Part shown: positions 1-32,597 of the stretch, in pieces
How the letters are laid out: each line of letters starts with the position of its first letter
Position numbering within the stretch: the first letter of the stretch is position 1
IMG/VR virus record: IMGVR_UViG_3300036804_000056
Location: 1 to 32,597 of that record
Length of the DNA: 32,597 nt
Reading direction: 5' to 3' (one strand)
Origin: a virus
Notes under the pieces: model-generated
What the model was told of the DNA's origin: nothing
The model's input: the letters and a program-made list of their open reading frames with translations, nothing else
Databases searched by the model: none
Position numbers and translations under genes: made by a program

Positions 1-127
1 TCAGTCACCCGCGACAACCCCGGAATGGATTGGGGAGCGTTCGCTCGCCTACTTGACACATGGAAGCACCATGCTATGTTAAGCACGCAAACGGACAAGC
101 AAGACAGAGACGAAGGAGTAGAGAACA
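1..127. repeat. Left copy of 127-bp terminal inverted repeat
   Basis: Bases 1-127 are the exact reverse complement of 32471-32597; identity ends at base 128. The repeat holds an inward-facing promoter (53-80) and an AAGGAG ribosome binding site (113-118), so the first gene of each arm has the same leader. The length of exactly 127 equals a default maximum assembly k-mer, so the true repeat may continue outside the window. Confidence 0.97.
53..80 (+). promoter_or_regulatory. Sigma70-like promoter inside the left inverted repeat
   Basis: A perfect -35 TTGACA (53-58) is followed after 16 bases by TATGTT (75-80), close to the TATAAT consensus. It points right, into the early block starting at 132. 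The same promoter exists in the right repeat facing the other way. A transcript starting near 87 would carry the AAGGAG site at 113-118. Predicted from sequence only. Confidence 0.75.
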
Positions 128-131
128 AACT

Positions 132-338
132 ATGGCATGGAAACCGGAAGTGATCGCCGACTCAAGCGGCAAGTGGAACGGTAACGCGCTCCGCTTCGCC
201 ACGCGCGAGGAGGCGGAAGCCAACGCTCGCGACCTGGCGATGCGTTGGACGCTTGTTCGCGAGTTTCGCGCGACCGAGTGCGACGATCCCGTGAACTACC
301 GTTGGATCAACGGCAAGCTCGAGGCGGTGGCGTCGTGA
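132..338 (+). CDS. Small early protein, unknown function (68 aa)
   Basis: First gene of the rightward early block, just inside the left inverted repeat. ATG 132 is chosen because it lies downstream of the promoter -10 box and 13 bases after AAGGAG (113-118). An in-frame ATG at 60 lies upstream of the expected transcript start. The product begins MAWKPEVIADSSGKW and is rich in Trp, Arg and Glu, with no signal peptide or membrane segment. It resembles short phage proteins of unknown role; no family is recognised. Its stop overlaps the GTG start of the next gene (GTGA). Confidence 0.7.
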   Translation: MAWKPEVIADSSGKWNGNALRFATREEAEANARDLAMRWTLVREFRATECDDPVNYRWINGKLEAVAS

Positions 339-529
339 AGCTCGATCTCAACGCCGATGACGTCGCGATCATTCGCGACTGTCTCAATTCGAGGCTCACG
401 ACGCTCAACAACCTCGCGCTTCGCCCGCGAAGCAAGCGCGAGGCTCGAGCGGACTTGGGCGACCGGGCGAGCCGCGTCAACGCGGTGCTCGAGGCAATCA
501 AAGGGCAGACCGATGGCGAAACGGCGTAG
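335..529 (+). CDS. Small early protein, unknown function (64 aa)
   Basis: Starts at GTG 335, overlapping the previous stop codon in a GTGA junction, which suggests translational coupling. The product is mainly helical, starting with a Leu/Asp-rich stretch (LDLNADDVAIIRDCLNSRL) and then a basic segment. No domain is recognised. It overlaps the next gene by 17 bases. It probably belongs to the immediate-early set expressed from the end promoter. Confidence 0.6.
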   Translation: MKLDLNADDVAIIRDCLNSRLTTLNNLALRPRSKREARADLGDRASRVNAVLEAIKGQTDGETA

Positions 530-731
530 CGACTTCGACAATCCATTCGAGCTAACGCTCGCGGAAATGGAGGCGCACCAAGATTGGGCGCGCCGGAACT
601 ATGTCCCGTTGAGTGAAATCATCGGAGTCTGGCATCCGGTTGTTCAACTCGAGTGCGTAAAGATGAACTTCGAGACGGGCGCGTTCGATCCCGACAAGCG
701 GGACACGGACAAAGTTCGTCATAACATCTGA
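513..731 (+). CDS. Small early protein, unknown function (72 aa)
   Basis: ATG 513 starts inside the preceding gene in another frame. The product begins with a basic MAKRRSDF and has a mixed-charge body containing LAEMEAHQDWARRNYVPL, then a C-terminal tail rich in Asp and Arg. No family, signal peptide or membrane segment is seen. It is kept because it fills the gap between two overlapping genes and reads as a normal globular protein. Confidence 0.6.
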   Translation: MAKRRSDFDNPFELTLAEMEAHQDWARRNYVPLSEIIGVWHPVVQLECVKMNFETGAFDPDKRDTDKVRHNI

Positions 732-745
732 TACATGGAGACATT

Positions 746-1003
746 ATGATAGACTTGTTGCAAACTCCGCCAAATGAGCGGACGCTAGACGAGCTTTATG
801 CGTTCCTTTCGGTTGACGAGAACGGACTGCGCGGCCTTGTCGCGCATTTCCTGCCCGGCATTGGCGCGACGACATTCGTGACCGGCTCGCCGTTCGTGGT
901 CGAGGTGATGAAAAAACTTGTCCCCGAACTGGCCAAGAAAACTGGCAAGCGCATCGTGCTCTACAAGTTCTCGCGCGGCGAGGAGGTGGAGTCGTGGGCG
1001 TGA
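746..1003 (+). CDS. Small early protein, unknown function (85 aa)
   Basis: ATG 746 follows a GGAG-type site (about 736-739) at good distance and a 14-base gap after the previous gene. The product is globular: an acidic helical first half (TLDELYAFLSVDENGLRG) and a second half with a hydrophobic helix and a basic tail. No domain is recognised. Its end overlaps the HTH gene that starts at GTG 994. Confidence 0.65.
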   Translation: MIDLLQTPPNERTLDELYAFLSVDENGLRGLVAHFLPGIGATTFVTGSPFVVEVMKKLVPELAKKTGKRIVLYKFSRGEEVESWA

Positions 1004-1239
1004 GTCGCGGCGCGCTCAATCTCGAGAAGTCATACAACTTCGTCGAGAAGCGGCCCGTGATCGACGAGATGCGAACGCTTATCGATCACGCCAGCTACAG
1101 CGAGATCGCCAACGATACTCACGTGTCGAGGGCGACGCTGCGCAACTGGTTTTCCGGGAAAACGATCTCCCCGAAGACTCAAACCGTCAACAAAGTTTTG
1201 GCGCGCTACGGCAAGCGCCTTGGGATTGTGGATTTATGA
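994..1239 (+). CDS. Small helix-turn-helix DNA-binding protein (81 aa)
   Basis: GTG 994 sits 7 bases after AGGAGG (981-986); a second GTG at 1000 is less well spaced. Residues about 36-60 (SEIANDTHVSRATLRNWFSG) read as a helix-turn-helix of the Xre/homeodomain-like kind: an alanine in the first helix, the turn, then SRATLRNW as recognition helix. It probably controls early transcription. The stop overlaps the next gene in an ATGA junction. The exact family is not assigned. Confidence 0.7.
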   Translation: MGVSRGALNLEKSYNFVEKRPVIDEMRTLIDHASYSEIANDTHVSRATLRNWFSGKTISPKTQTVNKVLARYGKRLGIVDL

Positions 1240-1754
1240 CACTGAAAATCACCCTGACAATCGATCAGGAAAACGAGCAAGGCGTCGTCTTGATCGGGCT
1301 TCTGACCAAGGCGCTTGGGCGCGGCGAAGCCGGCGTGAGCGATCTGCGCATCGAACGCGACGAACTGGAAATCCCCGAAGCGAACGCGGAGTGGTTCAAG
1401 AAAGCGCGACTCACCGGCGTCTCGAAAGTCGCCCGCTTGGTCGCCAAGCGCGAGGTCGGGCCGCGCGTCAAGCGAGCGCGGCCAGAGACGAAGCGCGCGC
1501 CAGCGCCCGGCACGGGCGCGTTCCTCGGATTGCAGGTTGTCGCGCGCGGCGGCGACAACGCCAACGAGGCGTTGCGAGTTGAGTTCGTCAAGGCGGGCCT
1601 GTCGGACAACGGCGCGGGCGCGACGCTCTCGAAACTCGGCAAGCGCGGCTACGTGCGCAACGTCGGCCCCGGCGAATGGAAGCTCACGGCCAAGGGCGAG
1701 GCGGCTATTGCCGCCGAAAAAGAGGAGGTGAAATCAGATGGCGGCGCGGATTAA
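1236..1754 (+). CDS. Winged-helix-like protein of unknown function (172 aa)
   Basis: ATG 1236 overlaps the previous stop (ATGA). The N-terminal 60 residues are mixed beta/alpha. The middle is a basic linker rich in Arg, Pro and Ala. The last about 70 residues (ALRVEFVKAGLSDNGAG through GEWKLTAKGEAAI) resemble a winged-helix fold: two helices, then a beta hairpin ending in the typical 'LT.KG' seen in MarR/PadR-like proteins. A role in DNA binding is inferred. It overlaps the next gene by 17 bases. Confidence 0.6.
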   Translation: MTLKITLTIDQENEQGVVLIGLLTKALGRGEAGVSDLRIERDELEIPEANAEWFKKARLTGVSKVARLVAKREVGPRVKRARPETKRAPAPGTGAFLGLQVVARGGDNANEALRVEFVKAGLSDNGAGATLSKLGKRGYVRNVGPGEWKLTAKGEAAIAAEKEEVKSDGGAD

Positions 1755-2106
1755 GAACCACGCGATTGTCGAGGATCGAGCAGACCCGTGGATGACTCAG
1801 TTGCTTGTGCTCCTCGAGCCATTCCTCAAGTTGCGCGGGACGATGCCCGCTCGAGCGGTGCAAGCCTTCGTGCTGGTGGCGCAGCGAGAGGGCCGCACGG
1901 TCGGCGAACTGGCGAAGCTCGCCGGCTGCGCGCAATCGACCATGAGCCGCAACCTCCTCGACCTTGGCGACCATGACCGGCGCATGGGGCCTGGCGCGGG
2001 GCTTGTCGTCGGCAAGGTGAGCGTCGAGAACCGTCGCGAGCGCGTCTACAGCTTGAGCGGCAAGGGCCGCAAGCTCCTCGAGAAGCTACGGGAGCGCGCG
2101 AAATGA
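1738..2106 (+). CDS. MarR-like winged-helix regulator (122 aa)
   Basis: ATG 1738 follows a GAGGTGAAA site inside the previous gene. The product has the order of a MarR-family protein: a long first helix (residues 17-33), helices around GRTVGELAKLAGCAQSTMSRN (helix-turn-helix, about 53-73), and a wing ending VYSLSGKGRKLLEKLRE. MarR proteins are dimeric repressors that respond to small ligands; phage versions usually control early genes. It forms an ATGA junction with the next gene. Confidence 0.75.
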   Translation: MAARIKNHAIVEDRADPWMTQLLVLLEPFLKLRGTMPARAVQAFVLVAQREGRTVGELAKLAGCAQSTMSRNLLDLGDHDRRMGPGAGLVVGKVSVENRRERVYSLSGKGRKLLEKLRERAK

Positions 2107-2336
2107 GACGAGCCATAATCGCCTTGTGTGGCGTGTTGGCGTGCGCGCCGGCGCTCGCCGAGACGTTCGATGAATGCATGGCGGAAGCGCCGTACCGAGT
2201 GGCCGAAGCGCAGACCCCGCGCTATTGCCAGTGCGCGGTGAAGCATCCCAACGATTCGTCGGCATGCCTGCCCAAGCTCCCGCAATCGGGGCCGGGCTGG
2301 CATGTCGAGAACGGCGGAATCGTGCTCGACAAATGA
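2103..2336 (+). CDS. Small secreted cysteine-rich protein (77 aa)
   Basis: ATG 2103 overlaps the preceding stop (ATGA). The first 19 residues (MRRAIIALCGVLACAPALA) form a clear Sec signal peptide with an ALA cleavage site. The mature part is about 58 residues with four cysteines, including a CQC pair, so disulphides in the periplasm are likely. It could alter the envelope, for example in superinfection exclusion, but no family is recognised. It is the last gene before the hairpins at 2343-2424. Confidence 0.75.
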   Translation: MRRAIIALCGVLACAPALAETFDECMAEAPYRVAEAQTPRYCQCAVKHPNDSSACLPKLPQSGPGWHVENGGIVLDK

Positions 2337-2342
2337 AAAAAA

Positions 2343-2372
2343 CCGCCAGCGGGACAAGCCTTCCGCTGGCGG
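2343..2372 (-). terminator. Intrinsic terminator for leftward transcription
   Basis: Perfect 10-bp stem CCGCCAGCGG (2343-2352) / CCGCTGGCGG (2363-2372) with a 10-base loop. Seven A bases (2336-2342) flank it on the left, so on the minus strand the stem is followed by T7, a textbook intrinsic terminator. On the plus strand no T-run follows, so rightward termination here would be weaker. Confidence 0.7.
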
Positions 2373-2403
2373 CATAGATAGCCCAGACTAGGAGTAGTAG
2401 AAA

Positions 2404-2428
2404 CGCCGTCCCAAGGGGGCGGCGCTTT
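2404..2428 (+). terminator. Probable terminator between early and virion blocks
   Basis: A nine-pair stem CGCCGTCCC (2404-2412) / GGGGCGGCG (2416-2424), with one G-T pair and a 3-base loop, is followed by CTTT. The short T-run makes it a weaker terminator that probably permits partial read-through. The 115 bases from 2337 to 2451 hold these two hairpins and the ribosome binding site of the next gene; no clear promoter was seen. Confidence 0.5.
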
Positions 2429-2451
2429 CGCGTTTACCATGGAGGGTTGTG

Positions 2452-2718
2452 ATGGACAACGAGGAGTTGAAAACGCGGCTCGACGATATTTTGCAGCGAA
2501 TGCAAGCGATTGAGGCTGGCTTGCAACAGATGCGTGACGCCGAAATGCAGCGCGCCGAGCGCCGGGCGCAGCGCGCCGCTCAAATTCTCGACCTTGCCAT
2601 TGAGCATGAGATCACGCCAGAAACCGTGCTTCAAGGCTACCTCGCCGGCCGTTGGAAGCGCCGGCGCGGCGACATTTATCCGCCAGCGAGGGACGTGCGG
2701 AATGGCCAGAACGCCTAG
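2452..2718 (+). CDS. Putative small terminase subunit (88 aa)
   Basis: ATG 2452 lies 5 bases after GGAGGG (2441-2446); a GTG one codon upstream is too close to that site. Residues 1-50 form a strong coiled coil (ELKTRLDDILQRMQAIEAGL and following heptads), and the C-terminal end is basic (GRWKRRRGD). Position directly upstream of TerL, small size, coiled coil and basic tail fit a small terminase that recognises DNA and regulates TerL, but no typical N-terminal HTH is visible. It overlaps TerL by 17 bases. Confidence 0.5.
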   Translation: MDNEELKTRLDDILQRMQAIEAGLQQMRDAEMQRAERRAQRAAQILDLAIEHEITPETVLQGYLAGRWKRRRGDIYPPARDVRNGQNA

Positions 2719-4510
2719 CATCCGGCAAGGAATTTACGATCTTCTCAGCGCGGTCGAAATCGACACGAAAGAGGAGGGCCGCGCCCACGTGGACCCGTGG
2801 ATGAGTCAGCGCATGGTCATCGACGCGGTTGCGAAAGGCTTGCAAGAGGGCGTCCACGAATTTGTCGTCTTGAAGTGCCGCCAGGTGGCGATCACGACGG
2901 TTTGCAGCGTGATCGAACTCTTTTGGGCGCTGGCGAATCCTGGCGTGCAAGGCGCGATCATCGCCGACCGGACGGACAACCTCGAGCGCTTGCGGCGCAT
3001 CTTCGCCTCGCTCCTCGAGACGTTGCCGCCCGAGTGGCGCTCGCCCGATCATCGGCTAGTGTCCAACAATCGGACGGGGATGGCGTTCGCGAATCGCAGC
3101 GTGATTGACTTGCTGGCGGCGGCGAGCAATCCCGACTTGGGCGCGAGCCGCGCGCTCAACATGATGCACGCGACGGAGTGCGCACAATGGAAATCACTGG
3201 CGGGTGTCGAGTCGCTGAAAGCGTCGCTTGCGCGCTTAAATCCCACCCGATTGTATGTGTGGGAGTCGATAGCGAACGGATTCAATTGGTACTACAATTT
3301 CTGTCAGCAAGCCAAGCAAGACCGCCACATGCGGTTTATCTTCGTGGGCTTTTGGGCGAATCCGACCTATTCGATTCCGCGATCCGACCCGGACTACAAA
3401 GTTTATTGGGACGGGACGCTGCAAGACGAAGAAATCAAGCGAGCGCGCTTCGTCAAGCAGAACTACGGCGTCACCGTGACGCCCACGCAAATCGCATGGT
3501 GGCGACGCGAAAGCGAATTTCGCGCCCCCGAGTACATGGATAGGCATTTCCCGTGGACAGAGCGCGAATGCTTCATAGCCTCGGGGTCATCGTTCTTTCC
3601 GGCGGGACGGACGCTCGAGATCAACGAGAGCCTGACGGATGGACCGCTCTACAAGGGTTACAAGTACACTTTCGAGGAACAGTTTCTCGGCTCGAGGATA
3701 GTCCCGACGCAGGACCGGGACTCCGTGATGCTCCGCGTGTGGGAGCCGCCGGAGATCGGCCCAAACGCCGTGTACGTCATCGGCGGCGATCCGTCGGGGG
3801 GCGGCGGGGGCGAAGCTAACGATCACGCAATCAGCGTGTGGCGGTGCTACGCCGACCGGCTTGTCCAATGCGCCGAGTTCGCATCCAACAAGCCGCTCAC
3901 CTATCAGTTCTCATGGGTGCTCGCGCACCTCGCCGGATGCTACCGCGATCATCTCGCCAACATTGAGGTGAGCGGTGTGGGCGCGGCCGTGCTGCCCGAG
4001 GTGCGCAACCTCCGCCAGCTTGCCGAGCGCGGAATCCTTCAAGCCGACAATGACGCCGACAAGATCCTCGACATGATCGGGGCGGTGCGGTGGTTCCTCT
4101 ACAAGCGGGCCGACACGCTCGGCGGCGGCGGCAACGTGGTCGCCTGGAAAACGAACCAAGACAACAAGCATCAAGTCTACAGCGAGTTCCGCGATTCGAT
4201 GATGCTTCGTCGTGTTGAGATTCGATCCGTGCGCCTCATTCAGCAAATCCAAGCTATCGTCGAGGACGAAGGATGGATAGGCGCGGGGCCTGACACGGGC
4301 GAAAACGACGATCTCGTCTCGGCGGCGGTGCTCGCGCATCACACATGGGTTGAATGGCGGCGCAACGGTCTTGTGGCGCGCAACTTGACGTGGGACTCGG
4401 TCAAGGGGCAACGTCCGCCGCCGAATCCGGCGACCGTGCTTTCGTTCGCCTTCTCAGAGCACATTCGGAAGATCAATCAGAAGGCCAACACTCAGCGGCA
4501 GAGGTTTTGA
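2702..4510 (+). CDS. terL: Terminase large subunit
   Basis: A 602-residue packaging motor and nuclease that cuts concatemers and drives DNA into the procapsid. The ATPase part shows a Walker A-type segment at about 57-66 (LKCRQVAITT), a Walker B-like region ending in Glu near 159 (MMHATEC) and a coupling motif near 187-193 (WESIANG). The RNase H-like nuclease part shows Asp363 (GGDPSGGG), Glu422 (NIEVSGVG) and Asp537 (GENDDLVSA). The usual Walker A glycine is Ala here. ATG 2702 is the first start compatible with the upstream overlap. Length is normal for the family. Confidence 0.92.
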   Translation: MARTPSIRQGIYDLLSAVEIDTKEEGRAHVDPWMSQRMVIDAVAKGLQEGVHEFVVLKCRQVAITTVCSVIELFWALANPGVQGAIIADRTDNLERLRRIFASLLETLPPEWRSPDHRLVSNNRTGMAFANRSVIDLLAAASNPDLGASRALNMMHATECAQWKSLAGVESLKASLARLNPTRLYVWESIANGFNWYYNFCQQAKQDRHMRFIFVGFWANPTYSIPRSDPDYKVYWDGTLQDEEIKRARFVKQNYGVTVTPTQIAWWRRESEFRAPEYMDRHFPWTERECFIASGSSFFPAGRTLEINESLTDGPLYKGYKYTFEEQFLGSRIVPTQDRDSVMLRVWEPPEIGPNAVYVIGGDPSGGGGGEANDHAISVWRCYADRLVQCAEFASNKPLTYQFSWVLAHLAGCYRDHLANIEVSGVGAAVLPEVRNLRQLAERGILQADNDADKILDMIGAVRWFLYKRADTLGGGGNVVAWKTNQDNKHQVYSEFRDSMMLRRVEIRSVRLIQQIQAIVEDEGWIGAGPDTGENDDLVSAAVLAHHTWVEWRRNGLVARNLTWDSVKGQRPPPNPATVLSFAFSEHIRKINQKANTQRQRF

Positions 4511-4950
4511 TGGTCGATTCCCCATTCGCGCCGTTCATCCCATTCGATCATCCCGCCAACATGGCGAACGAGGATGGGACGTTGAAAATACGAACTGGCG
4601 TCGCCGAACTCGAGGCGATGCTGCGCGAAGATCCAAACGCTCATTTCTACCTGACACCGGATGGGCGGGTGGTCATACGACCGGAGATGACAAACATGGC
4701 AAGCCAAGCGGAAAAAACACAACCGGAAATGACATTCGGCGAGCGCGCCGTCGGGCTCACCTTCAACCCGAGCGGCGACCCCAAGGTGGCGAAGCTCAAA
4801 GAGCTATACGCCGAGATTATCGACATCTGTGATGAAAGCCGCCAAGCGCTCATGGGCGGCAGCGAGGCGCATCGGCTCTACGCCATCGCTATTACAGAGG
4901 CGCAAGGTGCGCAAATGTGGGCGGTCAAAGCGGCAACCTGGAAAGTGTGA
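4510..4950 (+). CDS. Acb2/Tad1 hairpin-domain-like protein, putative anti-CBASS sponge
   Basis: The 146-residue product starts at ATG 4510, touching the TerL stop. Residues about 80-146 carry a pattern I associate with the Acb2/Tad1 hairpin domain (DUF7681): FNPSGDPKVAKLKELYAEI, a short turn, then AIAITEAQGAQMWAVKAATW, predicting two antiparallel helices. Known Acb2 proteins are small hexamers that bind cyclic di- and trinucleotides and so blunt CBASS and related immunity. The N-terminal 75 residues are an extra segment of unknown role. The next gene is a Tad2-like protein, which supports an anti-defence role. The sponge activity is inference. Confidence 0.6.
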   Translation: MVDSPFAPFIPFDHPANMANEDGTLKIRTGVAELEAMLREDPNAHFYLTPDGRVVIRPEMTNMASQAEKTQPEMTFGERAVGLTFNPSGDPKVAKLKELYAEIIDICDESRQALMGGSEAHRLYAIAITEAQGAQMWAVKAATWKV

Positions 4951-4953
4951 ACC

Positions 4954-5184
4954 ATGCAAACCATTGGGTGGGCGGTCAAGGAATTGCTAGACGGCGGGCG
5001 CGTGCGGCGCGCGGGATGGAACGGCAAAGGCATGTGGCTGGCGTTGGAGCATCCCAAGCCCGAACCTGGGGCGCTCCGCTTGACGTTGCCCTACGTCTAC
5101 ATGTCCACGGCGCAGGGCGATCTTGTCCCGTGGACTTGTTCGCAGACCGATTTGCTGGCGACCGATTGGGAGGAGGCGGACTGA
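4954..5184 (+). CDS. tad2: Tad2-like (DUF2829) protein, putative anti-Thoeris sponge
   Basis: The 76-residue product matches the DUF2829 pattern from end to end: a short first helix, RVRRAGWNGKGMWLAL, then YVYMSTAQGDLVPWTCSQTD and LLATDWEE. Members of this family, including Tad2 of phage SPO1, form tetramers that trap the Thoeris signal (1''-3' gcADPR) and, in some cases, cyclic dinucleotides. The length is normal. It follows the Acb2-like gene by three bases in the same transcript, between terL and portal, so it is likely expressed with virion genes or by early read-through. Confidence 0.85.
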   Translation: MQTIGWAVKELLDGGRVRRAGWNGKGMWLALEHPKPEPGALRLTLPYVYMSTAQGDLVPWTCSQTDLLATDWEEAD

Positions 5185-5185
5185 C

Positions 5186-5662
5186 TTGCCTATCGCGCGT
5201 TCATACCAATGCCCTGAGTGCTTCCATCGAATCGAGGTTGTGCTCGCGGCGGACCAATGGGACGCGCCCCCTCCATCTTGCGACGTGTGCGATGCGCGCG
5301 AGATGGAGCAACAGTTTCGCCCGCCGGCCATCGGCGGGAGCGTGCGGGCGAAGGCGGCGAAGATCACTGAGGACATCATCGCCAACGATTACAACGTCGC
5401 CAACTTTCAATCCGACCGACGGCTCGGCGGCACGCCCAAGGTCCGCTACAAGGATCAAACCGGGACGCTCCCGGCCGCCGCCTGGCAAAACGCGCAAGCG
5501 ACGCTACAGCAAGCCGTGGACCTTGGCCGGGTGCACCGGCAGACCCGCTACGACTCGGGGCCGCAAGGCAACGGGCTCGACGTGTTGCAGGGCGCGCTCA
5601 AGAGCGGCGAGCAACCCGATCTGATAGCCGCCTCGAAACGGAAAGCGATTCGCGTATGGTGA
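5186..5662 (+). CDS. Zinc-ribbon phage protein next to portal (158 aa)
   Basis: TTG 5186 is chosen because GGGAGGAGG (5168-5176) lies 9 bases before it and no ATG or GTG fits. Residues 9-12 (CPEC) and 33-36 (CDVC) form a four-cysteine zinc ribbon. The rest is polar, with VRYKDQTGTLPAAAWQNAQ and a C-terminal segment rich in Gln and Gly. Similar FmdB-like zinc-ribbon proteins of unknown role often lie between terminase and portal genes. It ends inside the next small gene (ATGGTGA junction). Confidence 0.7.
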   Translation: MPIARSYQCPECFHRIEVVLAADQWDAPPPSCDVCDAREMEQQFRPPAIGGSVRAKAAKITEDIIANDYNVANFQSDRRLGGTPKVRYKDQTGTLPAAAWQNAQATLQQAVDLGRVHRQTRYDSGPQGNGLDVLQGALKSGEQPDLIAASKRKAIRVW

Positions 5663-5823
5663 CGATTCGCGCCTTGCTTTGGATGTTGGCGAGGCTTCGT
5701 TGCCGCTTGGGATGGTGCGGCGGCCATGTCGTGAGCGGGACGCATGACGGCGTGATCTGGATTGGGTGGCAGTGCGACGACTGCGGCATCGTCAAATATT
5801 ACGAGCCCTCCCGATGGCCCTGA
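5656..5823 (+). CDS. Small zinc-ribbon protein (55 aa)
   Basis: ATG 5656 overlaps the previous stop codon, and the gene ends inside the portal gene, so three reading frames are chained here. The product has Cys16, Cys21-Gly-Gly-His24 and a CDDC pair at 40-43, followed by GIVKYYEPSRWP, which reads as a compact zinc-binding module. Its translation may drive portal translation, since the portal ATG at 5814 has no good ribosome binding site. Function unknown. Confidence 0.7.
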   Translation: MVTIRALLWMLARLRCRLGWCGGHVVSGTHDGVIWIGWQCDDCGIVKYYEPSRWP

Positions 5824-7532
5824 AAATTCCCAACAACCGTCAGCATCTCGCTGAGTGGTCCAAAGAATTGATAGATGAATGTATGGGATCGGCTTCCGAG
5901 AGGGGCATGATATACACTAAAGCCGCCCAATATTACTATACTGGTACTTCCGACTCGAAGGCCGCGATCTATAACAAGACGAAGGCGTTTATCGACAAGC
6001 TCGCGGGCTTTCTCATGCAACCGACCGACGTCCGGTTCAACGTCGTGTTCGACTCCGGCGAGCCTGAGAGCGTGCTCGCTCGAGCACAGCTTGTCAGCGA
6101 GAAGCTATCGGCCGACTTCAAGCAAACCGACTCCGACGTCTCATTCGCCGAAACGGTGATTTGGTCGCTCGTCAACGGATGCCACCTCCTCAAGACGCTG
6201 CCCGACGGCGACGGCGGATCGTTCAAGGTCGCGCCCGTCCATCCGCAGAATTTCGGCGTCTTGAGCGAGACGACGCTCGCGCTCGACGAACAAGAGGCGT
6301 TTTGCCACGTCTCGTTTCCGACGCTCACGCAAATGCGCACGATGCTCAAGGATCATCCTCGAGCGAAGGAATGGATGGCGCGGATCGAGGAGGCGCGGCC
6401 GACCGAACGTGACGAGATGGAGCCGACCTATTTCCACTCCATGGTGGTCGGCGGATTGCAGCCGCTTGGCCAGGTCGGCGAGCTTCCGAGCGCGGCAGGC
6501 ATCGTCAATGTGTTCCCGACGCCCGTCCCGTGGAAGCCAAACCACAAGTTCAACCCAACTGTTCGTCTATGCGAGGTGTGGATTCAGGACCGCGACCGTG
6601 GCGACTACACGACGTTGCAAGCGGTCTATGGCGCCGACCCGATCATCATTGAGGGTGAGGAGACGCGGCGCAACCTCTCGCGCGTTCCCGGCAAGTCGCC
6701 GTTCACCAAGGTCCAGAGCCAGCAAACGCCCGGCTATTTTTTCGGCCGCTCAATGATCGCCGACGTCCAGATGTTGCAGGATCTTCTCAACAAGCGCCTT
6801 CGCGACATCGCGATCATGTGGGATAGGAACGTCAACGCTCCGCAACTGTTGAGCGGTTTCACCGGCGTCACCGAGGAGAGCTATTTCAAGCTCCTCAACG
6901 AAGGCGGATTCCTCGCCGACCCCAATCCGAACGCGAAAGCGCAAAAGCTCCTCGAGCCACCGCCCGAGAACTACCTCGAGGAGCTTCAATTCCTGTTTCA
7001 GCTATTCGACGAAGCTTCTGGCTTCTCACCCGTCATGAGCGGTCAGGGGGAGCCTGGCGTGCGGGCCGGCGTCCACGCGCAGACGCTTGTGCGCACGTCA
7101 GGCGGCCGGCTTATCGACCAGGCGGCGCGCATTGAACGCCAGCTTGGCGAAGTCGGTTATCTGGCGCTCAAGGTCATGCAAGCGATGGACGCGCTCGTCT
7201 ACACGACAGACACGGGGACTGATTTCCTCCTCTCGCATCTGCCCGGCAATTTCGCCGTCGAGGTTGACTCGCACTCGGCGAGCCCGGCCTTCGCCGAGGA
7301 CAATCGCCAGGTCGCCATCGCGCTCGCTCGCGCCAACGCCATCGACTCGGAAGATTTGATTCACATGCTCCATCCGCCTGGCGCGCAACTCTTGCTCGCC
7401 CGCCTCCGCGAGCGGAAAAAGGCGCAGGCCAAACAGGCGCAACAGGAGGAGCAGAAAGAGCTTATCGAGGGCGTGTTGGGCTTCCCACAAGGCGGCAGGA
7501 AGGGCGCTGGTGGACGGAAGCCCAAACAGTAG
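5814..7532 (+). CDS. Portal (head-tail connector) protein
   Basis: The 572-residue protein should form the dodecameric ring at the capsid vertex through which DNA is packaged and ejected. The start at ATG 5814 gives MALKIPNNRQ and overlaps the upstream gene by 10 bases. Podovirus portal features seen by eye are an early SKAAIYNKTKAFIDKLAGFL segment, a wing region, a middle GYFFGRSMIADVQMLQDLLN stem-like helix and a C-terminal crown rich in Ala, Gln, Lys and Glu. Gene order (terL, portal, scaffold, coat) supports it. It resembles the head-tail connector family of T7-like/P22-like phages. Confidence 0.85.
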   Translation: MALKIPNNRQHLAEWSKELIDECMGSASERGMIYTKAAQYYYTGTSDSKAAIYNKTKAFIDKLAGFLMQPTDVRFNVVFDSGEPESVLARAQLVSEKLSADFKQTDSDVSFAETVIWSLVNGCHLLKTLPDGDGGSFKVAPVHPQNFGVLSETTLALDEQEAFCHVSFPTLTQMRTMLKDHPRAKEWMARIEEARPTERDEMEPTYFHSMVVGGLQPLGQVGELPSAAGIVNVFPTPVPWKPNHKFNPTVRLCEVWIQDRDRGDYTTLQAVYGADPIIIEGEETRRNLSRVPGKSPFTKVQSQQTPGYFFGRSMIADVQMLQDLLNKRLRDIAIMWDRNVNAPQLLSGFTGVTEESYFKLLNEGGFLADPNPNAKAQKLLEPPPENYLEELQFLFQLFDEASGFSPVMSGQGEPGVRAGVHAQTLVRTSGGRLIDQAARIERQLGEVGYLALKVMQAMDALVYTTDTGTDFLLSHLPGNFAVEVDSHSASPAFAEDNRQVAIALARANAIDSEDLIHMLHPPGAQLLLARLRERKKAQAKQAQQEEQKELIEGVLGFPQGGRKGAGGRKPKQ

Positions 7533-7584
7533 CTATTTTCCCGCGCCGTCCGGGTTTCCTCCCCCCGGAGACTCGGGCGCACAG

Positions 7585-7627
7585 GCCGCCCCGTCCTGAT
7601 TTGCCCCCACAGCCGCGACGGGGCGGC
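7585..7627 (+). terminator. Strong hairpin after the portal gene
   Basis: Perfect 11-bp stem GCCGCCCCGTC (7585-7595) / GACGGGGCGGC (7617-7627) with a 21-base loop, in the 113-base gap between portal and the next gene. No T-run follows, so it may be a partial terminator, an RNA-stability element or a processing site that lowers expression across the operon. The remaining gap shows nothing else. Confidence 0.45.
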
Positions 7628-7645
7628 GCTCTTGAGGGGTGTTGA

Positions 7646-8164
7646 ATGGCGAACGGCGACATCACACAAGACGATCCGACGCAGGGCGATTCTGGCGGCG
7701 GAGGCGGCCCGCAAGCGCCGCAACCATCCGCTCCGCAGGGTGGGCCGCCAGGCGGCGGCGGGCCGATGCTCGCCGCCATGGCGCGCAATCAAATGGGGCC
7801 GCAGGTCAGCGCGCCCGGCCCCGGCAACATGGCCGACTCGATGACGCAAATTCAGGCGGCCGTCGGCATGATTCAGCAAGCGGCGATTGGACTGCCGCCC
7901 GGCTCTCCGCTACACCGTGACGCGCTACAAGCAGCGCAACGCCTCTCGCGACACTTGGGGCAAGCGGGGGTAGGGGCGGGCGCGGGCCTGCAAAAGACAA
8001 TGCTCGGCGATATGTTCCGCAGAACCATCCAACAGATGCTCTTGCAACGCATCCAAGCGCAGCGAGGGCAGGCGCAGCCGGGACAAGCCGATGACCAATC
8101 GCCAGCCGGGCAAGGTCCGCCCGGCATGGCCCCGATGCCAAGCACTCCAATGCCTGGCGCTTAA
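7646..8164 (+). CDS. Low-complexity virion-block protein (172 aa)
   Basis: ATG 7646 follows a GAGGGG site. Residues 1-60 are disordered, rich in Gly, Pro, Gln and Asp. Residues about 60-135 are helical (MTQIQAAVGMIQQAAIGL; MLGDMFRRTIQQMLLQRI), and the tail is again Pro/Gly/Gln-rich. This resembles accessory head proteins found after portal genes in small podophages. A role in assembly is inferred only from position. No enzymatic motif is seen. Confidence 0.7.
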   Translation: MANGDITQDDPTQGDSGGGGGPQAPQPSAPQGGPPGGGGPMLAAMARNQMGPQVSAPGPGNMADSMTQIQAAVGMIQQAAIGLPPGSPLHRDALQAAQRLSRHLGQAGVGAGAGLQKTMLGDMFRRTIQQMLLQRIQAQRGQAQPGQADDQSPAGQGPPGMAPMPSTPMPGA

Positions 8165-8182
8165 AACTAGGAGCACAAGCCA

Positions 8183-8758
8183 ATGAATCGTTTGTTAATC
8201 ACTACCGCCATCTTGGTCCTATCCGTCACGCCTGGCGTGGCGGGGACGATCATCACGACGGATTTCTCAGCCAACGGCTCGGGAATTACGAGCACGCCCG
8301 GCGACGATCTCGCCGTGGCGACTGACGTCAGCGTCGCCGGATGGACTGTCTCGTCAATCCCGATCTCGATTGGCGGCTTGGCCCCTGGCGATCCGGTTGA
8401 CGTCACCAATCCGATCTCGACGGCGCTCGGCTCGAGCATCACCGTATCGTGGGACGCGGGCGCGTTCTCTGACACGCTCAAGACGACGGGCGTGAGCTTC
8501 GTCGGCGACACGCTCGACATCGTGGCGAGCGGCGTTCTCACCGGGCCGGGCGTTCCGACAGTCAACGACGGCGTTCTCGATCTTGCCTTCACTCAGGCGG
8601 GCGGCACGGGCGACGCTATCAGCGGCTCCGGGACGTTTGTTGACTCGACGACTGTTCCCGAGCCGTCAACGTGGGCCATGATGCTTACCGGCTTCGCCTT
8701 GTTGGGGAGCGTGGCATGGCGAAGATCGGCGGGCCGCCGGCCGACGCTATCGGCCTAG
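8183..8758 (+). CDS. PEP-CTERM (PEPxxWA type) surface protein
   Basis: A 191-residue exported protein; AGGAG (8168-8172) lies 10 bases upstream. Residues 1-21 are a Sec signal peptide (MNRLLITTAILVLSVTPGVAG). The body (about 22-155) is Gly/Thr/Ser/Asp-rich with alternating hydrophobics, likely all-beta. The C-terminal end has the full sorting signal: PEPSTWAMMLTGF, a hydrophobic segment, then an Arg-rich tail. In bacteria, exosortase cuts and attaches such proteins, often linked to exopolysaccharide. It sits between portal and scaffold genes like a moron. The host would have to supply the exosortase. Confidence 0.85.
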   Translation: MNRLLITTAILVLSVTPGVAGTIITTDFSANGSGITSTPGDDLAVATDVSVAGWTVSSIPISIGGLAPGDPVDVTNPISTALGSSITVSWDAGAFSDTLKTTGVSFVGDTLDIVASGVLTGPGVPTVNDGVLDLAFTQAGGTGDAISGSGTFVDSTTVPEPSTWAMMLTGFALLGSVAWRRSAGRRPTLSA

Positions 8759-8904
8759 TCGTCATGGGGATGTTCTGGCTCATGCCTGTCTTGTTCGGCC
8801 AGCGCATCCCCTTCGGGCTCGACGCCCCCTTGTCGTGGGTTGAGTGGGCGCTTGGAACGTGTGGCATCGTGGGCGGCATCGTCATGGCCGCTCACGATGA
8901 ATAA
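8716..8904 (+). CDS. Small membrane protein with two membrane segments (62 aa)
   Basis: ATG 8716 lies inside the end of the PEP-CTERM gene (43-base overlap). The product has two hydrophobic segments, about 12-26 (IGLVVMGMFWLMPVLF) and 39-55 (ALGTCGIVGGIVMAA), with short polar ends. It could be a holin-like or superinfection-exclusion protein; no family is recognised. The overlap with the PEP-CTERM gene suggests they are co-translated. Confidence 0.65.
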   Translation: MAKIGGPPADAIGLVVMGMFWLMPVLFGQRIPFGLDAPLSWVEWALGTCGIVGGIVMAAHDE

Positions 8905-8916
8905 TGGAGGAACATC

Positions 8917-9102
8917 ATGGCGCAGAACCGAAGTTACGATCCCCCGATCACGACGCCTCCCGAGACGCCGCCCCGGACCATCTTGCAAGTCGATACGCAA
9001 TCCGAGGTGAGCGAGTGGGGCGCGATCCCCAAGGTTGTGCCGAAACCCGAGGGGGGAGTCCCCGTACAGCCGAGCATCGTCGGTAAAAACAACAACAACT
9101 GA
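8917..9102 (+). CDS. Small proline-rich protein (61 aa)
   Basis: ATG 8917 is 6 bases after GGAGG (8906-8910). The product is polar, with Pro/Thr-rich first 25 residues, a short ordered part (ILQVDTQSEVSEWGAIPKVV) and an NNNN end. It lies between the small membrane protein and scaffold. Possibly a minor head protein. No family recognised. Confidence 0.65.
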   Translation: MAQNRSYDPPITTPPETPPRTILQVDTQSEVSEWGAIPKVVPKPEGGVPVQPSIVGKNNNN

Positions 9103-9110
9103 GGTTCGCA

Positions 9111-9650
9111 ATGCCGCGTGAAATCTCAGATGAGGAATATGCCTTTTTGCAAAACAAAAGGCAGACCGCCGACTTCGTTGAATCGATCTACAACGATCCG
9201 AAGCTCAACAAGGAAGCCAAGCGGCTTATCAAGGCCAAGTACCCGAACCTTTCGATCCCCGATTATGACATCGAGGAGAAGGTCGAGGCGCGGCTCACGA
9301 AGGCCGAGCAAGACAAGCAAAAGGCCGAGAACGAAGCTCGCCAGCGCGCCGAGGATGAAGCCTGGCGCTCGACGCGAACCAAGGTGCAAGCCGACTACGG
9401 CTTCACTGACGACGCCATGGGTGAACTCGAAAAGTTCATGCAAGAGAAAAACATCGGCGATTACGAGGTTGCCGCGAGCTACCGGGCGTCAAAGAACCCG
9501 AAATCGAGCGACCCTACTGACACTTCCCGTTGGCAACACGACAAGCAGCCAGACTTTGCCAAGATAGCAGCAGACCCGGAAGCGTGGGGACGGCAGGAAA
9601 TCTTGACCGCGATTCACCGCGATCAGGAGGCAGCTAGAGGACGCTACTAA
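9111..9650 (+). CDS. Scaffolding protein
   Basis: A 179-residue highly charged protein directly upstream of the coat gene, overlapping it by one base. Residues 55-95 form a coiled coil (AEQDKQKAENEARQRAEDEA), with acidic helical ends and a C-terminal stretch with basic residues (IHRDQEAARGRY). Scaffolding proteins help coat subunits assemble into procapsids and then leave. Size, charge and gene order fit; sequence in this family is poorly conserved. Confidence 0.75.
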   Translation: MPREISDEEYAFLQNKRQTADFVESIYNDPKLNKEAKRLIKAKYPNLSIPDYDIEEKVEARLTKAEQDKQKAENEARQRAEDEAWRSTRTKVQADYGFTDDAMGELEKFMQEKNIGDYEVAASYRASKNPKSSDPTDTSRWQHDKQPDFAKIAADPEAWGRQEILTAIHRDQEAARGRY

Positions 9651-10657
9651 TGCCTATCCTTGGCGCGGGCATCATCCCGAGCGGCCCAATCGGGCTCGAG
9701 CTTCAAGCAACCGTTCGGCGCGTGTTCGCGCAGATGGTCGTTCTCCTCATTTACAAACAGAATCCGCTCCTCGCATTGCTCTTGCGCAATGCGATCCGAG
9801 CGAGCGGCGGCGTCTCGCCGTACACTCAACCCGTGCAAACCGGGCAGTATGTCGAGTCGTCATGGATTGGCCCGGCCGGCCAATTCGACCTGCCGCAAGA
9901 CGTGGCCGCGACCGTCAACGCCGAGTTCAACATGTGCTGTCTGGCGACGCCTGTCTCGAGCTTAGGGCTCGAACAGCTTGTGACGCAGGACGCCATCGCG
10001 GTCGCCTCGAGGTTGATGCTCAAGCTCAACGATCTCAAGAACTCGGCGTTGCAAGCTCTCTCGACAGGCTTGTTCGGCCCGGCCGTCACCAACGTTTTGC
10101 AGATGTACTCGTTGACCGACGCCTACGGGGCGACCGGGACTTACGGCGGGCTCGACCGCGCGACCTATCCCGATTGGGCGGGGCTTGCGGTCGCCGGCGC
10201 TGGCGACGTGCTCACCCGCTCGGCGTTCATCCCCAACATGCTCGCGGCGGTGAAAAACTCAGGCGGCGAGGCGCTCGATTTCGTCGTCATGAGCGTCGAG
10301 GATTGGACTACCCTCCTGACCGATTTCATGAGCGTGGAGCGTTACAACAATGATCCTTCTTCGCGGTGGGGAAAGGACGATCCCGTTAATAGTGGTTTTC
10401 GCGGTTTGCTGCTTGGCGATACTCCACTATTTTTCGACCTGAATTGCCCGCAAGGAACGGCCTACGGCTTCAATTCCAAGTACATCACGCTCGTCATCCA
10501 TGAGGATGCGAACTTCGCATGGACCGGCTGGTACTCGACGATCCCGCAAGGGCAGATCGCCAGCGTCGGGTTGAGCCTCACCGCGCTCAATCTCGTATGC
10601 TCGAAACCGTCCACGGGCGTCATCATCAACGGCATCACCGGAGGCGCTGATATCTGA
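9650..10657 (+). CDS. Major capsid (coat) protein
   Basis: A 335-residue protein right after the scaffold gene, starting at ATG 9650 within the scaffold stop. It has the feel of an HK97-fold coat protein: a long N-terminal helix region, a spine helix around residues 115-150 (LVTQDAIAVASRLMLKLNDL), a central domain with VVMSVEDWTTLL near 205 and a late segment GLLLGDTPLFFDLN and GIINGITGG-like end. No maturation protease gene or cleavage site is apparent, so the N-terminal part may be kept. Identification depends mostly on gene order and length. Confidence 0.8.
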   Translation: MPILGAGIIPSGPIGLELQATVRRVFAQMVVLLIYKQNPLLALLLRNAIRASGGVSPYTQPVQTGQYVESSWIGPAGQFDLPQDVAATVNAEFNMCCLATPVSSLGLEQLVTQDAIAVASRLMLKLNDLKNSALQALSTGLFGPAVTNVLQMYSLTDAYGATGTYGGLDRATYPDWAGLAVAGAGDVLTRSAFIPNMLAAVKNSGGEALDFVVMSVEDWTTLLTDFMSVERYNNDPSSRWGKDDPVNSGFRGLLLGDTPLFFDLNCPQGTAYGFNSKYITLVIHEDANFAWTGWYSTIPQGQIASVGLSLTALNLVCSKPSTGVIINGITGGADI

Positions 10658-11370
10658 TGCTTCCGGTTAGCGCATGGCCGCCCGGCCCGCCCGGCGACGC
10701 ATTGTCGCCGTTCGGTCTGCCGCGCACCGTCAACCTGGCGCGCCATCCGCACGGCTATGTGCTGCCCAAGGGCGCTTGGGTTGTGCAAACCGGATCGAAC
10801 CGGGTCATCATGTTCCGGCCGCCCGTCGAGCCCCACAACCCCTGCCGACCGCCGGGAACCGGCTATCTCCCCGGCCAACTCCCCAACGCCGCGCCGCTCC
10901 CGCCGCCGCCTTGGCCGCCGGCGCTCCCGCCGCCGGCGAAGGTCTACCGCGTAAAAGCGCAAATCCGCCGAAACGGTCCGCCCGAGGTGCAACTCAAGGC
11001 GCGCAATCGTGGGCCGATGACGATTGACCCGAATGCGCAGTCCATCGCCAAGACGGCGAAATGGATGGACGTCCAGTGCGCGCCCGCGCCCTGCCCGCCG
11101 CCGCTCCCGCCTGTCCCCATGCGCTTCATGCGCCATGACGATTATCTCGAGGCGTGGCGCGCCTGGCAACGCGAGACGGGGCGCACAGACCCGCCGATTC
11201 GGCCGCTCCCCGGCCGTCGGCCGCCGAATTGGTTTGGGTGGGCGTTCCGAGGCGCGCCAGGAACGGTTTTGGTCGATATGAGTTCGGGCGGGACGGTGCT
11301 CGCCGACGGCCAGAACGTCGTCATCGCCGGCGCGGGCTTCGCCAACATTACGCAGGCGTACAGTGTCTAA
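10657..11370 (+). CDS. Proline-rich virion-block protein (237 aa)
   Basis: ATG 10657 overlaps the coat stop by one base. The product is rich in Pro (runs such as PLPPPPWPPALPPPAK around 80-95) with basic segments (VYRVKAQIRRNG) and an aromatic region NWFGWAFRGAPG. The end (TVLADGQNVVIAGAGFANI) looks like a small beta domain. It may be a decoration or head-completion protein. No family recognised. Confidence 0.7.
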   Translation: MLPVSAWPPGPPGDALSPFGLPRTVNLARHPHGYVLPKGAWVVQTGSNRVIMFRPPVEPHNPCRPPGTGYLPGQLPNAAPLPPPPWPPALPPPAKVYRVKAQIRRNGPPEVQLKARNRGPMTIDPNAQSIAKTAKWMDVQCAPAPCPPPLPPVPMRFMRHDDYLEAWRAWQRETGRTDPPIRPLPGRRPPNWFGWAFRGAPGTVLVDMSSGGTVLADGQNVVIAGAGFANITQAYSV

Positions 11371-11890
11371 CGGCGATCCTCCGATCACTCCGGCCCCCTC
11401 GCCGCCGAGCGCGCCGGGCATTGCGCAACCCGTCATCGAGTCGGGCGACTCGCTCCCGCCTTCGTTCCCGCTCGGCGAAGCTGGAACATGGATGCCTCCG
11501 CCGCAGGTCGGCATGGGCGAAAACGAGCTTTTCCCGACGCCGGTTGTCCCGCCAGGAACCGGAATCGACGCGCCCGAGCAACCGCAGTTTGGCAGCGGCG
11601 ACGCCGCGACGCCGACGGCGGCCGATTTCTTTCCCGCCTTCACGGCGGCCGGGCCGTTTCAACCTATCGTCTTGACCGCGCTTATGCAGATCGGGCTTGG
11701 GCCGCCGCCAACGACGCCAGGAACGCAACCCGTCACCGTCTCGAGCGCGCCCTCCATCCCGCAACTGCCGTGGACGCCGGCGTCGGGCGTCGTGGAGCCC
11801 GCCGCAGCGCCGGCGAGCGCCGACGTTCCGCATCCGCATCCGAAGCCGAAGCCCGCCCACAAGCGGAAGCACAAGGCGCACCATGCCTAA
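11363..11890 (+). CDS. Proline-rich protein with basic tail (175 aa)
   Basis: GTG 11363 lies inside the previous gene (8-base overlap). The sequence is mostly disordered, rich in Pro, Ala, Ser and Gly, with one short hydrophobic stretch (FQPIVLTALMQIGLG, about 100-114). It ends in a Lys/His tail (PKPAHKRKHKAHH), which could bind DNA or the capsid interior. It resembles the preceding protein in composition only. Unknown function. Confidence 0.7.
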   Translation: MSNGDPPITPAPSPPSAPGIAQPVIESGDSLPPSFPLGEAGTWMPPPQVGMGENELFPTPVVPPGTGIDAPEQPQFGSGDAATPTAADFFPAFTAAGPFQPIVLTALMQIGLGPPPTTPGTQPVTVSSAPSIPQLPWTPASGVVEPAAAPASADVPHPHPKPKPAHKRKHKAHHA

Positions 11891-12197
11891 TCTCGAGGAC
11901 CAACCTCCGCTCAACACCTCGATCATCGGCGTGCGGCCGGATGGAACCGTGTGGGCCTATCAGCCGAACGCCCCCGACGGGAGCGGCATGGTCGAGCTTT
12001 CCGCAGCCACGACGCCGCCGCCGCCCGTGCTCACGCTCGGCGCGGGCTCGGCGATCACAAGCGGCGAGATCTTTCTGACGCCCGGCTGGAATCTGTTTCT
12101 CGACACGGCGACGCACACGCCGCTCTTGTTCGACGCCGACGGAACCACCACGACTGCGCCCGACGATGGCGAGGTTTATCCGATCAGCGTAACGTGA
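11883..12197 (+). CDS. Small beta-rich virion-block protein (104 aa)
   Basis: ATG 11883 overlaps the previous stop by 8 bases. The product reads as a compact beta protein: IIGVRPDGTVWAYQPN, then VLTLGAGSAITSGEIFLTPG and NLFLDTATHTPLLFDADG. It lies just before the head-tail adaptor. It might be a decoration or connector protein. No family recognised. Confidence 0.65.
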   Translation: MPNLEDQPPLNTSIIGVRPDGTVWAYQPNAPDGSGMVELSAATTPPPPVLTLGAGSAITSGEIFLTPGWNLFLDTATHTPLLFDADGTTTTAPDDGEVYPISVT

Positions 12198-12201
12198 TGA
12201 C

Positions 12202-12936
12202 ATGCTCGCGGGCTACATCACTGAGACGCAGGACTTGCTCAACGACACGCAAGCCCAATTCCATTCGATTCCGACCGTCACCCGCGCCATCAACAAGTCC
12301 CGCCGCCGCGTCGCCGCCGCGAGCGGGTGTCTGCGCATCATCCCGCCTGGAGTCCAGACCGTCCCCGGCCGCGAGGTTTATCCGTTCTCCATGTGGAACG
12401 CGCTCGCTCAACAACTCGTGCCGCAAGCCCAATCGATCCTCGCCTGCCGGTCGCTCGCCGTGTCGCTCGGCGGCAAGTGGGCGCAGAACGGAAACGGAGA
12501 TTGGGAGATCACGGGCGGGTCTTGGAAGCCGGTATGGAAGCGGCTTGTTTGGACCGACTTTCAAGCTCGGCTGCGGATTTACAATCAAACGTTCATCGGC
12601 TCGATTTCCTATCCCGGCTGGTGGGCGCAGTACGGCGAAGGCCCGGCTGGCTCAATCTATTTGGGGCCGATCCCCACAAGCGCCTGGCCGATGGAGGTTG
12701 ATCTAACCCTCATTCCGAAGCCGCTCCTGACCGACGGCGACCCGGAGCCGATTCCCTACCCTTGGACCGACGCCGTGAGCTATTGGGCCGCCGTGCTCCT
12801 CCTCTTGCAACAGCAACGCGCGCAGGACGCGCAGGCGATGGCGCAGCTTTTCAACAGCGACATGCCCATGTGCGCCGCCGTCGTATGTCCGCAGATGATT
12901 CAGAATCCCTATGGCGCAACGCTTCGATCCGCTTGA
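12202..12936 (+). CDS. Head-tail adaptor-like protein (244 aa)
   Basis: The N-terminal end (YITETQDLLNDTQAQFHSIPTVTRAINKSRRRVA) fits the first helices of podovirus adaptor proteins (P22 gp4/SU10-adaptor type) that bind below the portal. The middle is rich in Trp and Tyr, with beta segments. The C-terminal end contains a helix (VSYWAAVLLLLQQQRAQDAQ) also common in this group. The position between coat and nozzle-like genes agrees. Sequence similarity was judged by eye only. Confidence 0.6.
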   Translation: MLAGYITETQDLLNDTQAQFHSIPTVTRAINKSRRRVAAASGCLRIIPPGVQTVPGREVYPFSMWNALAQQLVPQAQSILACRSLAVSLGGKWAQNGNGDWEITGGSWKPVWKRLVWTDFQARLRIYNQTFIGSISYPGWWAQYGEGPAGSIYLGPIPTSAWPMEVDLTLIPKPLLTDGDPEPIPYPWTDAVSYWAAVLLLLQQQRAQDAQAMAQLFNSDMPMCAAVVCPQMIQNPYGATLRSA

Positions 12937-13132
12937 GGCGTGGAAAAGCCTCGACCCCGCCCTCAGAATTGAACTTGTCGCGGAGATCGCGGACGCTCGC
13001 CGATGGCGCTACGGCGACAATGAACCGCTGTGGTTACAGCCGATCTTTCTCCCGGCTTTGGAGTTGGCGCTATGGCGATCCAATCAGACAACCCGCCAGA
13101 ACCGATTACGCTCGAGGAGTGGAAGGGCCTAA
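12911..13132 (+). CDS. Small protein between adaptor and nozzle genes (73 aa)
   Basis: ATG 12911 lies within the end of the adaptor gene, and the gene ends inside the next one, so three frames overlap in sequence. The product has a helical, Trp-rich body (RWRYGDNEPLWLQPIFLPAL) and a basic tail. It could be a small connector component. No domain recognised. The tail after residue 55 is read in an alternative frame of the next gene and may be incidental. Confidence 0.55.
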   Translation: MAQRFDPLEAWKSLDPALRIELVAEIADARRWRYGDNEPLWLQPIFLPALELALWRSNQTTRQNRLRSRSGRA

Positions 13133-14706
13133 ATCAGCAATCGAAACGTGGCTCAATTGACGATCAAGAAGAATGGTGGAATGAAAATTTTTTCGCCGTT
13201 GGCAAAGGGAACCTTCGGACAGTGTGGGGGCCAAGCGAGCCCATCTACACCGCCCCGGCCGGTACGCAAATACTTCGCATCTTTTTTGGTTTTTATGGGA
13301 ATCAGACTCCTCAGTATGGCTCTCCTCCTCCTGGCGCTATGGGCTGGATGTTCCTCACTGACGGGACGATAGAGGAGGTTGATCTCAACACTCAGCAAGT
13401 CACCGGCCTTCGCGCGCAAGGCGGGATTTGGTTCGGCCCGGCCGGCACGACGAATCAATATTGGGCCGATGCCGTCGTGTGGCGGCCGCAATTTTACGGT
13501 GCTAGCATGGGCCAAGTCGGCGGCGTCTTGTTCGGCTCGCCGGCGGGCATGTACGCATGGGACGGCTCGACCCTCAGCAAGCCCGGCGACCCGGCGCCCG
13601 ATTGGTTGACCGATCTCGCCGAGACAGATCCCGAGGCTCCAATCCCGCCGATGCCCGTTGACTTGCCTGGCATTTACGCGATGGAGGTTTTCGAGAACCG
13701 GCTCTTTGTCGTCGGCAAAGACGTGATGTCGTTTTCAGCGCCATCGAACGGGGCGGACTTCTCGACCGTCAACGGCGGCGGCTCGCTCGGCTATTTCGGC
13801 GACAAGCTCACGTACAGCTACATGGATCTCGCCGCGTCCGCCGGCTACCTCTATGTGTTCGGCGACTCCTCGACCGATCTCATTTCCAACATCCAGTTGA
13901 CCGGGCAGGGGACGGTCGAAGCGCCGTACACGACGAATTTCAACTACGCCAACATCGATCCGCAAGTCGGCGTGCGCTTCCCACGCCCGGTCGGCCGCTA
14001 CGGGCGCTACTTCGTCATGGCGAACGGCGCGGGAATTTTCCTCATGCAAGGCGGCGACGCGCAGCCGGTCGGCGACAAGATCAGCGCGTTGTGGAACACG
14101 CTCGACTCCTCGATCTATATGCCGACGTTCGCCGAGGCGACGATGTTCGGTTTCAGAGTGATCCTTTGTAATGGACGGTTCACTGACCCGTTCGGCAAGA
14201 CGCGCAATTTGATCCTCATGTGGCATCCGACGCGCGGGCATGAATTTTGGAGCGTCGCGAGCCAAGGACTCGAACTGACCAACATCGGCACTTACGAGCA
14301 AAACTCGATTCTCACGCCCTACGGGACGGACGGGACGCATCTTTACCAATTGTTCGCGCAGCCTGACCCGACGCTCGTCAAGCGGCTCTCGACCAAGACG
14401 CTGCGCGGCGAGGGAATCGCGCAGTTGACGATCAAGAATTGGAAGCGCGCCTATGCGGAGATCATGGACAACGACGGGCGCGGCGTTGACGTCACCGGGA
14501 CGTTCACGACGCAGGACGGCGGCGTTCCCGCCGGCGTCGAGGACGTCGCCTTTCAAGTCACGCGCGGCGCGCAACACGCGCTCGCCGCCTGGCCGTTGCA
14601 CGGCGCGGGCATCGCGGGCGCGTTTGACATCCAATCGACGTCGCCAGATTTCACTTTGCAGCGGCTACATGTGACTTACGAGGAGCGCACCTTGTTCGGC
14701 GCGTGA
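13072..14706 (+). CDS. Tail nozzle/stabilisation-like protein (P22 gp10 type)
   Basis: A 544-residue protein starting at ATG 13072 (MAIQSDNPPEPITLEEW). It shows repeated short blades such as GMYAWDGSTLSKPG, YLYVFGDSSTDLISN and GIFLMQGGDAQPVGDK, as in beta-propeller nozzle proteins. This is the pattern of P22 gp10-like tail stabilisation proteins that plug the portal-adaptor channel. The length and location after the adaptor fit. It is the last conventional tail gene before the arginine-rich cassette; no tail fibre or spike is apparent downstream. Confidence 0.7.
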   Translation: MAIQSDNPPEPITLEEWKGLNQQSKRGSIDDQEEWWNENFFAVGKGNLRTVWGPSEPIYTAPAGTQILRIFFGFYGNQTPQYGSPPPGAMGWMFLTDGTIEEVDLNTQQVTGLRAQGGIWFGPAGTTNQYWADAVVWRPQFYGASMGQVGGVLFGSPAGMYAWDGSTLSKPGDPAPDWLTDLAETDPEAPIPPMPVDLPGIYAMEVFENRLFVVGKDVMSFSAPSNGADFSTVNGGGSLGYFGDKLTYSYMDLAASAGYLYVFGDSSTDLISNIQLTGQGTVEAPYTTNFNYANIDPQVGVRFPRPVGRYGRYFVMANGAGIFLMQGGDAQPVGDKISALWNTLDSSIYMPTFAEATMFGFRVILCNGRFTDPFGKTRNLILMWHPTRGHEFWSVASQGLELTNIGTYEQNSILTPYGTDGTHLYQLFAQPDPTLVKRLSTKTLRGEGIAQLTIKNWKRAYAEIMDNDGRGVDVTGTFTTQDGGVPAGVEDVAFQVTRGAQHALAAWPLHGAGIAGAFDIQSTSPDFTLQRLHVTYEERTLFGA

Positions 14707-14810
14707 TTAAGTGCAATCCTTGAGGAAGCGGCGACGGAGAGAGCCGCAGAAAGTGGAAGGTGACGCCACGTCGCGACGTCCGCCGCGTGGCCAACGAAAC
14801 GGAGATCATC

Positions 14811-14891
14811 ATGGGTCCGAACGCGACTTGGCTCGACTTCACAGAAGATCGGCGCGGGCGACGCCGGGGACGGCGCGGCAGGCGTCGGTAG
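14811..14891 (+). CDS. Arginine-rich micro-protein 1 (26 aa)
   Basis: ATG 14811 is 6 bases after GGAG (14801-14804). The product has an ordinary start (MGPNATWLDFTED) and a C-terminal half of almost only Arg and Gly (10 Arg in the last 13). It opens a head-to-tail cassette of tiny basic genes. An in-frame GTG at 14760 would add 17 residues but has no clear ribosome binding site. Nucleic-acid binding or condensation is inferred. The 104 bases upstream (14707-14810) hold only an unsupported frame. Confidence 0.6.
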   Translation: MGPNATWLDFTEDRRGRRRGRRGRRR

Positions 14892-14900
14892 GAGGCTCCG

Positions 14901-14966
14901 GTGGCCAGGAGGCTCAAACAGACCCGTAGGGCGCGACGCATCCGCGCTCGCAAACGCCGTAGGTAG
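14901..14966 (+). CDS. Arginine-rich micro-protein 2 (21 aa)
   Basis: GTG 14901 follows GGAGG (14891-14895) by 5 bases; that site overlaps the stop of the preceding micro-gene. Of 21 residues, 11 are Arg and 2 are Lys (starts MARRLKQTRRARR). It resembles a protamine or the core peptides of some DNA viruses in composition. Short length makes chance open reading possible, but the ribosome binding site and neighbours argue for translation. Confidence 0.55.
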   Translation: MARRLKQTRRARRIRARKRRR

Positions 14967-14969
14967 GCG

Positions 14970-15089
14970 ATGCCACGCTACGGCGCACGCAACACCAACA
15001 ATCTGCAACGGTCGTTGAAGGTCAAGAACTGGCGGATGCCCGCTTGGCGTCCTCGCTTGTTCTCGTATCGCAAGGGCCGTCGCCTCTGA
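14970..15089 (+). CDS. Arginine-rich micro-protein 3 (39 aa)
   Basis: ATG 14970 starts 3 bases after the previous stop, with AGGTAGG just upstream. The product has 9 Arg and 3 Lys among 39 residues and also Asn, Trp and aromatic residues (LKVKNWRMPAWRPRLFSY), so it is less simple than its neighbours and may fold on binding. Likely a virion-internal DNA-binding peptide, by analogy with its cassette. Confidence 0.6.
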   Translation: MPRYGARNTNNLQRSLKVKNWRMPAWRPRLFSYRKGRRL

Positions 15090-15101
15090 GGAGACTCGGG
15101 G

Positions 15102-15152
15102 ATGGCTGCTAGACGTTGGACTCGTCGCTGGCGTCGTTGGCGACGGAGGTAG
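15102..15152 (+). CDS. Arginine/tryptophan micro-protein 4 (16 aa)
   Basis: ATG 15102 follows GAGGAG (15088-15093) by 8 bases. The complete product is MAARRWTRRWRRWRRR: nine Arg and three Trp, a composition like membrane-active or nucleic-acid-binding peptides. The final codons CGACGGAGG supply the ribosome binding site for the next gene. Very short, so translation needs proof. Confidence 0.5.
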   Translation: MAARRWTRRWRRWRRR

Positions 15153-15154
15153 TC

Positions 15155-15232
15155 ATGGCAAGACGACGAATGGTCCTTGTGCCGGCGTCGAGACGCGCTG
15201 CCCGCAAGCGGCGTCGCGGGCGACGGAGGTAA
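15155..15232 (+). CDS. Arginine-rich micro-protein 5 (25 aa)
   Basis: ATG 15155 lies 5 bases after GGAGG (15145-15149), which is the coding sequence for the last Arg residues of the previous gene. Twelve of 25 residues are Arg (starts MARRRMVLVPASRR, ends RRRGRRR). The same arrangement recurs at its own end, where GGAGG (15225-15229) precedes the next ATG. Confidence 0.6.
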   Translation: MARRRMVLVPASRRAARKRRRGRRR

Positions 15233-15234
15233 TC

Positions 15235-15381
15235 ATGGCGAGCGGAGTCGATCTAGGCCCACGCAGCCGTGTTGATCCGGCCGGGAAGCTCCCAACGCGA
15301 CGTCCGTCAACGCGCATCCGCCGTGCTCGAGGGCATCGGCAGGGCGTGGGGCGCGGTCGCCGCTCGAGGAGAAACCCGTAA
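15235..15381 (+). CDS. Arginine-rich micro-protein 6 (48 aa)
   Basis: ATG 15235 lies 5 bases after GGAGG (15225-15229) in a 21-base block nearly identical to that before the previous gene. The product has a neutral start (MASGVDLGPRSRVDPAG) and then an Arg/Gly/Thr-rich basic part, 14 Arg in 48. Its TAA overlaps the next ATG (TAATG), a coupled junction. Confidence 0.6.
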   Translation: MASGVDLGPRSRVDPAGKLPTRRPSTRIRRARGHRQGVGRGRRSRRNP

Positions 15382-15551
15382 TGGCGCGTCGAAAGTCCGC
15401 ACCTGGCCGAACCGGGCCGGTCATTCGACAGCCATGGACGAATGACGCCTGGCCTGCCGATTGGGGGCGCGGGCGTCGAGGGCGTCGTGGGAAACGCGGT
15501 TCGCCGCGCCCCGGCGCTCGCACCGGCCCCGTCCGGGGCCGCCGCCGATGA
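15381..15551 (+). CDS. Arginine-rich micro-protein 7 (56 aa)
   Basis: ATG 15381 overlaps the previous TAA. The product has 16 Arg, with a Trp-containing centre (QPWTNDAWPADWGRGRRG) and an Arg/Gly/Pro tail ending RGRRR. Its stop overlaps the ATG of the RuvC-like gene (ATGA), tying the whole cassette to a recognisable gene and supporting translation of the series. Confidence 0.65.
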   Translation: MARRKSAPGRTGPVIRQPWTNDAWPADWGRGRRGRRGKRGSPRPGARTGPVRGRRR

Positions 15552-16138
15552 GCCTAACGATCCTCGGAATAGACATCGGCGTTCAGGGCGCGCTCGCGCT
15601 TATCAACGAGGCGGGCGCGCTCCTCGAGGTGTGGGACATGCCATGCCTCAACGACGGGCCGAAGAACCGGAGAACCGTCAATGCTCCGCTCCTCGCTGAA
15701 ATCATCTACAAGTCTCACGCAACCATTGCGGTCGTTGAGCGCGTTGGACCTCGACCTGGCGAGGGTTCTGTCGGGGCTTTCGCCTTCGGTGATGCAAGAG
15801 GCGTTGTCAGAGGCGTCCTTGCGGCTGCGGCTATCCCCGGAGACTATCTTACGCCTGCTCAATGGAAGCGAGCGGTAGGCTTGCCGCCGGGCAAAGAGGG
15901 CGCGAAAGATCGGTCGCGGTCGGAAGCGATTCGGCGCTGGCCGCTCAAGGCCGACGCGTTCAAGCGCAAGCTCGACGATGGACGCGCCGAGTCGGCGTTG
16001 ATCGCCATAGCCGGCCTTCGATTGGGGTTTCTCCATGGTGTGCGAGAAGTGTCACGGGACGATGATGGTCAAGGGCTCGCCTTGCCTGGCGTGCTTGGGG
16101 GGACAAGTGAATTGCTGCGACGGCGAACAGTGCAATGA
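15548..16138 (+). CDS. RuvC-like Holliday junction endonuclease
   Basis: A 196-residue RNase H-fold nuclease starting at ATG 15548 (MSLTILGIDIGVQGALALI). Catalytic acids visible are Asp9 in the first strand, Glu64 (AVVERVGPRPGEG) and the pair Asp144/Glu148 in DGRAESALIA; a conserved TPAQWK segment lies at 102-107. Phage RuvC-like enzymes resolve branched DNA before packaging. The last 35 residues after FLHG are an unusual tail that overlaps two other genes. Location after the basic micro-proteins is odd for a DNA-processing gene and suggests late action. Confidence 0.85.
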   Translation: MSLTILGIDIGVQGALALINEAGALLEVWDMPCLNDGPKNRRTVNAPLLAEIIYKSHATIAVVERVGPRPGEGSVGAFAFGDARGVVRGVLAAAAIPGDYLTPAQWKRAVGLPPGKEGAKDRSRSEAIRRWPLKADAFKRKLDDGRAESALIAIAGLRLGFLHGVREVSRDDDGQGLALPGVLGGTSELLRRRTVQ

Positions 16139-16226
16139 AGCTCCATCTTGTGACGAGAGCGCAGAGCGCGGCGGCGAGAAGGAACTTGCGGAAGGCTCGA
16201 GGAGCAATCCGCCGGCGGCGAGGTAA
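16035..16226 (+). CDS. Zinc-finger-like small protein (63 aa)
   Basis: ATG 16035 begins within the RuvC-like gene in another frame. Residues 3-34 show the repeated CxxC pattern of DnaJ-type zinc modules: CEKCHG, CLACLGG, then CCDGEQC. Similar short zinc proteins are common in phages. The C-terminal 28 residues are Glu/Ser-rich and lie over the arginine-rich gene at 16135. Both neighbours are overlapped almost fully, so either the tails or one frame may be incidental. Confidence 0.6.
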   Translation: MVCEKCHGTMMVKGSPCLACLGGQVNCCDGEQCNEAPSCDESAERGGEKELAEGSRSNPPAAR

Positions 16227-16233
16227 GCGGTAA
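16135..16233 (+). CDS. Arginine-rich micro-protein 8 (32 aa)
   Basis: ATG 16135 overlaps the RuvC-like stop (ATGA), and its TAA overlaps the next ATG (TAATG). These two coupled junctions support translation. The product is basic (RNLRKARGAIRRRRGKR at its end) and resembles the cassette at 14811-15551, as if an outlying member separated by the nuclease gene. Confidence 0.6.
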   Translation: MKLHLVTRAQSAAARRNLRKARGAIRRRRGKR

Positions 16234-16535
16234 TGGCAAACAGGCGACGAACATGGCCGTCAATGGAGACGGGCCGAACGGCGGACTATCTGACCCCGGA
16301 CGGCTACATGAACTCAGGTCGCTCACTCGCCGGCAATTTGCGCACCGGAACCGAGCCGCGCGTCGGCCCGCGAAGCGGCGGCCCGATTTACGGCGACGAA
16401 AGCCGCACTAGCGACATGGGCATGGACCGCGTGTCGCCGCGAGGCTTCGATCCCATGGGGACGTCGCTCGAGCGCGAGCCGCGCCAGATTTCCTCGCCGC
16501 TCGTCACCGTTCGGCGACGTCGCAACGAGCGGTGA
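16233..16535 (+). CDS. Basic virion-block protein (100 aa)
   Basis: ATG 16233 overlaps the previous stop. The product starts and ends with Arg clusters (MANRRRTW; VTVRRRRNER) and has a Gly/Arg/Pro/Asp-rich centre with little hydrophobic core, so it is probably disordered. It could be another DNA-binding or scaffolding-like virion protein. GTGA junction with the next gene. No family recognised. Confidence 0.6.
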   Translation: MANRRRTWPSMETGRTADYLTPDGYMNSGRSLAGNLRTGTEPRVGPRSGGPIYGDESRTSDMGMDRVSPRGFDPMGTSLEREPRQISSPLVTVRRRRNER

Positions 16536-16933
16536 GCACCGCCAATCTTCTCGTCAACCCGCCGAGCGACCGCGCCGGCGCAGCCGCATGGTCTTTCGAC
16601 CACGCACAGGCCCACCAGCAATTGCTCACCGCGATGGCTCCGCTGACGCAATTCTCGACCCTCCCCTACCTCCTCGATCCAGACGCCGGCATGTCGCAGC
16701 AAGGCGGCATGTGGCAGACCTTACACGCGCAAGCTCACCAGGATTTCATTGACGCCCTGCCCTCGACTTACGGCGGAACGGCGAAGGGTCTACAAACTTC
16801 GCAGATTTTGCTAAGTCTCGACGTCACCGATCCGGGTCAACAGGCATGGTGGACGTTCGCGAATCATCAAGAGCACTACCTTGCGAACCTGACGATCTTC
16901 CCGTTGGGGGAAGCGTATCCGTCCCCTTATTGA
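16532..16933 (+). CDS. Virion-block protein of unknown function (133 aa)
   Basis: GTG 16532 overlaps the previous stop (GTGA). The protein is well ordered, with His/Ala/Gln-rich helices (WSFDHAQAHQQLLTAMAPL; WQTLHAQAHQDFIDALP; WWTFANHQEHYLANL). The three similar segments read like an internal repeat with a WxxxHAQAHQxxxxA core. Position before the ejection-type proteins suggests a virion role. No known family. Confidence 0.65.
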   Translation: MSTANLLVNPPSDRAGAAAWSFDHAQAHQQLLTAMAPLTQFSTLPYLLDPDAGMSQQGGMWQTLHAQAHQDFIDALPSTYGGTAKGLQTSQILLSLDVTDPGQQAWWTFANHQEHYLANLTIFPLGEAYPSPY

Positions 16934-17352
16934 AGCACTGCCGGCTTCTCGAGGAACGCGACATCCCGTGGATGCTCGACCTCGCCAAGCGCCGCTACGG
17001 CGACGACGGGACATACGATTACATCGGCGCAGAGCAATGGTTTCGGAACCTCGCGCTCAAGAGCCCGATGGTCTTTCTGCCGATTCGCATGAGCGGCGCG
17101 TTCCTCATCGCCATGGTCTCATGCCTGCCGTGGATGCCCAACAATTTCGAGTGCAACATCGTTTGGGTGGTCGCCGACGACGGGTGTATGTGGCAAGCCC
17201 TCGCGCTCCTCAAAGTCTCGATTGAGTGGGCGCGCCGGCGGCGTTGCACGGAATGGCGCTGCGCCTCAGAAACCGAACATGAATTGGGGGCGCTCGCCAA
17301 GCGCCTTGGCGCTTTGGAGATCACGCCAAGGTACAAACTGAGGCTCGATTGA
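16930..17352 (+). CDS. GNAT-like acetyltransferase-type protein (140 aa)
   Basis: TTG 16930 overlaps the preceding stop (TTGA); no ATG or GTG fits better. The sequence follows a GNAT order: an N-terminal helix (LLEERDIPWMLDLAKRRYGD), beta strands, a long helix (WQALALLKVSIEWARRRRC) and a final strand pair with LAKRLGALEITPRYKL. Such proteins occur near internal virion genes in small podophages. The acetyl-CoA P-loop is not obvious, so activity is uncertain. Confidence 0.6.
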   Translation: MKHCRLLEERDIPWMLDLAKRRYGDDGTYDYIGAEQWFRNLALKSPMVFLPIRMSGAFLIAMVSCLPWMPNNFECNIVWVVADDGCMWQALALLKVSIEWARRRRCTEWRCASETEHELGALAKRLGALEITPRYKLRLD

Positions 17353-17353
17353 C

Positions 17354-17773
17354 ATGGGCGGACTCGGGACGATCTTCTCGCTCGGCTCGACGGCGGCCAA
17401 CGCCGTCGGCGGCGGCAAGGGCGGCGGCTCGACGTTCCAATCGCAGGGCGGCGTGACGGGACCGGAAGCCGACTATGCGCAGTACGAATATGACCAAGGG
17501 ATGGTCAAAAACGAAAGCCAGTTCGCCGACACGGGAACCGGCATGTCCACGATGGACACGCAAGGCGGGACGGGGGTGGCGTTCGGCAAGGCGCAGAACT
17601 TGGCCAAGGCGTCCGACGCCAATCAGAGCGCCGAGTATCAAGCCTCCCAACAAGCGAACGCAAACCAGACTCAGGATCTCTCGAGCCTGGCGTCGCTCGC
17701 CAAAACCGCCAACACGCAATCGAACACGACAGACAGCACCGCCGGCGAGGGCGCGGCGCTCTCGGGGAGCTAA
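17354..17773 (+). CDS. Gly/Ser/Gln-rich virion protein, paralogue A (139 aa)
   Basis: ATG 17354 begins one base after the previous stop. N-terminal part Gly/Ser-rich (MGGLGTIFSLGSTAANAVGG), central Gln/Asp/Thr-rich part, C-terminal DLSSLASLAKTANTQ and a Gly/Ser tail. The tail resembles that of the next gene, so the two may be duplicates. Composition is like proteins ejected with DNA in podophages. Confidence 0.65.
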   Translation: MGGLGTIFSLGSTAANAVGGGKGGGSTFQSQGGVTGPEADYAQYEYDQGMVKNESQFADTGTGMSTMDTQGGTGVAFGKAQNLAKASDANQSAEYQASQQANANQTQDLSSLASLAKTANTQSNTTDSTAGEGAALSGS

Positions 17774-17776
17774 CCT

Positions 17777-18157
17777 ATGGGCGGAATCACAGGCGGCGGA
17801 TCGAACAAGAGCGGATCGCAGGGGCCATTCGAGTTCGGCCCGTCGGCGTTCGATCTCCAAGCCATCCAATCGGCCGTCGGCCAGAACATCCAAGCGATCC
17901 AGGACCGCTATCAGCAACTCGGGCTCGGTGGCTCGACGATGGAGGGCCAGGACGTCGCCATGCAACCACTCGCCGGCTCCGCGATGGAAGGCCAGGAGCA
18001 AATGCAAGACGTCGGCAACCCGGCGATGAATCCGGCGCTACAGCCGACGCAGAGCGGCAACGTCGCCTCGCAAGCGTCATCGCTCGCCAGCCTCGCCAAC
18101 ACCGCCACGTCGGGACAAACGCAGGCCGGGACGGCGGCGGGGCTTTCGGGAGGATGA
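17777..18157 (+). CDS. Gly/Ser/Gln-rich virion protein, paralogue B (126 aa)
   Basis: ATG 17777 begins 3 bases after the previous gene. Contains a helical stretch (FDLQAIQSAVGQNIQAIQDR) and a C-terminal part with ASSLASLANTATSGQTQAG, similar to its upstream neighbour. Likely an internal or ejection protein. No enzymatic motif. The similarity is limited to the C-terminal third. Confidence 0.65.
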   Translation: MGGITGGGSNKSGSQGPFEFGPSAFDLQAIQSAVGQNIQAIQDRYQQLGLGGSTMEGQDVAMQPLAGSAMEGQEQMQDVGNPAMNPALQPTQSGNVASQASSLASLANTATSGQTQAGTAAGLSGG

Positions 18158-18158
18158 C

Positions 18159-20036
18159 ATGGGCGACATCGGCAGCGCCTTCTCGAGCGGGTTGAGCGGC
18201 CTTTCGAGCGGCGTGAGCAACGCCTTTGGCGGCCTTACGAGCGGTCTTTCCTCCGCGTTGAGCGGCGGGGGCGACATGGGCATGGGCGGGATGGATGCGA
18301 GCGGGCTCAACACCGACTCGATGTTCTCAAACCTTGGCTCGGATGCTTTCGACGATCCGACCGGCTCGGCGGGCGCTTCGCAAGCGATGACGCCGCCAGC
18401 CGACATCGCGGCGGCCGGGCCGAACACAGACCCCGCTTCGACCATCGGCGGAGCACAGTCCGGGGCGAGTCCGGGAACGAATCAGAACCAAGGCCAGGGG
18501 CAAAACCAGAATCAACAAAACCAGAACCCATTCGCGCAAGTCTGGAAAAACTTGCAAGGCATGGGCAAGGCGATGGCTGGCGGGGCGCAGAAGGCCAATC
18601 CGTTTCAAACCGGAGCGAGCGGTGGCGCTCAAGCGCAGCCCGGCCCGACGGCGCCGACTCCACAACCGACGCCTCCGCAGCCGCAGCCCTCGCCGGGCGG
18701 GACAAGCGTCACCGCCGGCGACGCTGCGCCGTCGGACGCCGGCATGGACCCGGAGATCGCCGCGCGTCAGGCGGGAGCTGCGCCAGGCCAGGCCGGCGGA
18801 CCGGGCGCCGCCGCGACACAACCGGGAGGGCAGGCTCCAATACCGGGACAACCCAAAGCTGCGCCAGGAGCCGCCGCCGCGCCCGCTCCTGCGGCTGCGG
18901 GAGGGGGAGGAGACGCGGCAGCGCCAGCGCCGAGCGGCGGCGGGACGCCAGCCGCGCCGAGCGGCGGCGGCGGCTCCATACCGCCCTCAACCGGAACGGG
19001 CGCTGGCGGGGCTCCTGACGGCCAGCAAACGCCTACAAACCCGATGAGTGTTATTGGCCCCCTCCTCAGAGACATCTTGGGGCTCGCTATGGGTGGTCCT
19101 TCGGCCCTCCCACAACTTGCGAGCGATCTCATGGGCGGCATGGGCGGGCAGGGCGGCGGTCTAGGCCAGATGATGGGCATGATGGGCGGCATGGGCGGCG
19201 GCGGGATGCCGCCGTGGGCGATGCGCTCGATGATGCCGTTCATGCGCGGCCGGCGCGGCGGCTTCATGGGCTTCAACGGCGGGATGCTGCGGCCCGGCTA
19301 CTATCCGAACCGAATGCAGGGCAACCGATTCGGCTTCCATCCCGGCGGCTTCCATCCCGGCTGGAATCCCGGAATGGCCGGCGGCGGAGGCTCGAGCGGA
19401 GGCGGCGGCGCGAGCGGACGATGGACCGGCGGCGGGAGCGTCATGGGCCGGGGCCGCATGGACCCGACGGTTGTTCGCGGGCTCGCGTCTCAGCTTGAAA
19501 GCACGGGCGTTCCTCGCGAAGCCGTCCCCGGCGTGATCGCCGGGCTCATGGGCGAAAGCGGCCAAGGGCTCGATCCGAGATCGTTCAACGCCCGCGACCC
19601 TGGCGGTTCGGGCGGCGAGGGGCAGTGGAACCGAGGGCGGCTCACCGGGCCAAGCGGGATGCTCGCCTTCGCGCGGAACCACGGCGTTGACGTGGACCCG
19701 ATGAACGCTCGCGATGCGATGAAAGTCCCGCGCGACGTCCAACAAGCCTATCTCATGAGCGAGTTGCAGGGGCCGCGCTTCGCCGGTTTGATGCAGAACT
19801 TGCGCAACACGCGCGACCCCTATGCGGCGTTGCAGAATTGGGTCGACATTTACGAGAATCCGCAAGACAAGTGGGGCGCGATCAATCAGCGGCGACAATA
19901 CATCAACGCCATCGCCTCGATCCTGGCGGGCGGCGGCGATGGGGGAGCGCCGGCGACCGCGACCGCCGCGAATCCGCCCGCCGCGCCCGCGCAACCGAAT
20001 GTCCAGGACGCCATCGGCGGAGACGCGCAAGGATGA
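18159..20036 (+). CDS. Large virion protein with C-terminal lysozyme-like domain
   Basis: A 625-residue protein. Residues 1-435 are Gly/Ser/Pro/Ala/Gln-rich and mostly disordered, with a Met/Gly-rich stretch around 325-410. Residues about 440-590 form a domain like phage tail lysozyme (Phage_lysozyme2): VPGVIAGLMGESGQGLDPRS with a likely catalytic Glu466, then GGSGGEGQWNRGRL and a helical end. It should locally open peptidoglycan during DNA ejection. Its ATGA end overlaps the next gene. Confidence 0.75.
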   Translation: MGDIGSAFSSGLSGLSSGVSNAFGGLTSGLSSALSGGGDMGMGGMDASGLNTDSMFSNLGSDAFDDPTGSAGASQAMTPPADIAAAGPNTDPASTIGGAQSGASPGTNQNQGQGQNQNQQNQNPFAQVWKNLQGMGKAMAGGAQKANPFQTGASGGAQAQPGPTAPTPQPTPPQPQPSPGGTSVTAGDAAPSDAGMDPEIAARQAGAAPGQAGGPGAAATQPGGQAPIPGQPKAAPGAAAAPAPAAAGGGGDAAAPAPSGGGTPAAPSGGGGSIPPSTGTGAGGAPDGQQTPTNPMSVIGPLLRDILGLAMGGPSALPQLASDLMGGMGGQGGGLGQMMGMMGGMGGGGMPPWAMRSMMPFMRGRRGGFMGFNGGMLRPGYYPNRMQGNRFGFHPGGFHPGWNPGMAGGGGSSGGGGASGRWTGGGSVMGRGRMDPTVVRGLASQLESTGVPREAVPGVIAGLMGESGQGLDPRSFNARDPGGSGGEGQWNRGRLTGPSGMLAFARNHGVDVDPMNARDAMKVPRDVQQAYLMSELQGPRFAGLMQNLRNTRDPYAALQNWVDIYENPQDKWGAINQRRQYINAIASILAGGGDGGAPATATAANPPAAPAQPNVQDAIGGDAQG

Positions 20037-22492
20037 GCGACACGTCCGTAACCGACCAATCCGGCGACGATCCGCGCCCGCCCGATCAGCCGAGCGCGCC
20101 GTGGAAGCCGCAGCCGCAGCCGTCGTTGCTGGCGCGTCTATTCGACGGCCAGAATCAGGGCGTGTGGAACCGCAACGAAGGCCGCACGCCGGATCAGCCG
20201 ACAACCGTCGCCGGCGTAATTCCGAGCGCCCGCCAGCCGCAGCCTCCGCAGCCCACGCCTGGCGTCCCGCAGCCCGCGCCGCCGCGAGCGCCCTTGCACG
20301 CCGAATGGCCGCCGAAAGCCTCCGCGACCGGCCCGTTTCCGTCCTGGCCGCCGCCATGGAAGCCCTCGCCGGTCAACGCCTACATCCCCGCCCCGCCCAA
20401 TCGGCCGGCCGACCAATGGGGCCAGCCGGGCATGTTCCCGCAACAGCCGCAGGCATGGGAGGTGCCGGGCATTTTTCAGGGAGTCGGCAAATCTATTTCA
20501 CACTGGGGGAGCGGACAGACTCAGCCTATCGCCGCGCAGCTACAGGGCAAGTCGGCCGCCTGGATAACCGGCTACATGAAGGGCAAGGCCGAACTGTCGA
20601 AGATGCAGTTTCAGCAAGCGCAGAATCACGCGCTCGATCTCGAGAACTCGTTGCAAGACGAGATGCGCGATTACGGCGACGCCTTCGTGGCGTTCGGCGG
20701 CAAGCCCGATGCTGAAAACGACGATCCGTCAAAGCTCCCCAACGCCGACAAGCTCATGGCGGATTTGCGCAACTTGGCGGTCCAGAAAAACGACACACAG
20801 ATGCAACTCGCGCTCGACAAGGGGCTTGGCCAGGCCGAGCAATTGCTGCGCTACCGCGATGCGAAGTGGAAAGACCTTCACTCGGCGAACCGGGCGCAGA
20901 TCAACAACAACATCATTTCCGACGCCGAAGCCCCCTACAAGATTCAGCCGCAAAACCCCGACGGGACGCCGTCGGACAAGGGAACGGCGCAGCCGAGCGG
21001 CTTCAAAGTCACGCCCAACGGAATTGTCCTCGATCCGCCGGCTCGAGGCGCAGCCGCGCCGACGCCGACCCCCGACTCGACGCCGCCCTCTCCGAGCGAC
21101 GACGGGACTCCGCCGTCCGATGGTTCTGCAACGCCACCGGATGGCGGAGGTGCGCAACCCGGAGTCGGAACGACTCCAGATTCGGGCGCCGCCGCTCCGG
21201 CCGATGGCGGGGCGGGCGGCTTCGTTCCGAGCCTCGATCCGCCCGACGCAGGCCCGCAAGCCCAGGCGGGCGGCGGACTGCCGCCCCAGGGTGTCCAGGT
21301 GGCGGAGGCGGGCGCTTCCGACGCGCCGCCGGCGTGGTTGTCACCCTCCGCTCGAGCGGACATTGGCGGCCAACAGACCGCCCAGGCCGACACGGGCGCG
21401 GCGCAACCGGCGTTCACGCCCTCGCCGTCGAGAGCGCTCCTGGACGGCTACAACGCGCATCAACTCGATCCGGTCGCGGTGAACGGCGTCGCGCTCAAGA
21501 TCCTGGACGGATGGAAGCCGAGCGCCGATGACGTGAAGTCGAAGCCGAACCTCATTCACGCGGCGGAAGCTCGCGCCGACGAACTCGACCGAGACTTGGG
21601 GCGCATCCAGAAATCGAACCTGACCGGGACGAAGGTTCTCGACGCGCTCAACACGATTGATCCGCAGATCGCGGCGAACGTGAAAGGCTACGCCGACGGA
21701 ACGATCCCGCCGCCGCGCTCGACGGCGCAGTTGCGGCAGGGCTTGGCTCGCGATCTCGCGCTCGCGACCAAGTACGATCCGACCTTCACCGGCTCGACCT
21801 ATCAGACCCGCGCCGGGACGCTGCGCGCCTACACCGTCGGGACGCAGGGCCAGAATCTCGTCTCCATCGCGACCGCCTACTCGCATCTCAAGGCGTACAA
21901 GGAAGCGCTCGAGCAATTGAAGGGCTCGGGCCTGGCGGCGAACCTTCGGATGCGCGGGCCGGCCGGGCTCTATGGCGCGAATCAGGCGCTCGGCGGCAAT
22001 CCGCAAGAGCGCGCGTTGATCGGCGTGCTCAACAACGAGATGGAGACAAGCTCCAACGAGTATGAGCGCGGCACGACGGGCGGCAAACCGACCGTGAGCG
22101 GGCGCGACGAACAGATGGGCCAGATGAATTGGCGCACGCAAGATCCTGACGTCGCCATCGCCAACGTGAACAACAAGATCGCGCTCCTCAAGGCGCGCAT
22201 GGACATGCTCAAGACAGGCTTCACGGCCGGCGTCGGCCGCCAGCCTGGCGAGATGTTCAAGCTCTTTGACAAATTCGCCAACGCCGGCGCGGCGAAGTCC
22301 GGGAGCGACGATCTCGGCGCGACCGCAGTCCCCTCCCCAGGGGCCGGCGGGGCGCTGCGCGAACTCGACACTGTTCCCGCCGCCGCTGCGCCGGCGCAAG
22401 GAGGCTCGGCCGATGACCGCGCTCGAGCATGGGCGACCGCGCATCCCGACGATCCGAGGGCGAAGCAAATCCTGAAAGAGTTGGGGCAATAA
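20033..22492 (+). CDS. Large internal/ejection-type virion protein (819 aa)
   Basis: ATG 20033 overlaps the preceding stop. Residues 1-145 are Pro/Gln/Trp-rich; about 150-320 are helical (ITGYMKGKAELSKMQFQQAQ and following); 330-520 are Pro/Gly/Asp/Ala-rich linkers; 520-790 are helical again with repeated LKxxLEQLK-type segments and a conserved-looking GRQPGEMFKLFDKFAN. The size, order and composition match a podovirus ejection protein. No enzymatic motif was recognised. Confidence 0.7.
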   Translation: MSDTSVTDQSGDDPRPPDQPSAPWKPQPQPSLLARLFDGQNQGVWNRNEGRTPDQPTTVAGVIPSARQPQPPQPTPGVPQPAPPRAPLHAEWPPKASATGPFPSWPPPWKPSPVNAYIPAPPNRPADQWGQPGMFPQQPQAWEVPGIFQGVGKSISHWGSGQTQPIAAQLQGKSAAWITGYMKGKAELSKMQFQQAQNHALDLENSLQDEMRDYGDAFVAFGGKPDAENDDPSKLPNADKLMADLRNLAVQKNDTQMQLALDKGLGQAEQLLRYRDAKWKDLHSANRAQINNNIISDAEAPYKIQPQNPDGTPSDKGTAQPSGFKVTPNGIVLDPPARGAAAPTPTPDSTPPSPSDDGTPPSDGSATPPDGGGAQPGVGTTPDSGAAAPADGGAGGFVPSLDPPDAGPQAQAGGGLPPQGVQVAEAGASDAPPAWLSPSARADIGGQQTAQADTGAAQPAFTPSPSRALLDGYNAHQLDPVAVNGVALKILDGWKPSADDVKSKPNLIHAAEARADELDRDLGRIQKSNLTGTKVLDALNTIDPQIAANVKGYADGTIPPPRSTAQLRQGLARDLALATKYDPTFTGSTYQTRAGTLRAYTVGTQGQNLVSIATAYSHLKAYKEALEQLKGSGLAANLRMRGPAGLYGANQALGGNPQERALIGVLNNEMETSSNEYERGTTGGKPTVSGRDEQMGQMNWRTQDPDVAIANVNNKIALLKARMDMLKTGFTAGVGRQPGEMFKLFDKFANAGAAKSGSDDLGATAVPSPGAGGALRELDTVPAAAAPAQGGSADDRARAWATAHPDDPRAKQILKELGQ

Positions 22493-23283
22493 TGCCTGAC
22501 GACTTCGATCCCGACGCCTACCTTTCCGGCAAAAAGGGCGACAAGGGCGGCGACTTCGATCCCGACGCATGGCTGGCCGGCCGGAAGAAACCCGACTCGA
22601 GCGATCCGTTCGCCGAGGCGCGGGAGTCGGACAAGGGGCTCCTAACCGGCGTCGGCAAGGGGCTCGTTGGCGATGTCGTGGGCTTGGGCCAGGTCGCCGA
22701 GCGCGGCGTCGATTACTTGCGCCCCGGCACGTCGGCCGCCGTTAAGAGCGGGCTCGACGCCGTTGTGCCGGGAACCTCGAGCGGCTTGCACGCGACGAAA
22801 GAGTGGGCGACCGCGCCAAGCTCGAGCGTGTCGGAAGGCGTGGGCAACGTCATCGGCGGCTCTCTCCCGTTCGCCTTCGCCGGGCCGGCCGGGCTCGCGG
22901 GCCGGGCAGGCTTGGGCGCGCTCGCTGGCGCAGCGCAACCGACGCAAAGCGGCTCAATGGGGAGTCATCTCGTCAACGCAATCGCAGGCGGCGTGAGCGC
23001 GGGCGTGTTGTCGCCCGCCGTCGCCGAGCGGGCCACCCGACTCGCGCAAGGTCTTGGCGAGGTGGCGGCGATTGAGTTTATCGCCCGCCATCTCGGCGTT
23101 CCGCCATTCTTGGCCGCGACGGCGCTTGGCGTGGGCGAAGTTTACCGGATACGGCAGGGGCCGACTGGACTCAGCCGCCTCGCCGGGCAAGGAATGGCGA
23201 AAGTGCCGCCGCAAGCCGCCAGCGTCGCCGGCGCGTCGGCTGGCCAGGCGGCGAGCGCAGCGGAGCAAAACGTTGGCCAGTAA
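22492..23283 (+). CDS. Gly/Ala-rich virion protein with FDPDAxLxGxK repeat (263 aa)
   Basis: ATG 22492 overlaps the upstream stop. The start carries two copies of DFDPDA(Y/W)L(S/A)G(K/R)K (residues 4-14 and 21-31), coded by a 17-base direct repeat (22501-22517 and 22552-22568). The rest is Gly/Ala/Val-rich with hydrophobic helices (NVIGGSLPFAFAGPAGLAG) that could insert in a membrane. The FDPDA-type start is familiar from phage internal proteins. A role in genome ejection is inferred. Confidence 0.65.
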   Translation: MPDDFDPDAYLSGKKGDKGGDFDPDAWLAGRKKPDSSDPFAEARESDKGLLTGVGKGLVGDVVGLGQVAERGVDYLRPGTSAAVKSGLDAVVPGTSSGLHATKEWATAPSSSVSEGVGNVIGGSLPFAFAGPAGLAGRAGLGALAGAAQPTQSGSMGSHLVNAIAGGVSAGVLSPAVAERATRLAQGLGEVAAIEFIARHLGVPPFLAATALGVGEVYRIRQGPTGLSRLAGQGMAKVPPQAASVAGASAGQAASAAEQNVGQ

Positions 23284-23656
23284 ACCGAAGCTCGTTTCAA
23301 TCGAGGGCGGCGAGTCGCAGCGCGATCCCCTCGACGTCAACAATCGGCTCTACAAGCAAATCGCCCGGCTCCTCGATCAACTCGAGAAGCAAGACCTTCT
23401 CGACGAAAACGGCGTGACGATTCCGCAGCGGATCAACGCGCTCATCGCCGTTGGCCGAATCCAAATCATGTTCGCCAACTTGAGAAAGGCCCAAAATGTC
23501 GAGTCAGGAGCCACAGGGAGCGCCGTCCGCAAGTACGCCTCCGCGTTCTCGCGCGCCAATGCAACTCGTCGGGGAGCGATCAATACCAGAGCCGATGACT
23601 CTTTCGCAGATGGTTTCGGGGGCGACGACGGCGGCGACGGCGACGACGCAGCCTAA
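23273..23656 (+). CDS. Virion-block protein of unknown function (127 aa)
   Basis: TTG 23273 lies 7 bases after GGAG (23262-23265), inside the end of the previous gene. The body is helical (NNRLYKQIARLLDQLEKQDLL; IPQRINALIAVGRIQIMFANL), with an acidic Gly/Asp tail. The last 161 bases overlap the next gene in a different frame. It may be a small terminase-like or assembly protein; none is certain. Start codon choice rests on the ribosome binding site. Confidence 0.6.
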   Translation: MASKPKLVSIEGGESQRDPLDVNNRLYKQIARLLDQLEKQDLLDENGVTIPQRINALIAVGRIQIMFANLRKAQNVESGATGSAVRKYASAFSRANATRRGAINTRADDSFADGFGGDDGGDGDDAA

Positions 23657-23897
23657 GCCTGTTTCACGTGAAACAGAGTACGTTCACCGGGCGGCGTGGA
23701 AGGCCGGAGTGCTAGGAGCGTTCAACGTCCTCGCGATCATCCTCGCGATCCGGTTCACGCTCCTCGTCGCGGTCATCGGCGCGATCACGCTCACGGTCAT
23801 CGCGATCCGCGAACCGGACCCTTGGCGTTTGGGGGCGCTGGCGATCTACTCGCTTATTGTGGTTTTGCCGACCGTCTGGCTTGCTTCCAGAAAATGA
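23496..23897 (+). CDS. Membrane protein, possible holin (133 aa)
   Basis: ATG 23496 follows a GAGAAAGG site. Residues 1-65 are polar and Pro/Ser/Thr-rich; then come hydrophobic segments at about 70-104 (AGVLGAFNVLAIILAIRFTL and the following stretch) and 112-130 (LGALAIYSLIVVLPTVWLA), ending SRK. The topology would fit a holin or envelope protein. The segment PVSRETE is encoded by a perfect parS palindrome. It is the last rightward virion gene; the next gene converges from the right with 2 bases between. Confidence 0.65.
   Translation: MSSQEPQGAPSASTPPRSRAPMQLVGERSIPEPMTLSQMVSGATTAATATTQPKPVSRETEYVHRAAWKAGVLGAFNVLAIILAIRFTLLVAVIGAITLTVIAIREPDPWRLGALAIYSLIVVLPTVWLASRK
23660..23675. promoter_or_regulatory. 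parS: Perfect parS (ParB-binding) site
   Basis: TGTTTCACGTGAAACA at 23660-23675 is identical to the consensus chromosomal parS, a 16-bp palindrome bound by ParB, which then slides as a CTP clamp. It lies within the membrane-protein gene. No parA or parB gene is visible in the window, so host ParB would be the binder. By composition, a perfect match in 33 kb by chance is very unlikely. Confidence 0.9.
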
Positions 23898-23899
23898 TC

Positions 23900-24418
23900 T
23901 CATGACCTTTGCCTTTCCCGTACCAATAGCAAAAGCTCTTTGACCGGATGCATGGGCGGGATGGCTCGAGGAACCTTGTAGTTCGGCGGTTGATCCCGGT
24001 AGGGGTGAAGCCACTCGGCGCGCACCTCACGCCCCCATATCCATCCAATCGGATGCCAGGCTGGATGAAACGCGCCATCCATCAACAGATAGGCGTGCTC
24101 CGGTTTCAGCCTTTCCTTTTTGATGAAAATGCGGTCATCGGGCCGCGCGACGCCCTTCACCTCGACAAAGCCGGCGATGTCGCCATTGCCGACATAGCTT
24201 TCCGAGTACGGCGTCCAGGGAAGCTCGAATAGGAGGTGTGCCGCCGCTTCCGCCCGAGTCCCGATTATCTCGAGGAACAGCCACAGCATCTCGGTTTGAT
24301 CGGCGCTCGGGCGGAATTGCTCTTTGTGACCGCGCAGCGCGAAAGCGCGGCGCAAGACCGCCGCCCGCACCGCTTCGTCGTCAACGTCTTGGTTGAGGAG
24401 GATCATTGGCGCAGCCAT
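23900..24418 (-). CDS. Possible PD-(D/E)XK-like nuclease protein (172 aa)
   Basis: Last gene of the leftward block. ATG 24418 (MAAPMILLNQDV) overlaps the preceding gene. Residues 77-110 (GNGDIAGFVEVKGVARPDDRIFIKKERLKPEHAYLLM) have a D..EVK pattern followed by basic residues and a hydrophobic strand, as in some restriction-like endonuclease folds. Other parts are not typical. Nuclease assignment is tentative; it may process recombination or packaging intermediates. Confidence 0.5.
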   Translation of the reverse strand: MAAPMILLNQDVDDEAVRAAVLRRAFALRGHKEQFRPSADQTEMLWLFLEIIGTRAEAAAHLLFELPWTPYSESYVGNGDIAGFVEVKGVARPDDRIFIKKERLKPEHAYLLMDGAFHPAWHPIGWIWGREVRAEWLHPYRDQPPNYKVPRAIPPMHPVKELLLLVRERQRS

Positions 24419-24690
24419 TCAGCCATCCTCGCAACCTGGCGGGCTTGCGTCGCCTTCGCCGCGACCGTCGCCGGCGTGTCCATAAGGCGCACCTCGCCGT
24501 CACAAAGCTCGAGGCTCTTGCCGAAGATCGCGGCGACGCGAACGAAAAGCTCGAGGTGCGGCTCTTTTGTCGTGCCGTCGAGCCACAGTTTGATCGTGCG
24601 ATGGTTACACCGGACTCGCGCGGCGATGCGATGGTGGCTCATGCCAGAGCGGACAATGAGACGCTTCAATTCGGTAAACACGGCGCTCAC
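24403..24690 (-). CDS. Helix-turn-helix protein (95 aa)
   Basis: Residues about 16-40 (GMSHHRIAARVRCNHRTIKLWL) form a clear helix-turn-helix, followed by a helix-rich end. It is probably a transcription regulator of the leftward block or of lysis-lysogeny type decisions, though no other lysogeny gene is seen. Its start lies in the overlap with the gene to its right. Confidence 0.65.
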   Translation of the reverse strand: MSAVFTELKRLIVRSGMSHHRIAARVRCNHRTIKLWLDGTTKEPHLELFVRVAAIFGKSLELCDGEVRLMDTPATVAAKATQARQVARMAEWLRQ

Positions 24691-24905
24691 TGTTTCGGCC
24701 CTCTCTCGAGCATCCTCGCGTGCGCCGCCTTCAAACCTTCAAACACCTCCATCCATTGCTCGAATTTGTAGGCCGCGCAGGCGATGCACTTGTCATCTCC
24801 GTCGTGCAGCGTGAGAATGTAGCAACCGTCGCTCGGGCTCCACGCCCAATTCGTGTAATGCGCGTGGTCGGTTCTCGAGGCGTCAATCAGTCCGGGGGCT
24901 TTCAT
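24687..24905 (-). CDS. Small protein of unknown function (72 aa)
   Basis: ATG 24905 overlaps the gene to its right by 4 bases. The protein has a Trp/Tyr-rich strand region (YTNWAWSPSDGCYILTLHDG), a DDKCIACAAY cysteine pair and a C-terminal helix (FEQWMEVFEGLKAAHARML). The cysteines could bind zinc or iron, but only three are present. No family recognised. Confidence 0.6.
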   Translation of the reverse strand: MKAPGLIDASRTDHAHYTNWAWSPSDGCYILTLHDGDDKCIACAAYKFEQWMEVFEGLKAAHARMLERGPKQ

Positions 24906-25153
24906 CGTTCGCCTTTCATCGCTGCGCGGATCGCGGATATTGCGCCAAGCTCAAGCCCGTTGACGAAGCTCTCAATCGTCTCCGGTGTGGTATCGACCTG
25001 CGTCCGATGCGCGAGCGCGTAGGCGTAGCAGGCGTCGCGCAGAGACGGCGGACGCTTGGCGCTCGCCGCCTCCGGCCCGGTGCGCAGCATGGCGTCGCGC
25101 AGCCGGAACCATGTCTGCAAAACCTCGTTTTCGTCGTCATAGACAGCCTTCAT
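24902..25153 (-). CDS. Small helical protein (83 aa)
   Basis: ATG 25153 is chosen because it overlaps the preceding stop (ATGA) and gives a compact helical product starting MKAVYDDENEVLQTWFRL. Two more helices follow (LRDACYAYALAHRTQ; TIESFVNGLELGAISAIRAA). It reads as ordinary coding sequence. Role unknown. Confidence 0.6.
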   Translation of the reverse strand: MKAVYDDENEVLQTWFRLRDAMLRTGPEAASAKRPPSLRDACYAYALAHRTQVDTTPETIESFVNGLELGAISAIRAAMKGER

Positions 25154-25557
25154 TTCGTTGCTCCCAACAAAGGTTGATCCTTCCGTTTTTCGTAGGACAG
25201 GCGCACAGACTCGCGCGCCGCCTCCCACACCGTCTTGTTCGTCTCCGGCATCACAATGTCGGCGAAAAACGCCTCCTCGAATGTGACGACTTTCGCGTCC
25301 ACGGCGACGAGCTTGGCCTTCACCATGAGCAACAGCACGCGCCATTTTCCCCGCGCTTGTTGAGCGTTGGCGGGAACCTCCACAGTGAGGCGAATATGCC
25401 TATCGTGGCAGATGAACTCGACGCGCGCCCTGCCCGCGCCGTTGGCTTCGGCCTGCCACGCGCTGGCGAATCCCTTCGCCCCGTACTTACGCACAAGTTG
25501 CTCAATCTCGAGCCGCGTCCGGTCGGCCGGGACGCTAGTCTTTTGGGCGTAGGGCAT
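25150..25557 (-). CDS. Unknown protein with alternating strands (135 aa)
   Basis: ATG 25557 (MPYAQKTSVPADRTRLEIEQ) fits the overlap with the gene to its right. The product has an N-terminal helix with KYGAKGFASAWQAE, then strands (RVEFICHDRHIRLTVEVP; KWRVLLLMVKAKLVAVDA) and a helical C-terminal end ending LLGATK. It resembles small phage proteins encoded beside recombination genes. No motif certain enough to assign an activity. Confidence 0.65.
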   Translation of the reverse strand: MPYAQKTSVPADRTRLEIEQLVRKYGAKGFASAWQAEANGAGRARVEFICHDRHIRLTVEVPANAQQARGKWRVLLLMVKAKLVAVDAKVVTFEEAFFADIVMPETNKTVWEAARESVRLSYEKRKDQPLLGATK

Positions 25558-25666
25558 CGTCGCGCTCCATCCATTCCTTGAGCCGAATCGCCGGATCGAA
25601 GCGGGGCGGCAGACACACGCAAATGATCGCGATGACGCCGAGCGCGATCCCAAGCCAATCAGGCAT
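25535..25666 (-). CDS. Small single-span membrane protein (43 aa)
   Basis: ATG 25666 overlaps the end of the zinc-ribbon gene to its right, and the gene ends 23 bases into the next one. The product has one membrane segment (IALGVIAIICVCLP, residues 7-20) and a charged C-terminal half (RLKEWMERDDALRPKD). The coupled overlaps on both sides support it. It could be an accessory lysis or membrane protein. Confidence 0.6.
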   Translation of the reverse strand: MPDWLGIALGVIAIICVCLPPRFDPAIRLKEWMERDDALRPKD

Positions 25667-25844
25667 CGTCGGACTCCGGGATTTCGACGTCGAGGAGAAC
25701 GCGCATCGCCTTCTCCTTGTCAGGCGGCAGCTTCAACAAGCGAATCATGTCGCACGTCGCACAGCGTGTCTCGTTGGGTCCGCCGCCGAAGCTAAAGACA
25801 TGCGCCTTGCAATCGGCGCAGATGAACTCATGTGGTATAACCAT
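25659..25844 (-). CDS. Zinc-ribbon protein (61 aa)
   Basis: ATG 25844 overlaps the exonuclease gene by 17 bases. Residues 9-12 (CADC) and 28-31 (CATC) form a four-cysteine zinc ribbon, followed by a helix and an acidic tail. Small zinc ribbons like this often accompany phage recombination genes; function is not known. Confidence 0.7.
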   Translation of the reverse strand: MVIPHEFICADCKAHVFSFGGGPNETRCATCDMIRLLKLPPDKEKAMRVLLDVEIPESDDA

Positions 25845-26550
25845 CCTCACCCCCTGGAACGATGACTTGAATCGGCGCGTCGCCAGGATCGCCGTAGGCG
25901 ACGTCCATCGGCCGCTCGACGCGGCTCGCGACCGCGTAAGCGCCCATGTCGCGAGCGATGATGGTGGCGCGCTCGAGTTGATAATTGAACTGCCCAAGGA
26001 TGTCGCGCAGCGTCGCCATGTAGGCCGGATCTGGCAACGCGACGCGATGGAACGCGGGCATCTGCGGATGCCACGAGTAGAAGTGCACGGCGTCAAACTC
26101 GCCGACGAGAAGGTGGCCCTGCACTTGCGGCCGATACTCGAGCCCCGGCCCGTCGAGCATGTAGCCGATCTGCGTCCATGGCGCGGGACACTTCACCTCA
26201 ATGCTCTCTTTGTGGCTCTTGAACAGCCGGTCAGGCGACGCGCCGAGCATCCCGTCGTCAGTCGTGACGAAGCCGCCAGGCTCGAGCACGATCTGATTCG
26301 TGTTTTGGAACTGCGCGACGGCGTATTGCTCGCGTTCCTTGCCGCGCTCGACGTGGGCGATGTAGCCGATTTGATCGTCCATCGACTCGCGCAGCAAGCG
26401 CTCGGCGACAAGCCTGTAGAGATATTTGCGCGCTTGTTCGGACGCCTTGCCGCCCGGCGTCAGAATCTTGTGGAACATGCTCGACGTCGGAATGCCCAAT
26501 CTCGCATTGTACCAGGCGACCGAACCTTGCTCGAGCTTGTAGAATTTCAT
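25828..26550 (-). CDS. YqaJ-type viral recombinase exonuclease
   Basis: A 240-residue enzyme of the lambda-exonuclease/YqaJ superfamily. ATG 26550 follows GGAGGG closely and gives MKFYKLEQGSVAWYNARLG, a typical start. Motifs visible are QGSVAWYNARLGIPTSS, GKEREQYA (metal-site Glu near 72-74), GASPDRLF with Asp107 and IEVKCP with Glu118/Lys120. It should degrade one strand of duplex DNA 5' to 3' so that the ERF protein two genes upstream can anneal homologous strands. Length is normal. Confidence 0.88.
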   Translation of the reverse strand: MKFYKLEQGSVAWYNARLGIPTSSMFHKILTPGGKASEQARKYLYRLVAERLLRESMDDQIGYIAHVERGKEREQYAVAQFQNTNQIVLEPGGFVTTDDGMLGASPDRLFKSHKESIEVKCPAPWTQIGYMLDGPGLEYRPQVQGHLLVGEFDAVHFYSWHPQMPAFHRVALPDPAYMATLRDILGQFNYQLERATIIARDMGAYAVASRVERPMDVAYGDPGDAPIQVIVPGGEDGYTT

Positions 26551-26560
26551 CCAACCCTCC

Positions 26561-26779
26561 TCACTCGACCGGCTCAAAGTTGGCGGCGAAATAGTCGGCG
26601 GCGATCAGCCACTTGTCGTCATGGTTCGTCGGATTGCGGGCGATCATGTCGCCCTCTTTCGGCGAGCCAGCGTCCTTGTCGGCGGCGCTGACGCTCACCC
26701 GGTTCATGTCGAAGCCCGGCTCCCACACCGCGATTTCAGCAATCGCCTTGCGTCGGTATTGCTTGAACTCCATGGTCAT
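26561..26779 (-). CDS. Small protein between exonuclease and ERF (72 aa)
   Basis: ATG 26779 overlaps the ERF stop by 4 bases, with GGAGG upstream. The product begins MTMEFKQYRRKAIAEIAVWE and contains PKEGDMIARNPTNHDDKWLIAADYFAANF, which resembles the family of short proteins with a PKxGDxIAxNP core found next to phage recombination genes. The role is unknown. Confidence 0.7.
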   Translation of the reverse strand: MTMEFKQYRRKAIAEIAVWEPGFDMNRVSVSAADKDAGSPKEGDMIARNPTNHDDKWLIAADYFAANFEPVE

Positions 26780-27519
26780 TTTTTCGCCTCCGCCGCTTTG
26801 ATCCGCGCCTCGCGATCCTTGAGTGCGAGCACAAGGCGCGGATAGTCGCGCTCGCGGATTTCGCCAAGCGACTCGACGTTGGTCAGCATCATCTTGAGGA
26901 AATGCCCGACGTCGGTCTTGGTCGCCTTTATCAGCCGCTCAAGCTCGCGGACCTTGGGCGCTTCGATCATCAAGTCTTGCGCGCCGCGCCCGTCGTTGTC
27001 GTGACCCTTGCGGACCACGTTGCAGAGATCGTCGGTGATGTAGCGCTTGCAATATTGGCGGCTCGATCCGCGCGCCTGTAGCGCGTTCCTGCCCGGCCCC
27101 GTGTCGGGCGGCATGGCGTAGCTCGAGCTTTGAGCCCACCCGTGGCCGGCGAGCGTCCCCGTGACGCGAATCAGGTCTTTGTCGTCTTGCGAGGTAAACT
27201 GAATCGAGAAGCCGTGCTTGGCGAGAAGCGGGCGCAGAACTTTGTACATCGCTTCGTAAGTCGTGAACGGCAGGCGGCCCTTCGACACACCGTCTTTGAC
27301 AAGCTCGATTGTCCCGTCGCGCTCGACTTCGGGAAGCTCGGCTTGGAACGCGGCGAACGCCTCCTGATAGGCTTCGCGCGCTTGGTCGGCCAACACCTCG
27401 CGGCGCAACTGGCCAAGCGCTATGAGCTTGTCGGCGGGGATGTCGGGATTCGTCATCGCCTCCATCAAGAACTTGCCGAATGTCTCGGCTGGCCTGACTG
27501 GCGTGATCTCTTTCGCCAT
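26776..27519 (-). CDS. erf: ERF-family single-strand annealing protein
   Basis: A 247-residue protein. ATG 27519 lies 7 bases after GGAGG; a GTG one codon upstream is also possible. The ERF core is clear: AYQEAFAAFQAELPEV, FTTYEAMYKVLRPLLAKHGF, VTGTLAGHGWAQSSSY and GSSRQYCKRYITDDLCNVV. ERF proteins anneal complementary single strands and, with a 5'-3' exonuclease, circularise or concatenate phage DNA without RecA. Pairing with YqaJ is usual. Confidence 0.9.
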   Translation of the reverse strand: MAKEITPVRPAETFGKFLMEAMTNPDIPADKLIALGQLRREVLADQAREAYQEAFAAFQAELPEVERDGTIELVKDGVSKGRLPFTTYEAMYKVLRPLLAKHGFSIQFTSQDDKDLIRVTGTLAGHGWAQSSSYAMPPDTGPGRNALQARGSSRQYCKRYITDDLCNVVRKGHDNDGRGAQDLMIEAPKVRELERLIKATKTDVGHFLKMMLTNVESLGEIRERDYPRLVLALKDREARIKAAEAKK

Positions 27520-27881
27520 CACCTCACCTCCGCAGTGAGCGCCGCAGCGCGCGACAAGAGGATGGCGCTCGCGTCAAGCGCCGCGACGTTGCGCGCCAGG
27601 CGTTCGCGCAGCACTTCGATTTCGGGCGGCTCGATTGGAACCGGCTTCGCCTTGGGCAGCGCAACCGCGATCCGCTTGTGGCGCGGCAACGTGCGCACGT
27701 AGCCTTGCGCGAGCTTGGAATGAATGCTCACGCATCGGCCCATGCTCACCCGCAAAATCTCACCGTGCGGGCAGCGCGCCGCGTGCGCGGGCCGCGCCAC
27801 AACGAGGACGATGGCGCAAAGCACCGTCAGGCCGAACCAAAGGGCGAACATGCGCCACGCCCAAAGCGGATATTTCCTCAT
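27519..27881 (-). CDS. Exported or membrane-anchored basic protein (120 aa)
   Basis: First gene of the leftward block. ATG 27881 (MRKYPLWAWRMF) is preferred because GGTGG lies before it; ATG 27893 is another option. Residues about 11-30 (MFALWFGLTVLCAIVLVVA) form a signal peptide or membrane anchor with PAHAA after it. The mature part has two cysteines and a basic region, then a helical C-terminal end. Function unknown; a periplasmic or envelope role is likely. Confidence 0.65.
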   Translation of the reverse strand: MRKYPLWAWRMFALWFGLTVLCAIVLVVARPAHAARCPHGEILRVSMGRCVSIHSKLAQGYVRTLPRHKRIAVALPKAKPVPIEPPEIEVLRERLARNVAALDASAILLSRAAALTAEVR

Positions 27882-27932
27882 TGCCACCACCATATGTTAA
27901 GTTGTAGGCTTTAGTAAGGGATAAAAGCGAAC

Positions 27933-28433
27933 ATGGCAAACGATCTCGACCAGATAAAGCGGCTACTCAGCGAACTCGCCGCGCTTGTCCCCAACATTCA
28001 CCTCAAGCGGCTTATTTTTCACCTCCGCGAGCGCATCCTGACGCCGATGACAGTGATCCTCGAGTTAGTCCCCGGCGACACGAAGCGCGACAAGGCGAAA
28101 GCCATCGGCGTCTCGCGCACGTGCTACTGGCAATGGCAAGTCGAGGAGTCGCGGCCAACCGCCGAGCACGCCCGCAAAATTTCCAGGCTCACCGGAATCC
28201 CGGCGAGCGTCATCACAGCCACAAACTTCGAGGAGCACATAAATGACGTTGGAACAAAGGTGCGTGCGGCTAATCCAAGAGTGGCGGCGGATGGCGAAGG
28301 CGTACCGGCTCGCGCAGGACGAAAGCGCGGCGCAGTCCAACGAGTGGCGACTCAACGCCGCGAGCGCGGAGGGTTACGAAAGGTGCGTAAACGAGTTGGT
28401 CAAAGCGGTGCAAGCGAGGAGCGAATCAACTGA
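27933..28433 (+). CDS. Helix-turn-helix protein, paralogue of 29479-30183 C-terminal part (166 aa)
   Basis: ATG 27933 starts the rightward block, with 39 bases separating it from the divergent gene. Residues about 50-92 (AKAIGVSRTCYWQWQVEESR; HARKISRLTGIPASVI) form a helix-turn-helix domain nearly matching one in the later gene. After residue 103 the sequence becomes Arg-rich and overlaps the next gene for 191 bases, so the natural end may be earlier in relatives. Probably a regulator of the divergent promoters. Confidence 0.65.
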   Translation: MANDLDQIKRLLSELAALVPNIHLKRLIFHLRERILTPMTVILELVPGDTKRDKAKAIGVSRTCYWQWQVEESRPTAEHARKISRLTGIPASVITATNFEEHINDVGTKVRAANPRVAADGEGVPARAGRKRGAVQRVATQRRERGGLRKVRKRVGQSGASEERIN

Positions 28434-28482
28434 CAAGGGAGTGAGAGATGACCCCGGCAGAATGGCGAGCGGCGCTGGTTAA
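28243..28482 (+). CDS. Small helical protein (79 aa)
   Basis: ATG 28243 follows GAGGAG (28230-28235) and starts MTLEQRCVRLIQEWRRMAKA, a clean helical protein with coiled segments up to LVKAVQARS. The end reads into the endolysin gene (35-base overlap). Its coding frame looks more natural than the overlapping Arg-rich tail of the HTH gene. Unknown function. Confidence 0.65.
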   Translation: MTLEQRCVRLIQEWRRMAKAYRLAQDESAAQSNEWRLNAASAEGYERCVNELVKAVQARSESTDKGVRDDPGRMASGAG

Positions 28483-28978
28483 GATCGCGCCTCGAGGCAA
28501 GCCTTGGATACTCGACGGGCTCGCGGACGCGATGCCTCAGATGGTGGACCGCTTCGACATCAACACAGCGGTCCGCCAACAGCATTTCCTCGCGCAACTG
28601 GCGCATGAGAGCGACCATTTCCAGACTACGCGCGAGTACGCCAGCGGCAAGGCTTACGAGGGCCGCAAGGATTTGGGCAACACCCAACGCGGCGACGGCG
28701 TTCGCTATCGCGGGCGCGGGCTCATTCAACTCACCGGCCGGGCGAACTACGCCGCCGCGTCCAAGGCGCTCAATCAACCGTTCGTCGATGACCCCGACTT
28801 GGTTGAGAAATTCCCGGCCGCCGCCATCGTGAGCGGATGGTTTTGGGCGACGCACGGCTTGAATGAACTCGCCGACAAAGACGACATTCGGGCCGTCACC
28901 AAGCGGGTGAACGGCGGCCTGAATGGCCTTCCGAGCCGCCAGGCTCACCTCACCATCGCTAGGACGGCAATCGCATGA
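28448..28978 (+). CDS. Endolysin, glycoside hydrolase family 19
   Basis: A 176-residue GH19 enzyme that cuts the glycan backbone of peptidoglycan at lysis. ATG 28448 follows GGGAG. Characteristic segments are FLAQLAHESDHFQTTREY with catalytic Glu54 and a second acid Glu63, then GDGVRYRGRGLIQLTGRANY and a C-terminal TKRVNGGLNGLPSRQ. No signal peptide is seen, so it needs a holin. Candidates are the membrane proteins at 23496-23897, 8716-8904 or 30709-30798. Confidence 0.9.
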   Translation: MTPAEWRAALVKIAPRGKPWILDGLADAMPQMVDRFDINTAVRQQHFLAQLAHESDHFQTTREYASGKAYEGRKDLGNTQRGDGVRYRGRGLIQLTGRANYAAASKALNQPFVDDPDLVEKFPAAAIVSGWFWATHGLNELADKDDIRAVTKRVNGGLNGLPSRQAHLTIARTAIA

Positions 28979-29382
28979 GAAAGCAAATCGATCCCCGCCT
29001 CGAGGCGGGGCGGATACGCGACGACGGGCAGTGGGGCTCTGACCCGTGGGACGGGTTTAATGGCGCGTTCGTCATCGAAGGCCCCGCGCCCATGTGGATG
29101 CGCTTGCGGATCGTTGCATCCGACGGGACTGACCCCACTGCGCAAGGGTGGGAGCACGTGAGCGTCAGCACGCAAAACCGCTGTCCGAACTGGCCGGAAA
29201 TGTGCTTCGTCAAAGACCTGTTTTGGAGCGAGGAGGAGGCGGTTGTCCAATTCCATCCGCCCAAGTCTCAGTATGTGAGCTATCACCCGTTCACGCTGCA
29301 CCTATGGCGCAATCCGCGCGTCGCCTTGGAATTGCCGCCGACCATCCTTGTCGGCCCGCTCGGAATCGAGCGCGTCGCATAG
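28975..29382 (+). CDS. DUF7694-type phage protein (135 aa)
   Basis: ATG 28975 overlaps the endolysin stop (ATGA). The region GWEHVSVSTQNRCPNWPEMC and FVKDLFWSEEEAVVQFHPP, then SYHPFTLHLWRNP, matches a widespread phage domain of unknown function (DUF7694). The family is found across many tailed phages, often near lysis or regulation genes. No activity is known to me. Confidence 0.75.
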   Translation: MRKQIDPRLEAGRIRDDGQWGSDPWDGFNGAFVIEGPAPMWMRLRIVASDGTDPTAQGWEHVSVSTQNRCPNWPEMCFVKDLFWSEEEAVVQFHPPKSQYVSYHPFTLHLWRNPRVALELPPTILVGPLGIERVA

Positions 29383-29406
29383 GATACGATGTGCGAATGT
29401 ATCTGA

Positions 29407-29450
29407 TTGTGTAGTATAAGTCGGTTGACATATTATGGTCCATGATGTAC
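29407..29450 (+). promoter_or_regulatory. Promoter-like A/T-rich region before the second HTH gene
   Basis: The 96-base gap 29383-29478 is the most A/T-rich non-coding stretch of the right half. It has TTGACA at 29425-29430 and TATTAT at 29431-29436, with a weak -35 TTGTGT at 29407-29412 giving an 18-base spacing to TATTAT. Either element could serve a promoter for 29479-30798; neither full pairing is ideal. AGGAG near 29470 serves the next gene. Confidence 0.4.
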
Positions 29451-29478
29451 GCCGTGGCGGATAACACAGGAGTATGTC

Positions 29479-30183
29479 ATGGAACCAAATCTAAACGTGA
29501 ATGTCCGAATCGTCGTGACCCAGGCGCATATCGATGAAGGCGCGTGCCGCGATCCCAATAAGTGCATGATTAAGCTCGCCATCGCCGAAGCCCTTGGCGT
29601 CGCGCACGGCTATATCCGAGTCGATGCGACCGGCGTCCGCATCACCCGGCGCAAGGATTACCGCGAGCGCGCCGACTTGCCGCGCAAGGCGTTGCACGCC
29701 TTGCTGGCCTTCGACCGCAACGAGCGCGTCGAGCCGTTCGATTTCATGCTTCGCTTCCGCAAGACGACGCGCGTCGTGAAATCGACCCCGGAGCGACGCA
29801 CGCAAATCAACGCCGCTCGAGCCACGCGCAAGGCGGAAGGCCGGCCAGATAAGACCTATGACCTGGCGAAGCGGATCGCCGGCGTCGCCTCGACGTCGCC
29901 GGCTGTCGCCGTCGATTTGCCCGACGCCACTGTTCCGAGCGCGCTCCGCAACAAGGTCGAAGCGTTGCAGATTCGGCTCCGCCACCCGATGAAGGAAATC
30001 CTCGCCAAGATACCTGGCAATCTGACCGAACGGGCGAAAGCCATCGGCGTCTCGCGCCAAACCATGTACGTGTGGGCGGACGAAAAATACCGGCCGACCG
30101 GCAACCAAGCGGAGCGGATCGCCGAGCTTACCGGCGTCCCGGCGGCGATCATCCGAGGTGAAGGTGGCGCAGCGGAACTCTGA
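29479..30183 (+). CDS. Two-domain protein with C-terminal helix-turn-helix (234 aa)
   Basis: Residues 1-105 form an ordered N-terminal domain (QAHIDEGACRDPNKCMIKLA; then ALLAFDRNERVEPFDFML) with a cysteine pair. Residues 105-150 are a basic linker. Residues 160-228 carry a helix-turn-helix (AKAIGVSRQTMYVWADEKYR; AERIAELTGVPAAII) closely related to that in 27933-28433. It may be a regulator with a sensing N-terminal domain. AGGAG precedes ATG 29479. Confidence 0.65.
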   Translation: MEPNLNVNVRIVVTQAHIDEGACRDPNKCMIKLAIAEALGVAHGYIRVDATGVRITRRKDYRERADLPRKALHALLAFDRNERVEPFDFMLRFRKTTRVVKSTPERRTQINAARATRKAEGRPDKTYDLAKRIAGVASTSPAVAVDLPDATVPSALRNKVEALQIRLRHPMKEILAKIPGNLTERAKAIGVSRQTMYVWADEKYRPTGNQAERIAELTGVPAAIIRGEGGAAEL

Positions 30184-30712
30184 TTACGAGCGCCAGGCGA
30201 ACGAGGAATACGAGACGCCGGGGTGGGTTGTCACGGCGCTCACGGACCACCTCGGTCCCTTGGGTGGCTTGAGAATTTGGGAGCCCGCGCCGCCGCGACG
30301 CGGCGACGGTAAGCTGGCATTGGCCTTGCGACAAGAGGGCTTTGAAGTCGTCGTCACGCGCGGCGACTTCACCCGCCGCAACATCCGGCCCATCGGCTGC
30401 AACATCATCGTGACAAACCCGCCTTACGGCGAGAGCCGGCGCGCCGAGATCGCGATGGCGTTCATCCGTCGGGCGCTCGCTATGCCCGAGATTGACGTCG
30501 CCGCGTTCCTCCTCGCCGTCGATTTCGATTCAGGCAAGACGCGGCGCGACGTGTTCGCCGATTGCATCTTTTGGAGCCGCAAGATCGTGCTCCTCGACCG
30601 GATCGTTTGGTTTCCCCGGCCAGGCGCAGCGCCGAGCACGAATCACGCGTGGTTTGTTTGGAACAAGCGCCAGGTCGGCCCGGCGACAATCAGCTACGCG
30701 GAGCGCGAATGA
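30164..30712 (+). CDS. Putative DNA methyltransferase (NPPY motif)
   Basis: A 182-residue protein; GTG 30164 lies 5 bases after GAGG and gives MAQRNSDYERQANEEYETP. GTG 30158 is another option. It has a cofactor-loop-like region WEPAPPRRGDGKLALAL (39-55) and the catalytic NPPY at 85-88, then an RHV/AAFLLAVDFDS strand and a YAERE tail. NPPY marks N6-adenine or N4-cytosine methyltransferases. A target-recognition region is not evident, so it may modify phage DNA or be a small Dam-like variant. Possible use against host restriction. Confidence 0.65.
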   Translation: MAQRNSDYERQANEEYETPGWVVTALTDHLGPLGGLRIWEPAPPRRGDGKLALALRQEGFEVVVTRGDFTRRNIRPIGCNIIVTNPPYGESRRAEIAMAFIRRALAMPEIDVAAFLLAVDFDSGKTRRDVFADCIFWSRKIVLLDRIVWFPRPGAAPSTNHAWFVWNKRQVGPATISYAERE

Positions 30713-30798
30713 GAATGTTCTGGATTGGGATATTCGTCGGCGCTGGCGTAGTGGCGCTTGGGATGCTTGTCGGGGCGGCGCTCGTAGTCTGCAAATAG
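30709..30798 (+). CDS. 29-residue membrane peptide
   Basis: ATG 30709 overlaps the methyltransferase stop (ATGA), with GGAG just before it. After MRMFW the product is one hydrophobic segment (IGIFVGAGVVALGMLVGAAL) ending VVCK. Such single-span peptides act as small holins, pinholins or lysis regulators in phages. The function is inferred only from topology and the endolysin three genes upstream. Confidence 0.55.
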   Translation: MRMFWIGIFVGAGVVALGMLVGAALVVCK

Positions 30799-30801
30799 GA
30801 A

Positions 30802-30832
30802 ACGGGCGCGGCCGATTGGCAACCGCGCCCGT
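30802..30832 (+). terminator. Hairpin terminator of the rightward block
   Basis: Perfect 10-bp stem ACGGGCGCGG (30802-30811) / CCGCGCCCGT (30823-30832) with an 11-base loop, just after the membrane peptide. It is followed by CCCTCTCG, not a T-run, so it is a weak intrinsic terminator or an RNA-stability structure. Confidence 0.5.
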
Positions 30833-30860
30833 CCCTCTCGAGTGTTTCGCCCCGGCCGGC

Positions 30861-30944
30861 GCTTACGAGTGTAAGCCTTGGGGGACGCCGACCAGGCCCA
30901 CGGTCACTCGGGCTCGCGGGGAGTGCACGATGACCCCCAAGGCT
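30861..30944. other. Structured gap between converging gene blocks
   Basis: The 152-base gap 30799-30950 separates rightward and leftward blocks. It holds a second palindrome pair AGCCTTGGGGG (30874-30884) / CCCCCAAGGCT (30934-30944), 11 bp perfect over a 49-base spacer, and a small hairpin GCTTAC-GAGT-GTAAGC (30861-30876) that shares bases with it. Mutually exclusive structures are possible. No protein-coding signal was seen. Confidence 0.5.
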
Positions 30945-30950
30945 AGGGCG

Positions 30951-31163
30951 CTAATTCATCTCGAGATATTCGACCAATCCCGGCAACTGATATTCCGCCT
31001 GGTGACGATGCTTGGTCAGCAACACCTCGCGAGAATATCCCATCAATTCAAGCAATTCCGCCTGATGAGCGGCTTCGATTGTCGTCAGTCGGTCGCGCGG
31101 CTTCGACACGAAATTGCCGCAGCAAAGGCAAGCCGCTTTGTCCATCTTGTCATCGCATTGCAT
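30951..31163 (-). CDS. Small protein with cysteine cluster (70 aa)
   Basis: ATG 31163 follows GGAG on the minus strand. The product starts MQCDDKMDKAACLCCGNFVS, with four cysteines near the start that may bind zinc, then a helical body (TTIEAAHQAELLELMGYSRE) and ends LPGLVEYLEMN. The EYLEM end also occurs in the gene at 31483-31677. No family recognised. Confidence 0.6.
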   Translation of the reverse strand: MQCDDKMDKAACLCCGNFVSKPRDRLTTIEAAHQAELLELMGYSREVLLTKHRHQAEYQLPGLVEYLEMN

Positions 31164-31198
31164 TTTACACTCCTCAGTCTGTAGGCTCTAGGATCGAT

Positions 31199-31486
31199 TT
31201 AAATGCCCTCTGAGCGGCCATCCGGGATCGCCCGTCCAGGCCCCTTGGAAAAAAGCTCGGCCCTGGCCACGCGGGCGTGGCGCGAGCCCATGACGTCTTT
31301 CTCGAGGGCGTCCTGCAAGTAGCTCTGCGCCGACTCAAGCGTCGCGAACTCGTTGGCGAGCTTGAAATCCGTCGTGAAGCTCTTGCCGCGCAGGAACCAA
31401 TGCATCGGCCCCATTTGCGTTTGCGCCGTGTAGAACACGACGAAAGGCCCCTTCTGATAGGACGGTTTCTTTGCCGTGCTTTTCAC
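31199..31486 (-). CDS. Unknown protein (95 aa)
   Basis: ATG 31486 overlaps the neighbouring stop (ATGA). The sequence begins with a basic MKSTAKKPSYQKGPFVVFY and includes aromatic strands (MHWFLRGKSFTTDFKLANEF) and a helix (TLESAQSYLQDALEKDV). It reads as a folded small protein. Function unknown. The 35 bases between this gene and the next (31164-31198) hold the ribosome binding site and the TGTAGGCTCTAG motif. Confidence 0.65.
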   Translation of the reverse strand: MKSTAKKPSYQKGPFVVFYTAQTQMGPMHWFLRGKSFTTDFKLANEFATLESAQSYLQDALEKDVMGSRHARVARAELFSKGPGRAIPDGRSEGI

Positions 31487-31677
31487 CGGACCCTCCCCAT
31501 GGCCATTTCCAGATATTCAATCAGGAACTTGGCGTAACTCAGAACGAAGTCGTCGCCATCGAACTCGAAAACGTCCTGCTTTTTGTCGGCGGCTTGTCCG
31601 TAGGCTTTCGCGTAGGCGAGCTTGAACAGATCGAGCTTGGCGGGCGTCCAGGAGATGACGCGGGCAGTCTGACTCAC
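31483..31677 (-). CDS. Small protein (64 aa)
   Basis: ATG 31677 overlaps the preceding stop (ATGA). The product is helical and charged (WTPAKLDLFKLAYAKAYGQA; DFVLSYAKFLIEYLEMAMG). It could be an early host-modifying protein; no known family. The EYLEM motif near its end echoes 30951-31163. Confidence 0.65.
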   Translation of the reverse strand: MSQTARVISWTPAKLDLFKLAYAKAYGQAADKKQDVFEFDGDDFVLSYAKFLIEYLEMAMGRVR

Positions 31678-31880
31678 GGAATCCTCCCATGGGTGAAAAC
31701 GTTCATCCGAGCGCGCCGCACGGCGGCCGTCCGTTCATACTCGACGTCGCGCAGGAACCGGCGCAATTCGCGCAAGCTCGCGTCGTCGAGCGGATCGAGG
31801 TTGACGCGATAGTCGCGGCCCGTTGCGCGCCGCATCTCGGCGCGCAACAAAGCCTCCTCTTGCCGCACGGCGGCGCTCAC
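31674..31880 (-). CDS. Small basic protein (68 aa)
   Basis: GTG 31880 is chosen since it overlaps the preceding stop (GTGA); no ATG fits. The product is rich in Arg (RAEMRRATGRDYRVNLDPLD; ELRRFLRDVEYERTAAVRRA) and helical. DNA or RNA binding is possible. No family recognised. Confidence 0.6.
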   Translation of the reverse strand: MSAAVRQEEALLRAEMRRATGRDYRVNLDPLDDASLRELRRFLRDVEYERTAAVRRARMNVFTHGRIP

Positions 31881-32134
31881 TTCACGTCCCGCAAAATGTC
31901 TCGAATCGCGTCGCCGCGAGCGCTCTTGGTCGCCATGAAGTTCATGCCGTTTTTCACAATGTCGGTCACGTGGTCGCATTCCTCGCACCGCCCTGACGTG
32001 AAAAACTTGTTCTCGTCAGGCATCGTTTGTTTCTGGCCGCACTTCTCGCAATTGAACTGTTGGTAAACAGTCCAGCCGTCGGCGATCTTTTTGTCGGCGT
32101 TCGCCAACACCTCTTTCCAGGGATGAAGGTTCAT
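31877..32134 (-). CDS. Zinc-binding small protein (85 aa)
   Basis: ATG 32134 overlaps the preceding stop (ATGA). Residues 29-53 include CEKCGQKQTM and CEECDHV, a four-cysteine zinc ribbon, set between an N-terminal helix (WKEVLANADKKIADGW) and a basic C-terminal helix. Such zinc-ribbon proteins are widespread in phages, role unknown. Confidence 0.7.
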   Translation of the reverse strand: MNLHPWKEVLANADKKIADGWTVYQQFNCEKCGQKQTMPDENKFFTSGRCEECDHVTDIVKNGMNFMATKSARGDAIRDILRDVK

Positions 32135-32469
32135 CGCGCGATCTCCCGCACTGCGCTCAAGTCAGCGATCATGCGCTTCGCCACGACGTCGCCCAGGGCG
32201 ATGACAAGTCTCGCCAGGACGTCATCGTCCATGTTGTCGGCAAAGAACTTGGCGATCTCCTCGACCGTGTTTTGATCGACAACATCCGCGAGCGCCGAGT
32301 CGTTGGCCGGATCGAGCTTGCCGGCAATCAACAGGCGATCCGAAACGTCCTGAATCGCGGCGTCAACAGCGGCGCTTTGATCGAGCACGTTCAAGTACCG
32401 CAGCGACTCAATCGCAATCGCCTTCACCTCGTCGTCGGTCAGCCCGGCGTAGTCCAAATTTACACTCAT
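32131..32469 (-). CDS. First leftward early protein (112 aa)
   Basis: Starts at ATG 32469, ten bases after the AAGGAG carried in the right inverted repeat, and so is the mirror partner of the gene at 132. The product is helical and acidic (YAGLTDDEVKAIAIESLRYL; SALADVVDQNTVEEIAKFF). No family recognised. It should be expressed at once after entry from the right-end promoter. Confidence 0.7.
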   Translation of the reverse strand: MSVNLDYAGLTDDEVKAIAIESLRYLNVLDQSAAVDAAIQDVSDRLLIAGKLDPANDSALADVVDQNTVEEIAKFFADNMDDDVLARLVIALGDVVAKRMIADLSAVREIAR

Positions 32470-32470
32470 A

Positions 32471-32597
32471 TGTTCTCTACTCCTTCGTCTCTGTCTTGCT
32501 TGTCCGTTTGCGTGCTTAACATAGCATGGTGCTTCCATGTGTCAAGTAGGCGAGCGAACGCTCCCCAATCCATTCCGGGGTTGTCGCGGGTGACTGA
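32471..32597. repeat. Right copy of 127-bp terminal inverted repeat
   Basis: Exact reverse complement of 1-127. It carries the promoter and the ribosome binding site of the leftward early block. If the two ends were joined directly they would form a 254-bp perfect palindrome centred on TGACTGATCAGTCA. Confidence 0.97.
32518..32545 (-). promoter_or_regulatory. Sigma70-like promoter inside the right inverted repeat
   Basis: Mirror of the left-end promoter: on the minus strand TTGACA (32545-32540) and TATGTT (32523-32518), 16 bases apart. It points left into the block 32469-30951. Confidence 0.75.

Follow-up and report, generated by a model that had tools for sequence, protein, structure and literature searches.

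With CTP, ParB loads at parS and from there slides along the DNA, after which ParA moves the DNA that carries parS. Extrachromosomal prophages, such as P1 and those of mycobacteria, have their own ParABS systems (PMC7157519), and SGI1 carries 'stolen' parS sites that hijack the ParABS of IncC plasmids (PMC10954446). For phage phi29, the summary of Meijer 2005 given in PMC9437464 states that Spo0A halts lysis and that Spo0J (ParB) entraps the phage chromosome in the spore. Scanning the phi29 genome sequence, we found four copies of the near-parS sequence TGTTTCACGTGGAACA, and a search of the same genome for ParB_N gave no match. Since phi29 is reported to use Spo0J, the use of host ParB by a phage is not new in principle. 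Searches of open-licence papers found no survey of this site in phages without ParB.

Here we describe a viral sequence of 32,597 bases (IMG/VR record IMGVR_UViG_3300036804_000056), the whole of which we call the window. At 23660-23675 it contains TGTTTCACGTGAAACA, an exact match to the 16-bp consensus for chromosomal-type parS as used in PMC10197239. There is no second match in the window, even when up to three mismatches are permitted; the chance expectation at that tolerance is 0.09 per window, and an exact match is far rarer. The palindrome lies within an open reading frame, g31, in which the codons CCT GTT TCA CGT GAA ACA GAG encode P V S R E T E. Both the perfect consensus site and its placement in a phage gene coding PVSRETE had been proposed in an initial annotation made from the sequence, and both are borne out. 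The g31 protein has no match in PHROG or Pfam. The features on which the analysis draws are as follows.

2693..4510, + strand: terminase large subunit, included in the family tree (PHROG match to terminase weak at E 0.0079; homologues annotated as terminase in two Manatee Spring phages; 71-97% conserved in parS-bearing relatives)
5766..7532, + strand: probable portal or head-tail connector (a guess based on its size and position, the PHROG/Pfam search being without match; 66-96% conserved in relatives)
9650..10657, + strand: major capsid protein (PHROG 9953, E 7.7e-20; 36% identical to the proteins annotated as capsid in two environmental phages)
23496..23897, + strand: g31, a 133-aa protein whose variable T/P/S-rich linker holds the site as VSRET (ORF; family alignment)
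23660..23675, no strand assigned: predicted parS-type ParB loading site, a perfect 16-bp palindrome (exact match; kept in related phages above every control palindrome)

Other genes of the window encode a tail lysozyme, ERF and YqaJ recombination proteins and an endolysin. Positions 8183-8758 encode a secreted protein bearing a PEPxxWA-CTERM sorting signal, an unusual feature in a phage and a hint at an exosortase-bearing host. The two ends of the window, 1-127 and 32471-32597, form an exact inverted terminal repeat of 127 bp, pieces of which are absent from the relatives. A length of 127 is common for assembler k-mers. The repeat very likely arose during assembly, and the record is therefore probably incomplete. 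At 32.6 kb it is ~8-10 kb shorter than its longest relatives, which reach 40-43 kb. No close DNA relatives were found among phage records; outside the IMG/VR contigs, the only relatives recovered were two remote environmental phages, with no isolate of the group.

Through the g31 protein we identified 38 related viral contigs in IMG/VR, 11 of them by sequence and the rest by profile. Sites were counted by scanning whole records, then again on fetched sequence, in the set of 39 formed by the window and these relatives (G numbers). The exact palindrome is present in seven records (the window, G005, G028, G033, G034, G036 and G037). Copies with one mismatch in G001, G004, G014, G022, G025 and G027 bring the number to 13, and copies with two mismatches in G019 and G024 bring it to 15. 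At this tolerance, no genome among the 39 has more than one site. As controls we used 400 composition-matched palindromes made by shuffling the parS half-site. At up to one mismatch these occur in a mean of 0.0025 genomes (maximum 1, compared to 13 for parS), and at up to two mismatches in a mean of 0.12 (maximum 2, compared to 15). When all perfect 14-bp palindromes of the set are ranked, the commonest is GTTTCACGTGAAAC, found in 10 genomes, with a runner-up in 3. Conservation of the palindrome is beyond chance.

The remaining 24 of the 39 records have no site at up to two mismatches. Some of these are perhaps fragments. One whole subclade lacks the site throughout, from which we conclude that the site is dispensable in parts of the group and that the trait is variable. 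The copies in G004, which by eye lies inside a VRR-NUC-like ORF, and in G019, with its two mismatches, may be chance matches. In G021 only half of the site is left (three mismatches) with SRET kept, which looks like the decay of a former site.

Seven phages hold the site at the same codons of g31, in a part of the protein that varies in length and sequence across the family alignment. In pairwise comparisons of positions that share an amino acid, the codon itself also matches in 87 of 93 cases at the five site codons, as opposed to 155 of 300 cases at nearby codons. The six exceptions at the site trace to a single phage, which has ACG in place of ACA. Most of these codons are rare in the window genome (usage fractions GTT 0.16, TCA 0.07, CGT 0.06, ACA 0.08), and the product of the usage fractions is 1.8e-6. 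In G014 and G022 the amino acid has changed, giving VSHET and VPRET, yet 15 of the 16 bases are retained. Taken together, the control palindromes, codon usage and codon conservation indicate that a parS-type site is selected at the level of DNA.

In other members of the group the site is found in other ORFs. G025 and G027 carry it in one that follows the capsid gene, G033 and G024 in a long one between g23 and g31, and G036 and G037 between g20 and g23. In a tree of six structural proteins, G034, with its site in g31, is sister to G027, with its site after the capsid gene and no trace of it in g31. Except for the weakest ones, all sites are located in the region of the head and tail genes or their neighbours. 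That one site is kept while its place shifts is expected of a DNA signal but not of a protein motif. The initial annotation had proposed looking in related phages for the site at the same or other positions and asking whether it survives amino acid change; it does both, at the g31 codons and in other genes, and in spite of the substitutions in G014 and G022. Loss of the palindrome from a protein that is kept, named there as evidence against the idea, is seen in part: 32 of the 39 records have the g31 gene without the palindrome, but eight of these have a site elsewhere (at up to two mismatches, and two of the eight may be chance).

Domain searches of the group gave no evidence of partition proteins. 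ParB_N (PF02195) had no match in any of the 39 records, several of which are 40-43 kb, and control genomes were matched; the ParA-type domain AAA_31 (PF13614) had no match in 38 records, and a tyrosine integrase domain had none in 39. The absence of partition genes, claimed earlier for the window, holds for detectable ParB_N and AAA_31 domains, and rests mainly on the relatives because the window looks incomplete.

On the host side, the best match of the phage lysin among genome contigs is from Rhodoblastus (58%), and this match and the PEPxxWA-CTERM gene are weak hints of an alphaproteobacterial host. The Rhodoblastus genome has TGTTTCACGTGAAACA exactly once, with two near copies on the same contig. 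As we interpret the ORFs, rho and mnmE flank the exact copy, and one of the near copies adjoins parA and rsmG. Surroundings of the parA/rsmG and rho/mnmE type are the usual origin-proximal setting of chromosomal parS. Across the family of Rhodoblastus, 40 of 60 genomes contain the exact sequence in one to three copies each. Given that Rhodoblastus and its family carry the same sequence, the phage site is identical to a parS of working chromosomal type, in agreement with its earlier description as a bacterial chromosomal parS. A search of genome contigs with the capsid protein gave no match, and among 397 genomes from the order of Rhodoblastus it gave only matches of 26-29% identity, so these searches provide neither a prophage relative nor a firm host. 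An idea taken from a paper on alphaproteobacterial 'lytic deferment' led us to look for CtrA sites (TTAA-N7-TTAA), of which there were none in six genomes.

The same 16-mer is widespread in viral sequence. It occurs exactly in at least 120 stretches of IMG/VR viral contigs, compared to 1 and 4 stretches for the control palindromes TGTTTGACGTCAAACA and TGTTACACGTGTAACA, and is therefore at least 30 to 120 times commoner than these controls. The rarity of TGTTACACGTGTAACA rules against a generic CACGTG palindrome. Proportions within the parS-bearing stretches are indicative only, as the sample covers the matches listed and includes many short contigs. Among the listed stretches, about half of the sites are intergenic. 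The other half lie within ORFs, where VSRET in a proline/threonine-rich stretch is a frequent reading. Clustering of the proteins from 120 stretches among the matches listed, with only representatives of the main clusters compared to PHROGs, placed 64 in clusters of phage structural, packaging or associated genes (terminase, portal and phi29-type polymerase included). Within the same 120, 41 form one group sharing a terminase of ~490 aa and a portal of ~770 aa, and six fall in a phi29-like polymerase group. ParB_N is absent from 48 of the first 50 parS-bearing records among the matches listed and matched in two. We reject the explanation that these contigs are mainly fragments of bacterial origins, on the basis of the 48 records without ParB_N and the 64 stretches with phage-gene clusters.

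The terminase/portal group (41 loci among L007-L121, for example L103:7120-8589 and L049:6773-9091) makes up a third of the listed parS stretches and is a second candidate for host ParB use. L009, L010, L051, L071, L094 and L096 share a phi29-like polymerase and related genes and have exact parS, in some cases read as MFHVKH or MFHVKQ within an ORF or at its start. Isolates are also represented. Arthrobacter phage Joann (L287) has one exact and one 1-mismatch parS (36613-36628 and 25115-25130), with DNA polymerase I on one side of the exact site and a PurA-like gene on the other; a ParB_N search of this phage gave no match. More than a dozen records of Joann relatives in the phage collection share parS. 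Arthrobacter phage Atuin (L285, locus 2484 and 3008), with a genome of 194 kb, has parS at several places and no ParB_N match. Separately, IMGVR_UViG_3300037423_000235 (L280 and L283) contains many copies of the control palindrome TGTTACACGTGTAACA, which may be the binding site of another protein.

We are highly confident, from the comparisons above, in the prediction that the palindrome is a selected site for host ParB. Because relatives often keep exactly one copy, and none has detectable partition proteins, host ParB is very probably borrowed by the virus. Our preferred reading, to which we give slightly better than even odds, is that ParB would load at this site and let host ParA/ParB position and share out the phage genome; here we infer ParB binding, the host group and the benefit to the phage. 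Under this scheme, phage DNA would enter the cell and host ParB-CTP clamps would load at the single parS, then slide onto the rest of the phage genome. The ParB-coated genome would resemble a host origin, and host ParA/ParB, possibly with SMC, could position and share it out during delayed lysis, in the manner reported for phi29 and Spo0J. Taken by itself, the use of the site for partition or positioning of phage DNA is evenly balanced in our judgement. Arguing against the host-ParB reading, a dormant or plasmid-like state is not known for these phages. The initial suggestion of a hijacked partition site is supported in part: the site is real, selected as DNA, equal to the parS of plausible hosts and kept in relatives without detectable ParA/ParB, whereas binding by host ParB is a prediction and partition, positioning and titration are candidate uses.

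Alternatively, the site could be a decoy, with multiplying phage copies drawing ParB off the few chromosomal sites and stalling host origin segregation and division. The sequence evidence is identical for this case, and the plausible host family has only one to three exact chromosomal sites where it has any, which a replicating phage could outnumber. Counter to this, the genomes keep one site, which suffices for partition or positioning, whereas a decoy would work better with more of them; the precedent of phi29, with four sites, also points to inheritance. We consequently favor partition or positioning and regard a decoy as unlikely. ParB at the site might instead have another local role, in DNA compaction, SMC recruitment, nuclease shielding or the regulation of late genes by spreading. 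Papers on ParB spreading and condensation describe ParB spreading kilobases from one site and condensing DNA, and the position of all but the weakest sites near head and tail genes is consistent with such a role. However, the site moves among different genes, making local gene regulation unlikely, although compaction may still apply; we consider a local role improbable overall.

A phage-encoded reader, ParB-like or otherwise, whose gene is unseen or too divergent, could be invoked given that the window falls short of the length of its longest relatives and that its terminal repeat is probably an artefact. Arguing against it are the ParB_N searches, which covered several records of 40-43 kb, and the exact identity of the sequence to the host consensus, found also in phages of very different GC; we give this explanation very little weight. 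Equally little weight attaches to coincidence, or to selection on the VSRET peptide instead of the DNA. Of the copies that lie in ORFs, most use the VSRET frame, and G021 keeps SRET with half of the palindrome lost. But one of the palindrome's three frames contains a stop codon, leaving two, so that a shared frame is unsurprising, and the site codons are kept as a block, the bases outlast the amino acids in G014 and G022, and the site lies between genes in other phage groups. The codon test (87/93 versus 155/300) leads us to reject VSRET as a protein motif, and the rarity of the control palindromes speaks against coincidence.

Beyond the window group, parS without ParB may be a general strategy, evolved many times in unrelated phages, mostly of non-sporulating bacteria, as a means to hitch-hike on host segregation, with sites often in fast-evolving, low-complexity linkers where a 16-bp signal costs least. 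We put this forward tentatively, at somewhat less than an even chance. If ParB binds these sites, phages would commonly target chromosome segregation, and systems such as Arthrobacter phage Joann would offer a direct test of whether phages are inherited through cell division in the absence of lysogeny.

Compared to the systems described previously, the window group shares with P1 and the mycobacterial prophages the partition of phage DNA through ParB at parS that we propose. These prophages encode their own ParA/ParB and matching sites, whereas domain searches of the window group found no such ParA and ParB genes near parS or elsewhere. SGI1 is similar in that an element with centromere sites alone exploits the ParAB of another replicon for its own stability. 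It differs as an integrative mobilizable element that relies on a plasmid system, while the window phage would use that of the chromosome. The combination of a parS matching that of plausible hosts and no detectable ParB of its own, which is that of phi29, is present in the window group. phi29 is a 19-kb, protein-primed phage of a sporulating Gram-positive host and has several sites, in contrast to the one site, 33-43 kb genomes, terminase and probably non-sporulating alphaproteobacterial host of the window group. The latter also falls outside Salasmaviridae, which have a protein-primed DNA polymerase and a genome of ~19 kb, given its records of up to 43 kb, its terminase and ERF/YqaJ genes, and the VapE-type genes of relatives. 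The use of ParB reported for phi29 was tied to sporulation; in the uncultured group described here, a parS recurs at one per genome and is mobile in position, and the exact site exceeds control palindromes at least 30-fold in viral contigs.
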